A stretch of DNA of 44,743 nucleotides, taken from the IMG/VR virus record IMGVR_UViG_3300042934_000692, positions 1 to 44,743 of that record, one strand, 5' to 3'. The DNA is from a virus. The notes beneath the pieces are model-generated. The model ran no database searches. It had not been told where the DNA came from and saw only the letters and a program-made list of their open reading frames with translations. Position 1 is the stretch's first letter; every line of letters begins with the position of its first letter. A program made the position numbers and the translations under genes. This document shows, one piece after another, positions 1 through 44,743 of this stretch.

Positions 1-127
1 GCCTGCGCGAGATCGACGAGCACTACAGCTACCTCGACATCGCCCAGGCGAACGAGGCGCTCGACCTGCAGGACGAGGCGGAGTACCTCAACCGGCGGGC
101 CGAGGATACACGGGCGCGCGCGCTGCG
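1..127. repeat. Left copy of the contig-end overlap
   Basis: These 127 bases are identical to 44617-44743. The length equals a k-mer size commonly used by de Bruijn assemblers, and a reading frame passes through the join without a break. I read it as the overlap of a circular assembly, so the true genome is about 44,616 bp. Confidence 0.95.
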
Positions 128-137
128 CGGGGGGTAA
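1..137 (+). CDS. Tail assembly chaperone, C-terminal (frameshift) part, continued from the right end
   Basis: The frame is entered from 44743 (equivalent to base 127) and ends at TAA 135-137, three bases before the tape measure start. It has no start codon of its own. It is reached by a -1 slip at 44508-44514 in the upstream chaperone gene, as in lambda G/GT. The encoded segment is acidic and helical, rich in E, D, L and A. In the circular genome the slipped product is about 203 residues against 136 for the unslipped one. Position directly before the tape measure gene is typical of this chaperone pair. The role in chaperoning the tape measure is inferred from family and position. Confidence 0.8.
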   Translation, partial: LREIDEHYSYLDIAQANEALDLQDEAEYLNRRAEDTRARALRGG

Positions 138-140
138 CGG

Positions 141-1850
141 ATGGCGACGCTTCAAGACGTTCTGATCGGCCTCGGCTTCGACGTGGACGCCTCCGGGCTC
201 AACGAAGTGGACGCGGCCGTGCAGCGCGCGGCCAACGGCGCGCGCAACCTGGGCGACAAGCTCAGGACGGCGGTGGGCTGGATCGCTGGCCTGGCGACCG
301 GCGGCGCGATGGGCTACCTTGTTCACCAGAACATGGAGTTCGAGAAGCTCAATTCTATGCTCATCACCGCCGAGGGTAGCGCCGAGGGGGCCACAGCCGC
401 GTTCGCGAAGATCCAGAAGTTCGCCGCCAAGACGCCCTACGACCTGGCGCAGGTCACCGAGGCGTACATCAAGCTCAAGAACCTGGGCCTCGAACCCACC
501 GAAGAGGCGATGACCGCCTACGGCAACACGGCCTCGAGCATGGGCAAAGACCTGATGCAGATGATCGAAGCCGTGGCTGACGCCAGCACCGGCGAGTTCG
601 AGCGCCTGAAAGAGTTCGGCATCAAGGCCAGCCAGTCGGGCGAGGAGGTCTCCTTCACCTTCAAGGGCGTGACCAAGAAGGTGAAGAAGGACTCCTCTTC
701 GATCCAGAAGTACCTGATGGGCATCGGCCTCAAGGACTTCGCCGGCTCGATGGACCGCCAATCCAGGACGCTCGAGGGACGCTGGGGCAATCTTCAGGAC
801 AACATCTCAGCGCTTGCCCGCGCGGTTGGCACCAGCGGGTTCTTCGACGCCCTGAAAGACATCACCGGCGAGCTGGTCAAGATGACCTCCGGCGGCGAAG
901 ACGCAGCCAAGGTGCTCGGGCGCACGATGGGCAGCGCACTTCGGCAGGCATGGCGTTTCCTGAACGACGTCGCGCGCATGGCTCGAGAGGCCTATAACGC
1001 TCTCGGCCAGTTCGAGGGACTGAAAAAGATCGCTCTACAGCTGGGGCTGGCGATCGCGGCCATCAAGCTGGGGGCCTTCATCGCCCTCGTGGCTCAGGCT
1101 GGCCCACCCCTCACAGCCTTTGTCGCCTCCCTGACGCTTGCCGCCGCGGCGCCCTATGCACTGGCCGCGGCGCTGATCGCCATCGGCCTGATGATTCAGG
1201 ACTTCTACGTCTGGCTCAACGGCGGCGAGGCCGCGCTGGGGGGGTGGTTCGACTTCTGGTACAACTTCCCGAACCCGGTCGCTACGGCGGTCCTGTTCGT
1301 CTGGGAGGAGCTTCAGAAGCTGCCGGCCGCCATGGGCGCGGGCACGGAAGGAATGCTGGGCTGGCTCTACGGCTTCGTGGCGTCAGGAACGGACCTGTTC
1401 GGCGGCTTTGTCAGCGGGGTCCTCCGCGACGTAGGCAGTCTCGGCGCCGGCACCCTGGCCGCGCTGATGGGTGCGGGCAGCGCCATCATCGGTTGGCTTT
1501 CGGGCATCCAAAAGCAGGTTCTCGGCATGATCGCTGGGATTACCGGAGCGATTGGCGGCATCCCCCAGACCGTGGCCGGGGCTCTGGGGCAGATGGGGCA
1601 CTTGGCCGACCTGGTCGCGCGCGTGAGTGGCGACCGCACGGCCGGGCTTGCCCCCGGGCCTCGGCCGGCCCTGGCCGGCGGCGGGTCGGTCAACCAGACC
1701 ATCAACAACACCGCGCACGTCGGCGTCACCTTGCCGGCCGGCACTTCCAACCCGGCCGCCATCGGGCGCGCGGCCGGCGGCGCGGTCGGCGGGGCCCTGC
1801 GGGGCGAGGCAGCGCGCACCGCCCGCAACGCGCCCAAGCCCTTGCGCTAG
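141..1850 (+). CDS. Tail tape measure protein
   Basis: 569 residues, starting four bases after the chaperone stop. Residues about 45-230 resemble the tape-measure N-terminal domain family. Residues about 300-365 are a long alanine-rich hydrophobic stretch ending in a DFYVWLNGG-type motif that is common in tape measures. Further glycine/alanine hydrophobic segments follow, and the C-terminus is basic. At roughly 1.5 angstrom per residue the protein would specify a short tail of about 85 nm. It lies between the frameshifted chaperone and the baseplate genes, the normal place. The function as length ruler and ejection-channel component is family knowledge. Confidence 0.92.
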   Translation: MATLQDVLIGLGFDVDASGLNEVDAAVQRAANGARNLGDKLRTAVGWIAGLATGGAMGYLVHQNMEFEKLNSMLITAEGSAEGATAAFAKIQKFAAKTPYDLAQVTEAYIKLKNLGLEPTEEAMTAYGNTASSMGKDLMQMIEAVADASTGEFERLKEFGIKASQSGEEVSFTFKGVTKKVKKDSSSIQKYLMGIGLKDFAGSMDRQSRTLEGRWGNLQDNISALARAVGTSGFFDALKDITGELVKMTSGGEDAAKVLGRTMGSALRQAWRFLNDVARMAREAYNALGQFEGLKKIALQLGLAIAAIKLGAFIALVAQAGPPLTAFVASLTLAAAAPYALAAALIAIGLMIQDFYVWLNGGEAALGGWFDFWYNFPNPVATAVLFVWEELQKLPAAMGAGTEGMLGWLYGFVASGTDLFGGFVSGVLRDVGSLGAGTLAALMGAGSAIIGWLSGIQKQVLGMIAGITGAIGGIPQTVAGALGQMGHLADLVARVSGDRTAGLAPGPRPALAGGGSVNQTINNTAHVGVTLPAGTSNPAAIGRAAGGAVGGALRGEAARTARNAPKPLR

Positions 1851-1859
1851 GAGGACCAC

Positions 1860-2477
1860 ATGGCCACCGTGATCGTGTTCAAGGACAAGTCCACGCTCAC
1901 GCTGGACGCCGCCATGTCGCAGGGCCACGGGCGCAGCGCCGAGGTGACGCGGCACGAGGTCGAGGAAGGGTCGGACATCACCGACCACATCCGCTCTCAG
2001 CCGCACACCCTGACCGTCAACGCCATCGTGTCCTACCGCCCGGTGGGGGCGCCCGGCGAGGAGCCGGCACCCGAGCGTCACAAGCGCGCCTTCGAGCGCA
2101 TCGAGCGCGCCATCGACGCGGGCGAGACGGTCACCGTGCAGACCGGCCTCAAGGTCTACAAGAACATGGCCATCACCAGCTTCGACGCCCCGCGCGAGGT
2201 GAAGACAGGCTACAGCCTGGTCTGCTCGCTCTCGCTCGTGGAGGTGCGCTTCGCCACGGCCAAGGTCGCCAAGGTGCCGCTCTCGGCCATCGGGAAGCCG
2301 ACGCCCGGGGCGAGCACGGCGGCGGCCAAGGTCGAGAAGTCCAAGACCCAGGACCAGGCCGCTCTCAAGCAGGCCAAGGGCCAGAAGGCCAAGTCGGCCG
2401 TGGTGAACCCCAAGGTCGCCAAGGTGGCCGAGGACACGAAGCCCAAGAGCCTGCTCAAGACGATCTTCGGAGGGTAG
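1860..2477 (+). CDS. Dit-like baseplate/tail protein
   Basis: 205 residues with an AGGAGG ribosome site just upstream. The N-terminal 140 residues match the pattern of the Dit-like phage tail protein domain found in small contractile-tail phages: a short beta-rich start, a conserved segment around GSDITDHIRSQP, then repeated beta strands ending near SLVEVRF. The last 60 residues are lysine/alanine-rich and probably disordered. It is likely the hub-adjacent baseplate protein that joins tube to baseplate. It is followed without a gap by the plug gene. Confidence 0.75.
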   Translation: MATVIVFKDKSTLTLDAAMSQGHGRSAEVTRHEVEEGSDITDHIRSQPHTLTVNAIVSYRPVGAPGEEPAPERHKRAFERIERAIDAGETVTVQTGLKVYKNMAITSFDAPREVKTGYSLVCSLSLVEVRFATAKVAKVPLSAIGKPTPGASTAAAKVEKSKTQDQAALKQAKGQKAKSAVVNPKVAKVAEDTKPKSLLKTIFGG

Positions 2478-2792
2478 ATGCTGTTCACGATCCCCCTCGA
2501 GAGCGACGCGCCCGCCTACACGCTGGACGTCGACATGGGCGGCCGGCCCTACCGCCTGGCGCTGACCTGGAACACCCGCGGCGCCTTCTGGACGCTCGGC
2601 GTGTTCCTGACCGACGACACCCCGATCGTGACCGCCACCAAGCTGGTCGCCGACTGGGACCTGTTCAGCCAGTTCAACGACGATCGCCTGCCCCCGGGCC
2701 GCCTGCTCCTGGTCGACCTCGAGACCTCGGGGCTGCCCGTGCGCTACGACCTCGGCACGCGCTGCATCCTGGTGTACGACGATGGCGAATGA
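2478..2792 (+). CDS. Baseplate plug protein (Pam3 gp18-like)
   Basis: 104 residues, beginning immediately after the previous stop. Length and pattern (short beta-rich protein, RLALTWNTRG segment, central P-x-VTATKLV, C-terminal LGTRCILVYDD) fit the small plug family described in the cyanophage Pam3 baseplate. In that structure the plug sits inside the tube-baseplate junction. Assignment is by sequence memory and position between the Dit-like and hub genes. Confidence 0.72.
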   Translation: MLFTIPLESDAPAYTLDVDMGGRPYRLALTWNTRGAFWTLGVFLTDDTPIVTATKLVADWDLFSQFNDDRLPPGRLLLVDLETSGLPVRYDLGTRCILVYDDGE

Positions 2793-3594
2793 ACCGCTTT
2801 TTGACCGCCGCTGGGCCGTCACCATCGGGCCGCCCGGCCAGGCCGGCCGCAAGTGGGACAACCTGCGCGTCTCCTTCTCCATCGAGAAGACCGGCGACGC
2901 CACACCCAACGCCCTCGACCTCGCCATCTACAACCTGAGCGCCGACTCGCGCGCCTGGATCGCCAAGAAGGGCATGGCGGTGATGGTCGACGCCGGCTAC
3001 GCGGACCCCGGCGCCAAACTGCTCTACTCGGGCACCCTCGAGCGCGTCAGCCACTCCAAGGAGGGCCCGGACTGGGTCAGCCGCATCGAGAGCGCCGACG
3101 GCGTGGCCGCGCACCGCAGCATCATCCTCGCCGAGTCCTTCGGGCCCGGCACTACCGAGGCGTCCATCGTCCGCGCCGTGGCCGACAAGCTCGGCGTGAC
3201 GGTGGGCGAGTTGAAGGGCCTGAGCGACACCAAGTTCGGCCAGGGGCGGCAGCTGACCGGGCCGGCCGGCCGAGAGCTCGACGCGCTCTGCCGCTCGCGC
3301 GGCCTGCGCTGGTCGATTCAGGACGGCGTGTTGCAGATCCTGCCGCTGGCCCAGGCCCTCAATCTCGAGGCCGTGGTGCTCTCGGCCGAGACCGGCCTGG
3401 TCGGCTCGCCCGACAAGACCGAGCGCGGCGTGAAGATGGTGAGCCTGTTGCAAGGCGGCATCAACCCGGGGCGGCTCATCAAGCTGGAGTCGCGCAACAT
3501 CAAGGGCCTGTACATCGCCGAGAAGGTCACCCATTCGGGCGACTCGCACGGGCGGGACTGGTACACCACGATCGAGGCCTTCCTGGCCTCGTAG
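2782..3594 (+). CDS. Baseplate hub protein (gp27/gpD-like)
   Basis: 270 residues; the start overlaps the plug gene by 11 bases, which suggests translational coupling. It contains a beta-rich first domain with a typical N-A-L-D-L-A-I-Y-N-L-S segment, a helix-rich middle domain (about residues 110-190) and a C-terminal beta domain, as in trimeric hub proteins that hold the spike. It directly precedes the spike gene. The fold is inferred from pattern and order. Confidence 0.75.
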   Translation: MANEPLFDRRWAVTIGPPGQAGRKWDNLRVSFSIEKTGDATPNALDLAIYNLSADSRAWIAKKGMAVMVDAGYADPGAKLLYSGTLERVSHSKEGPDWVSRIESADGVAAHRSIILAESFGPGTTEASIVRAVADKLGVTVGELKGLSDTKFGQGRQLTGPAGRELDALCRSRGLRWSIQDGVLQILPLAQALNLEAVVLSAETGLVGSPDKTERGVKMVSLLQGGINPGRLIKLESRNIKGLYIAEKVTHSGDSHGRDWYTTIEAFLAS

Positions 3595-3603
3595 GAGGCT
3601 GGC

Positions 3604-4320
3604 ATGACGGAATCGCTCTCCCGGGACCCTTCGTTCGACGAATCGCTCGAGGCGGTCATCAACGCCGAGCTGGCCGAGGTCCACACGGCCCTGCCGGCGA
3701 AGGTCGTGAAGTACGCCGATGGCAAGGCCGACGTGAAGCCCGTCATCCTCCGGGTCTACGAGGCCGAGGACGGCACCGAGCAGACCGTGGCTTACCCCGT
3801 GATCACCAACGTGCCGGTGATGAACCTGCGCGGCGGCGGCGCCTTCATCTCCATTCCCCTCAAGGCCGGCGACCCCGTGTGGCTGCTGTTCGCCCAGCGG
3901 TCGCTGGACAAGTACCTCGAGACGGACGGCACCCAAGACCTCGACACCGAGGACGCCCGGCGCCACCACCTCTCCGACGCCATCTGCTACCCCGGCGGCG
4001 GCACCTGGCGCAACGCCATCCCCAACGCCCACGCCGACGACCTCGTGATCGGCCTGGAGGACGGCAAGGTGGAACTGCACATCACGCCCGGGGGCGAGGT
4101 TTGCATCAAGGCCGAGGCGGTGCGCATGGGGTCGCTCAGTGCGGCCGAGGCGCTCGCCAAGGCGTCGGTCGTGGACGCCCGGCTTGACGCCCTGGAGAGC
4201 CATGCGAGCGGTCACACCCACGGCAATGGCAACTTCGGCTCGCCCACCACCAGCGCCGTCATTCCCTTGATCCCCGGCGGCGGTTCCACGGCCAGTAGTA
4301 CGGTGTTTGCCGATGCGTGA
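3604..4320 (+). CDS. Membrane-piercing spike protein (Gp138 family)
   Basis: 238 residues. Residues about 10-125 show the Gp138 N-terminal domain pattern: an OB-fold-like region with P-V-x-x-V-P-V-M-N-L-R-G-G and P-L-K-A-G-D-P-V-W-L-L-F. The C-terminal part contains a His-Thr-His-Gly segment (near residue 205) of the kind that binds a metal ion at the tip of phage spikes. It lies between hub and gp25-like wedge. It would trimerise into the needle that punctures the outer membrane, which argues mildly for a host with an outer membrane. Confidence 0.85.
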   Translation: MTESLSRDPSFDESLEAVINAELAEVHTALPAKVVKYADGKADVKPVILRVYEAEDGTEQTVAYPVITNVPVMNLRGGGAFISIPLKAGDPVWLLFAQRSLDKYLETDGTQDLDTEDARRHHLSDAICYPGGGTWRNAIPNAHADDLVIGLEDGKVELHITPGGEVCIKAEAVRMGSLSAAEALAKASVVDARLDALESHASGHTHGNGNFGSPTTSAVIPLIPGGGSTASSTVFADA

Positions 4321-4675
4321 CCTGAAGCTCGACATCAACGGCGACCTGGCGATTGAGGGGGGCGACCTCGTGATCGTCTCCGGCGCCGAGTGCCTGGCCC
4401 AGTACCTGCGCACGCGGCTCCGGCTGTTCGCGGGCGAATGGTTCCTCGACACCCGCCTGGGCGTGCCCTACTTCGAACAGATCCTGGTCAAGAGCCCCGA
4501 CCTGTCGCTCATCGAGACCGGCATCAAGGCCGTGGTTCTGGAGACGCCTGGGGTGCTGGCCCTGACCGCTTTCGAGATGACCCACGACCGCGCGGCGCGC
4601 ACGCTAACCGTGTCCTTCACCGTGTCGACGGACGACGGCGAATTGAGCCTGGAAAATGAGGAGCTGACCCCATGA
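4313..4675 (+). CDS. Baseplate wedge protein, gp25/gpW lysozyme-like family
   Basis: 120 residues. I place the start at ATG 4313, which overlaps the spike stop by eight bases; an in-frame TTG lies two codons upstream. The protein has the typical signature of the family: a region with RTRLRLFAGEWFLD-type residues followed by G-V-P-Y and a C-terminal beta segment. It is a structural wedge component despite the historical lysozyme name. It precedes the baseplate J gene, the universal order in contractile-tail phages. Confidence 0.87.
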   Translation: MRDLKLDINGDLAIEGGDLVIVSGAECLAQYLRTRLRLFAGEWFLDTRLGVPYFEQILVKSPDLSLIETGIKAVVLETPGVLALTAFEMTHDRAARTLTVSFTVSTDDGELSLENEELTP

Positions 4676-5817
4676 GCTTTGGCCTGACCCTGACCGGCTT
4701 CAACCGCAAGCGCCTGGCGGACAGCATCACCGAGCTGGATGCCGCCTACCGCGCGACCTTCGGCGCCGACATCCTGACGGCCGGCGACAGCGTCTTCGGC
4801 CAGATGATCGGCATCGCGGCCGAGCGCGAGGCGGAGATCTGGGAGCTGGCCGAGGCTGTCTTCTACAGCGCCTTCCCCGACACGGCCGAGGGCGTCGCGC
4901 TCGCCAACACCGTGGCGCTCACCGGCCACGCGCCCCTGCCGGCCACCTACTCGACCGTCACCGTGACCGCCACGGGCACGCCGGGCACCCTGCTGAGCGC
5001 CGGTCGCATCGTGTCGGTTCCCGGCACCGGCGCGCGCTTCCTCACCCTGGCCGACGCGACAATCGCCGGCGGCGGCACGGTCGACATCGCCTGCCAGGCC
5101 GAGGTGACCGGCCCGGTCGAGGCCGAGCCGGCCACGCTGACCCAGATCGACACCCCGGTGGCCGGCTGGGCCAGCGTCACCAACGCGACGGCGGCGGCGA
5201 CCGGCCGCAACGCCGAGACGGACCCCGAGCTGCGCGTGCGCCGCGCCGAGAACCTGACTGTCGCCCAGGGCGGCACCGCCGAGGCGATGGAGGCCCGAGT
5301 GCTCGAGGTGGCCGACGTCGAGTTCGTCGGGGTCAAGGAGAACCGCACCAACGCCACGAACGGCGATGGCCTGCCGCCCAAGAGCATTCAGGTGTTCGTC
5401 ATCGGCGGCGCCGACGCGGCCGTGGCCCAGAAGATCTGGGACACCAAGCCGGCCGGCATCGAGACCTACGGCAGCGAGTCCGAGGTGGTCACCGACTCGC
5501 TCGGCAACGCGCAGACGGTCTACTTCGAGCGCGGCACCGCGGTGCCCATGTACCTCGACGTGAACCTGACCACCGATTCGGCCTTCCCGGCCGACGGCAA
5601 CGCCCAGGTGCAGGCCGCCTTGCTGGCCTACGGCGCGACGTTGGCGAACGGCGACGACGTCGTGAACTGGCGCCTGATGGCGGCCCTTGCCGAGATTCCC
5701 GGCATCACGGCCGTGACCATCTACCAGGGCACCGCTCCGGCCCCGGCCAGCGCGGCCAACACGGCGATCAGCGCCAGCCAGCTTGCGACCTTCGACGCTT
5801 CGAGGATCACCTTCTAG
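4672..5817 (+). CDS. Baseplate J-like protein
   Basis: 381 residues; the ATG overlaps the wedge stop (ATGA), so the two are coupled. The N-terminal part contains E-L-D-A-A-Y-R-A-x-F-G and Y-S-A-F-P-x-x-A-E-G, then beta-sandwich repeats. An N-A-E-T-D-P-E-L-R-x-R-R motif near residue 180 is diagnostic for the Baseplate_J family. It forms the outer wedge of the baseplate with the gp25-like protein and anchors the receptor-binding proteins encoded next. Confidence 0.93.
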   Translation: MSFGLTLTGFNRKRLADSITELDAAYRATFGADILTAGDSVFGQMIGIAAEREAEIWELAEAVFYSAFPDTAEGVALANTVALTGHAPLPATYSTVTVTATGTPGTLLSAGRIVSVPGTGARFLTLADATIAGGGTVDIACQAEVTGPVEAEPATLTQIDTPVAGWASVTNATAAATGRNAETDPELRVRRAENLTVAQGGTAEAMEARVLEVADVEFVGVKENRTNATNGDGLPPKSIQVFVIGGADAAVAQKIWDTKPAGIETYGSESEVVTDSLGNAQTVYFERGTAVPMYLDVNLTTDSAFPADGNAQVQAALLAYGATLANGDDVVNWRLMAALAEIPGITAVTIYQGTAPAPASAANTAISASQLATFDASRITF

Positions 5818-5827
5818 GGAGGCCCCA

Positions 5828-7834
5828 ATGGTTGACCGCATCACCGACCACGCCGACCGCGCCGCGGCGCGCCTGGCCGAGCAGTACAAGGGCACGACCG
5901 TCGAGTCGCTGGTGCGCCTCCAGGCGGGCCGCACCCAGGGCCTCGAGGACGTGATCCATGCGCTGATCTCTGGCCGCTCGGTCTTCACCGCCACCGGCGC
6001 CACCCTCGACCTGATCGGGAAGATGGTGGGCCGACCCCGGCCCTACGCCTGGGACGAGATAGTCTACGACAGCGCGGCCGACTGGAGCGCCGGCACGCTC
6101 TCGCGCCTGGTGGGCACGGCCGGCACCCTGACGGTCGGCGGCAGCTCGGCCACCTTCGGGCGGGCCTCGGTGGCCTACTGGAACGGCACGGCCTACATCG
6201 CCGGGCAACCGAGGTTCGTAGACCCCTCAAACTCGGGTATTCAGGGCGTACTTATCGAGGAAGGCTCAGCCAACCTCGTCGCCAGCCCTCACAACCTGAC
6301 CGGCACCGGCTGGGTTGTCGTCGGCACGGCCACCACAGCCACGGCTAACGCGGGCCTGGGCCCCAATGGCGTGATGGAAGCCACTCGCCTGCAAATCACG
6401 GCGGCCACGGGCGGCGACCGCCGGGCCAGCGTGGCTCTGACGGCGGGCCAGGTGAACACCGTGAGCGTCCGCTTGAAGAACTACACCCCCGGCAACGGAA
6501 GCAAGGTTCGCGTCATCTTGGCCGATTCGACCGGCGCACAGGTGGCGACCAGCAACACCATCATTGTGACGGACAGCTATGTGCGCGTCACCATCAGCGG
6601 CACCCCGGCAAACGCGGGCACGGGAACGGTTCGCGTAGGCAGCACGGCCACGGCTGACGCCGCCGACGTGCTGGTGTGGGGCGTCCAGTCCGAGAACAAG
6701 GCTTACGCCACCTCGGAGGTGACGGGCACCCGCGCCGCCGAAACCCTCACCATCCCCACGGCGGGCTTGCTTGCCCCGTCCCAGGGTTCGGTGATTATCA
6801 AGGCTTACTTCGACGCCGCCACCACTGCCCGCATCTTGCTGTCCACGCGCGACGCCAGCGGCAACAACGGCTTGCAGGTCTACTCCAGCGGCGGACTCCT
6901 GCGGGCGCTGTTCCGAAACGCGACCACCCAGACCGAGGTATCGGGGGCTGTCCCGGCCACGGGCTGGCACACCATTGGCGTCGCCCAGGGCGTCAACCTC
7001 AACCTGTGGGCTGACGGCGCCCTCAAGGCCAGCGGCGCCAACGTGTCCGCGCCCTCGACGCAGGGGGCCAACGCCTACATGGGCAGCAACCATAGCGGCG
7101 CGTTCCAGTGGAACAACCCGTTCGCCTTCTTCTACTACTACAACCGCGAGTTGAGCGCGGCCGAGATGGCAGCGGCGACAGCGGGCAACCCGCCCCCTGA
7201 TTTTACCGCGTATCACGACTTCACCCAGGGCACCCTCACCTACCGCGCGAGCGGCAGCTGGGTGAGCCCGTGGAAGGTCAACCAGACCGACGTCGCCAGC
7301 AAGATCGAGACGATCGCCCAGACCATCCCGGCCGGGGCAACCATCACGGTCGAGCACCGCGTCAACGACTACCCGCAAGAGGCCGGCGCCTCGGCGTGGG
7401 GGGCGATCGCCTCGCTGCCCAACAAGCCGTACCTGCAGACCCGCATCCTGATGGACGGCTACGCGGGCGCGGTGCAGGTGCAACGTCTAGCGCTCACCCC
7501 GGCGAAGCCCGTCCCCTACGACGAGGCCTACCGGGGCCAGGTGCTGGGCCAGATCGTGGTCAACACCTCGAGCGGTCGCTCGGAGGATCTGATCGGGCTG
7601 CTGCGCACGCTGGGCGCCGACGAGGCGCGTCTGCGCGAGTTGCGTGCGGCCACGGCCGTCGTTCAGTACTCGGGCACGCTGGCGGCTGACGACTCGGCAG
7701 TCAAGACAATGGCCGAGGCGGCGACCCCACCGATCGAGATCGCCATCGACCAGTACGGGCCCAACTACTTCGGCTGGGCCGGTGACCCCAACGCCTCCGG
7801 CTTCGGCGTGGGCGAATTTGCAAGGAGGCTCTGA
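5828..7834 (+). CDS. Tail/baseplate protein split by an inserted carbohydrate-binding module
   Basis: 668 residues; ATG 5828 follows a GGGAGG site at 5817-5822. Residues 1-71 look like the first half of a DUF2612-type baseplate adaptor, ending in D-L-I-G-K-M-V-G-R-P-R. Residues about 561-620 (YDEAYRGQVLGQIVVNTSSG and following) look like its second half. Between them sit about 490 residues of beta-rich sequence, including a LamG/concanavalin-like stretch at about 320-450. The gene follows baseplate J, where a tail-fibre adaptor is expected. I infer a receptor-binding module inserted into the adaptor; the LamG call is by pattern only. Confidence 0.75.
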   Translation: MVDRITDHADRAAARLAEQYKGTTVESLVRLQAGRTQGLEDVIHALISGRSVFTATGATLDLIGKMVGRPRPYAWDEIVYDSAADWSAGTLSRLVGTAGTLTVGGSSATFGRASVAYWNGTAYIAGQPRFVDPSNSGIQGVLIEEGSANLVASPHNLTGTGWVVVGTATTATANAGLGPNGVMEATRLQITAATGGDRRASVALTAGQVNTVSVRLKNYTPGNGSKVRVILADSTGAQVATSNTIIVTDSYVRVTISGTPANAGTGTVRVGSTATADAADVLVWGVQSENKAYATSEVTGTRAAETLTIPTAGLLAPSQGSVIIKAYFDAATTARILLSTRDASGNNGLQVYSSGGLLRALFRNATTQTEVSGAVPATGWHTIGVAQGVNLNLWADGALKASGANVSAPSTQGANAYMGSNHSGAFQWNNPFAFFYYYNRELSAAEMAAATAGNPPPDFTAYHDFTQGTLTYRASGSWVSPWKVNQTDVASKIETIAQTIPAGATITVEHRVNDYPQEAGASAWGAIASLPNKPYLQTRILMDGYAGAVQVQRLALTPAKPVPYDEAYRGQVLGQIVVNTSSGRSEDLIGLLRTLGADEARLRELRAATAVVQYSGTLAADDSAVKTMAEAATPPIEIAIDQYGPNYFGWAGDPNASGFGVGEFARRL

Positions 7835-8481
7835 TGCCAGCCAAACCCGGAACGGTATACACCTGGGCGACCAGCGCGGCCGCCCAGGACAAGGTCGCCC
7901 CCACCAGCGGCGAGCAGGCGGCGGGCTACGCGGCCACCCAGCCGCCCGCCCATAACGTATTCAACGCCTTGCTGGGCAACATCTTCGACTGGCTGGGCTG
8001 GTTGAGCACGCTGACCGGCGCGGACGTAGCGGTCAGCGGCACAGACGCTCGGACCATCGGCGCGGCCATCGCCACGGCGGACGCCAACATCGCCATCAAC
8101 TCTCAGGCCGCAACCACCTCAGCGCTCGGCAGAGTGAAGATGTCCACTGCCCCGGCGGACGCTGCAAGCCCGATCGCCGTGGGGTCAAACGACACCCGCA
8201 TGGCGCCGACCGGGACCTCGGGCGCGGGCGTGGTTTCGGGTGGAAAGAAGATCCAGAGTGGCAAGTTCACCCCGGGGTCGGGAAGCGACACGACGACCTT
8301 CCCGACTGCGTTTGCGTCCGCTCCGGTCGTCACTCTTTCAATCGTCTCGGGCAGCACCGCCTCTCCAGTCATTCGCATGACAGCTTCCCCCACGGCCACG
8401 GGATTTTCCTGGCAGACCCGTGACGACTCATTCACGAGCATCACTGTCACTGAAATCCACTGGCAAGCCATCGGCGCATAA
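7834..8481 (+). CDS. Tail fibre protein with H-type lectin-like C-terminus
   Basis: 215 residues; the ATG overlaps the preceding stop and an AGGAGG site precedes it. Residues 1-90 contain a short adaptor region. Residues 95-130 (A-L-G-R-V-K-M followed by V-G-x-N-D-x-R-M) are the small repeat found in many tail fibres. Residues about 140-215, with FPTAFASAPVV and a final I-H-W-Q-A-I-G, match the H-type lectin pattern seen at fibre tips. It probably contacts host surface sugars. Confidence 0.78.
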   Translation: MPAKPGTVYTWATSAAAQDKVAPTSGEQAAGYAATQPPAHNVFNALLGNIFDWLGWLSTLTGADVAVSGTDARTIGAAIATADANIAINSQAATTSALGRVKMSTAPADAASPIAVGSNDTRMAPTGTSGAGVVSGGKKIQSGKFTPGSGSDTTTFPTAFASAPVVTLSIVSGSTASPVIRMTASPTATGFSWQTRDDSFTSITVTEIHWQAIGA

Positions 8482-8490
8482 GGAGGCCCC

Positions 8491-8850
8491 ATGAACCACA
8501 TTCACCAGGAGCCGTCTCAGGCCGTGAATCTCTCCGGGCTCGTCGCCGCTACGGACGCGGCCGGCGCCCTCACCCTCTCCGGCTCGATCGCCATTCTCGG
8601 CGCGACCTACCCTGTGACCGCCACCTTCGACCCGGCCACCGCGCCCACCGTCTACGCCTCGGCCGAGGGTGCGGTTTCGGGTGACAACGAGGGGGCGTTC
8701 GCTCACCTCGCTTGGCATGACGGCGTCGAATGGAACGTGCTCGCCCACCCCGCACCCGAGCCTGAACCCGAGCCGGTTGGCGAGGCACCCCAGGAAGAGG
8801 AGCCCGCCGCGCCCGAGCCTGAACCGCTCGCCGACGAACCGGCCCTGTAA
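8491..8850 (+). CDS. Small structural protein with acidic Pro-Glu tail
   Basis: 119 residues with an AAGGAGG site at 8480-8486. The first 85 residues are a predicted small beta domain. The last 35 are a Pro-Glu-rich run (repeats of PEPEPE type). It is the last gene before a strong terminator. Position suggests a fibre accessory or virion protein, but I do not recognise the family. Confidence 0.7.
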   Translation: MNHIHQEPSQAVNLSGLVAATDAAGALTLSGSIAILGATYPVTATFDPATAPTVYASAEGAVSGDNEGAFAHLAWHDGVEWNVLAHPAPEPEPEPVGEAPQEEEPAAPEPEPLADEPAL

Positions 8851-8855
8851 CCGCC

Positions 8856-8877
8856 GCGCCCTCCGGGGCGCTTTTTT
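8856..8877 (+). terminator. Rho-independent terminator ending the tail operon
   Basis: A six-base-pair stem (GCGCCC at 8856-8861 with GGGCGC at 8866-8871) is followed by six T residues. It lies six bases after the stop of the last tail gene and separates the structural operon from the lysis region. Confidence 0.88.
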
Positions 8878-8894
8878 GTGCCCAGGAGGCGCCC

Positions 8895-9557
8895 ATGCGC
8901 ATCATCGCCCTGTTTCTCTTCGCGCTGGCGCTGGCTCTTGCCGCCGGCTGCGCCCCTGCCCCCGCCCTGCCTCCCTCGCCCTCAGCCGTGCCGGGAGCAG
9001 CCACGACTGCCCCCCTGAACCTCTGGGACTGGGAGCGCGAGGGCGCTGACACGCCCGAGCTGGCCACCGTGCTGGCCGGCCTCGAGACCCCGGAGGCGAT
9101 CGCATCCTGGCTGCAGACCAACGTCGAATGGCGCGACGACTTCGACACGCGCCGCTTCATGGCGCCGGCCTCGACGGTGAAGGAGCGCAGGACGGTCTGC
9201 ACCGGCTTCGCGCGCTTCTGGATTCGCGCGCTGGCCCGCCTGGGCATCAAGGCCGAGTTCCTGGCCGTCTGGTCGCCGGAGGGCGCCCACGCCGTGGCCG
9301 TGGCGCGCATCAACGGGCAGTTCAGGCTGTTCTCCAACCAGTACTACTACGGCGCGCCCGATCAGGCGCTCGGCTACGACCGAGATCAGGCCTTCGCTGC
9401 CGCGGCCTCCGAGTTCTACGGCCAGCGCTGGAACACCCTCGAGTGGTGGCTCACCACCGGCCAGCGACTCGACCGCACCGATGTGACCCGCGCCATTGCG
9501 CCCCTCGCCCCCCTCACACCGGCCGCCGGCCGCAACCTGTTCACGATCAAGAGGTGA
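8895..9557 (+). CDS. Lipoprotein with transglutaminase-like cysteine peptidase domain
   Basis: 220 residues; a GGAGG site precedes the ATG. The N-terminus is a lipoprotein signal: a basic start, hydrophobic core and lipobox LAAGC with Cys19, then a proline-rich linker. The body shows a transglutaminase/NlpC-like arrangement: Cys in T-V-C-T-G-F-A-R (near residue 100), His in E-G-A-H-A-V (near 132) and Asn in F-S-N-Q-Y. It begins a new unit after the terminator and precedes the lysis genes. It may act on cell-wall peptides or envelope proteins, either in lysis or in exclusion of other phages. The role is inferred. Confidence 0.72.
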   Translation: MRIIALFLFALALALAAGCAPAPALPPSPSAVPGAATTAPLNLWDWEREGADTPELATVLAGLETPEAIASWLQTNVEWRDDFDTRRFMAPASTVKERRTVCTGFARFWIRALARLGIKAEFLAVWSPEGAHAVAVARINGQFRLFSNQYYYGAPDQALGYDRDQAFAAAASEFYGQRWNTLEWWLTTGQRLDRTDVTRAIAPLAPLTPAAGRNLFTIKR

Positions 9558-9562
9558 GCGCC

Positions 9563-9805
9563 ATGGACCCGACAATTCTGACCCTCATCAAGGAAATCGG
9601 CTTCCCCGGGGCCGTCTTCATCGTGGCGGCCTGGTGGTTTGCGCCGCGCCTCGACAAGGTCTTCAACGCCACAGCCGACCAGGCCGTCACCCTGAAGGTG
9701 ATGGACGCCAAGGTCGAGGCCCACCAGGGCGAGATCAAGCAGCACCTGGTGGAGATCAAGGGCAAGGTCGACTCCCTGCTCGCTCAGATTGCCAAGGAGG
9801 AATAG
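9563..9805 (+). CDS. Small membrane protein of the lysis cassette (holin or holin-like)
   Basis: 80 residues from ATG 9563, five bases after the lipoprotein stop. One hydrophobic segment lies at about residues 14-28 (GFPGAVFIVAAWWFAP), followed by a charged helix of about 45 residues likely to form a coiled coil. The gene lies directly before the amidase. Size, single membrane span and position fit a holin or pore accessory protein. Confidence 0.68.
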   Translation: MDPTILTLIKEIGFPGAVFIVAAWWFAPRLDKVFNATADQAVTLKVMDAKVEAHQGEIKQHLVEIKGKVDSLLAQIAKEE

Positions 9806-9808
9806 CCC

Positions 9809-10372
9809 GTGCTGCAAGCCATCCGCAAGTTGATCGCCCCGGTGCTCGGCGCGGTCGCCGTCGTCGGCGGCTCGATGTGGGGTCTGGTTGCCTACGATCG
9901 CCCCGCCCAGTTCGTCGTGATGCACCACCAGGCCGGCACCGCCTGGGCGAAGCCCGAGCAGGCGCGCGCCTGGTTCAAGAGCCAGGGCTACGAGGACGTC
10001 GCCTACAACGCGCTGATCACCCCCAAGGGTGAGGTCTGGCCCGGCCGCGGCGAGGGCTTCATGAGCGCGGCGAACAAAGGCCTGAACGCCAAAAGCGTGG
10101 CCTTCTGCTTCCTGGGCAACCTCGACAAGGCGCCGCCCACCGACGCCCAGCTCGTGGCGGCCGGCCTCTGGGTGCGCGCCGCCCTCAAGCGCCACCCCGG
10201 CGCCAAGCTCATCCAGCACAAGGACGTGGCGAAGCTGGCGCGCGACCCCTCCGTGGCGACCGGATGCCCGGGCAAGGAGGCGCAGCGCATGAACGCCGCC
10301 CGGGCGGTCTTCCTCATCGCGAGCGGCCACACGCTCCAGGAGGCCAAGGCCCGGGCGGCCGCCGGCCGGTAG
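9809..10372 (+). CDS. Membrane-anchored N-acetylmuramoyl-L-alanine amidase (endolysin)
   Basis: 187 residues from GTG 9809, with AAGGAGG at 9792-9798. Residues 8-28 form an alanine/glycine/valine-rich signal-anchor. The rest matches the Amidase_2/T7-lysozyme fold: candidate zinc ligands are His39 or His40 (M-H-H-Q-A-G), His137 and Cys153, and Tyr66 with the following segment (AYNALITPKGEVWPGR) matches the family. It would cut the amide bond between muramic acid and L-alanine. The anchor suggests Sec export and release by membrane depolarisation, as in SAR endolysins. Confidence 0.85.
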   Translation: MLQAIRKLIAPVLGAVAVVGGSMWGLVAYDRPAQFVVMHHQAGTAWAKPEQARAWFKSQGYEDVAYNALITPKGEVWPGRGEGFMSAANKGLNAKSVAFCFLGNLDKAPPTDAQLVAAGLWVRAALKRHPGAKLIQHKDVAKLARDPSVATGCPGKEAQRMNAARAVFLIASGHTLQEAKARAAAGR

Positions 10373-10376
10373 CGGC

Positions 10377-10577
10377 TCAGGCCCGCAAGGGGTCGGCGCT
10401 GCGGGCCTCGCGCTGGATGAACTCGAGGCGCCCCCGCAGCGCGCGCACGCCGCCGGAGGCGCCCGGCGCGGGGTCCATGTCCCGCTCGTGATCCGTGATG
10501 AACCCGAGCACGGCCGCCCACTGCACATCCGTCAGGCGGGCGTCCAAAAGCTGTTGCGTCGCGTCGGGTCGATGCAT
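10377..10577 (-). CDS. Small reversed gene inside the lysis region, unknown function
   Basis: 66 residues. The gene runs against its neighbours and has its own signals: an AAGGAGG site nine bases before the ATG and a perfect TATAAT at 10614-10609. It fills the gap between the amidase and the next plus-strand gene. The product is polar and helical, with no motif I recognise. An independent promoter in reverse orientation suggests expression from the prophage. Confidence 0.65.
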   Translation of the reverse strand: MHRPDATQQLLDARLTDVQWAAVLGFITDHERDMDPAPGASGGVRALRGRLEFIQREARSADPLRA

Positions 10578-10608
10578 GGCGCTGTCCCTCCTTCGGCTCT
10601 ACGAGCCA

Positions 10609-10614
10609 ATTATA
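10609..10614 (-). promoter_or_regulatory. Consensus -10 element for the reversed gene
   Basis: The minus strand reads TGC-TATAAT, an extended -10 element, 32 bases before the ATG at 10577. No good -35 hexamer is visible. The downstream bases (TTGG) resemble those at 14627 and 28455, which share TATAATTG. Confidence 0.65.
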
Positions 10615-10629
10615 GCACAGGAGTTTACA

Positions 10630-11052
10630 ATGCTTAACACCCTTCTAGCAGGCGCCGGCCAGTTCGTGGTCGAGCAGGTGATGGCCTTCGGCCTGGTGGC
10701 GGCCCTGGCCGCCGTGGGCGGCTTCGCGCTCGGCTACCTGCTCAAGCAGCGGCCCGACCTCAAAGACGAGATGCAGGTGGTGGCGGACCACTCGGAAGCA
10801 ATCGAGGCCTTCGCTACCCGCGTCTCCGTGATCGCCGCCGAGAAATTCGGCATCGAGGCGAACAAGTTCGGCTACGACAAGTTCAAGTTCGCGGCCGACG
10901 TGACCCAGGCCGCCCTGGCCTCGGTGAACATCAAGGGCGACCCGAGCCGGGTCAACTGGAACGAGACCTACAAGGCGATCCGAGAAACCGCCGCGCGACT
11001 CTTTCCGGTGCACTCGAAGAAGCCGACCGCCGGCGGTGACCTCCCCCTCTAG
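10630..11052 (+). CDS. Holin-like single-span membrane protein (LLH-type pattern)
   Basis: 140 residues; AGGAG six bases before the ATG. Residues about 18-40 are one membrane segment (AFGLVAALAAVGGFALGYLL). The rest is soluble and contains repeated A-A-E-K-F-G / K-F-G-Y-D-K-F-K-F patterns similar to the phage LLH holin family. It ends the lysis cassette, just before a palindromic terminator. A second pore or pinholin-type component is the likeliest role; an anchored phage protein of another kind is possible. Confidence 0.62.
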   Translation: MLNTLLAGAGQFVVEQVMAFGLVAALAAVGGFALGYLLKQRPDLKDEMQVVADHSEAIEAFATRVSVIAAEKFGIEANKFGYDKFKFAADVTQAALASVNIKGDPSRVNWNETYKAIRETAARLFPVHSKKPTAGGDLPL

Positions 11053-11063
11053 CCTATGAAGCC

Positions 11064-11106
11064 GATGCCCCTCTGTCTCCAATTGGAGACAGAGGGGCAT
11101 CTTTTT
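11064..11106 (+). terminator. 38-bp perfect palindrome plus T-run, containing GTCTCCAATTGGAGAC
   Basis: Bases 11064-11101 are a perfect 19+19 inverted repeat, followed by TTTTT at 11102-11106. It terminates the lysis operon. Its centre (11075-11090) is one of four copies of the same 16-bp palindrome in this genome. Confidence 0.88.
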
Positions 11107-11129
11107 GGTTTCGGCCATATGTCTGAACC

Positions 11130-11166
11130 GTTAGTCAAAAGGGCAGAATGATCCCGTACAACTAAC
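11130..11166. other. Candidate phage attachment site (attP)
   Basis: An imperfect inverted repeat with arms GTTAGT-N5-GGG and CCC-N5-ACTAAC surrounds nine central bases (11144-11152). It overlaps the last codons of the serine integrase gene and lies between that gene and the lysis region, where a temperate phage is expected to open. Serine integrase sites are about 40-50 bp with such arms. No host sequence is available to confirm it. Confidence 0.45.
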
Positions 11167-12721
11167 CCTTCCTGCTATGAATCCACGTTCCCTCGAGCAG
11201 TTGAAGCTTCGCCACGCGGACGTTCCAGCGGCGACGGTCGGCGGGATCGCGCCCGTTGCGCACGAGATGTGCCTGCGCCACGATGGATTCGAAGAGCTCC
11301 CGAAGCTCGAGGTCATCGTCGGATTCATTATAGCCCTCGAGCGCGTCGATGATGTGCTCCATGTTGGCGAGGTGACGATCGACGGCAGCTGGCGATCGCT
11401 CGCGCTCCTTGGCGGCTACCTGCCCCTTGGCGGCCTCGATGTCGCGGGCCAGGTTCCTTAGGGTGAAGTCTACCTCGCTGCGCTCCAGTTCGCCCAAGGC
11501 GATCTTCATGACGATGCCCTCGCGGGCGCGCTCGAGTTCAGCGATTCGCAAACGCAGGGGCGCGGCCTCATCCACCTCCGGCGCGGCGCCCGCGTCTTCT
11601 GCCTGCAGCGACAGGACGCGCTGGCGGTCCAGGTGTCGGGGCAACTCTCGCTTGAGGAAGCGCAGCACCTGCGCGTGCGCCTGGGCCGCCCAGTAGGATG
11701 TGGGAGCCGTGCACCGGCCGGGGTAGGAGTCGTTGGTCTGGCAACGGTAGCGTCCGGCGCCGATGTGAATGAATCCCATGCGGCCGTCGCAGCCGTTGCA
11801 CCGCAAGATGCCGGAGAGCGGGTGAGGCGTGCCGGGGCCATGGCGCCGGCGGTGCTGCTTGCGCGCCGCGATCTCGTCCTGAACCTTCTCCCACAACTCG
11901 AGCGGGACGATCGGCGGGAAGGCCGTGGACGTCGCCGTGATGATGGGGCCGCTCTTTACGTCGTTGGGCCGGTTGATGGGCTTTCTGAACACGGCGATGC
12001 CTGCGTAGATGGAGTTGCGCAGCATATAGCGCACGGCGGGCTTCGACCAGGTGCCGCTGCGTGGCGCAGGGAAGCCCTCGGCCTGCAGCCATGTAGCGAT
12101 GTCCTTGGGCCCCTCTCCGGCCAGGTAGACCTCGAACATGCGTCGTACTGCCGCGGCTTGTCCGGGATCGATCTCGAAACTGCGTTCGCCGGTCGTCGGG
12201 TCGAACACGACCCGGTAGCCGAAAGGCGCCGCGTGGCCGGTCCACTTCCCGGCCTTGGCTGACGCCTCCCGGGCAGCGAGCGTGCGCTCCCGGATCTTGA
12301 GCCGCTCGAACTTCGACACCGTCGCGCGCATGTCGGTCCAGAGCTCAGAGTCGGCTTTGCCGTCCAAGGGGACGTGTCCCATGTCCACGGTGAAGAGCCT
12401 GCAGCCGACACGTCGTAGATCCGCCTTCACTTGCTCGAACTCGCCGATCTGCTCGGTGCGCGTGAGGCGGTCGAAAGTGGCCACCAGGATGGCGTTGGCC
12501 TCACCTTCCCTCACCATCTCGAGCATGCGCTGGAATACGGGCCGCTCCTTGGCGCCGCTCATCGCCTCCTCGAGCACGTCAACAACGGTCATGTCGTGTC
12601 GACGTGCCAGATCCACGAGGGCGGCGCGCTGGCGAGGAATCGAGTCCCAGTCGTCCCGCTTCTTGTTGCCGCGCACGTCCGACACCCGGCAGTAGAGAAC
12701 GGCGCGCAGGGGCTGAGTCAT
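11162..12721 (-). CDS. int: Large serine integrase
   Basis: 519 residues. The resolvase catalytic domain is at about 5-150 with the nucleophile Ser14 in Y-C-R-V-S and later arginines of the R-L-T-R-T and E-R-x-x-I-R-E-R type. A recombinase domain (about 165-270), a zinc ribbon (C-N-G-C with later Cys pair, about 305-345) and a coiled-coil (about 390-450) follow. The ATG overlaps the stop of a 51-residue gene upstream (ATGA). It would join attP and the host attB during lysogeny. The promoter of this operon, at 13400-13428, carries a LexA-like box. Confidence 0.96.
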   Translation of the reverse strand: MTQPLRAVLYCRVSDVRGNKKRDDWDSIPRQRAALVDLARRHDMTVVDVLEEAMSGAKERPVFQRMLEMVREGEANAILVATFDRLTRTEQIGEFEQVKADLRRVGCRLFTVDMGHVPLDGKADSELWTDMRATVSKFERLKIRERTLAAREASAKAGKWTGHAAPFGYRVVFDPTTGERSFEIDPGQAAAVRRMFEVYLAGEGPKDIATWLQAEGFPAPRSGTWSKPAVRYMLRNSIYAGIAVFRKPINRPNDVKSGPIITATSTAFPPIVPLELWEKVQDEIAARKQHRRRHGPGTPHPLSGILRCNGCDGRMGFIHIGAGRYRCQTNDSYPGRCTAPTSYWAAQAHAQVLRFLKRELPRHLDRQRVLSLQAEDAGAAPEVDEAAPLRLRIAELERAREGIVMKIALGELERSEVDFTLRNLARDIEAAKGQVAAKERERSPAAVDRHLANMEHIIDALEGYNESDDDLELRELFESIVAQAHLVRNGRDPADRRRWNVRVAKLQLLEGTWIHSRKG

Positions 12722-12873
12722 CGGCTCGCCCTCTCGGCGGCCTGCTGCCGGTCAGCGGCCCGGGCCTGGCGGCGTGCGTGGGCCGCGTGGGTGACACGGT
12801 GGCCGGCGCGATCGCGTGCGACCTCGCGGAAAAGCTCGGCGACCTGGTCGCGGTTCGGGTCCTGCTCTTGCAT
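12718..12873 (-). CDS. 51-residue basic protein upstream of integrase; directionality factor candidate
   Basis: The ATG at 12873 follows an AAAGGA site and the stop overlaps the integrase ATG, so the two are coupled. The product is highly charged, with many Arg, Ala and Gln, and is predicted helical (start MQEQDPNRDQVAEL). I do not recognise a family. Small genes co-transcribed with serine integrases sometimes encode the factor that switches integration to excision; that is an inference from position only. Confidence 0.6.
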   Translation of the reverse strand: MQEQDPNRDQVAELFREVARDRAGHRVTHAAHARRQARAADRQQAAERASR

Positions 12874-12884
12874 GGGGTTTCCTT

Positions 12885-13364
12885 TCAAAAGGGAATCGGG
12901 CCGTCCCAGGCGAACGCCGCGATGCTCACCACCCGCTCACGGCTCGCGCGCCACTCGCGAACACGTCGCGCACAGGTCAGCTCGTCCAGGCCGCACGCCT
13001 CGGCCAGCTGCCAGGGCTCCCACTCTTCGCGGTCAGCCTGGGCGATCAAGGCGTCGGGGACGAGGCGTCTGATTGCCAGCCTCTCGGCGTGGCGGTAGTC
13101 GCGCCGGTTGCGCGCGGTGGCCTCGGCGAGCTCGCGGTCGTCATCGGGGAGGGGATAGCGAAATCTGAAGCGCGTGCCTTCCCAGGCCAGCCTCAACACC
13201 TCGATCATGGTGACGACGGCGCGCAGGGCGATCGGCTGCGCCAGGTCCGAACGGTAGGTGATCAACCGCCGCTTTCGAGTGATGGTGAGGCTGACGTCGT
13301 TCAGAATCCAGCCAGGCCGGATGACGACGCCATGCTCGTCTTCGTAGTCCTTGAACAGCTGCAT
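12885..13364 (-). CDS. Unknown protein, first gene of the integrase operon
   Basis: 159 residues, with AGGA seven bases before the ATG and a promoter with a LexA-like box 36 bases further upstream. The first 60 residues are probably beta-rich; the rest is helical and basic, with R-R-D-Y-R-H-A-E-R-L-A-I-R-R and a possible HTH around 125-145 (LAEACGLDELTCARRVREW). It is co-directional with the 51-residue gene and integrase. A role in excision or its control is possible; the family is unknown to me. Confidence 0.65.
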   Translation of the reverse strand: MQLFKDYEDEHGVVIRPGWILNDVSLTITRKRRLITYRSDLAQPIALRAVVTMIEVLRLAWEGTRFRFRYPLPDDDRELAEATARNRRDYRHAERLAIRRLVPDALIAQADREEWEPWQLAEACGLDELTCARRVREWRASRERVVSIAAFAWDGPIPF

Positions 13365-13399
13365 CGGTCCTCGCTTGTAACCCTTGCCTGCTGATGCTC

Positions 13400-13428
13400 A
13401 GTCTATATCGAACAAGCGTTCTAGTCAA
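13400..13428 (-). promoter_or_regulatory. Integrase-operon promoter with LexA-like (SOS) box
   Basis: On the minus strand TTGACT (13428-13423), a 17-base spacer and TAGACT (13405-13400) form a near-consensus promoter. The spacer holds CGAACAAGCGTTCT (13409-13422), which fits 13 of 14 positions of the Bacillus LexA box CGAACRNRYGTTYC. A bound LexA would block RNA polymerase, so DNA damage would release the operon. Confidence 0.72.
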
Positions 13429-13673
13429 CAGGTAAAACGCAGGCCAGGACATAATAGTAGCGTTTGAGGTTGTCGATAGATGAGACCATGCTCCAGGGTG
13501 AGTGGAGCACACATCGCGCCAGCATGAGGCGAGACAGGGGCGACCTGCAGTGGTGAAAAAATTCTTGCCTGCTGGCTCGAAACCCGCATGCCTAGATCGC
13601 ATAAGGCTGTTCAGGAGACCCATGGTTTACAGGTGTTATGGCCGCCTGTGATCAAGTCGACGTGCGGGTTTCC
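13429..13673. other. Gene-free stretch between integrase promoter and small RNA
   Basis: No convincing gene is present; the longest ATG-started frames here code for fewer than 20 residues. One hairpin (ACAGGTG at 13629-13635 with CGCCTGT downstream) lies near the right end. GC content is lower than in the structural region. Confidence 0.5.
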
Positions 13674-13702
13674 TTGATTTACTAGAACAAAAGTGTTAGT
13701 AT
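13674..13702 (+). promoter_or_regulatory. Promoter of the small RNA
   Basis: TTGATT (13674-13679), a 17-base spacer and TAGTAT (13697-13702) form a good promoter on the plus strand. Transcription is expected to start at about 13709-13711. The spacer contains CTAGAAC, a heptamer also present in the integrase promoter on the other strand. Confidence 0.68.
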
Positions 13703-13708
13703 GGTCAC

Positions 13709-13831
13709 ACGGCGCGGTGCGGGCTGAAACGCCCCCTGGTCATCCTTAACAGGTCGGCCGAGGAGTTACCTCGGACTCAGCGCCACCAATTTCAGAGTAA
13801 GCCCAGGGTTTCGGCCCTGGGCTTACTTGTT
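13709..13831 (+). ncRNA. Probable structured small RNA, cloverleaf-like, ending in a 13-bp hairpin
   Basis: Downstream of a promoter at 13674-13702, the RNA would fold into an outer stem (13711-13715 with 13780-13784) enclosing three hairpins: 13721-13734, 13735-13753 and 13758-13774 (six pairs, five-base loop). The outer stem is followed by ACCA (13785-13788), so the element has the size and outline of a tRNA. It lacks a T-loop consensus. It ends at a perfect 13-bp hairpin (13796-13827) that also covers the stop codon of the opposing DUF3800 gene. No reading frame explains it. Function is unknown. Confidence 0.55.
13796..13831. terminator. 13-bp hairpin between small RNA and DUF3800 gene
   Basis: Arms 13796-13808 and 13815-13827 pair perfectly around a TTTCGG loop. 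The plus side is followed by TTGTT, the minus side has no T-run. It probably ends the plus-strand small RNA and may also stop the converging DUF3800 transcript, whose TAA (13825-13823) lies in the stem. Confidence 0.65.
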
Positions 13832-14620
13832 GGGGAATTTGACGACCCCATAGCCGTCAATCCGGCCAGTTGGCGAGCAGCGGAACATCGGCAGGATGGT
13901 CTCAAAATACTCGTACTTTGGGGACCGGCAGCCAGTTCGCTGAAAGCTGGAAACGTCCGGGTAAACACGGAACTGGCGCATGACGTTGTAGGCGCAGAGG
14001 TCAGCCATCTGCAAGAGCGCATGGTGATGAGAGCCGCCAAATCGTACCCAGGGCGCAACGCGGTCCAGGCGCATCCTTCCGATGAAGCGAGAGCCGTTCT
14101 TCACCAGCTGGGCGTGCTGAGCCTCGAGCAGCTTTCGGTGAGGGTTGCCTTTGGGGGTGACGCCCATCATGTCGTCCATGTAGACCTCACCCCTCAGTAC
14201 CTTGCGATCCTTGAGCATGTACTGATAGCGCTGCATCAGGAATTCATAGGCGGTAGCACTCGCGTAATTCGCATTGGCGCCGTACGCCTTTGTCATCCTG
14301 TGCTTGTCGACGACGGACGCAAGAAGGACGACGGGCTGCTTGGGCAACCACCTGTAGAAGGCTCGACTAAAGGTGTCGACATCGTTGGGGTGGAGTCCGT
14401 ACTTCCTGACGTAGCGCTTCTCGATCTCGTTTGGGCGCCTGATCCAGTTCGACTTTATCTCTGGCTCGGCGCTGCCTAGGATCATCTCCTTCAGTTCGTT
14501 GAAGGAGTCGATGACATGCTGCTCATTTTCCTTGGATACGGCCACGCCGCAGTAGGCGAAAAACCTACTGGTATTCTCGCCGTATTCCTTCTCGCCTGTG
14601 TCGTCAATCCAAAGTCTCAT
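13823..14620 (-). CDS. DUF3800 family protein
   Basis: 265 residues. The family signature is clear: an N-terminal L-W-I-D-D-T-G motif (residues 3-9), E-I-K-S-N near 55, Y-M-D-D-M near 150 and L-L-Q-M-A-D-L-C-A-Y near 210. These acidic residues fit the RNase H-like fold proposed for the family. DUF3800 genes are frequent in prophages and defence islands; biochemical function is not established. The ATG follows a TATAAT by only six bases, so the mRNA is probably leaderless. Its 3' end meets a structured small RNA coming from the other strand. Confidence 0.85.
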   Translation of the reverse strand: MRLWIDDTGEKEYGENTSRFFAYCGVAVSKENEQHVIDSFNELKEMILGSAEPEIKSNWIRRPNEIEKRYVRKYGLHPNDVDTFSRAFYRWLPKQPVVLLASVVDKHRMTKAYGANANYASATAYEFLMQRYQYMLKDRKVLRGEVYMDDMMGVTPKGNPHRKLLEAQHAQLVKNGSRFIGRMRLDRVAPWVRFGGSHHHALLQMADLCAYNVMRQFRVYPDVSSFQRTGCRSPKYEYFETILPMFRCSPTGRIDGYGVVKFPNK

Positions 14621-14626
14621 GCCTCA

Positions 14627-14632
14627 ATTATA
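14627..14632 (-). promoter_or_regulatory. Consensus -10 placed for leaderless transcription of the DUF3800 gene
   Basis: The minus strand reads TATAATTGAGGC followed directly by the ATG at 14620. With transcription starting about seven bases after the -10, the first transcribed base would be the A of the ATG. The same 12 bases TATAATTGAGGC occur on the minus strand at 28460. Confidence 0.7.
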
Positions 14633-14677
14633 GATCGTCCATCTGCACGAGATGATCACAAGTGCGGAAATTCCGCA

Positions 14678-15109
14678 TTACCCGGCATAACCCCATTCGC
14701 TCAAAGTCTTACCCATCCCAACCATTTGGAAGGCGGGCCCTGGGAAGGTGTCACGCTTCTTCTTAGCTCGGTCAAGGAAAGCCTGTATCAAGACGTGAGG
14801 TACAGCGTCCCCCTCCAGTTTGTTCGCTTCATATTCGTCGTGCACGGCGCTCAGCTCCATGGCAGCCACCAGCGTACGCACGACCTCTAGCGAAAGCACG
14901 TCTTGCGTTCGGTGGCCTGCCTGGACGGCGAAGCGAGTGTGCTGAATGCTGTGCTCCAATTCGGCAACTGTGCTATCCAATTCTGGCACTCGAAGTCCCG
15001 CTTTCGAAGCAATCCCTTGGGCCTTCTTGACGTTCTTGAGGGCTGTTTCAAAGCCTTCCAAGAGCCACTGATTCTGCTCGACCGTGAGAGTAACCTGAAA
15101 ACTGGACAC
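14678..15109 (-). CDS. Unknown helical protein upstream of DUF3800
   Basis: 143 residues from GTG 15109, preceded by GGAGGAAA at a normal distance. Earlier in-frame codons run back through a terminator and are not used. The product is predicted almost fully helical (V-E-Q-N-Q-W-L-L-E-G-F-E-T-A-L-K-N-V-K-K start). I do not recognise it. It lies between the terminator of the repressor operon and the DUF3800 gene, 57 bases before the latter, and may form a unit with it. Confidence 0.68.
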   Translation of the reverse strand: MSSFQVTLTVEQNQWLLEGFETALKNVKKAQGIASKAGLRVPELDSTVAELEHSIQHTRFAVQAGHRTQDVLSLEVVRTLVAAMELSAVHDEYEANKLEGDAVPHVLIQAFLDRAKKKRDTFPGPAFQMVGMGKTLSEWGYAG

Positions 15110-15156
15110 TGGCTGTTTCCTCCTGTGGCTCGACCATACGTTCTTTCGATGGTCTG

Positions 15157-15180
15157 AAAAAGGGGCCGCGCGGCCCCAAG
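15157..15180 (-). terminator. Terminator of the repressor operon
   Basis: On the minus strand the self-complementary GGGGCCGCGCGGCCCC (15177-15162) is followed by TTTTT (15161-15157). It lies shortly after the stop of the zinc-ribbon gene and closes the prophage operon. Confidence 0.85.
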
Positions 15181-15195
15181 CTTGGTCTGTGGTCC

Positions 15196-15390
15196 CTACT
15201 CCCCGCCCATCGCCTTCAGGTGCACCTGGGGGTACTTGAGCATCAGCTCGTACGCGGCCACCATCGGGTTCAGGTCGATCACCTTCCCACACCCTCCGCA
15301 CGCCACCGGCGCGAGCGCCTTCATCTCGGCCTCAAGGACCTCGAGCGGCGCAGCGCAGTAGGGGCAGGAGAGGGTGATCGGAGCGGTCAC
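15196..15390 (-). CDS. Small zinc-ribbon protein, last gene of the repressor operon
   Basis: 64 residues from GTG 15390, five bases after the lipoprotein stop. Two Cys pairs (C-P-Y-C near residue 9 and C-G-G-C near 32) form a zinc ribbon; the C-terminal half is helical. No clear ribosome site, so it is probably translated by coupling. It resembles general phage zinc-ribbon proteins, and its role is unknown. Confidence 0.65.
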   Translation of the reverse strand: MTAPITLSCPYCAAPLEVLEAEMKALAPVACGGCGKVIDLNPMVAAYELMLKYPQVHLKAMGGE

Positions 15391-15395
15391 GGGCG

Positions 15396-15689
15396 CTACT
15401 TCAGGCCCGACTGGCTCTTGGAGACGAGCTTTCCACCGCGGAACTGCCCGATCATGTTGGTCCCGTCGCCATTCTCCCAGCGGTACTGCGCCGTAACGAC
15501 ACCATCGAATTCCTGCTTGGACAACTCCTTGCCCTCCTTGCCCATTGCTGCGACCACTTCCTCGTAGGTCATCCCGACCTGCACTCGGTCGTAGGCCGCC
15601 AGGGTGATGGTCGAGATCGTTGGCGCCGCGCACCCTGCGACCGGCGCGATGAAGATCAGCGAGGCGACCAGTAGAAACGCGAAACGCAT
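15396..15689 (-). CDS. Lipoprotein with BamE/SmpA-like (DUF3862-type) domain, expressed with the repressor
   Basis: 97 residues from ATG 15689, directly after GGAGGAAAG. A lipoprotein signal (hydrophobic core, lipobox V-A-G-C with Cys20) is followed by a small domain with Y-D-R-V-Q-V-G-M-T-Y-E-E-V-V and Y-R-W-E-N-G-D-G, as in SmpA/OmlA and DUF3862 proteins. Some phage lipoproteins made from prophages block receptors or DNA entry. Co-transcription with the repressor suggests such a surface role here; that is inference. Confidence 0.78.
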   Translation of the reverse strand: MRFAFLLVASLIFIAPVAGCAAPTISTITLAAYDRVQVGMTYEEVVAAMGKEGKELSKQEFDGVVTAQYRWENGDGTNMIGQFRGGKLVSKSQSGLK

Positions 15690-15699
15690 CTTTCCTCCG

Positions 15700-16248
15700 C
15701 TACTTGAATAGGTCATCGAGTTCAGGAATCACGGGTTGGGCATGGCAGCGGCAGCCGTCGCGCTCGCCGGGGTGCCCGCCCTTCGGTGGCTTGTCCCACC
15801 GAAACCTCTTCCCGTTGAGCTTCTTGCACTCTTCGCTCTCGCGAGCGTCCATGACGGCACTCCACTCGTAGCGCTCGATGCCCTGCGCCTCGTGGCGAAT
15901 CTGTGTCATCTTGGCCTGCAACTTTATAATCTGGCCGCTGGCGATTTCCGTGCCAGCCTTGATTGTCGTGAGGCCAAAGATCTCTTTGAACTCACGACCC
16001 AGTTCGCGCACGCTTCTCCCGGTCCGCATCGCCGAAAACGCCTTCTCGGCGATTTCAGCCTCGTTGGCCGCCGTGACACCGGGGATCTTCCGTGCGTTCA
16101 CAAGCGCTACCTCGCGAAGGATCGGGACCAGATGAGGTTCAGACGAGAACACGTCCACGCTTAACGACTGGCGCGGCGGGGCATCGGATGTGCTCGTGGG
16201 GTCCTCCGCCTTGGACGCGCCGAACAGCGACTTCAGGAAGCCAAACAT
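15700..16248 (-). CDS. Free-standing MuF head-morphogenesis domain, paralogue of the phage's own minor head protein
   Basis: 182 residues; the ATG overlaps the repressor stop (ATGA). Residues 29-182 align along their whole length with residues 113-276 of the structural minor head protein at 37220-38050: both start with L-x-V-D-V-x-x-S-E-P, share M-T-x-x-R and Y-E-W-S-x-V-x-D-x-R, and end with WDKPP, G-G-H-P-G-E, C-R-C, A-Q-P-V-I-P-E and D-D-L-F. The structural protein's first 112 residues are replaced by 28 others. The copy keeps the usual D-x-R-x-S-x-x-C-x-x-L-N-G motif. A role in blocking head assembly or DNA entry of related phages is my inference. Confidence 0.88.
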   Translation of the reverse strand: MFGFLKSLFGASKAEDPTSTSDAPPRQSLSVDVFSSEPHLVPILREVALVNARKIPGVTAANEAEIAEKAFSAMRTGRSVRELGREFKEIFGLTTIKAGTEIASGQIIKLQAKMTQIRHEAQGIERYEWSAVMDARESEECKKLNGKRFRWDKPPKGGHPGERDGCRCHAQPVIPELDDLFK

Positions 16249-16802
16249 CAGCCAGACCCCTTCTCACTGCCCACGTCGTTGTCCTCATCCCATTCCCTCT
16301 CGGCCTGGCGCAGCTCCGGCAAGCGCTTCGCGGGCGGGTACTGCCAAAGCGGCGAGTTCGAGCGGGGGTCCAGTTCCGAGCCGTCGAAGCCACCGATCTT
16401 CTCGAGCAGCTTCAGCTCCTTCTCCGTCGGCGGATGCTTCATCCCGGCCGGCAGCTCGGCGAGCACCTGGGCGATCGCGTCGGAGGTCTCCTTGCGCTTG
16501 GGCCCGGCGGGCGCGGCGCCCTCTATGGCTTCCGGCACCCAGCGCTTGATGCGCTCGAGGCCCTCAACGCCGATCCGATCGAGGTCGCGCCACGCCTGTA
16601 ACTGCTCGAGCGTGACCCCCAGCTCGGGCATGGCGGCCAAGGCTTCGAGGTTTGCGTCGGAAGGTGCGCGTCGGCCCTTCTCGATCGCAACAAAGAGGGA
16701 GCTGGGAATGCTGGTCACCTGACAAATCAGGTAGCCGCTAACTCCTTTCGCCTCTCTGTGAAGCCTCAACTTGTCACCAAAAACGCCCATGCGTCCAAGC
16801 AT
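16248..16802 (-). CDS. Lysogeny repressor candidate (XRE-type HTH)
   Basis: 184 residues. I choose ATG 16802, preceded by GCGAGGG; a second ATG lies at 16790. Residues about 6-65 form a Cro/C1-type helix-turn-helix (GDKLRLHREAKGVSGYL, then SIPSSLFVAIEKGRR). The rest is helical and acidic, without an obvious S24 peptidase domain, so RecA-driven self-cleavage is not indicated. It is divergent from the Cro-like gene across a region with repeated TTGTTA half-sites. It heads an operon with the MuF copy, a lipoprotein and a zinc ribbon. Confidence 0.78.
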   Translation of the reverse strand: MLGRMGVFGDKLRLHREAKGVSGYLICQVTSIPSSLFVAIEKGRRAPSDANLEALAAMPELGVTLEQLQAWRDLDRIGVEGLERIKRWVPEAIEGAAPAGPKRKETSDAIAQVLAELPAGMKHPPTEKELKLLEKIGGFDGSELDPRSNSPLWQYPPAKRLPELRQAEREWDEDNDVGSEKGSG

Positions 16803-16814
16803 ATCAGCCCTCGC

Positions 16815-16900
16815 AAAAATTGTTATCGCACATGTATTGACCGCTAACAAAAACTGTGCGTTAATAGGTGACGAACAAATCTTGTTCGCTAACAATGGAG
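16815..16900. promoter_or_regulatory. Divergent lysis-lysogeny switch: two overlapping promoters and operators
   Basis: Leftward: TTGTTA (16850-16845), 17 bases, GATAAC (16827-16822). Rightward: TTGACC (16837-16842), 17 bases, GTTAAT (16860-16865). The two overlap. Half-sites TTGTTA lie at 16820-16825 (plus), 16850-16845 and 16895-16890 (minus), the inner two flanked by GCG. A perfect CGAACAA-ATC-TTGTTCG palindrome lies at 16872-16888, just before the Cro-like gene's ribosome site. These are likely operators for the two HTH proteins. Confidence 0.72.
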
Positions 16901-16908
16901 GTCAGCCA

Positions 16909-17109
16909 ATGCGCAGCTTGAAGAAGATACGCGAGGCCAAAGGTCACACCCAAGAACAAATGGCTCAGCGCTTCGGCGTCTCCGTGATGACCTGGCGTCG
17001 TTATGAGCAGGGCAAGACCGAGCCCACCTGGGAGAAGGCGGAGGCCATCGCGGATTACCTCGGCGTCACCCTCGACGAAATTGCCGGGCGCGCTCAAGCG
17101 GCCTGCTAA
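16909..17109 (+). CDS. Cro-like HTH regulator
   Basis: 66 residues from ATG 16909, with GGAGG seven bases before. Almost the whole protein is an XRE helix-turn-helix (REAKGHTQEQMAQRFGVSVM, W-R-R-Y-E-Q-G-K-T-E-P). It is divergent from the repressor and opens the rightward early operon. By position and size it is the Cro counterpart. Confidence 0.87.
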   Translation: MRSLKKIREAKGHTQEQMAQRFGVSVMTWRRYEQGKTEPTWEKAEAIADYLGVTLDEIAGRAQAAC

Positions 17110-17132
17110 CCCAAAATCCTTACCATCGCACT

Positions 17133-17191
17133 TTGACACCGGAACGCCGGGCTGAATATAGACCCTATTTTTGTTACCTGCGGCCTTGTTA
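17133..17191 (+). promoter_or_regulatory. Second early promoter with operator half-sites
   Basis: A perfect TTGACA (17133-17138), an 18-base spacer and TATAGA (17157-17162) form a strong promoter after the Cro-like gene. Two more TTGTTA half-sites follow at 17171-17176 and 17186-17191. The repressor or Cro-like protein could control this promoter too. Confidence 0.68.
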
Positions 17192-17227
17192 TGAGCGAGG
17201 ACGCAGCCACGAAAGGAGGTGATGACG

Positions 17228-17362
17228 ATGAATCAAGACGATTCGACGGCTCCGCTGGTGCTGCCTGACAGCTTCTACCGCGTGCTCATCAAGAAGGCGC
17301 GCAAGAACATGGCGGCCCAGCAGGCCCAAGCGACCAGCGCCGACCAGCAGAAGCCAGCATAA
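17228..17362 (+). CDS. 44-residue early protein, unknown
   Basis: The ATG lies behind AAAGGAGGTGAT, an almost full match to the 16S anti-Shine-Dalgarno, so strong translation is expected. An in-frame ATG two codons upstream overlaps that site. The product has a basic centre (VLIKKARKN) and a polar tail. No family recognised. Confidence 0.6.
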   Translation: MNQDDSTAPLVLPDSFYRVLIKKARKNMAAQQAQATSADQQKPA

Positions 17363-17420
17363 CCCCTGCTTGACCGTCAAACGACAAAGGTTAAGAAGTT
17401 CCCAGAAAGGAGGCCAGCAC

Positions 17421-17741
17421 TTGGCGACCGAAGCATTGGCCCTTCCCACCGCCCGCCGCATCCAGCTCCAACTCACGGAGGTCTGGGGTGTGGTGTTCGA
17501 CGCAGGAAGGCAGAACGAGGAGATCCTGAAATTGAAGCGCAGCATCGAGAGCAAGCGCATCGCGGTAATCGAGGCCGTAGTTCAAGGCGACCAGCCCGCT
17601 GCCCTCCGGCTGCTCGACGCGATGGGCGCCGACACCGCCCGGCTCGAGGAGGTCGAATCGCAGGACGTCGGCATCTTCGGCCGGTTCTGCAACCTGCTCC
17701 GCCTGATGGAGACCTGTGTGAGCGGGAGGAAGCGGCAATGA
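17421..17741 (+). CDS. Small helical early protein, unknown
   Basis: 106 residues. I choose TTG 17421 because AAAGGAGG lies eight bases before it; in-frame codons further upstream lack a ribosome site. The product is helical, with a long charged segment (EILKLKRSIESKRIAVIEAV). The next gene overlaps its stop. Function unknown. Confidence 0.62.
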   Translation: MATEALALPTARRIQLQLTEVWGVVFDAGRQNEEILKLKRSIESKRIAVIEAVVQGDQPAALRLLDAMGADTARLEEVESQDVGIFGRFCNLLRLMETCVSGRKRQ

Positions 17742-17899
17742 CCACCCTGCTCAAGGACATCGAGTCCAACACCCGCAACCAGGAGATGGCGAAGCTCGAG
17801 GACTGGCGGATGCGCGACCGCATCGACCAGCGCCGCAAGGGCAAAGAGTCGCTCATCAAGCGGCTGGCCAACAAGCTCAGGCGACGGAGGATGCGCTGA
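17738..17899 (+). CDS. 53-residue basic protein, unknown
   Basis: The ATG overlaps the previous stop and GGGAGG precedes it. The product is very basic towards its end (K-L-R-R-R-R-M-R), consistent with nucleic-acid binding. It overlaps the following gene at TGATG. No family recognised. Confidence 0.6.
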   Translation: MTTLLKDIESNTRNQEMAKLEDWRMRDRIDQRRKGKESLIKRLANKLRRRRMR

Positions 17900-18093
17900 T
17901 GACCATCAAGGAAGCCGCAGAAGTCGAGCGCATCATCGAGGCGCTGATCGACGCCGTGAAGAACGGCAGCACCCACCCCGATCCCGACGGCCTGGAGTAC
18001 ACCGGCAAGGCGCTCGACACGATCGCCGAGGCCCGCAAGTTCCAACGGTCGATCCTCAAGGTCGCCCTGCTCAGCCAGAAGGCGGCGAGCTGA
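17899..18093 (+). CDS. 64-residue early protein, unknown
   Basis: Coupled by TGATG to the gene before and after, with GGAGG nine bases upstream. The product is helical and amphipathic (E-A-A-E-V-E-R-I-I-E-A-L-I-D-A-V). Function unknown. Confidence 0.62.
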   Translation: MTIKEAAEVERIIEALIDAVKNGSTHPDPDGLEYTGKALDTIAEARKFQRSILKVALLSQKAAS

Positions 18094-18305
18094 TGACGAA
18101 GCCACGCGAAGCGACGGGCGAGGAGTTCACCCACAACGGCTTTCCCGCTCTCTGGAAGTGCTCAGGCGACGGCACCCGCGTCTTGTGGGTGAAGGACACC
18201 GGCGACGGGCCGGGCGGCTGGGAGCCTGAGGGCGAGGACACCTGCACCTGCCCCTGGTGCAAAAGAATGACCGCCCCCACCTGCACAGTGGAAGCGGCCG
18301 CGTAA
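18093..18305 (+). CDS. 70-residue cysteine-containing protein
   Basis: Overlaps the previous stop. It contains C-T-C-P-W-C followed by a later Cys (T-C-T), which could bind zinc, and W-K-C near residue 22. The upstream part is rich in Gly, Trp and acidic residues. It ends the first group of small early genes. Function unknown. Confidence 0.6.
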   Translation: MTKPREATGEEFTHNGFPALWKCSGDGTRVLWVKDTGDGPGGWEPEGEDTCTCPWCKRMTAPTCTVEAAA

Positions 18306-18378
18306 CAGAGCCCCAAGAAGAACCCTCTACGGCCCGAGGATAGCACGGGCCGGGAGGGCGCCACAAGGAGAAAGCCCC

Positions 18379-18963
18379 ATGAACCATACGCAAAACGCGG
18401 TGCAGAAGACGGTCCTCGAGGCCGTTCACCGCCACCCCGGCGCCATGTCGGCGCTCTTCCTCGGCCACCTGCTCCGGGGCAACGTCCTCGGCCGCATCGC
18501 CGAGAAGGGCCTGATCGACTCCCCCAGCTTCGGCGCGCTGCGCGCTGTCTCTCCGCTCGAGGTGGACGCGGCGATCGCTGCGGTGACGGCCGCCGGTTGG
18601 GTGACCAAGGTCGCCGGCCCCTACGCCGCCCTGGTGCTGACCCACGAGGGCGCGGCGAAAGTGAGCGCCGCGGCCGTCGACGAAGCGGCCCGCGTGGCCG
18701 GCGCCCAGATGCTCTGCTCCGATGCCGCGTGGCAGGCCTACTACGGCTGGCGCAAGCGCGAGGCGCAGCGCCGCGGCTCGATACCCTACCGGATCCTCTC
18801 GAATGACCTTTTGGGCAACATCGCCCGACTGGCGCCCGCCACCCTGGGCGAGCTGCTCCTGGTGCCCGGTCTCGGCAAGGTGCGCGCGATGCGCTACCAC
18901 GTCGAGCTGACCGCCATCGGCCAGCAGCTCCGCAATCAGCCCCCGGCCGCGAGCGCGGTTTAG
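18379..18963 (+). CDS. Free-standing RQC-HRDC protein (RecQ C-terminal domains without helicase)
   Basis: 194 residues. Residues about 5-100 resemble the RQC winged helix (V-L-E-A-V-H-R-H-P-G, S-P-L-E-V-D-A-A-I start of the recognition region, L-V-L-T-H-E-G). Residues about 115-190 are a clear HRDC domain (AWQAYYGWRKREAQRRGSIP, then I-L-S-N-D-L-L and the E-L-L-L-V-P-G-L-G motif). The SF2 helicase motor of RecQ is absent. The domains bind DNA junctions. It sits directly before RecT, so a recombination or replication role is likely; an accessory to host RecQ is possible. Confidence 0.78.
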   Translation: MNHTQNAVQKTVLEAVHRHPGAMSALFLGHLLRGNVLGRIAEKGLIDSPSFGALRAVSPLEVDAAIAAVTAAGWVTKVAGPYAALVLTHEGAAKVSAAAVDEAARVAGAQMLCSDAAWQAYYGWRKREAQRRGSIPYRILSNDLLGNIARLAPATLGELLLVPGLGKVRAMRYHVELTAIGQQLRNQPPAASAV

Positions 18964-18978
18964 CAAGGAGAGAACAGC

Positions 18979-19854
18979 ATGACGACTCAGGCAGTGGTGG
19001 CCGCGCCCAGCGGCGGGGCCGTGGCCCACGTGACCTTCAGCGACGAGCAGAAGCAGGTGATGAAGCAGACGGTGGCCAAGGGCTGCACCGACGCCGAGTT
19101 CTTCCTGCTGCTCCAACTCGCCAGCACCTACGGGCTCGACCCCTTCCGCAAGGAGATCTGGGCCATCAAGCGCAAGGAGACCGAGGCGGCGCTCATCATG
19201 ACGAGCCGCGACGGCTACCTCAAGATCGCCCAGCGCGACCCCAACTACCTCGGCCTCCAGGCCGCCGTGGTGAAGAAGGGCGACCACTTCAAGTTCAACC
19301 CGGCGGCCGGCACCGTCGAGCACTCCTTCGGCACTGAGCGCGGCGGCATCATCGGGGCCTGGGCGATCGCCCACCACAAGGGCCGCATGCCGGTGGTCTG
19401 CTTCGTGGAGTTCTCGGAGTACCGGGGCAACAGCCCCATCTGGTCGAACTACCCGAGCGCGATGATCCAGAAGGTGGCCGAGGTCTTCGTCCTCAAGCGC
19501 CAGTTCAACATCAACGGCCTGGTGACCACCGAGGAGATCGACGCGGGCGAGGCGCCGGCGCCGGTCGCTGCCCCCGCGCTCTCGGCCCCCGCCACCGACG
19601 AGTGGGTGATGTCGGCCGCGCAGCTGCGCCGCCTGTACGGCATCGCTAAGGACCAGGCCGGCATCACCACCAAGGAGGATCTCCGCGTGCTGCTCGACAG
19701 CATCGAGGGCTTCCCCGAGAAGGAAGGCCAGTTGACCCGCGAGCAGTACGACCAGCTCTGCGACGACATCCTGCCCAACCTCAAGGCGCCCAAGCAGGAC
19801 GTCGAGGAGGCCGACTTCGAGGACGTGCCCAAGGACGGCGACGCGCCCATCTAG
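18979..19854 (+). CDS. recT: RecT-family single-strand annealing protein
   Basis: 291 residues with AAGGAGAG before the ATG. The RecT/Bet core spans about 20-190: L-A-S-T-Y-G-L-D-P-F-R-K-E-I-W-A-I, M-T-S-R-D-G-Y-L-K-I-A, a G-A-W-A segment and W-x-x-Y-P-S-A-M-I-Q-K-V-A-E. The tail is acidic, typical for contacts with a partner. No exonuclease gene is recognisable nearby, so it may work on single-stranded replication intermediates or with a host or unrecognised nuclease. Confidence 0.93.
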   Translation: MTTQAVVAAPSGGAVAHVTFSDEQKQVMKQTVAKGCTDAEFFLLLQLASTYGLDPFRKEIWAIKRKETEAALIMTSRDGYLKIAQRDPNYLGLQAAVVKKGDHFKFNPAAGTVEHSFGTERGGIIGAWAIAHHKGRMPVVCFVEFSEYRGNSPIWSNYPSAMIQKVAEVFVLKRQFNINGLVTTEEIDAGEAPAPVAAPALSAPATDEWVMSAAQLRRLYGIAKDQAGITTKEDLRVLLDSIEGFPEKEGQLTREQYDQLCDDILPNLKAPKQDVEEADFEDVPKDGDAPI

Positions 19855-19866
19855 ACCCAGACACGC

Positions 19867-19899
19867 GAAGAGGCCGGTGAGCGAAACCGGCCCCTTCTT
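19867..19899 (+). terminator. Terminator-like hairpin after recT
   Basis: GGCCGGT (19872-19878) pairs with ACCGGCC (19886-19892) around seven bases; flanking GAAG and CTTC can extend the stem. The following run is TTCTTG, so termination is probably partial. Confidence 0.5.
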
Positions 19900-19985
19900 G
19901 AATTATGCGGGAGACTTCACACATGTTTACAAACTTGGCCGGTTACGTCAAGCCTCCCGCGCCGACTTTCGCGATTGGAGGCGAG

Positions 19986-20207
19986 ATGAAGAAGAACAAC
20001 CCCCTGGCGCGCAGCGCCTACAAGTCCGAGCGCGGGCGCCAGATGAAGAGCTGCCCCTGTTGCTCCCAGCGCGAAGGGCGCCTGGTGTTCAAGCCCCTCG
20101 AGGAGTTCGGCGAGCGCGCCATCGGCGAGAGCATCCTGCCCCAGCCCTGGTGCGCGGAGTGCCGGACGGCCTCCACCCGCGCGCGCCGCGCACGGAAGGG
20201 GGCGTAG
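19986..20207 (+). CDS. Small zinc-finger protein
   Basis: 73 residues. ATG 19986 follows TTGGAGGCGAG; an in-frame ATG at 19923 lacks a ribosome site. The body holds C-P-C-C near residue 24 and C-A-E-C near residue 59, fitting a zinc site, in a basic background. It ends one base before the methylase gene. Function unknown, probably nucleic-acid binding. Confidence 0.68.
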   Translation: MKKNNPLARSAYKSERGRQMKSCPCCSQREGRLVFKPLEEFGERAIGESILPQPWCAECRTASTRARRARKGA

Positions 20208-20208
20208 C

Positions 20209-21423
20209 ATGGCTGCCCTGATCGACGACCTGAGCAACCTGCCCTCGCCCCAGTTCACGCCGGCTGACGTCGAGGACTTCCGGCGCCACGAGGGCGTCAT
20301 CGAGAAGAACCTGGCGGCCTTCGTCGCCGTTGGCGAGGCCCTCGCGGCCATCCGCGCCAAGCGCTACTACCTGCTCGACTTCCTCACCTTCGAGGCCTAC
20401 GCCATGCAGCGCTGGGGTCTCGGCCGGGCCGACGCCTACCGAGCCATCGAGGCCGCCGAGGTGATGGCCGATCTGTCTCCAATTGGAGACGCCAAGATCC
20501 TCCCGCTCAACCCCTCCCAGACGCGCCCCCTGGCCCGCCTCGAGCCCGAGCAGCGCCAGCCCGCTTGGGAGAAGGCGGTGGAGTTGGCCGGCGACGAGAA
20601 GGTGACGGCCAAGCACGTCGAGCAGGCGGCGCGCATCGTCTCCGGCGACGCGCCGGCTGTCGAGGACGACCAGGGCGCGCCGCCCCTGCTCTCCGGCGGC
20701 GAGGACCACTACGCGCCCGTCCTGAAGCCGAAGGCGAAGGCCGATCCGGCGCCCGTGGCGGAAGAGGCCAAGCCCAAGGCCGAGCCGGCCGGCGACGAGT
20801 GGTACACCCGCCCCGACCACGCCGCGCTCATTCGCGAAGTGCTGGGCCCCATCGACCTCGACCCGGCCAGCTGCAAGAAGGCCAACGCGATCATCGGCGC
20901 GGCGCGCTTCTTCGACAAGGCGGCCGACGGCCGGAACCAGAACTGGAAGGCCCGCAACGTCTACCTGAACCCGCCCTATTCCGAGGCCGGCGACTGGGTG
21001 GAGCTCCTGGTGGCCACCCTGCTCGCCGAGGAGGTGGAGGACGGCGCGATCCTGCTGGTGAACGCCAACACCTCGAGCGCGTGGTTCGCCGACCTCTGGG
21101 AGCACGCTGCGGCGCTCTGCTTCGTGCGCGGCCGGATCTCGTTCGTCTCCGGCGAGCGTGAAGAGTCCAAGACCGGATGGTCGCCGAGCGTCTACGTCTA
21201 CTTCGGCGATCGCCCCGAGCTGTTCGCCCGCGTGTTCTCACGCATCGGCCGCATCGTGAAGGCCTGGGACAGCTGGGCCGAGCCCGCGCCCGAACCTACC
21301 CACTGGCCGGCCGGCGTCGGCCGCGACGAGTACCAGCGCTGGAAGACCGAGCAGCACGCCCTGGGCGTGACCGAGAACGTGAACCCTCACGAGTTCAAGC
21401 GCCAGCGAGACGCGGGGCTGTGA
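20209..21423 (+). CDS. ParB/KorB-like domain fused to a phage Dam (N6-adenine) methylase
   Basis: 404 residues. Residues 1-150 resemble DNA-binding domains of partition-type proteins: F-E-A-Y-A-M-Q-R-W-G-L-G-R-A-D-A-Y-R helix-turn-helix, then N-P-S-Q-T-R-P-L-A-R-L and V-T-A-K-H-V-E-Q-A-A. After a Pro/Ala/Lys linker, residues about 200-345 form a Dam-type phage methylase (pfam05869 pattern): D-E-W-Y-T-R-P, D-L-D-P-A, W-K-A-R-N-V-Y-L-N-P-P-Y-S with the catalytic NPPY. A copy of the 16-bp palindrome lies within its own coding sequence (20475-20490). It may protect phage DNA and bind that palindrome; the second point is inference. Confidence 0.82.
   Translation: MAALIDDLSNLPSPQFTPADVEDFRRHEGVIEKNLAAFVAVGEALAAIRAKRYYLLDFLTFEAYAMQRWGLGRADAYRAIEAAEVMADLSPIGDAKILPLNPSQTRPLARLEPEQRQPAWEKAVELAGDEKVTAKHVEQAARIVSGDAPAVEDDQGAPPLLSGGEDHYAPVLKPKAKADPAPVAEEAKPKAEPAGDEWYTRPDHAALIREVLGPIDLDPASCKKANAIIGAARFFDKAADGRNQNWKARNVYLNPPYSEAGDWVELLVATLLAEEVEDGAILLVNANTSSAWFADLWEHAAALCFVRGRISFVSGEREESKTGWSPSVYVYFGDRPELFARVFSRIGRIVKAWDSWAEPAPEPTHWPAGVGRDEYQRWKTEQHALGVTENVNPHEFKRQRDAGL
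20475..20490. repeat. Palindrome GTCTCCAATTGGAGAC, copy within the methylase gene
   Basis: This is the only one of four copies inside a coding sequence, where it encodes part of S-P-I-G-D, in the ParB-like domain. The other copies are at 11075, 33931 and 40929. Confidence 0.9.
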
Positions 21424-21692
21424 CGGACCAGCAGCGCCTCTACATCAAGAGCCTGCGGGAGTCCTACGGGCTCTCCCAGGCCGACACGATGCTCCTGGTG
21501 AAGGTCTACGGCCTCTCCACCGAGTGGCACGCCTGGGGCGATGCCGACGTCGAGGCGGTGTCGGCGATGCTCCTGGAGCAGGGGCCCAGCTACGCCCGGG
21601 TGATGGCGCTGGCCGCACAGGCCAGGCAGGAATTGCACGCGCTGCAGGAGCGGCGCGAGAAGCAGCGCGAGCGGCGAGCGAAAGCCGCCTAG
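21420..21692 (+). CDS. Small helical protein, unknown
   Basis: 90 residues from GTG 21420, overlapping the methylase stop (GTGA). It starts T-D-Q-Q-R-L-Y-I-K-S-L-R and ends in a charged helix (QERREKQRERRAKAA). Possibly DNA binding. It precedes the replication genes. No family recognised. Confidence 0.65.
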   Translation: MTDQQRLYIKSLRESYGLSQADTMLLVKVYGLSTEWHAWGDADVEAVSAMLLEQGPSYARVMALAAQARQELHALQERREKQRERRAKAA

Positions 21693-21708
21693 AAACGGAG
21701 ACTGAGCG

Positions 21709-22740
21709 ATGGCATGGCTTGAATCCCACCAGACGCTGGCCGACCACCCCAAGCGCAAGCGCCTCTCGCGCCTGCTGGGTGCGACGAAGGCCGCGACCAT
21801 CGGCCACCTGCACCTGATGTGGTGGTGGGCGATGGACTACGCCCAGGACGGCGACCTGACCCGCTACACCGACGACGACCTGGCCGACGCGGGCGGGTGG
21901 GACGGCGACCCCGGGCTCTTCGTCCAGTCGCTGATCGAGTCGGGCTTCATCACCGTCGAGCGCACCGTGCACGACTGGGACGACTACGCCGGCCGGCTGA
22001 TCGGTCAGCGCTCGGCGAATGCGGCGCGGATGCGCGAGGCGCGGGCGAAGAAGAAGCCCGTCGGCGTGATGGCTGAGCGCACGTGCAACGAACGTGCAGC
22101 GCACGTGCAGGGGCTACACAACATGACACAACATGACATGACCACTACCCCCTTACCCCCAGCGGGGGGCGAGCAGCAGTTGCCTGTCGGCGACCCCCTG
22201 GCGGAGAAGCTGATTCCGGCCAACCTGTTCGAGGGGGAGTACGAGGTGCTCGAGGGGGTGTTTCTCTCGAAGAGGATCTCGGCCTTCTGGCAGCTGCAGG
22301 GCGAGAAGCGCCACCAGCTGACGACCTGGATGGAGGCGCCGAAGGACGTCCGAGAGACGGCCTTCCGCTGGGCGCTCGGCGAGTCCTGGGTGGACAGCCC
22401 CTGGCACGTGGCGCTGCAGGCCATCCAGTACCCCAACAAGTTCCCGACCTACCCGGGGTCGAAGATCCTCCAGATGCGCCAGGGCAAGAAGCCCGAGCCC
22501 ACGGCGAACCCCTACGGCGATCGCCCCTGGGCCGGCCTGAACGAGCCCAAGAACTTCGGCTACCGCTGGACCGATGAGGCCGACCAGGTGCGCTACCTGA
22601 TCGACCGGGTGCTCAGGGCGCGGCCGGCGGCCGGGCTCTACGACGAACTGACGAAGGCCTACCGGGAAGGCGGCTTCGAGGCGGCCATGGCGGCCATCTG
22701 GGAGCACTGGCCCAAGAAACGCGAGGCGGTGAATGGATAG
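21709..22740 (+). CDS. Replication initiation protein carrying an internal origin candidate
   Basis: 343 residues. The N-terminal half (about 1-120) is a winged-helix-like domain of the kind found in phage replisome organisers (W-L-E-S-H-Q-T-L, W-W-W-A-M-D-Y-A-Q-D-G-D-L). A low-complexity linker (about 120-165) carries DNA iterons, and the C-terminal domain is of unknown fold. The next gene, DnaB helicase, overlaps its end, as in O/P- or DnaD/DnaC-like pairs. It probably binds the iterons and loads the helicase. Confidence 0.75.
   Translation: MAWLESHQTLADHPKRKRLSRLLGATKAATIGHLHLMWWWAMDYAQDGDLTRYTDDDLADAGGWDGDPGLFVQSLIESGFITVERTVHDWDDYAGRLIGQRSANAARMREARAKKKPVGVMAERTCNERAAHVQGLHNMTQHDMTTTPLPPAGGEQQLPVGDPLAEKLIPANLFEGEYEVLEGVFLSKRISAFWQLQGEKRHQLTTWMEAPKDVRETAFRWALGESWVDSPWHVALQAIQYPNKFPTYPGSKILQMRQGKKPEPTANPYGDRPWAGLNEPKNFGYRWTDEADQVRYLIDRVLRARPAAGLYDELTKAYREGGFEAAMAAIWEHWPKKREAVNG
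22078..22146. other. Candidate replication origin with iterons
   Basis: ACGTGCA occurs three times at an exact 11-bp period (22081, 22092, 22103), one helical turn. Then ACACAACATG occurs twice in tandem (22116-22125, 22126-22135), followed by CATGACC. The stretch codes for the linker of the initiator protein, the same arrangement as the lambda origin within gene O. The second part is AT-richer than its surroundings. Confidence 0.65.
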
Positions 22741-24091
22741 CATCATCGAGCGGGTTCCGCCCCACAGCATCGAGGCCGAGCAGGCGGTGCTGGCCTGCAT
22801 CCTGGTCGACGTCGAGTGCATCGCCACGGCGATGGAGAAGCTCGAGCCCACCAGCTTCTACCGGCGGGCGCACGGCGCCCTCTACGAGGCGATGCTGGGC
22901 CTGTACCGCAAGGGCGAGCCCATCGACCTGATCACGATGCGCGACGCCTGCCAGGGCGCCGACTGGTACGACGAGCTCGGCGGGTACGGCTACCTGATCG
23001 ATCTCGCCGGGTCCATTCCCACCACGGCCTACGTCGGGCCCTACGCTGACATCGTGGCGGCCAAGGCCCGCCGGCGGGAGTTCATCCGGGCGGCTTCGGG
23101 GATGGTGGCCGCCGGCTTCGACGAGGCGTGCGACGACCCGGTGGGCGAAGGGCTCAAGAGCCTTGTGGCCCTGGACCTGAAGCGTGGCGTGAGCGGCGAG
23201 TGGAAGTTGCTCGCCGACCTCGAGGCCGAGAACTACGACCGGATGGCGGCGGCGTCCGACGCCCGGCGCGAGGGCCGCACCCTCACCCACCTGATGGAGA
23301 CCGGCTTCTACGACCTCGACAACATGCTGGCCGCGGGGCCCGGCGACATGCTGGTGCTCGCCGCCCGAACCGGCTACGGCAAGACGGCGCTGGCCGCGAA
23401 CATCGCGATCCACGTCGCCACGACCGGCCCGGTGGCAATGTTCACGCTCGAGATGTCGGGCCTTGCGATGGCCCGGCGCTTCACCGCCTCCCACACCGGC
23501 ATCGACACGCGGCGCCAGGTGGTGGGGAGCCTGGGCGACAACGAATGGCCGGTGGTGCAGGAGATGATTCGGGAGCACCGCGACCTCCCGCTCTACATCC
23601 GCGATAAGAGTCACGTCACCGTGAGCGAGATGCTGGCGGCCTGCCGGAAGCTCGAGGCGCAGACCCGCGAGAAGCTGAAGCTGGTGGTGGTGGACTACCT
23701 CACCCTGGCCGACGCGGACGGCAAGGTCGAGAACGAGACGACCCGCGCCGCCAAGGTGAGCCGAGGTCTGAAGCTGATGGCCGGCGAGCTGGGGTGCCCG
23801 GTGCTCGCGCTGGCCCAGCTCAACCGTGGCGTCGACGGCCGACCGGAAAAGCGCCCCGAGCTGCGCGACCTGAAGCAGAGCGGCAGCATCGAGCAGGACG
23901 CCTCGGTGGTGATCTTCATCCACCGCGAGGGGCACCGGGACGGGGAGAAGCTGGAGAGCGGCCCGGTCGAGGTGATCGTCGCCAAGAACCGCCACGGCTC
24001 GACCGGCTCGGTCAACCTGAACTTCGACGCCCCCCGAACCCGCTTCTCGAGCGCGGGCTTCGACCCGCAAGAGCTGCCCTATGGCATCTGA
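22733..24091 (+). CDS. dnaB: Replicative DNA helicase, DnaB family
   Basis: 452 residues; overlaps the initiator gene by eight bases. It has the DnaB N-terminal domain (P-P-H-S-I-E-A-E-Q-A-V-L near residue 10) and the RecA-like motor with Walker A G-Y-G-K-T-A at 214-219, Walker B L-V-V-V-D-Y near 315, and the Q-L-N-R-G-V and L-K-Q-S-G-S-I-E-Q-D motifs. It would unwind the phage replication fork. It is slightly shorter than host DnaB, as is usual in phages. Confidence 0.96.
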   Translation: MDSIIERVPPHSIEAEQAVLACILVDVECIATAMEKLEPTSFYRRAHGALYEAMLGLYRKGEPIDLITMRDACQGADWYDELGGYGYLIDLAGSIPTTAYVGPYADIVAAKARRREFIRAASGMVAAGFDEACDDPVGEGLKSLVALDLKRGVSGEWKLLADLEAENYDRMAAASDARREGRTLTHLMETGFYDLDNMLAAGPGDMLVLAARTGYGKTALAANIAIHVATTGPVAMFTLEMSGLAMARRFTASHTGIDTRRQVVGSLGDNEWPVVQEMIREHRDLPLYIRDKSHVTVSEMLAACRKLEAQTREKLKLVVVDYLTLADADGKVENETTRAAKVSRGLKLMAGELGCPVLALAQLNRGVDGRPEKRPELRDLKQSGSIEQDASVVIFIHREGHRDGEKLESGPVEVIVAKNRHGSTGSVNLNFDAPRTRFSSAGFDPQELPYGI

Positions 24092-24224
24092 GCTTGGCGC
24101 CGCTGAGGCCGCCTACCGGAGAGCCCGGGCGAGAGTTGAGGCCGAAGGGCCCACCTGGAATGCGATCGCCGCCTACGTCTTCGCCCTGGCAAACCTGCGC
24201 CAGGTGCTCGACGACGCGGCCTGA
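24081..24224 (+). CDS. 47-residue protein overlapping the helicase end
   Basis: The ATG lies 11 bases before the end of the helicase gene. The product is alanine-rich and helical (A-A-E-A-A-Y-R-R-A-R-A-R-V-E). Function unknown. Confidence 0.55.
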   Translation: MASELGAAEAAYRRARARVEAEGPTWNAIAAYVFALANLRQVLDDAA

Positions 24225-24239
24225 CAAGGAGACAACCTG

Positions 24240-25091
24240 ATGAGCGAAAAGATTCAGAGCTTCCTCGAGCACCTGATGGTCGAGCGCGGCCTGGCCGGCA
24301 ACACCATCTCGGCCTACAACACCGACCTGACCCGCCTGGAATCCTACCTGACGACGATGCGCCTCGAGTGGGACGACGTGACCCCGGCTGTGCTGGTCGG
24401 CTACCAGCAGCTCGGCGAGCGTGACGGCCTGCGCCGCGCGACGCTCAACCGCCGATTGGCCTGCTTCAAGGGCTTCTTCTGGTGGCTGAAGACGACGGGG
24501 GCGATCGCCGCCGACCCGGCCGCCGGCCTGACACGGGCTCGCGAGCAGCGCAGCATCCCGGAAGCTCTCACCGAGGCTCAGGCCCGCCGGCTCCTCGACC
24601 ACCCGACCATCCCGGTTCGCGAGCGGGCGATCCTCGAATTGCTCTACGGCGCCGCGCTTCGCGTCAGCGAGTTGGCCCGGGTGAACGTGGCCGACTTCGA
24701 CCCGTACCAGGGGACGCTGCGCATCCGCCCGGAGGCGGGCCGCGAGCGGCTCGTGCATCTGCCGGAGGAGGCGGTGAACGCGGTGAAGGTCTACCTGACC
24801 CAGGATCGCCCCTACATCCGGCACCTGCCCAGCGAGCGGGCGATGTTCCTGAACTACACCGGCCGGCGGATGTCCCGCCAGTGCGTCTGGAAGACGGTCA
24901 AAGACGCGGCCCACGCCGCCGGCTTCTCCGGTTCCATCGGGCCGAACACCCTCCGCCAGTCGTGCGCGGTGAACCTGCTCGACAAGGGCGTGGACGTGCG
25001 CACGGTCCAGGAGATGCTCGGGCACTCCGACCTGAACACCACGCTCATCTACACCCGCACGCGGCGGCGCCGCGAGCAGCTGGCGGCATAG
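24240..25091 (+). CDS. Tyrosine recombinase 1 (XerC/D-like) lacking two conserved catalytic residues
   Basis: 283 residues with AAGGAG before the ATG. The SAM-like N-terminal domain is at about 1-95 and the catalytic domain at 108-283. Arg141 (A-A-L-R-V-S-E-L), Arg239, His262 (L-G-H-S-D) and the nucleophile Tyr271 (L-I-Y-T) are present. The usual HxxR is N236-T-L-R239, so the first His is Asn. The usual G-K-G lysine is missing (P-E-A-G-R-E-R). Cleavage could be weak or need a partner. It is one of three Xer-type genes here. Confidence 0.9.
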   Translation: MSEKIQSFLEHLMVERGLAGNTISAYNTDLTRLESYLTTMRLEWDDVTPAVLVGYQQLGERDGLRRATLNRRLACFKGFFWWLKTTGAIAADPAAGLTRAREQRSIPEALTEAQARRLLDHPTIPVRERAILELLYGAALRVSELARVNVADFDPYQGTLRIRPEAGRERLVHLPEEAVNAVKVYLTQDRPYIRHLPSERAMFLNYTGRRMSRQCVWKTVKDAAHAAGFSGSIGPNTLRQSCAVNLLDKGVDVRTVQEMLGHSDLNTTLIYTRTRRRREQLAA

Positions 25092-25103
25092 GGGAGGCGC
25101 GAC

Positions 25104-25199
25104 GTGATTCCCTACGACCCGGCCGCCCTCCCCTGGGGCCTGGCGGTCCTGCTGACCGCTGCGGCGATCGCCCTGTGCTTCGACCGGAGGGGCGGCTGA
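25104..25199 (+). CDS. 31-residue single-span membrane peptide
   Basis: GTG 25104 follows GGGGAGG at a normal distance. The sequence is one hydrophobic helix (LPWGLAVLLTAAAIALCF) followed by D-R-R-G-G, so it is likely a small inner-membrane peptide. Its stop overlaps the next start (TGATG). Function unknown. Confidence 0.58.
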   Translation: MIPYDPAALPWGLAVLLTAAAIALCFDRRGG

Positions 25200-25327
25200 T
25201 GGCGCCCTGGTTCTGCGACCTGTGGCGTCGCTGGTTCCTGGTCGACCCCGACGGCGAGCGCCCTGCGCGTGGCCCCTACGACAGCGAGGCCGATGCAGCC
25301 CGCGACAAGGAGCACGAGACCCGATGA
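25199..25327 (+). CDS. 42-residue protein, unknown
   Basis: Coupled to the genes on both sides (TGATG at the start, ATGA at the end). It begins with an aromatic stretch (W-F-C-D-L-W-R-R-W-F) and ends acidic. It resembles small uncharacterised phage proteins with a V-D-P-D-G-E-R-P core. Function unknown. Confidence 0.58.
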   Translation: MAPWFCDLWRRWFLVDPDGERPARGPYDSEADAARDKEHETR

Positions 25328-25992
25328 ACACGAAGTGTAGAATCTGCGAGCGTTCTGCCCCCGACAACGCTACCTACTGCAGCGATGGCTGCCGCATCAA
25401 GGGCCTGGCGCTGACCAAGCGCATCATGGCCAGCGTCGACCCGGCTACCATCGAGGCCCAGGCCAAGGCCGAGCGCAACAAGCGTCGCTGGACGCCTGAC
25501 GAGGACTTTCTGCTCGAGATGCACTACGGGGCCGTGTCTACCGCTGAAATGCAGATCCGGCTCTACGCCGAGACGGGGATCGCCCGGAGCATTTACGCCA
25601 TCATGTCGCGCGCCCTGCTCGCTGGGCTGGTTGCCTACCACCACCAGCCGGAACGTTCGCTGAAAGCTGCCGCCGAGGAGCTGGGAATCTCCGATAGTAC
25701 GGTTCGATCTCTGGTCCGACACGGTCAACTGAAAGTCCACGGCACGGGCCGATGCCGGTTGTTGAGCGACGACGAGTTCGAGAAGCTCAAGGCCCACGTC
25801 GAAGGCCGATGCAAGCTGCCACCTCAACGCCCCCCTGTCTGGACGTTCCAGCAGGCCATGGCCCAGCTGGGGGTGAAGCACCGCAACCAGGTAAACCGAC
25901 TCATCGAGCGCGGCCTGGTCGACGTCATCAAAGAGGACGGACGCGTGCTTCTCACTCAGGCGAGCGTCAAGCGCGCCAAACAGAGCGCCTGA
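25324..25992 (+). CDS. DNA-binding protein: zinc motif plus two helix-turn-helix regions
   Basis: 222 residues from ATG 25324 (ATGA overlap). Residues 5-25 hold C-R-I-C and Y-C-S-D-G-C, a zinc motif. Residues about 52-95 (R-R-W-T-P-D-E-D-F-L-L-E) resemble a Myb/SANT-like helix-turn-helix. Residues about 112-140 (AAEELGISDSTVRSLVRHGQ) resemble an excisionase/MerR-type helix-turn-helix, and a further similar region lies near 180-215. It is probably a regulator or a recombination accessory. It is separated from recombinase 1 only by two tiny genes. Confidence 0.7.
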   Translation: MNTKCRICERSAPDNATYCSDGCRIKGLALTKRIMASVDPATIEAQAKAERNKRRWTPDEDFLLEMHYGAVSTAEMQIRLYAETGIARSIYAIMSRALLAGLVAYHHQPERSLKAAAEELGISDSTVRSLVRHGQLKVHGTGRCRLLSDDEFEKLKAHVEGRCKLPPQRPPVWTFQQAMAQLGVKHRNQVNRLIERGLVDVIKEDGRVLLTQASVKRAKQSA

Positions 25993-26018
25993 TGCATTCC
26001 AAACGAAAGGAGGCCAGC

Positions 26019-26450
26019 ATGCGCCTTGTCCTTGTGGCCTGCTCGGCCCTGAAGCTGCCCCACGCGGCGGCGGCCCGCGATCTCTACGGCACGAGCGACT
26101 TGTTCAGCAAGTCCCGCAGCTACGCCGAGCAGCTGATCGCCAACGGCCAGGCCGACGACTGGCGAATCCTCAGCGGTGCGCACGGGGTTCTTCACCCCGA
26201 CACCGTGATCGCCCCCTACCAGCTCGGCGTCCAGCAGATGAGCGCGGCCGAGCGCCGGGTCTGGGCCGAGGCGATCGCCGGCTCGCTCGAGGCGCTTTCC
26301 CCATCGGCTGTCACTGTCCTGGGCGGCGTGCACTACGTGGCAGCGGTGGCGAGGTACGCGGCGGCCGCCGGCATCCCGATCGACACCCCGCTCGGCCGGC
26401 TCGAAATTGGCGAGCGCAAGGCCTGGCTGAAGCGCCAGCTGGCGGCCTAA
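26019..26450 (+). CDS. DUF6884-like protein
   Basis: 143 residues; ATG 26019 follows AAAGGAGG. The motifs V-A-C-S-A-L-K-L-P-H-A-A-A-A-R-D-L-Y, W-R-I-L-S-G-A-H-G-V-L-H-P-D and I-A-P-Y-Q fit the DUF6884 pattern, common in phages and plasmids and related in sequence style to nucleotide-processing enzymes. The activity is not established. Confidence 0.7.
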   Translation: MRLVLVACSALKLPHAAAARDLYGTSDLFSKSRSYAEQLIANGQADDWRILSGAHGVLHPDTVIAPYQLGVQQMSAAERRVWAEAIAGSLEALSPSAVTVLGGVHYVAAVARYAAAAGIPIDTPLGRLEIGERKAWLKRQLAA

Positions 26451-26514
26451 ACCGCCCCGAGAGTTCTCAAAATCCCAAATGACCGACAAATCCCAACTTC
26501 CGAAGGAGGCCCCC

Positions 26515-27039
26515 ATGGCGAAGTACAAAGACGGCGAATACATCAGCCTCAACTGGGACGCGGACTGGCCCGAAGAGCTTCACGTCAAGGGGCACGTCAC
26601 GCCCGAAGAGTTCAACCAGGCGGTTCACGGCCAGCACGACGACACGGCCAAGCCCGTCACCGAGGTCACGCACGAATACGGCCGGTGGTCGATGCAGGCC
26701 GGCGACGACGGCCCCGGCCACTTCCTCCAGACCTACAGCGAGCCCGGCCCCGGCCGCTTCAAGCTGACGACGGTCCCCTACCGCGCCATGTTCCCGTTCG
26801 GCACCTGCAAGGAGTGCCAGGGGCAAACGAGTGACGGCGGCGACATTCACCAGAGCTGCGTGAAGGATTCCAGGTGCGACGACTGCGCCGGCGAGTTCAA
26901 CCACCGCAAGATGGACCACCACTGGCAGGACCACCGGATGATCCACTTGTGCAAGCCCTGCAAGTTGAAGCGCCAGCCCCCGATGGCTTGGGTGCAGGAC
27001 TGGCCGGCCAACGTCGCACAGCCGGCGCCCACCCCCTGA
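26515..27039 (+). CDS. Cysteine-rich early protein, unknown
   Basis: 174 residues; AAGGAGG precedes ATG 26515. The N-terminal 90 residues are polar. Three Cys pairs follow (C-K-E-C near 101, C-D-D-C near 122, C-K-P-C near 147), with a His-rich segment between, probably two zinc sites. Function unknown. Confidence 0.65.
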   Translation: MAKYKDGEYISLNWDADWPEELHVKGHVTPEEFNQAVHGQHDDTAKPVTEVTHEYGRWSMQAGDDGPGHFLQTYSEPGPGRFKLTTVPYRAMFPFGTCKECQGQTSDGGDIHQSCVKDSRCDDCAGEFNHRKMDHHWQDHRMIHLCKPCKLKRQPPMAWVQDWPANVAQPAPTP

Positions 27040-27077
27040 TTTTCGCAGATCCCATTGACCAAGCAAAGGAGAGACAT

Positions 27078-27413
27078 ATGTACGATAACCAATTCATGCA
27101 CCTTGGGGCTATCGGCGGCGAGATGGTCGAGACCACGCAGCCCGAGGGCAAGCCCGAAGCCCTGAAGACGCCCAACCTCGGCACTTTGATGATCGTCACG
27201 CAGGCCGCAGCCCCCCGCTACGGCCAGACCGGCGTCCTGGTCGGCTGGTGGGAGGGGTGCCACCTCACGAAGGGGCCTGGCTACCGCCTGCGCTTCCCTG
27301 ACGGCAAGCTCTGGTGGTTCTCAGCCTTCCAGATTGCCAGCCTTGAGGTGGAGGGCTGGGACAAGTCGCTGATGGCCCGCACCTGGGGCGCCCCCTTGGC
27401 CGTCACGGTGTAA
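27078..27413 (+). CDS. Unknown early protein
   Basis: 111 residues; AAAGGAG precedes the ATG. The product contains T-G-V-L-V-G-W-W-E-G-C and Y-R-L-R-F-P-D-G-K-L-W-W-F, suggesting a small beta barrel. No family recognised. Confidence 0.65.
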   Translation: MYDNQFMHLGAIGGEMVETTQPEGKPEALKTPNLGTLMIVTQAAAPRYGQTGVLVGWWEGCHLTKGPGYRLRFPDGKLWWFSAFQIASLEVEGWDKSLMARTWGAPLAVTV

Positions 27414-27451
27414 TCCCCTAGATCCAGTACCAGCCAAGAGAGGAAAACCCC

Positions 27452-27589
27452 ATGAAGACCTGTTTCCACTGCAATCGGACCATTGAGCGCCCCATCTTCG
27501 ACGTGGACGGCAAACACATCCACCTCCACTGCCTCAAGGAGCACGAGGCCCAGAAGTGCACCGACACCGACAAGTCCCGATTGGGCTAA
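27452..27589 (+). CDS. 45-residue zinc-ribbon protein
   Basis: AGAGAGGA precedes the ATG. C-F-H-C near residue 4, then H-I-H-L-H-C and a later Cys give a zinc-binding pattern. It lies in a series of similarly small genes of lower GC content. Function unknown. Confidence 0.6.
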   Translation: MKTCFHCNRTIERPIFDVDGKHIHLHCLKEHEAQKCTDTDKSRLG

Positions 27590-27612
27590 AAATCCCAAGA
27601 GAGGATTGAGAG

Positions 27613-28029
27613 ATGCTAGAACGGTTTTTTAAGCGCCGCAAACCCGAGGGTGAGCCACTTGCGATAGACCCCAACATGCCGAAGCTGGTGCGCTTTGAGG
27701 ATGGCGTCTGGACGTTTCAGAGTCCCGCTTTCCCGGCGATGATCGCCACGGCAGCGGCGATGCTGGACGAGACAGAGGCGCCCAATTACGTAGAGTTCCA
27801 GGCCCAATGGAAGCGGTCCAAGTGGATCGTGTGCTGCATTCAGCGCAGAGAGGGCAAGACGCCCCACCAGTTGCGCCAGGAGGCCGAGGCGAAGTGCGAC
27901 ACGATGCTCGACGCCATCAAGACCATTGGGCGCGATGCCGTAGACGTGCCTAATCTTGGCCCCGGCTTCTGGATCAGCGACGAGGATTATGAGCGACTGA
28001 TGCAAGCCGCACGCCTGGCCGGTGCGTGA
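27613..28029 (+). CDS. Unknown early protein
   Basis: 138 residues, AGAGGA upstream. It has a basic start (FFKRRK), then an alpha/beta body with E-F-Q-A-Q-W-K-R-S-K-W-I-V-C-C. GC content is clearly below that of the structural genes. No family recognised. Confidence 0.66.
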   Translation: MLERFFKRRKPEGEPLAIDPNMPKLVRFEDGVWTFQSPAFPAMIATAAAMLDETEAPNYVEFQAQWKRSKWIVCCIQRREGKTPHQLRQEAEAKCDTMLDAIKTIGRDAVDVPNLGPGFWISDEDYERLMQAARLAGA

Positions 28030-28044
28030 TAACGAGGCAAATCA

Positions 28045-28194
28045 ATGGACTACAGCAACCACCTAGACCCCGATGAGTGGGAGTGCGAATGCGGCGGCAT
28101 TAACCCCATCGTTACGGGGCGCTGCTGGCTCTGCGGTCACGCGGGTCGGCGCAAGCGCCTATTAGCCTACGAGCAGCGGAGGAAGCCGGAATGA
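28045..28194 (+). CDS. 49-residue zinc-finger protein
   Basis: C-E-C-G-G near residue 14 and C-W-L-C-G near 27 form a treble-clef or RanBP2-like zinc motif; the end is basic. The stop overlaps the next ATG. Function unknown. Confidence 0.62.
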   Translation: MDYSNHLDPDEWECECGGINPIVTGRCWLCGHAGRRKRLLAYEQRRKPE

Positions 28195-28373
28195 CGATTA
28201 CCTGCAAGGGTTGCGTTGAGCCTATCCACGATTGGCACGTCTTACTGACCGTAAAGGACGGCCCCGACGCTGGCGGCTATCACAAAGGCTGTTTTGACGA
28301 GATGACACGAAAGCGAAAGCGGGGCCAGTGGAACATCGTCTATGACGACGACCGCCAGGCCGCCCACAGATAG
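28191..28373 (+). CDS. 60-residue zinc-ribbon protein
   Basis: Coupled to the previous gene by overlap. C-K-G-C near residue 5 and H-K-G-C near 31 with a nearby His give a zinc-binding pattern; the end is basic (RKRKRG). Function unknown. Confidence 0.62.
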   Translation: MTITCKGCVEPIHDWHVLLTVKDGPDAGGYHKGCFDEMTRKRKRGQWNIVYDDDRQAAHR

Positions 28374-28385
28374 GACTTGATCGCC

Positions 28386-28448
28386 AAACAGAAAGACCCC
28401 GCCGAAGCGGGGTCAACTGCGAGGGCCTTACAAGCCATCCGAAACTAC
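28386..28448 (-). ncRNA. Possible small RNA on the minus strand
   Basis: A consensus extended -10 (TGC-TATAAT, 28463-28455) lies about 40 bases before a strong terminator on the same strand (stem 28414-28395, GACCCCGC-TTCG-GCGGGGTC, followed by TTTCTGTTT). The expected transcript is about 60 bases, opposite to all neighbouring genes. A reading frame of useful length is not present. No -35 is visible. Confidence 0.42.
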
Positions 28449-28454
28449 GCCTCA

Positions 28455-28460
28455 ATTATA
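28455..28460 (-). promoter_or_regulatory. Consensus -10 for the minus-strand small RNA
   Basis: The minus strand reads TGCTATAATTGAGGC. The twelve bases TATAATTGAGGC are the same as at the DUF3800 promoter (14632-14621). Confidence 0.5.
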
Positions 28461-28510
28461 GCATACGGGCGGGGCGTGAGATCAGAGCTTATGCGAGAAG
28501 GAGCAAGCAC

Positions 28511-28660
28511 ATGACGCAAGCAGCCGAGGCGGCAAAGTACCTCAAGGCTCACAACGCCGACGACTTCCCCGGACTTGATCGAGCGATCCGCATTGAGTTT
28601 GCCGACGACTCGCGGCTGTACTGGGACGATGCCCGCGCCTGCTGGGTCGCGGAGAAGTAG
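28511..28660 (+). CDS. 49-residue protein, unknown
   Basis: AGAAGGAG precedes the ATG. Helical first half (A-A-E-A-A-K-Y-L-K-A-H-N-A-D-D-F), then I-E-F-A-D-D-S-R-L-Y-W-D. It begins a new group after the minus-strand element. Function unknown. Confidence 0.58.
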   Translation: MTQAAEAAKYLKAHNADDFPGLDRAIRIEFADDSRLYWDDARACWVAEK

Positions 28661-28689
28661 AGATCTCACGAATTTGGAGGGATTCAGGA

Positions 28690-28827
28690 ATGAACACCAC
28701 GCCATGTGAAAATTGCGGCCAACTGACCGCCTTTCGATTCTGTTCGGGTGACTGCGAAGATGCGGCGGTCTTGCGCGCCCAGTGCGCCGAACTCAACGCA
28801 TCGAAGCACCCCGCCGAGGTCAAATGA
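28690..28827 (+). CDS. 45-residue zinc-binding protein
   Basis: C-E-N-C-G near residue 6 and F-C-S-G-D-C near 18 resemble the small zinc ribbon of DUF2116-like phage proteins. GGAGG lies 12 bases before the ATG. The next gene starts on its stop (ATGATG). Function unknown. Confidence 0.6.
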   Translation: MNTTPCENCGQLTAFRFCSGDCEDAAVLRAQCAELNASKHPAEVK

Positions 28828-29051
28828 TGTCATCACCTCAAACCCCTGCCGGAGCGTTGTTCTGGCTTAAGTGCCATCATCGCGCCCACCAGCATCTCTT
28901 TCGGCAGCTGAGTCAGGCCGGAGGCGTGCGAGTCTGCTCTTGCAAGTCTACCGAATGGCGGTGGGACGACGTGGACCAGGCGGCTGACTCCAAAGCTCGT
29001 TGCGATTCGGGCCGCGCCATTTTGGCAGGAACTGAAGAACAGTCCAGATAG
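28827..29051 (+). CDS. 74-residue protein, unknown
   Basis: Starts on the stop codon of the previous gene. It contains L-K-C-H-H-R-A-H-Q-H and C-S-C-K near its middle, possibly a metal site. Function unknown. Confidence 0.55.
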   Translation: MSSPQTPAGALFWLKCHHRAHQHLFRQLSQAGGVRVCSCKSTEWRWDDVDQAADSKARCDSGRAILAGTEEQSR

Positions 29052-29078
29052 GAAGTAACATCGATTGAGAGGCAAGCA

Positions 29079-29261
29079 ATGAACCAAGGGCAAGCTGAGC
29101 GGCTGATCGCCGCCGTGGAGCGCGTGGCCGTCGCGCTGGAGCACATCGAGGCCCAGGCCGAGCGGGTGGCGGACACGTTGAGCGCCATCACCTATGACAT
29201 CGCCAGCGAGGGGCTGGCGCTCGGCGTGACCCACATCAACCCCGCCACCGAGAGGGAATAG
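29079..29261 (+). CDS. 60-residue helical protein
   Basis: The first 45 residues are an amphipathic coiled-coil-like helix (LIAAVERVAVALEHIEAQAE). It resembles many small phage helical proteins of unknown role. Confidence 0.6.
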   Translation: MNQGQAERLIAAVERVAVALEHIEAQAERVADTLSAITYDIASEGLALGVTHINPATERE

Positions 29262-29266
29262 TATCA

Positions 29267-29599
29267 GTGAGCAAGCAAGTATACGACGACATGGCGCACC
29301 ACATCGAGAGCGCCAAGGTGGTGCTTGGGATCGCCCTTGAGGGTGGGCCCAACATCGGCCACAACGCTAGCCGCGCCTTCACCGTCAATCACGGCAGGAA
29401 GCTAATAGGCGAGATAGAGCGGCTTCGGGCCATCGAGGAAGCCGCCAAGGCCCTGGGCTGGGACGACATCTTGAACGGGATCGGCTGGGGGATTGACCAG
29501 AGCACCAGCGCAAAGACGCGGGATAGCTGGGAAGCGGTTGAGTCCAGGGTTACGGAGTTTATGGCCCTGCTGGGCGTCCGCGATACCCGGCTCGACTGA
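29267..29599 (+). CDS. Unknown early protein
   Basis: 110 residues from GTG 29267, with GAGGGA upstream. It is mainly helical, with E-I-E-R-L-R-A-I-E-E-A-A-K-A-L-G-W in the middle. No family recognised. Confidence 0.62.
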   Translation: MSKQVYDDMAHHIESAKVVLGIALEGGPNIGHNASRAFTVNHGRKLIGEIERLRAIEEAAKALGWDDILNGIGWGIDQSTSAKTRDSWEAVESRVTEFMALLGVRDTRLD

Positions 29600-29634
29600 T
29601 ACACGATACGCGAGGATCTCGAAAGGGAGAGCAT

Positions 29635-29919
29635 ATGCCTGTTTTTCTGGCATTGATATTTGGCCTGGTGACAGGCGCGATGGGCTTCGGCTTCGTTCAC
29701 AAGGTGACGGCTCACCCATCGGTAGCCGTGGCGTCCACGGCCCCCGCGCCGACCCCGCCACCCTACAAGGGCACGCGATGGGAATACACCACGGCCTATG
29801 TCGTCGGTGACGCGGAAGACGACGACGAAACCCGCCAGCTCGGGCTGAATGGTTGGGAGGCTGTTGGTAGTTACGACCGCTACCGCATCTTGTTCAAGCG
29901 CCGCCTGCCTGGTCTTTGA
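29635..29919 (+). CDS. Membrane-anchored DUF4177-like protein
   Basis: 94 residues with AAAGGGAGA before the ATG. One membrane helix at about 3-22 is followed by a Pro/Ala linker and a DUF4177-like domain (W-E-Y-T-T-A-Y-V-V, L-N-G-W-E-A-V-G-S-Y, I-L-F-K-R-R). The domain is small and its function is unknown; the anchor places it at the inner membrane. Confidence 0.72.
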   Translation: MPVFLALIFGLVTGAMGFGFVHKVTAHPSVAVASTAPAPTPPPYKGTRWEYTTAYVVGDAEDDDETRQLGLNGWEAVGSYDRYRILFKRRLPGL

Positions 29920-29937
29920 TTTGAGGTGGACTACCAA

Positions 29938-30132
29938 ATGACGACCTTTACCGACTTCGCGACCGCCTGCCACATCGCGCTGCAGCGGCGCCCGGCCGCC
30001 CACGTGTTCCAGACCCCGGCCCGAGAGTTTTCCATCGCTGGCGAGGTCAAGGCGCGCGAGTTGCGCGAGGCCGGCTGGCGCGAGTACACCCCCGAAGAGG
30101 TCGCCCAGGCGGCCAAGAGCTTCGGCAAGTAA
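29938..30132 (+). CDS. 64-residue protein, unknown
   Basis: I choose ATG 29938 with GAGGTGG upstream; a GTG four codons earlier is an alternative. Helical, with A-R-E-L-R-E-A-G-W-R-E-Y-T-P-E-E-V. It precedes recombinase 2. Function unknown. Confidence 0.6.
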   Translation: MTTFTDFATACHIALQRRPAAHVFQTPAREFSIAGEVKARELREAGWREYTPEEVAQAAKSFGK

Positions 30133-30182
30133 GAGCAACCTGTCTCCCCGCGATCCCCCCAGGAGCAGCGAAGGAGACGACA

Positions 30183-31157
30183 ATGAGAACCAAGAACCAG
30201 GCTGCGCCCAGCGCGCAGCTCGCTTTCGCGTGGGCGCCGGATGCGCCCGCCCCCGCTCTGGCGTCTGCCCCGGTTGCGGTGGCGCCGCCGACACCCCCTC
30301 CCGGGCCGCCGGTGCCCGACCCCATCGAAGCCTACCTCGAGCGGTGCAAGCTCAAGGGATTCTCGGCCCACACGGTGCGCAGCTACCGGACGGACCTCAC
30401 CAAGGCCCTCGCCCACTGCGGGCCGCTGCTCGAGGCGACAGAGCGTCAGGTCGAGGCCTTCATTCAGGCCGAGACGCGCCGCGGCCTGCACCCGGGCACG
30501 GTGGGGCGCCGGCTCAACACCCTGCGCAGCTTCTACAAGGACGCCCGCCGGCAGCGCCTGCTCGTCGACGATCCCACGCTGGCCGTGGACCCGCCGAAGA
30601 AGCCCAAGCGGCTGCCGAAGTACCTCAAGGACCACGAGGTGGCGGCGATGATGGGCGCCCTGCGCAGCGAGACCAGGATGGACCTCAGGGAGGCGGCCAT
30701 CGTGCTCACCTTCTACCACACTGGGATGCGCCTGGCCGAGGCGTGCCGGCTCAACGTAGGCGACGTGGTGGGCGCGGACGTGCGCGTGTTCGGCAAGGGC
30801 TCGAAGGAGCGGGAGATCCCCGTCAACCAGCAGCTGCGCGCCGCGCTCGATGCCTGGCTCGCCGTGCACCCCGGCGGTGATGCCCTCTTCTGCTCGCTGG
30901 GTGATCACCCCGGCCGGCTCTCGCCTGAGCACGTGCGCGAGACGGTGAAGGCGGTATTCAAGCGTGCCGGCCTGGCCGCCAAGCGCTACACCCCGCACAA
31001 GCTCCGGCACACCTTCGCCACCCGGTTGATCAACAACGGCGTGCGCATCGACATCATCCAGCGCCTGCTGGGTCACTCGGGCATCAACACCACGATGCTA
31101 TATTCTCACACCGAGTTCGGGGACGGCCTGCGCGCTGACCTGAACCGCATCCTGTAA
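30183..31157 (+). CDS. Tyrosine recombinase 2 (XerC/D-like), catalytic set complete
   Basis: 324 residues with AAGGAG before the ATG. A Pro/Ala-rich N-terminal extension (about 1-45) precedes the SAM-like domain (46-135) and the catalytic domain. The active site is intact: Arg183, Lys205 (F-G-K-G-S-K-E-R), His272 and Arg275 (T-P-H-K-L-R-H), His298 and Tyr307 (M-L-Y-S-H). It is more similar to recombinase 3 than to recombinase 1. With a serine integrase present, it is probably not the integrase; dimer resolution or an inversion switch is possible. Confidence 0.93.
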   Translation: MRTKNQAAPSAQLAFAWAPDAPAPALASAPVAVAPPTPPPGPPVPDPIEAYLERCKLKGFSAHTVRSYRTDLTKALAHCGPLLEATERQVEAFIQAETRRGLHPGTVGRRLNTLRSFYKDARRQRLLVDDPTLAVDPPKKPKRLPKYLKDHEVAAMMGALRSETRMDLREAAIVLTFYHTGMRLAEACRLNVGDVVGADVRVFGKGSKEREIPVNQQLRAALDAWLAVHPGGDALFCSLGDHPGRLSPEHVRETVKAVFKRAGLAAKRYTPHKLRHTFATRLINNGVRIDIIQRLLGHSGINTTMLYSHTEFGDGLRADLNRIL

Positions 31158-31167
31158 GGAGGACATC

Positions 31168-31350
31168 ATGACGACGAACGAACGCGAGCTCGCGCAACTC
31201 GAGCGCACCGGCGAGGAGGACCAGGCCGAGCTGGCCTTGGTGGTGGTCGAGGTGGTGGCCCGCGACGAGCAAGGCCGGATCAGCCAGTTCCGCGGCTTCC
31301 GTGAGGCCACGGCCGAAGACGTCGCAAAGCTTGGTGGCGCGCTGCCCTAG
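31168..31350 (+). CDS. 60-residue protein, unknown
   Basis: AAGGAGG precedes the ATG, ten bases after recombinase 2. Short helix, then V-V-V-E-V-V-A-R-D-E-Q-G. It closes the early operon before a new promoter. Function unknown. Confidence 0.6.
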   Translation: MTTNERELAQLERTGEEDQAELALVVVEVVARDEQGRISQFRGFREATAEDVAKLGGALP

Positions 31351-31382
31351 GGTCGCGCGCGCACGCGCACGAATTACCCGAC

Positions 31383-31412
31383 TTGCTTGTCCGCCTATCG
31401 CCCCTTTACAAT
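31383..31412 (+). promoter_or_regulatory. Promoter candidate before the HTH regulator gene
   Basis: TTGCTT (31383-31388), an 18-base spacer and TACAAT (31407-31412) form a reasonable promoter. TTGTTAGC at 31426-31433 matches the operator half-sites of the switch region, so the immunity proteins may act here too. Confidence 0.5.
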
Positions 31413-31478
31413 GTGTAACGTCTGGTTGTTAGCATGTCAACACAATCGGGAAGGATATAAGTACGGCGGTGAGCGGCT

Positions 31479-31979
31479 TTGAGCGAAAGCGGGTGGCACG
31501 TGGGCGACATCATTAATTTTCTGGAACGGGATCTAGAGCACTACCTGCTGGTGGAGTTCGCGCACGGAAGGGCTTTCGCCCCGAAGTGGAACGGGCGCAT
31601 CACCGAGCACAGCGAGATGGACTTCCAGGGCCACCCGGCGCTGTACGGCCCTTTCGCCGACCACATGGACAAGACGACCTTCGACCTGGTGGTGCCGTAC
31701 GCGCGCTTCGAGGCGATCTACGACAGCATGTACCGGCCTGAGCCGGCGACCTACCGCGACCAGCGAATGAACTACCTCCACAAGACGTGGACCTGGTGGT
31801 CGTTCGAGCGCCGCAACGGCGTGACCATCGAGAAGTTCGCCGAGCGAATGCAGGTGGCCGATCGTACCGTGGGGCGCTGGAAGGACCAACTGCTCCGCTA
31901 CATCGAGAAGGAACTCACCGCGCCGGCGCCGCCGATGGTCTACCCGGCGACCTATCACCTTCAAGCAGCGCAAGGCTGA
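31479..31979 (+). CDS. HTH protein, candidate late regulator
   Basis: 166 residues from TTG 31479, with GGTGAG eight bases upstream. The first 110 residues are of unknown fold, with many Trp, Tyr and His. Residues about 113-145 (VTIEKFAERMQVADRTVGRW) form a helix-turn-helix. It stands alone behind its own promoter between the early and late regions, where late-gene activators such as Q- or ArpU-like proteins are often encoded. Regulator role is inferred. Confidence 0.66.
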   Translation: MSESGWHVGDIINFLERDLEHYLLVEFAHGRAFAPKWNGRITEHSEMDFQGHPALYGPFADHMDKTTFDLVVPYARFEAIYDSMYRPEPATYRDQRMNYLHKTWTWWSFERRNGVTIEKFAERMQVADRTVGRWKDQLLRYIEKELTAPAPPMVYPATYHLQAAQG

Positions 31980-32076
31980 CAGGCAAGGCGCCGGGAAAGT
32001 GTCCGGCAAGGTGCCGGGAATTCGTTCTGGGAACCGCTTGAAAACCGTAATACGCTGTAGTCTCTTGAATTGTGCG

Positions 32077-32112
32077 AACCCCGTGCCGCTGATGTGGCTC
32101 GGGGTTTTGCTT
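32077..32112 (+). terminator. Terminator after the HTH gene
   Basis: AACCCCG (32077-32083) plus GCC pairs with GGC plus CGGGGTT (32096-32106), then TTGCTTT. The next gene starts 11 bases later, so it may act as an attenuator. Confidence 0.75.
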
Positions 32113-32123
32113 TGGGAGGCTGT

Positions 32124-32342
32124 ATGAGCCCTGACGAGCAGGCCGTGCGTGCCTTCTGGAACGGTGTGAAGCGCCGCGGGTGGGAGCAGGCCGTGGCCTG
32201 GTTCCAGAGCCCGACGGCCCCGTGCCGCCCAGAGGTCGCCGCCGCCGTCTTGGCCTGCGCCTTCCGGGGCAACCTCGAGCGGATCACCGTGGGGGAGCGA
32301 ACCCTGCGGGGGAATCGGCGTAGGCCGGGAGCGTTTGAATGA
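32124..32342 (+). CDS. 72-residue protein, unknown
   Basis: GGGAGG precedes ATG 32124. Helical and basic, with F-W-N-G-V-K-R-R-G-W-E-Q-A-V-A-W-F. Overlaps the next gene by four bases. Function unknown. Confidence 0.6.
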   Translation: MSPDEQAVRAFWNGVKRRGWEQAVAWFQSPTAPCRPEVAAAVLACAFRGNLERITVGERTLRGNRRRPGAFE

Positions 32343-32617
32343 GCGAGACGACAGAGCAAGAGCCGCATCTCACCGACGACCACATCGTGGTCGGGGCGAT
32401 GATCGAAGGCCTGCGCGACTGCCCCCACTACACCTACGCCGACGCGGTGGCCGGCCTGATGGTCGTCGAGTCCGACAAGGACGAGCAGGGCCACGTCTAC
32501 GGCTACCTGGTCATCGGCGACAAGGCCGTGGAGGTCACCCTCGACCTCTCGAGGTTGAGCGAAGAGAGCCACATCGTGGCCTTCCCCGTGGCCACCCCTC
32601 AAGCGGAGGCCGCGTGA
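32339..32617 (+). CDS. 92-residue acidic protein, unknown
   Basis: ATGA overlap with the previous gene and overlap with the next start. Acidic, alpha/beta pattern with G-Y-L-V-I-G-D-K-A-V-E-V-T-L-D-L. No family recognised. Confidence 0.62.
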   Translation: MSETTEQEPHLTDDHIVVGAMIEGLRDCPHYTYADAVAGLMVVESDKDEQGHVYGYLVIGDKAVEVTLDLSRLSEESHIVAFPVATPQAEAA

Positions 32618-32853
32618 TGAACGGAAACCTCGTCTACTTCTTCAGCCCGGCTCAGTACGCGGCTGTGCAGCAGATCGTCGGCAACCAGATGGACCTGGCG
32701 CCCCAGCGCACCCGCCTCGCTCTCCGCAATGAGCTTGGAGAAGAAGGCGCCGACCGCTTCTTGGAGCAGTTGGGCCTGGGTGACTGGGTGGAAGGTCCCG
32801 ACCCCTCCGCCGAACTGGTCGCAAACCTCGTCGCCACGCCTTACCAGCAATAA
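32617..32853 (+). CDS. 78-residue protein, unknown
   Basis: Starts on the previous stop (TGATGA). Contains F-F-S-P-A-Q-Y-A-A-V-Q-Q-I-V and a helical centre. It precedes recombinase 3. Function unknown. Confidence 0.6.
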   Translation: MNGNLVYFFSPAQYAAVQQIVGNQMDLAPQRTRLALRNELGEEGADRFLEQLGLGDWVEGPDPSAELVANLVATPYQQ

Positions 32854-32890
32854 CATACGTTCTCTCTCCCAACCCCGGAGGCCCGCACCA

Positions 32891-33748
32891 ATGGCCGATT
32901 TGGTGGAAGACTACCTAAACCGGCTCACTGTGCGCAACTTCAGCGAGGCCACGATCAAGGCATACCGCCAGGATCTGACCCACGCCCAGGCCTTCATCGG
33001 CCGGCCGCTGGTGGAGGCGAAGGAGGCGGACCTCGAGCGCTACATGGCCAGCCTTCACCGGGCCGGCCTCAAGCCGGGGACGATCCGCCGGCGCCAGGCG
33101 AGCCTGCGCGGTTTCTTCGACCACGCCCGCCGCCGCAAGAAGATCAAGGTGAAGCCCACCGACAATCTCGAGGCCCCGAAGATGGAGGACCGCGTGCCGG
33201 TCCACATGGCCGGCGGCCAGGTCGAGCGCCTCAAAGGCGTGCTGGGCGGCGACGGCGTCACCGACCGGCGCGACGCGGCGATCGTCCTCTGCCTCTACTA
33301 CACGGGGATGCGCTCGGGCGAGCTCGTCACCCTCACTCTCGAGGACATCGACCTCGACGAGCGCGAACTGGTGGTGATGGGCAAGGGCAAGAAGGAGCGC
33401 CGGCTCCCGATCGCTGTCCCCCTCGTGCAGGCCTTGCGCCGCTGGCTCGAGGTCCACCCGACCGGCGACGGTCACCTCTTCGTCGGCGCGCGCTACCCCC
33501 ACGCCCCGCTCGAGTACCAGGGCGTGCGCAAGGTGGTCGGCGCTGCGATGGAGCGAGCCGGGCTCAAGGGCCGCCGGTTCACGCCCCACAAGCTGCGCCA
33601 CACGTTCGCCACCGGCCTCCTCGCCAAGAAGATGCCCATCGACAAGATCCAGAAGCTGCTCGGCCACAGCCGCATCGAGACGACCACCATCTACGCTCAC
33701 ACCCAGCTCGAGCAGAGCCTGAGCGACGAGATTGGTGATGCCCTCTGA
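32891..33748 (+). CDS. Tyrosine recombinase 3 (XerC/D-like), catalytic set complete
   Basis: 285 residues from ATG 32891, with CGGAGG before it. SAM-like domain 1-90, catalytic domain from about 105. Residues Arg141 (T-G-M-R-S-G-E-L), Lys165 (M-G-K-G-K-K-E-R), His233 and Arg236 (T-P-H-K-L-R-H), His259 and Tyr268 (T-I-Y-A-H) are all present. It is the last early gene before packaging. Its closeness to recombinase 2 suggests a duplicated or paired XerC/XerD-like function; the target site is unknown. Confidence 0.93.
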   Translation: MADLVEDYLNRLTVRNFSEATIKAYRQDLTHAQAFIGRPLVEAKEADLERYMASLHRAGLKPGTIRRRQASLRGFFDHARRRKKIKVKPTDNLEAPKMEDRVPVHMAGGQVERLKGVLGGDGVTDRRDAAIVLCLYYTGMRSGELVTLTLEDIDLDERELVVMGKGKKERRLPIAVPLVQALRRWLEVHPTGDGHLFVGARYPHAPLEYQGVRKVVGAAMERAGLKGRRFTPHKLRHTFATGLLAKKMPIDKIQKLLGHSRIETTTIYAHTQLEQSLSDEIGDAL

Positions 33749-33929
33749 CCCTCTGCTCGAGGCCTACCCTCACCCCGTGGCCTGGTTCCTCGAGTTCTGG
33801 CCGGCCGCCGCTGGCCTCCAACCTTCCACACCGCACCAGGCGTCCCCCGCTCTCGCTCGAGGAGGTGATCCTGATCGGTGCCGGTGCAAGCCCGGCCGTC
33901 TGGTCCCGGACGTGAATGGGCCTCGTTGA
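33738..33929 (+). CDS. 63-residue protein between recombinase 3 and terminase, unknown
   Basis: The ATG overlaps the end of the recombinase gene. No good ribosome site is seen, so translation would depend on coupling. Pro-rich, with a basic Cys-containing end (R-C-R-C-K-P-G). It ends two bases before a palindrome copy. May not be a real gene. Confidence 0.42.
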   Translation: MPSDPLLEAYPHPVAWFLEFWPAAAGLQPSTPHQASPALARGGDPDRCRCKPGRLVPDVNGPR

Positions 33930-33930
33930 C

Positions 33931-33946
33931 GTCTCCAATTGGAGAC
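33931..33946. repeat. Palindrome GTCTCCAATTGGAGAC upstream of the terminase operon
   Basis: The perfect 16-bp palindrome lies 16 bases before the small terminase ATG and abuts its ribosome site (GGAGG at 33950-33954). Binding of a protein here would control packaging gene expression, or the hairpin could mask the ribosome site. Confidence 0.9.
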
Positions 33947-33962
33947 ACCGGAGGCGCTCGCC

Positions 33963-34535
33963 ATGGCCAAGCCAGCCAAGAAGAAAGCGGCCACCGACTG
34001 GGAGGCCATCGAGCGTGAGTTCCGCGCCGGCCAGCTGAGCCTGCGCGAGATTGCTCGAGAGCACGGCATCACCGACACGGCCATCCGCAAGAAGGCCAAG
34101 GAATTTGGATGGGTTCGAGACCTGTCCGAGCAAGTCAGGGAGAAGGTTCGCACCGAGTTGGTTCGCGATGCAGTTCGCACCCCCAACGCGCGCGAACCTG
34201 AGATCGTGGAAGCTGCCGCCGCCCGTGGCGTCGAGGTGGTTCGCGAGCACCGCCGGGACATCGCCGGGGCCCGCCGCCGCGCCGCCCGCATCGGCTCCCA
34301 GATCGATCGTCTCCTCGAGGTCTTGGAGACGATGCAGCCCGAAGATGAAAACTTCCTCGGCCGGGTGAGCTCCGCCGCCAGCGCGAACAACGCACTGAGC
34401 CAGGCGCTCTCCCGCGTCATCCCGCTGGAGCGCCAGGCGTTCAGCCTGGACGAGCCCGAACAGGGCGACACCGCCACCGCGCTCTCGGCCGAGCAGATCC
34501 GCCGGATGGCGCAGGAGGTGGCGTCTCAGGAGTAA
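33963..34535 (+). CDS. terS: Terminase small subunit
   Basis: 190 residues. Residues about 12-50 are a helix-turn-helix (W-E-A-I-E-R-E-F-R-A-G-Q-L-S-L-R-E-I-A, then H-G-I-T-D-T-A-I-R-K-K-A) of the kind that recognises the pac site. A helical oligomerisation region and an acidic C-terminus follow. It lies 15 bases before the large subunit. Confidence 0.88.
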   Translation: MAKPAKKKAATDWEAIEREFRAGQLSLREIAREHGITDTAIRKKAKEFGWVRDLSEQVREKVRTELVRDAVRTPNAREPEIVEAAAARGVEVVREHRRDIAGARRRAARIGSQIDRLLEVLETMQPEDENFLGRVSSAASANNALSQALSRVIPLERQAFSLDEPEQGDTATALSAEQIRRMAQEVASQE

Positions 34536-34550
34536 GCCAGGTGAGACGCT

Positions 34551-35918
34551 ATGAGCCACGCCTTTGCACGCGAGAGCCTCGCGGCCTACGCGATCGCCCA
34601 CGATGAGAACTACCAGGTGGCCTGGCACCACCGCCTGATCGCCCAGGCCCTCGAGCGCGTCGAGCGCGGCGAGCTCACGCGCCTGATCATCAACATGCCG
34701 CCCCGCCACGGCAAGTCGAAGCTGGCCTCCCAGTTCTTCCCCGCCTGGTATCTTGGCCGCAACCCCGGCCGCTACATCATCGCCGCCTCCTACTCCAAGG
34801 AACTGGCCGAAGACATGGGCCAGGCCGTCCGCGACCTGACCAACCACCCGATGCACCGCGCCGTCTTCCCCGGCTCGATGCTTCGGCAGGACTCCAAGGC
34901 GCGCAGCCGGTTTATGACCCGGGAGCGCGGCGTTTACTTCGGCACCGGCATCGGCGGCCCCATCACCGGCAAGGGCGCCCACCTGCTGCTCATCGACGAC
35001 CCGGTTAAGAGCCGGGCGGAGGCGGACAGCGAGATCAAGCGCCGGGCCGCCAAGCGGTGGTACGGCGCCGACGCCTACACCCGCCTGATGCCCGGCGGCG
35101 CGATCGTGGTCATCCAGACCCGGTGGCACGAGGACGACCTGGCGGGCTGGCTTCTTCGGGAGCACGCTCACGAGGGCTGGGAGGTGCTGAGCCTGCCGGC
35201 GATCGCCGACGCCGACGAGCACTTTCGCAAGGCCGGCACGGCCCTGTGGCCGGAGGCTTACCCCCTCGAGCGGTTGGACCTCATCCGCAAGGCCCTGGTG
35301 GCCGAGGAAGGCCCGCGCAGTTGGCTCGCGCTCTACCAACAGGCCCCCGTCGCTGACGAGGGCGTAATGCTCAAGCGGGAGTGGTTCAAGCGCTACAAGG
35401 CTTTGCCCGATCGGGTGGACGAGTGGATCCAGTCTTGGGACTGCACCTTCAAGGGCTCGGACGGCACCGACTACGTGGTCGGCCAGGTCTGGGCGCGGGT
35501 GGGCGCGAGCTTCTACCTGGTCGACCAGGTGCGCGATCGCATGGGCTTCACCGCCACCCAGCAGGCGATCCGCGACCTGAGCGCCAAGCACCCGAAGGCG
35601 ATCGGCAAGCTGATCGAGGACAAGGCCAACGGGCCAGCCATCATCGAGACCCTGTCGCGCGAGCTGTCCGGCATCATCCCGGTGGACCCGCAAGGCGGCA
35701 AGGAAGCACGCGTCTCCGCAATCTCACCGCTCATCGAGGCCGGCAACGTTTACTTCCCCGAGGGCGACGGCTTCGCCTGGGTGGGCGACCTCATCGAGGA
35801 GTGCGCCTCGTTCCCGCTCGGCAAGCACGACGACCAGGTCGACGCCATGAGCCAAGCCCTGCTGCGCCTCGGCTCGCGCCGCGGCCTGGCGCTCCTCAAC
35901 GCCATGACCCAGATGTAG
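34551..35918 (+). CDS. terL: Terminase large subunit
   Basis: 455 residues. The ATPase domain carries the Walker A-like M-P-P-R-H-G-K-S (49-56) and Walker B L-L-I-D-D-P near 148, with the coupling segment Q-T-R-W-H-E-D-D-L-A-G-W. The nuclease domain starts at about 298 (Q-S-W-D-C-T-F-K-G), with the last acidic motif near 427 (K-H-D-D-Q-V-D-A-M). It pumps DNA into the prohead and cuts it. A circularly permuted assembly fits headful packaging. Confidence 0.97.
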   Translation: MSHAFARESLAAYAIAHDENYQVAWHHRLIAQALERVERGELTRLIINMPPRHGKSKLASQFFPAWYLGRNPGRYIIAASYSKELAEDMGQAVRDLTNHPMHRAVFPGSMLRQDSKARSRFMTRERGVYFGTGIGGPITGKGAHLLLIDDPVKSRAEADSEIKRRAAKRWYGADAYTRLMPGGAIVVIQTRWHEDDLAGWLLREHAHEGWEVLSLPAIADADEHFRKAGTALWPEAYPLERLDLIRKALVAEEGPRSWLALYQQAPVADEGVMLKREWFKRYKALPDRVDEWIQSWDCTFKGSDGTDYVVGQVWARVGASFYLVDQVRDRMGFTATQQAIRDLSAKHPKAIGKLIEDKANGPAIIETLSRELSGIIPVDPQGGKEARVSAISPLIEAGNVYFPEGDGFAWVGDLIEECASFPLGKHDDQVDAMSQALLRLGSRRGLALLNAMTQM

Positions 35919-35928
35919 GGAGGTTTCC

Positions 35929-37266
35929 GTGGGCTTCTTCAAGCGCTTTGACGGCTGGTCCGACCTGCTGACCGGGTTCGGCACCAGCCGCGACAAGAGC
36001 CAGGCCGGCGACTACACCCCGAACGTCGGCGTCAGCATGGCGCAGGCCGAGGAGCTCTACGCGGGCGACGCGATCGCCGCACGCATCATCGACGTGCCGG
36101 TGGGCGACATGACCCGCGAGGGCATCGAGTTCAAGACGGACGATTCCAAGGTTGAGGAGGCCGTCTCCCAGGCGCTTCGTGACCTCGAGCTGCTGGCCGT
36201 CTACGCGGACGCCGAGCGCGACGCGCGAATCTACGGCGGCTCGCTGCTCATCCTCGGCGTGAACGACGGCCAGCAGCCCGACCTGCCCATCGACGAGACC
36301 CGCATCCAGGTGGTGCGCTTCGTCGAGTCGGTCGACCGCTACTCGGTGAGCGTCCTCAAGCGCTTCTCCGACCCGCAGTCCAAGGAGTACGGCCAGCCCG
36401 AGGTCTACGGCATCATCAAGGACGACGGCACTACAGTGCAGGTGCACGCCTCGCGCACCTGCCGCCTCCTCGGCGTGCCGCTGCCGAAGCGCCTGGCCGT
36501 CCGCGAGGACGGGTGGGGTCAGCCGGTCTTCAAGCGATACTGGAACGCCCTCCGGGGCTACCACGCCGCCCACAACGCGGCCGGCCACATCCTCTCCGAA
36601 TTCATCATCGGCATCTACCGCCTCGACGGCCTGGCTTCGGCCCTGGCATCGGGCGGCACCGATGGCGCCAAGAGCATCCTCGCCCGCTTCTCCATCATGG
36701 ACGCGGCCAAGGGCCTCTACCGGGCGATCATCCTCGACCGGGAGGAGCAATTCGAGCGCAACAGCGCGAACGTGAGCGGCCTGTCCGACCTGGTGACCGC
36801 GGCCGAGCGCCGGCTGGTCGCCGAGACGGGCATCCCCCACTCCCTGCTGCTGGGCGAGTCCCCCGGGGCGAGCCTGGGCGAGCAGGGCGCGGCGCAGCAA
36901 GCCAACTGGTACGACGTGGTCGCTGCCCAGCAAGAAGCCAGGATGCGCCCGGCCCTCGAGCGCATCACCCGCCTCCTCCTCCTCTCCAAAGAGGGGCCGA
37001 CGGGTGGCAAGGAGCCCGACACCTGGAAGCTCGAGTTCCGGCCCCTGTGGCAGATGGACGCGAAAGAGCAGGCCGAGATCCGCAAGCTCACGGCCGAGGC
37101 CGACGTGCTCTACATCGGCGCCGGGGTTCTGATCGGTGACGAAGTGGCCGAGGCTCGCTTCGGCCCCGAGGGCTGGTCGGCTGACTTGACGCTCGACTTC
37201 GAGGCAAGGGAGGCACCTGATGTTCCTGCTGGGGAAACCGAACCGCCGCCGGGGCAAGCCGCCTAG
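35929..37266 (+). CDS. Portal protein (DUF1073 type)
   Basis: 445 residues from GTG 35929, with GGGAGG just before. DUF1073 pattern: Y-A-G-D-A-I-A-A-R-I-I-D-V-P, A-R-I-Y-G-G-S-L-L-I-L-G, and G-I-P-x-x-L-L-L-G-E-S-P-G. The twelve-fold portal would form the DNA channel at the head vertex and bind terminase and the MuF protein. It overlaps the next gene by 47 bases. Confidence 0.92.
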   Translation: MGFFKRFDGWSDLLTGFGTSRDKSQAGDYTPNVGVSMAQAEELYAGDAIAARIIDVPVGDMTREGIEFKTDDSKVEEAVSQALRDLELLAVYADAERDARIYGGSLLILGVNDGQQPDLPIDETRIQVVRFVESVDRYSVSVLKRFSDPQSKEYGQPEVYGIIKDDGTTVQVHASRTCRLLGVPLPKRLAVREDGWGQPVFKRYWNALRGYHAAHNAAGHILSEFIIGIYRLDGLASALASGGTDGAKSILARFSIMDAAKGLYRAIILDREEQFERNSANVSGLSDLVTAAERRLVAETGIPHSLLLGESPGASLGEQGAAQQANWYDVVAAQQEARMRPALERITRLLLLSKEGPTGGKEPDTWKLEFRPLWQMDAKEQAEIRKLTAEADVLYIGAGVLIGDEVAEARFGPEGWSADLTLDFEAREAPDVPAGETEPPPGQAA

Positions 37267-38050
37267 GCCCATCCCGCCGCGCGGCATCGAGGTGAGCTAC
37301 ACCCGCTTCCTGCTCGACCTGGTCGACACCCTCGATCGCCTCATCGACGAGATGGTGCGCCCGGCCGCCGTGGCCGAGCTTTCGCGCGTGCGCACCGACG
37401 CCTGGGGCGATGACCTCGAGCTGCTGGTGCAGGACGTGCTGGTGCGCTTCGGCGTGCTGGTGCCGGCCGAGAGCATCCGCAGCCGGGTGACGACCGCCGG
37501 GCGCCAGGTGGCCAACCACACCGGCAACGAACTGGGCCGGATGGTCAAGTCGGTGCTGGGCGTCGACGTGCTGCAGTCCGAGCCGTGGCTCGAGGATGAG
37601 CTGGCATCGTTCCGGCGCGAGAACGTCGCGCTGATCAAGGACCTGACCGAGACGCACCTGCGCCGCATCGAGCAGCTCCTGGCCGACGGCGTGCGCCGGG
37701 GGGATGGCTGGAAGGCGATCGCCGCCGAACTTCAGCGCCAGACCGGCATCACCAAGAACCGCGCCAAGCTGATCGCCGTCGACCAGGTCGGCAAGGCCCA
37801 GGGGCGCATGACCGAACTGCGGCAGCGCGGGCTCGGCATCAACGAGTACGAGTGGTCGACCGTGAAGGACAGCCGCGTGCGCGGCCGGCCCGGCGGTGCC
37901 TGGCCCGACTCGCACCCCTCCCACTGGGCGCGCGAGGGCAAGACGTTCAGCTGGGACAAGCCGCCCGAGGGCGGGCACCCCGGCGAGGCCATCCGCTGCC
38001 GCTGCATCGCGCAGCCCGTGATCCCCGAGATTGACGACCTGTTCACCTGA
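37220..38050 (+). CDS. Minor head protein, MuF/SPP1 gp7 type
   Basis: 276 residues; GGGAGG precedes the ATG inside the portal gene end. The first 112 residues are basic and helical. The MuF domain spans about 113-276 and ends in W-D-K-P-P, G-G-H-P-G-E, C-R-C and P-E-I-D-D-L-F. In SPP1 the equivalent protein binds the portal and affects DNA ejection. The usual first Cys of the C-terminal motif is absent here (D-S-R-V-R-G-R instead). A shortened paralogue is encoded in the repressor operon (15700-16248). Confidence 0.9.
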   Translation: MFLLGKPNRRRGKPPRPIPPRGIEVSYTRFLLDLVDTLDRLIDEMVRPAAVAELSRVRTDAWGDDLELLVQDVLVRFGVLVPAESIRSRVTTAGRQVANHTGNELGRMVKSVLGVDVLQSEPWLEDELASFRRENVALIKDLTETHLRRIEQLLADGVRRGDGWKAIAAELQRQTGITKNRAKLIAVDQVGKAQGRMTELRQRGLGINEYEWSTVKDSRVRGRPGGAWPDSHPSHWAREGKTFSWDKPPEGGHPGEAIRCRCIAQPVIPEIDDLFT

Positions 38051-38061
38051 TGGAGGCGCCC

Positions 38062-39210
38062 ATGCGCGTTGAACGCTTCGACCGCGGCGAACTGCGGTCG
38101 CCGACCAAGACGCCGGCCGGCTTCCTGCGCCTGGACGGCTACGCCACGCGCACCGGCATCCTGCTCTACCGCCTGCCCGACGGAACCACTCGCCGAGAGC
38201 TTCGGCACCCGGAAGACGTCGCAAGGGCCGACTCGCTTTCCTCGCTGGCCGGCGTGCCAGTCACCGACGAGCACCCGCCCGAGCTGCTGACGCCCGAGAC
38301 GGCCACCCGCTACCAGCGGGGCTACACGGGCGACGAGGTGAGCCTGACCGGCGACAAGGTGGCGACCTCGCTGACCGTCACCGACGCGGCGCTCATCAAG
38401 GCGATCGCCGAGGGGCGCAAGGTCGAACTATCCTGCGGATACACCTGCGACCTCGACCCGACGCCCGGCGTCTGGCAGGGCCAGGAGTACGACGCCCGGC
38501 AGACCAACATCGTTTACAACCACCTGGCCGTGGTCCCGCGAGGGCGGGCTGGCCCGGACGTCAGGTTGCGGCTCGACGCCGCCGCCGAAGCGTCCGACGA
38601 CTATCCCGGCCACGAGCCGAAGGAGGGAACCTTGACCAAGATCCGCATCGACGGCGTCGACTACGAAGTGAGCGAGGCCGCCGCCACCGCCATCACCGCC
38701 AAGCTGCGCGCTGACAGCGAGGCCATCGAGGCCGCGAAGGCCACGGCCACCGAGGCCGAGGAGAAGGCGGAGACCCTGAGCACCCAGCTCGAGGAGACGA
38801 CCGCCAAGAAGGACGCCGCCGAGGACGCCCTCAAGACGGCCCAGACGCAGCGCACCGACGCCGACGCCATCAACGCGGCGGTGACCAAGCGCCTCGCGCT
38901 GATCGCCCAGGCTCAGCCCTACGTCGGCGCCGACGTGAAGCTCGACGCGCTCGACGACCGTGGCATCCGCGAGGCGGCCCTCATGGCGATCAACCCCGAG
39001 GCCAAGTTCGACGGCCAGAGCGACGAGGCGATCGCCATCCGCTTCGATGCGGCCCTCGAGTACGTGAAGCCCCGTGTCGATTCGACCGGCACCCTGCGCG
39101 CGGCCACCGCCGCCACGACCACCACCCGCTCCGACGCCGAGACGGCGTACCAGGAGATGCAGACCCGCAACGCCAACGCCTGGAAGGGCGAGCAGAAGGA
39201 GGCCAAGTAA
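38062..39210 (+). CDS. DUF2213 protein: putative head maturation protease with scaffold domain
   Basis: 382 residues. ATG 38062 is chosen over ATG 38050 because GGAGG (38052-38056) serves it. Residues 1-185 are DUF2213 (G-F-L-R-L-D-G-Y-A-T-R-T-G, V-T-D-E-H-P-P, E-L-S-C-G-Y-T-C-D, Y-N-H-L-A-V-V-P-R-G-R-A-G). Residues about 205-290 are a coiled coil rich in Ala, Glu, Lys and Thr, as in scaffolds. The protease idea comes from position and partial resemblance to prohead proteases. Confidence 0.85.
   Translation: MRVERFDRGELRSPTKTPAGFLRLDGYATRTGILLYRLPDGTTRRELRHPEDVARADSLSSLAGVPVTDEHPPELLTPETATRYQRGYTGDEVSLTGDKVATSLTVTDAALIKAIAEGRKVELSCGYTCDLDPTPGVWQGQEYDARQTNIVYNHLAVVPRGRAGPDVRLRLDAAAEASDDYPGHEPKEGTLTKIRIDGVDYEVSEAAATAITAKLRADSEAIEAAKATATEAEEKAETLSTQLEETTAKKDAAEDALKTAQTQRTDADAINAAVTKRLALIAQAQPYVGADVKLDALDDRGIREAALMAINPEAKFDGQSDEAIAIRFDAALEYVKPRVDSTGTLRAATAATTTTRSDAETAYQEMQTRNANAWKGEQKEAK
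38632..39210 (+). CDS. Nested in-frame scaffold protein
   Basis: An internal TTG (38632), in the same frame as the DUF2213 gene, follows GAAGGAGGG at a six-base distance. Translation from here gives 192 residues that consist only of the coiled-coil and C-terminal part. This copies the lambda C/Nu3 plan, in which the free scaffold starts inside the protease gene. The ribosome site is as strong as those of the neighbouring genes. Confidence 0.68.
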   Translation: MTKIRIDGVDYEVSEAAATAITAKLRADSEAIEAAKATATEAEEKAETLSTQLEETTAKKDAAEDALKTAQTQRTDADAINAAVTKRLALIAQAQPYVGADVKLDALDDRGIREAALMAINPEAKFDGQSDEAIAIRFDAALEYVKPRVDSTGTLRAATAATTTTRSDAETAYQEMQTRNANAWKGEQKEAK

Positions 39211-39680
39211 TGGCTCAGACCAACTACGACAACTCGCCCGGCTTGGGCTTCCCTGGCATGCTCGTGGACACGGGCGCGAAGGATGCGGTTTCCCGCGTCG
39301 CCGGGGCCGACATCCCCTTCGGTCGCTTCGTGATGAACGCCGCCAACAAGACCGTGACCCTCGTCGCCACTGACCTCTCGGACCTGGCGGGCGTGGCGCT
39401 CCACCAGCACAAGACCCCCGACAGCGCGGGCGTCGCCCAGTACGAGGCCGGCGAGGTCGTCGACGTGCTGAAGCGCGGCCGCGTCTGGGTCTGGTGCGAG
39501 CAGGCCGTCAGCACCACTGACCCGGTCTTCATCCGCGTCACCGCCGGCAGCGCCGGTGAGCTCGTCGGTCAGGTCCGCAAGGACGCCGACACCGACCAGG
39601 CCGTGCTGGAGACCCGCGCCGCCTTCGACTCCAACACCACTGGCGCGGGCCTCGTCTCGCTGTCCATCAACCTGCCGTAA
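39210..39680 (+). CDS. Head decoration/cement protein (Gp24-like)
   Basis: 156 residues; the ATG overlaps the preceding stop, with AAGGAGG upstream. Mostly beta, with G-F-P-G-M-L-V-D-T, L-A-G-V-A-L-H-Q-H and D-V-L-K-R-G-R-V-W-V, matching the small structural cement proteins encoded before DUF2184 capsids. It stabilises the expanded head. Confidence 0.8.
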   Translation: MAQTNYDNSPGLGFPGMLVDTGAKDAVSRVAGADIPFGRFVMNAANKTVTLVATDLSDLAGVALHQHKTPDSAGVAQYEAGEVVDVLKRGRVWVWCEQAVSTTDPVFIRVTAGSAGELVGQVRKDADTDQAVLETRAAFDSNTTGAGLVSLSINLP

Positions 39681-39700
39681 GGCGAGGAGGGAACACCACA

Positions 39701-40648
39701 ATGACGACCTTCAAGAGCATCCGCCTCGACTCCTACGCGAACATGGACGCGAACGAGTCGGGCTTCTTCAACCGCCAGCTCGAGTACATCGAGCCCACGG
39801 TCTACAAGACCCAGTTCCCCACCCTCAAGGCCCGTCAGCACTTCCCGAGCTTCGCGGCCGGCGCTGGCCTCGAAGCGATCGGCTACCGTGAGCAGACCGC
39901 CCACGGGCGCGCCAAGATCATCGGCTCCAAGGTCGACGACCTGCCCCGCGTGGACATCACCGGCGCCGAGTCGTTCCAGGCGGTCCGCCACCTGGGCGAT
40001 AGCTACGGCTACGACTACTTCGAGATCGAGAAGGCGATGCGCGCCGGCCTGTCCCTCGACGCTGAGCGTGCCACCGCGGCCCGCGAGGCCATCGAGCGCG
40101 AGATCGACCTGATCGCGTACTTCGGCGACGCCGCCAGCGGTCTGCCCGGCCTGTTCACCAACACGGCGATTCCGTCGGCGCTGGTGGAAGCGGACGGCAC
40201 CGGGTCGTCCACGGCCTTCGCCGACAAGACCCCCGACCAGATCATCCGCGACATGAACAACCTCGCGAACGGCATCCTGGTGACCACCAACGGCGTCGAG
40301 CAGCCCAACGCGCTCCTGATGCCCGTCGACCAGTACACCTACATCGCGTCGACCCCCCGCTCGTCCACCTCGGACACCACCATTCTGCAGTACTTCCTGC
40401 TGAACAACCCCCACATCACCTCGGTGGATTGGTCGATCCACCTGAAGAACGTGGCGGCCAAGTCCAACCGGAACGTGATGGTGGCGTACCGCAAGGACCC
40501 CGGCACCGTGAAGCTCCACATCCCCCGGGAGTTCCGCCAGCTGCAGGTGCAGGTGAAGGGCCTCGAGTACATCGTGCCCTGCGTGGCCGACATCGCGGGC
40601 CTGATCGTCTACAAGCCCAAGGCGTTCGCCATCGGCGAGGGCATCTAA
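39701..40648 (+). CDS. Major capsid protein (DUF2184 type)
   Basis: 315 residues, GGAGGG before the ATG. It begins with a T-F-K-S-I-R-L-D-S-Y region and has the DUF2184 pattern: G-L-E-A-I-G-Y-R, Y-G-Y-D-Y-F-E-I-E-K-A-M, G-L-P-G-L-F-T-N and a final C-V-A-D-I-A-G-L-I-V-Y-K-P-K. It would adopt the HK97 fold. It sits between cement and connector genes, the usual order. Confidence 0.92.
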   Translation: MTTFKSIRLDSYANMDANESGFFNRQLEYIEPTVYKTQFPTLKARQHFPSFAAGAGLEAIGYREQTAHGRAKIIGSKVDDLPRVDITGAESFQAVRHLGDSYGYDYFEIEKAMRAGLSLDAERATAAREAIEREIDLIAYFGDAASGLPGLFTNTAIPSALVEADGTGSSTAFADKTPDQIIRDMNNLANGILVTTNGVEQPNALLMPVDQYTYIASTPRSSTSDTTILQYFLLNNPHITSVDWSIHLKNVAAKSNRNVMVAYRKDPGTVKLHIPREFRQLQVQVKGLEYIVPCVADIAGLIVYKPKAFAIGEGI

Positions 40649-40649
40649 C

Positions 40650-40892
40650 GTGCCCCGCGTGACGGTGGCCGGCGATCTCAGGGTCGGCTCGGCGGGTTTC
40701 CTGCCCGCCGGCACCTCGGAGGTCGACGCCGAGACCCTGGCGCGCTTCCTGGCCCACCCCCTGTTCGCAGAGGATGTGGCCGCGGGGCGCATCGAGGTCG
40801 AGGGCGACGAGCCGGCCGCCGTGATGGCGCCCGAGCCCAAGCCTGAGCCGGCAACGACGCCGGCCGCGCGCCGCACCGGCAAGAAGAAATAG
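40650..40892 (+). CDS. 80-residue head-associated protein, unknown
   Basis: GTG 40650, directly after the capsid stop. The first 50 residues are compact (GSAGFLPAGTSEVDAETLAR); the rest is a Pro/Glu then Lys-rich tail. Resembles small proteins between capsid and connector genes in related phages. Function unknown. Confidence 0.65.
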   Translation: MPRVTVAGDLRVGSAGFLPAGTSEVDAETLARFLAHPLFAEDVAAGRIEVEGDEPAAVMAPEPKPEPATTPAARRTGKKK

Positions 40893-40905
40893 ACCTCCAG
40901 GCGAG

Positions 40906-40946
40906 GACACCGGGGCTTCGGCTCCGGTGTCTCCAATTGGAGACAC
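40906..40946 (+). promoter_or_regulatory. UUCG hairpin overlapping the fourth GTCTCCAATTGGAGAC palindrome
   Basis: GACACCGGGGC (40906-40916) pairs with GCTCCGGTGTC (40921-40931) around TTCG. The palindrome extends as GTGTCTCCAATTGGAGACAC (40927-40946). The two stems share bases 40927-40931, so only one can form fully. The ribosome site of the next gene (GAGGAGG) follows at once. This could tune expression between capsid and connector genes. Confidence 0.72.
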
Positions 40947-40961
40947 GAGGAGGACGATTCC

Positions 40962-41312
40962 GTGAGCATCCGAGACATTCTTGAGGACGTCGCGCCCGAG
41001 CTCTTGACCACGGACCCGACCGCCTCGGCACGGATGGACCGCTTCATCGGCTACGCTGCCGACGAAGTGAGCCGAGACACCTGGGGCGACAAGGCCGACA
41101 TGGCCACCGCGCTCCTGGCCGCCCACAAGCTGACCCTCGCCACTCGCCGAGGCGCCAACCAGGGCGCGCTGACGGGCGAGCGCCTGGGGGATGCCTCTCG
41201 CACCTACGCCACGCCGGCCGCCGCCGGCAGCGAAGACCTGGCCGCAACCAGCCACGGCGCCGAGTTCGCGCGCCTGCGCCGCACGCTCGGCCTGGGCATT
41301 CAGGTCCTATGA
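40962..41312 (+). CDS. Head-tail connector (DUF4054 type)
   Basis: 116 residues from GTG 40962. DUF4054 pattern: helical, with R-M-D-R-F-I-G-Y-A-A-D-E-V-S-R-D-T-W-G and A-L-L-A-A-H-K-L-T-L, ending in G-A-E-F-A-R-L-R-R. It is the adaptor that binds the portal in related phages. It overlaps the next gene by four bases. Confidence 0.82.
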   Translation: MSIRDILEDVAPELLTTDPTASARMDRFIGYAADEVSRDTWGDKADMATALLAAHKLTLATRRGANQGALTGERLGDASRTYATPAAAGSEDLAATSHGAEFARLRRTLGLGIQVL

Positions 41313-41770
41313 GCCGGGGCGGCGGGCGCACGCGCGTCGTCATCACGGTCAAGGATCACGGGCTCAAAGACTTGAAGCGCTCCCTGCGTGGCCTCGACCG
41401 GGCGATCGTCGAGGTCGGCATCCACGGTGAAGCTGGCAGCGACGAGGTGCTGAAGGCGGCTGCCAACGAACTCGGCACCGACACCATTCCCGAGCGCTCC
41501 TTCCTACGCTCAACCCTCAACGAGAACCGCGCGCGCTACGTGGCCGCGCTGGGCCGTCTGGCCCGCAAGGTCGCCACGGGCGAGACGACGATGGGCGCCG
41601 GCCTTCGCCTGTTCGGCGAGGTTATTCAGCGCGACGTCGTGCGCAAGATCGACGCCATCACCGACCCGCCGCTGGCTGAGTCGACCGTCGAGGCCAAGGG
41701 CTCGGACAAGCCCCTCATCGACACCGGCACGATGCGGCGCAACGTGCGCTACGTCGTCCGCCTCGAGTAA
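41309..41770 (+). CDS. Tail completion protein (HK97 gp10/Mu gpG-like)
   Basis: 153 residues; ATGA overlap with the connector. The pattern I-P-E-R-S-F-L-R-S-T, followed by helices and a final L-I-D-T-G-T-M-R-R-N-V-R-Y-V-V, is typical of tail completion and neck proteins. Confidence 0.82.
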   Translation: MSRGGGRTRVVITVKDHGLKDLKRSLRGLDRAIVEVGIHGEAGSDEVLKAAANELGTDTIPERSFLRSTLNENRARYVAALGRLARKVATGETTMGAGLRLFGEVIQRDVVRKIDAITDPPLAESTVEAKGSDKPLIDTGTMRRNVRYVVRLE

Positions 41771-41780
41771 GGAGGCCCCC

Positions 41781-42158
41781 GTGAGCCTGGTTGATTCCTT
41801 CGCATCTCCTGACCCCGTGACTCTCACGCGCCCGGCCCCCGGCGCCTGGATGGAGGGGACCTGGGTCGACGGCGCCGAAGCCACCGCCGCCATCCGCGCC
41901 TCGGTGCAACCGCTCCGAGGCCGCGAACTGCTCAGCTTGCCCGAGGGTGAGCGCACCCGCGAGTGGGTCAAGATCTACTGCGCCTCCGAGCTGCGCACGC
42001 TCGACGAGGCCGCCGGCACTCGAGCCGACACCATCATCTACCAGGGCAAGGCCTACCAGGTCCGCCAGGTGGAGCCTTGGGAGGCTACGGGGATGGTGAT
42101 CGGCCCGTACTGGAAGGCGCTGGCCTGCCGCGTCGAGCCCGCCGAGGAGGCCCCCTGA
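41781..42158 (+). CDS. Head-closure/neck protein
   Basis: 125 residues, AAGGAGG upstream. Beta-rich, with V-Q-P-L-R-G-R-E-L-L-S-L-P-E-G-E-R-T and I-I-Y-Q-G-K-A-Y-Q-V, resembling head-closure (stopper) proteins. Order between completion and terminator genes supports the call. Confidence 0.72.
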   Translation: MSLVDSFASPDPVTLTRPAPGAWMEGTWVDGAEATAAIRASVQPLRGRELLSLPEGERTREWVKIYCASELRTLDEAAGTRADTIIYQGKAYQVRQVEPWEATGMVIGPYWKALACRVEPAEEAP

Positions 42159-42676
42159 TGGCGATCCCTGACGTGAAACAGGCGCTCCGGGCCTGGCTGA
42201 TGGCCGCCACGGGCTTACCCGGTGACCGGGTCATCTTCGCCAACCAGAACGCCCCCCGGCCCGCTACCCCCTTCGCCACGCTCAACCCGCGTCTGTCGCT
42301 CGCCCGCGTGGGCGCCTACGACGAGGAGAGGGCCACCGACGACCCCGACGCCACTGAGCGCTGCGGGCTGCGCCGGCTGACCGTGAGCATCAACCTGTAC
42401 GGCACCGACGCGCTGACCCGCATCGAGGACGCCCTGGATGGCCTCGAGATGCAGGCCAACTGGGACGCGCTCAAGGTCGCCGGCCTGTCCTTCATCGAGC
42501 ACACCGAGGCGCGCGACCTGACCGCCATGCTCGAGACCCAGTTCGAGACGCGAGCCCAGGCGGACGTCTTCTTCTACGTGGCTTCGTCTCGTCTGGACGA
42601 GGTCAGCCACATCGCCACCGTCGAGGGGGTGGGTGACGTCAACGGCGTCTCCGAGCCCTACAGCATCACCGAATAG
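42158..42676 (+). CDS. Neck/tail terminator protein (LIC_12616-like)
   Basis: 172 residues; TGATG coupling to the previous gene. Contains P-F-A-T-L-N-P, the segment L-T-V-S-I-N-L-Y-G and an E-T-Q-F-E-T-R-A-Q-A-D-V-F-F-Y-V ending, as in the family found just before DUF3383 sheaths. Confidence 0.75.
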   Translation: MAIPDVKQALRAWLMAATGLPGDRVIFANQNAPRPATPFATLNPRLSLARVGAYDEERATDDPDATERCGLRRLTVSINLYGTDALTRIEDALDGLEMQANWDALKVAGLSFIEHTEARDLTAMLETQFETRAQADVFFYVASSRLDEVSHIATVEGVGDVNGVSEPYSITE

Positions 42677-42684
42677 GAGGCCCC

Positions 42685-43704
42685 ATGGGCGTCGAAAGCA
42701 TCGTGAACGTGACCATCACCCGCGAGGGCGCGGGCGTCTCCCAGGCCGGGTTCGGCATCCCCTTGATCCTCGGCCCCAACGCCGCGCACGCGGATACGAG
42801 CCGGCTCTACACCAGCCTGACCGGCGTGCTGACCGACTTCGCGTCGACCACCGACGAGTACAAGGCCGCCCAGGCGATGTTCGCCCAGGACCCCAGCCCG
42901 CGCTCGATTCGCATCGGCGTCCAGGACGAGCTGGCGACGGTGCCCGAGGCGCTCGCCGCCATCGTGGCCGACGCCAACGACTGGTACGGCCTGATCCTCA
43001 CCTCCCGCACCGAGGCCGACGTGCTGGCCGCCGCGGCGTGGGCCGAGGCGAACGACAAGGTGTTCATCACCGCCTCGAGCGCCGCCGCCCTGCTGACCAC
43101 GGCGACCACCGACCTCGCGAGCCAGGTGCAGGACGCGGCCTACAAGAACACGGCCGTGTTCTACCACCAGACGCCCAGCCAGTTCGCCGACGCCGCCCTG
43201 ATGGGTCGCTTCTTCGGTGCTGACCCCGGCGCCGAGATCGTGAAGTTCCTGACGCTGGCCGGCGTCACCGCCTCGAGCCTGACCGACAGCGAGAAGGCCA
43301 ACCTGTGGGCCAAGAACGGCAGCACCTACACGACCGTCGGCGGCGTGAACATCGTCGAGAGCGGCGCCACCGGCTCCGGCCAGTTCCTCGACTCCACCCG
43401 CAACCTGGCTTACCTGCGGGCCCGCGTCCAAGAGGCCGTCTACGGCCTGCTGGTGCGCGTGAACAAGATTCCCTACACCGACGCCGGGGTGATGCAGGTC
43501 GTCTCGGAGGTCAACGGCGTGCTCGGCCGGATGGTCCGTGAGGGCGTGCTGGCCGACAGCCCCGCGCCGGCGGTCACCTACCCGCGCGTCGCCGACGTGA
43601 GCACCGCCGATCGCACCGCGCGCCTACTGCCCGACATCAACTTCACCGCTCGCGAGGGCGGCGCCGTTCAAGGCGTCGACGTTGCCGGCGTCGTGTCCGT
43701 CTAA
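42685..43704 (+). CDS. Tail sheath protein (DUF3383 type)
   Basis: 339 residues, AGGAGG before the ATG. It starts S-I-V-N-V-T-I-T-R-E-G-A-G-V-S-Q-A-G-F-G, typical of DUF3383, and contains V-F-Y-H-Q-T, A-D-A-A-L-M-G-R-F-F and K-N-G-S-T-Y-T-T-V-G-G. The sheath contracts to drive the tube. It is the chief evidence for a contractile tail. Confidence 0.93.
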   Translation: MGVESIVNVTITREGAGVSQAGFGIPLILGPNAAHADTSRLYTSLTGVLTDFASTTDEYKAAQAMFAQDPSPRSIRIGVQDELATVPEALAAIVADANDWYGLILTSRTEADVLAAAAWAEANDKVFITASSAAALLTTATTDLASQVQDAAYKNTAVFYHQTPSQFADAALMGRFFGADPGAEIVKFLTLAGVTASSLTDSEKANLWAKNGSTYTTVGGVNIVESGATGSGQFLDSTRNLAYLRARVQEAVYGLLVRVNKIPYTDAGVMQVVSEVNGVLGRMVREGVLADSPAPAVTYPRVADVSTADRTARLLPDINFTAREGGAVQGVDVAGVVSV

Positions 43705-43716
43705 GGAGGCTGACCA

Positions 43717-44139
43717 ATGGCTCTGAAAACCTACAACGGCAAAGAGGTCGTCCTCATCATCAACGGCCTGCGCGTGAGCGGCTTCGACGAGAATGACATG
43801 TTCACCGTCGCCCGCAACAACCCCTCGTTCGAGGGCGTCACGGGCGCTGACGGCGAGCACACGCGCCACCACACCAACGACAAGAGCGGCACCGTCACCA
43901 TCAACCTGGGCTACCAGTCGGCCGCCAACGCCGCTCTCTCGGCTCTGCTGGGCATCGACGAGAACACCGGGGCCGGCGTCTTCTCGATGCTGATTCAGGA
44001 CCTGAACGGCGCGAGCTCGGCCACCGGCGAGCAGTGCTACATCACCGGCTACCCCGAGTGGGGCGTGTCCAAGGAGACGCCCGTCCTCGAGTGGGTGATC
44101 ACCGTCGCCGACCTCAAGATGCTGCTGGGAGGCCTGTAA
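43717..44139 (+). CDS. Tail tube protein (DUF3277 type)
   Basis: 140 residues, AAGGAGG upstream. Beta-rich with V-S-G-F-D-E-N-D-M-F-T-V-A-R, T-N-D-K-S-G-T-V-T-I-N-L and a final E-W-V-I-T-V-A-D-L-K-M-L-L-G-G, matching DUF3277. It forms the inner tube of the contractile tail. Confidence 0.92.
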   Translation: MALKTYNGKEVVLIINGLRVSGFDENDMFTVARNNPSFEGVTGADGEHTRHHTNDKSGTVTINLGYQSAANAALSALLGIDENTGAGVFSMLIQDLNGASSATGEQCYITGYPEWGVSKETPVLEWVITVADLKMLLGGL

Positions 44140-44142
44140 CCT

Positions 44143-44553
44143 ATGGAGCACACCAAGAAGCAGGCGATCGGCGCGACCGAGTACACCTTCCTGCGCTGCG
44201 GCGCGCGCGAGGGCCTGGCGCTCCGGGCCCGGCTGATCAAGGTCGTGGCGCCGCTGGTGCTGGCCGTGGTCGGCGGCAAGGCGGACGCCAAGCTCTCGGA
44301 GATCGAGGTCTCCCCGGCGATGCTGGGCAACATCGGCCAGGCGCTGGCCGGCGGGCTCGACTCGGCCGAAGTGGTCGCCGTGGTCGACGGGCTGATGAAG
44401 GCCGTCCTCATCGGCGGGCGCCCGGGCGAGACGGCGTGGGACGCGCACTTCGCGGGCAACTACGGCGACCTGGACAAGGTCATCGTGGAGGCCATCAAGC
44501 ACAACGGTTTTTTCGGCCAGCTCGGCGCCGCGTTGTCCCGCCTCCCCTCGTAG
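44143..44553 (+). CDS. Tail assembly chaperone, unslipped product
   Basis: 136 residues. Helical, with Y-T-F-L-R-C-G-A-R-E-G-L-A-L-R-A-R-L and A-W-D-A-H-F-A-G-N-Y-G-D-L, as in chaperones downstream of DUF3277 tubes. A slippery heptamer at 44508-44514 allows a -1 shift into a frame that stays open through the circular join to base 137. Confidence 0.85.
   Translation: MEHTKKQAIGATEYTFLRCGAREGLALRARLIKVVAPLVLAVVGGKADAKLSEIEVSPAMLGNIGQALAGGLDSAEVVAVVDGLMKAVLIGGRPGETAWDAHFAGNYGDLDKVIVEAIKHNGFFGQLGAALSRLPS
44508..44514 (+). promoter_or_regulatory. Programmed -1 ribosomal frameshift site T-TTT-TTC
   Basis: The 0-frame codons are GGT TTT TTC, so the heptamer TTTTTTC has the classical X-XXY-YYZ phase. 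A slip back by one base enters an open frame of 79 codons, while the 0 frame stops 37 bases later (TAG 44551-44553). Tail chaperone genes of many phages use such a site. Confidence 0.82.
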
Positions 44554-44743
44554 CGGTTCAGCCGCCAGACGACCTCCCCTGGGAGATCTGGCGGCTGGTC
44601 CTCGCCAAGGTGGCGGGCCTGCGCGAGATCGACGAGCACTACAGCTACCTCGACATCGCCCAGGCGAACGAGGCGCTCGACCTGCAGGACGAGGCGGAGT
44701 ACCTCAACCGGCGGGCCGAGGATACACGGGCGCGCGCGCTGCG
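44514..44743 (+). CDS. Tail assembly chaperone, frameshift extension (continues at base 1)
   Basis: In the -1 frame from 44514 the sequence stays open to the contig end, and through the overlap to TAA at 135-137. It includes P-D-D-L-P-W-E-I-W-R-L-V-L-A-K-V and then an acidic helical part. The slipped protein has about 203 residues (124 before the slip and 79 after). Confidence 0.82.
44617..44743. repeat. Right copy of the contig-end overlap
   Basis: Identical to bases 1-127. See the left copy; it marks a circular molecule rather than a terminal repeat of the virion DNA. Confidence 0.95.

Follow-up and report, generated by a model that had tools for sequence, protein, structure and literature searches.

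A second MuF-domain protein encoded directly behind a phage repressor, a possible head-derived interference protein

The window analyzed here covers positions 1 to 44,743 of the viral record IMGVR_UViG_3300042934_000692 of IMG/VR. On its minus strand lies a unit of four genes encoding, in this order, a helix-turn-helix (HTH) repressor, a protein with a MuF head-morphogenesis domain, a lipoprotein and a zinc-ribbon-like protein, followed by a terminator-like element. The repressor gene (16248..16802) was matched by the Pfam model HTH_31 at 28.8 bits when scanned from position 16808, and its start is most likely at 16802 (MLGRMGVF, behind GAGGG) and not at the mechanically assigned TTG at 16895. 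The MuF gene (15700..16248, minus strand, 182 amino acids) follows directly; the repressor stop TGA and the MuF ATG share one base (TGATG), which replaces the ATGA overlap given in the sequence-only reading of this locus, and the Shine-Dalgarno-like sequence AGAAGGGG lies upstream of the ATG. The third gene (15396..15689, minus strand) starts 10 nucleotides past the MuF stop, behind GGAGG, and encodes a DUF3862/BLIP-like lipoprotein with a signal peptide and a VAGC lipobox; scanned from 15716, it gave weak Pfam matches to BLIP and DUF3862 and was assigned to phrog_6148 (category moron), and it has homologs in Paenibacillus phages, one of them near the integrase of Paenibacillus phage Jacopo. 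The last gene (15196..15390, minus strand, 64 amino acids) was called as encoding a small CxxC zinc-ribbon-like protein from weak zinc-ribbon Pfam matches and its position ahead of the terminator. The terminator-like element itself was found by a consensus scan on the minus strand (GGGGCCGCGCGGCCCC-TTTTT, from 15177 to 15162) and has six GC pairs in the stem and five T; since chance matches are common (mean 3.2 per region shuffle), this call rests mainly on position.

Upstream of the repressor a divergent control region (16803..16908) contains repeated half-sites resembling TTGTTAGCG as well as a palindrome, CGAACAA-gat-TTGTTCG (inverted repeat I1), and it is followed on the plus strand by a Cro-like HTH gene (16909..17109; HTH_31 58.2 bits, HTH_3 55.7 bits). 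A large serine recombinase (11162..12721, minus strand, translation read by eye), weakly matching the serine recombinase of the kin phage G025, is the presumed integrase and as such marks the lysogeny region. Between it and the repressor operon a DUF3800 protein is encoded (13823-14620, 53 bits), likely a further accessory gene of this region, and three XerC/D-like tyrosine recombinase genes are found elsewhere in the window (24240-25091, 30183-31157, 32729-33748). Co-transcription of the MuF gene with the repressor, which had been stated as a fact in the sequence-only reading, is suggested by the anatomy of the unit, namely the stop/start overlap, the Shine-Dalgarno-like sequence, the short gap, the terminator and the absence of a minus-strand promoter-like match from the scanned region. 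Given this apparent repressor operon, the serine recombinase and the divergent repressor and Cro-like genes, it would be a natural prediction that the second MuF protein is co-expressed with the repressor in the lysogen.

The protein encoded at 15700-16248 is, as had been claimed from the sequence, a genuine second MuF protein of this phage. It scored 58.1 bits against the Pfam model Phage_Mu_F (PF04233; curated cut-off 29.6 bits), and BLASTP aligned its residues 29-181 to residues 113-275 of the phage's own head protein with 64 of 164 positions identical (39%, E 8e-33). That head MuF protein (37220..38050, plus strand, 276 amino acids, tail IAQPVIPEIDDLFT) scored 64.6 bits with PF04233, likewise above the cut-off, and was assigned to phrog_324 (head morphogenesis); next to it lies the gene of the portal protein (35929..37266, plus strand, PF06381 258.6 bits), its presumed partner. 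No third MuF match was present in the record. The alignment of the two proteins had been described as nearly without gaps, which is slightly generous since it contains 12 gap columns, nearly all of which, however, form a single 11-residue loop present in the head copy only. The N-terminal part of the head MuF is indeed replaced: the second MuF begins with a new segment (residues 1-28), continues with the MuF domain (about residues 33-170) including the zinc hairpin, and ends with the C-terminal tail HAQPVIPELDDLFK, 14 residues past the CRC motif. In PHROG it matched head-and-packaging or unknown families only. Structure prediction with AlphaFold2, suggested along with the profile search as a check of the original claim, gave a confident fold (mean pLDDT 86.3; block means of at least 88 over residues 31-180), and Foldseek matched the model to viral minor capsid and head morphogenesis proteins; in the PDB no MuF relative was found by sequence or fold, and Foldseek returned nothing significant there.

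With head MuF proteins (SPP1 gp7, Mu gpF; PF04233) the second MuF shares the domain, the fold class, the zinc hairpin and the type of tail, whereas it differs from them in lacking the N-terminal part, in the loss of near-invariant residues, and in lying in a repressor operon and not beside the portal gene, which is 20 kb away and adjoins the other MuF gene. MuF polymorphic toxins resemble it in having a MuF domain, in occurring in temperate phages and in their proposed role in competition, but they are head genes with C-terminal toxin domains and the second MuF has neither feature (Jamet et al., 2017; PMC5576092); no toxin domain or other extra domain was found in it with Pfam and PHROG. Judged from its sequence and context, it is a member of the MuF family, yet neither a head MuF nor a MuF toxin. 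A toxin-immunity pair formed by the MuF protein and the lipoprotein was considered and set aside because the former has no toxin domain.

Phages with more than one muf gene were described as "rare exceptions" in a survey of 614 muf genes in 611 phages (Jamet et al., PMC5576092). Searching INPHARED with the second MuF gave matches at 790 places in 790 records; the matches listed were head, minor capsid or unnamed genes, none of them above 60% identity, and beyond head genes and distant matches no close relative was found in INPHARED, IMG/VR, PLSDB or GTDB. About 128 distinct IMG/VR records, picked by head-gene similarity, were checked for every MuF, and only one besides the window, G004 (IMGVR_UViG_3300017649_000012), contained a MuF outside a head module; a 90 kb record, G006, also has two MuFs, the second of which lies in its own terminase-portal-MuF module. 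The extra MuF of G004 (L170, 9731-10510, minus strand, PF04233 34.4 bits) begins 3 nucleotides past the stop of an HTH_3 repressor (10514-10924), and an HTH-like ORF without a Pfam match lies divergently at 11022-11249. The search for HTH-MuF pairs in other phages proposed in the sequence-only reading thus yielded one more case. Its MuF sequence is very different from that of the window, and the repressors of the two phages belong to different families. The G004 pair recurs in two further assemblies, with an identical MuF in one and a 96% identical MuF in the other; the two versions show 13 changes in 186 synonymous sites and 10 in 549 non-synonymous sites, the latter being fewer than expected (p 0.0014), which points to purifying selection. 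When PF04233 was run over about 1,050 proteobacterial genomes, the listed parts of 38 regions with low-scoring matches or short frames (a few of them incomplete or without an ORF) contained no further repressor-linked case. The repressor-MuF layout is rare, with two independent cases.

Conservation was assessed in an alignment of 145 other distinct head MuFs and the window head protein, in which 42 positions were conserved at 85% or more. Both repressor-linked copies are without the N-terminal part of head MuFs and retain the zinc hairpin. From G146 through the CRC motif to A170 all conserved positions are retained in the window copy and all but one (R to K) in the G004 copy. The putative metal site (hairpin H/C, GHPG, CRC) is complete in the window copy, with C141, H159, C166 and C168 present; the ligand at 141 is C in place of H, a substitution that six head proteins share. 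Both copies have, however, lost L54, R97, D105, N111, Q119 and R138 (window numbering), which lie in the helical part and the loop; the window copy carries K97, G105 and S138. D105, the D of the DQxGKxN helix, is present in 97% of head copies and is G in the window copy and A in the G004 copy, neither of which occurs there in any head protein. With 8 and 13 losses among 35 positions, six in common are more than expected by chance (p 0.019), the loss at N111 counting less because the window's own head protein also has Q there. The last 14-18 residues of each copy resemble the own head protein: among 237 head tails, the one that the window tail HAQPVIPELDDLFK matched most closely was its own, IAQPVIPEIDDLFT (score 60, against a mean of 24.7 with sd 11), and the G004 tail WAEPRLPLLEDLDALIVH ranked its own head tail WAEPELPQLEDLDALIVH third of 237. 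A kept hairpin and own-type tail together with shed head-specific residues would fit a copy that is competent for binding and deficient in function in the virion. The same losses speak against an extra virion component, that is, a MuF made in lysogeny that would enter virions upon induction and reach the next host with them. MuF proteins are portal-bound parts of the virion, and injection is assumed for MuF-toxin fusions (PMC5576092), but the near-invariant head residues are gone from both copies, there is no toxin domain and the gene belongs to a transcription unit unsuited to packaging, which makes this the least probable of the explanations considered.

The ends of the proteins also bear on whether the protein could be held at the inner membrane, there catching the incoming MuF/portal complex or DNA and so blocking genome entry. 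The N-terminal segment MFGFLKSLFGASK of the window copy is hydrophobic, with a low-confidence predicted helix, in the G004 copy an amphipathic helix lies at the C-terminus, the next gene of the operon encodes a lipoprotein, and stand-alone MuF proteins with transmembrane starts exist (L144 and L148, one being homologous to a protein of Klebsiella phage Mulock). For the N-terminal segment, however, the hydrophobic moment is ordinary (0.33), soluble phage proteins have similar starts, and it is different ends that are hydrophobic or amphipathic in the two copies, and we regard such tethering as unlikely.

In the phylogenetic tree both repressor-linked MuFs stand on long branches and fall into separate clades of head proteins: the window copy is the neighbor of its own head protein (support 87/83, branch 1.53), and the G004 copy lies within the clade to which its own head protein belongs (branch 2.14; support 86/81 with a clade member). 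Because both the repressors and the head clades differ, the layout most likely arose twice. The window copy likely stems from the phage's own head gene, although in a tree built without the tail it could not be placed (branch 2.87), so that this paralogy is not certain; with the core of the protein, the own head protein ranked 121 of 237 and other head proteins scored higher, in part because of the 11-residue loop. The C-terminal blocks of the two genes share 72-75% nucleotide identity, which was suggestive at first of a recent duplication or gene conversion. Shared codons at identical residues (20 observed, 22.8 expected from codon usage) led us to reject such a recent event, which is also disfavored by third-position GC content (GC3; 0.78 in the second MuF gene, 0.95 in the head gene). 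The long branch, the lower GC3 and the rarity among kin phages could also be read as marks of neutral or decaying cargo (a moron), a piece of a head gene that came to lie behind the repressor by chance and persists there. An intact ORF with a ribosome-binding site, all metal ligands and a confident fold, the recurrence of the layout in the independent phage G004 and the purifying selection on the copy there all argue against decay, leaving neutral cargo a rather improbable explanation.

The kin phages, taken as those closest by portal and tail proteins, have repressors in a similar place with other cargo behind them. In G025 a repressor homologous to that of the window (E 1.7e-15) is followed by a membrane protein and then by the serine recombinase, and in G370 an HTH repressor gene overlaps a gene for a signal-peptide protein; a single-protein search gave no relative of the window repressor, the one in G025 being found via this kin phage. 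The position next to the repressor thus looks like a variable slot for genes that would be expressed in lysogeny. This variability bears on a regulatory role, in which the MuF paralog would target the repressor or the circuit around it. It might, for instance, bind the MuF or portal proteins of a phage that is entering or being induced, and in this way adjust the repressor or the choice between lysis and lysogeny. That the gene is translationally coupled to the repressor in both phages would suit such a partner, and according to one proposal MuF proteins accompany the DNA into the cell (PMC5576092), where an internal partner could sense them. Cargo of one kind is nevertheless paired with two repressor families, the repressor occurs in kin phages without the MuF, and regulation of transcription by a MuF protein is not known, so a regulatory function appears improbable as well.

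We tentatively favor, while giving it somewhat less than even odds, the reading that the second MuF is a head-derived interference protein expressed in lysogeny against phages with related head modules. The protein would derive from a head morphogenesis gene, its N-terminal part gone, and would be made by the dormant prophage along with the repressor. The zinc hairpin and the own-type C-terminal tail are probably the parts by which a head MuF docks to its virion partners; with these presumed binding parts kept and near-invariant head residues lost, the second MuF could fill the low-copy MuF site on the portals or procapsids of an invading phage, whose heads would then assemble or eject badly. 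Induction would shut off the repressor promoter and hence the second MuF, sparing the phage's own assembly, and this tie to the repressor promoter could remove the competitor without any anti-protein. In SPP1, gp7 is a strong portal binder of which few copies enter the procapsid, and it aids the start of infection (PMC6316719); at such a low copy number a modest amount of competitor could matter. SPP1 without gp7 nevertheless assembles normally, and about 25% of its virions are infectious (PMC6316719), so that blocking MuF function alone may be a mild or weak defense. Also counting against interference, homoimmune phages are already stopped by the repressor, the layout is rare, and the descent of the window copy from the own head gene is not certain. 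Counting in its favor, besides the anatomy of the operon, the only other non-head MuF in about 128 records also lies directly behind an HTH repressor, probably has a separate origin and shows purifying selection; both copies have lost the same near-invariant residues and kept the zinc hairpin and own-type tails, and the variable cargo in the slot of kin phages, the portal binding of gp7 and a known assembly blocker, Tab, lend it some plausibility. The superinfection exclusion originally proposed from the sequence is thus supported in part, in its premises, namely a real second MuF, an apparent repressor operon, the same layout in an independent phage and the pattern of kept and lost features.

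That no described system has this layout, as the sequence-only reading also stated, agrees with the literature found, which took in little from subscription journals and described no repressor-linked paralog of a virion protein; a related principle is, however, known from Pseudomonas phage JBD26, whose prophage protein Tab (tail assembly blocker) stops virions from being assembled (PMC10884400). According to the accessible text of that paper, Tab is prophage-encoded, made constitutively in the lysogen and aimed at a low-copy structural protein, the tape measure protein, for which the same low-copy argument is made, and its prophage must avoid self-inhibition; by analogy the second MuF would share these properties. 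In that text Tab is encoded between the terminase genes, has its own promoter, is paired with an anti-Tab and is not described as a paralog of a virion protein, whereas the second MuF is a head-protein paralog behind a repressor and no anti-protein was seen. Judged by its position and MuF fold, it differs from the Tab type. PADLOC returned no match for the MuF, lipoprotein, zinc-ribbon and DUF3800 proteins and generic HTH-type matches only for the repressor.

A principle of this kind operates in the mouse, where Fv1, a virus-derived restriction factor, is a captured capsid-module protein that blocks related viruses; the viruses and hosts differ, and restriction by the second MuF is putative. 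Under a broader and more doubtful proposal, portal-associated head proteins would have been co-opted more than once in temperate phages, a copy of the protein being expressed in lysogeny as a restriction factor, in a phage parallel to the Fv1 type of virus-derived immunity. Such cases would be recognized by repressor-MuF operons, loss of head-specific residues and an own-type docking tail. If interference is the correct reading, prophage immunity would have recruited a protein of the virion, and superinfection exclusion would target the head module in place of the receptor, the DNA or the repressor. The MuF domain, which is poorly understood, would gain a testable binding role for its hairpin and tail, two muf genes in one phage, a rare condition, would in some cases be explained, and repressor-linked paralogs of virion genes would provide a simple search rule for new defense genes.

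The MuF zinc-hairpin motif was also observed outside head modules, between host genes, at L124, L135, L141, L143, L146, L168, L169, L285, L286, L288, L289, L295 and L298, mostly in alphaproteobacterial genomes, and in an unannotated frame across the origin of plasmid pTB4 (L087, 5437-6318). These hairpins are fused to varied domains and often adjoin a signal-peptide or membrane protein, and the proteins look like effectors with no obvious tie to a prophage. Small membrane-anchored MuF-hairpin proteins were seen inside the tail module of a Pantoea stewartii prophage (L144, 5758-6195) and in a related setting in the tail module of Klebsiella phage Mulock (L194, 4432-4878), both genes lying directly 3' of a gene for a small signal-peptide or membrane protein. 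Very short stand-alone MuF-hairpin proteins of 91 amino acids (L182, 5826-6101, in a genome of the order of Achromobacter) and of 205 amino acids with hydrophobic transmembrane-like segments at the start (L148, 2149-2766, in Desulfovibrionaceae) were also found. Several head MuF genes of related phages, including L042 (3533-5359), L077 (1351-3300) and L032 (3662-5251), have long C-terminal extensions (frames of 500-670 amino acids) and are candidates for MuF-fused effectors in proteobacterial phages.
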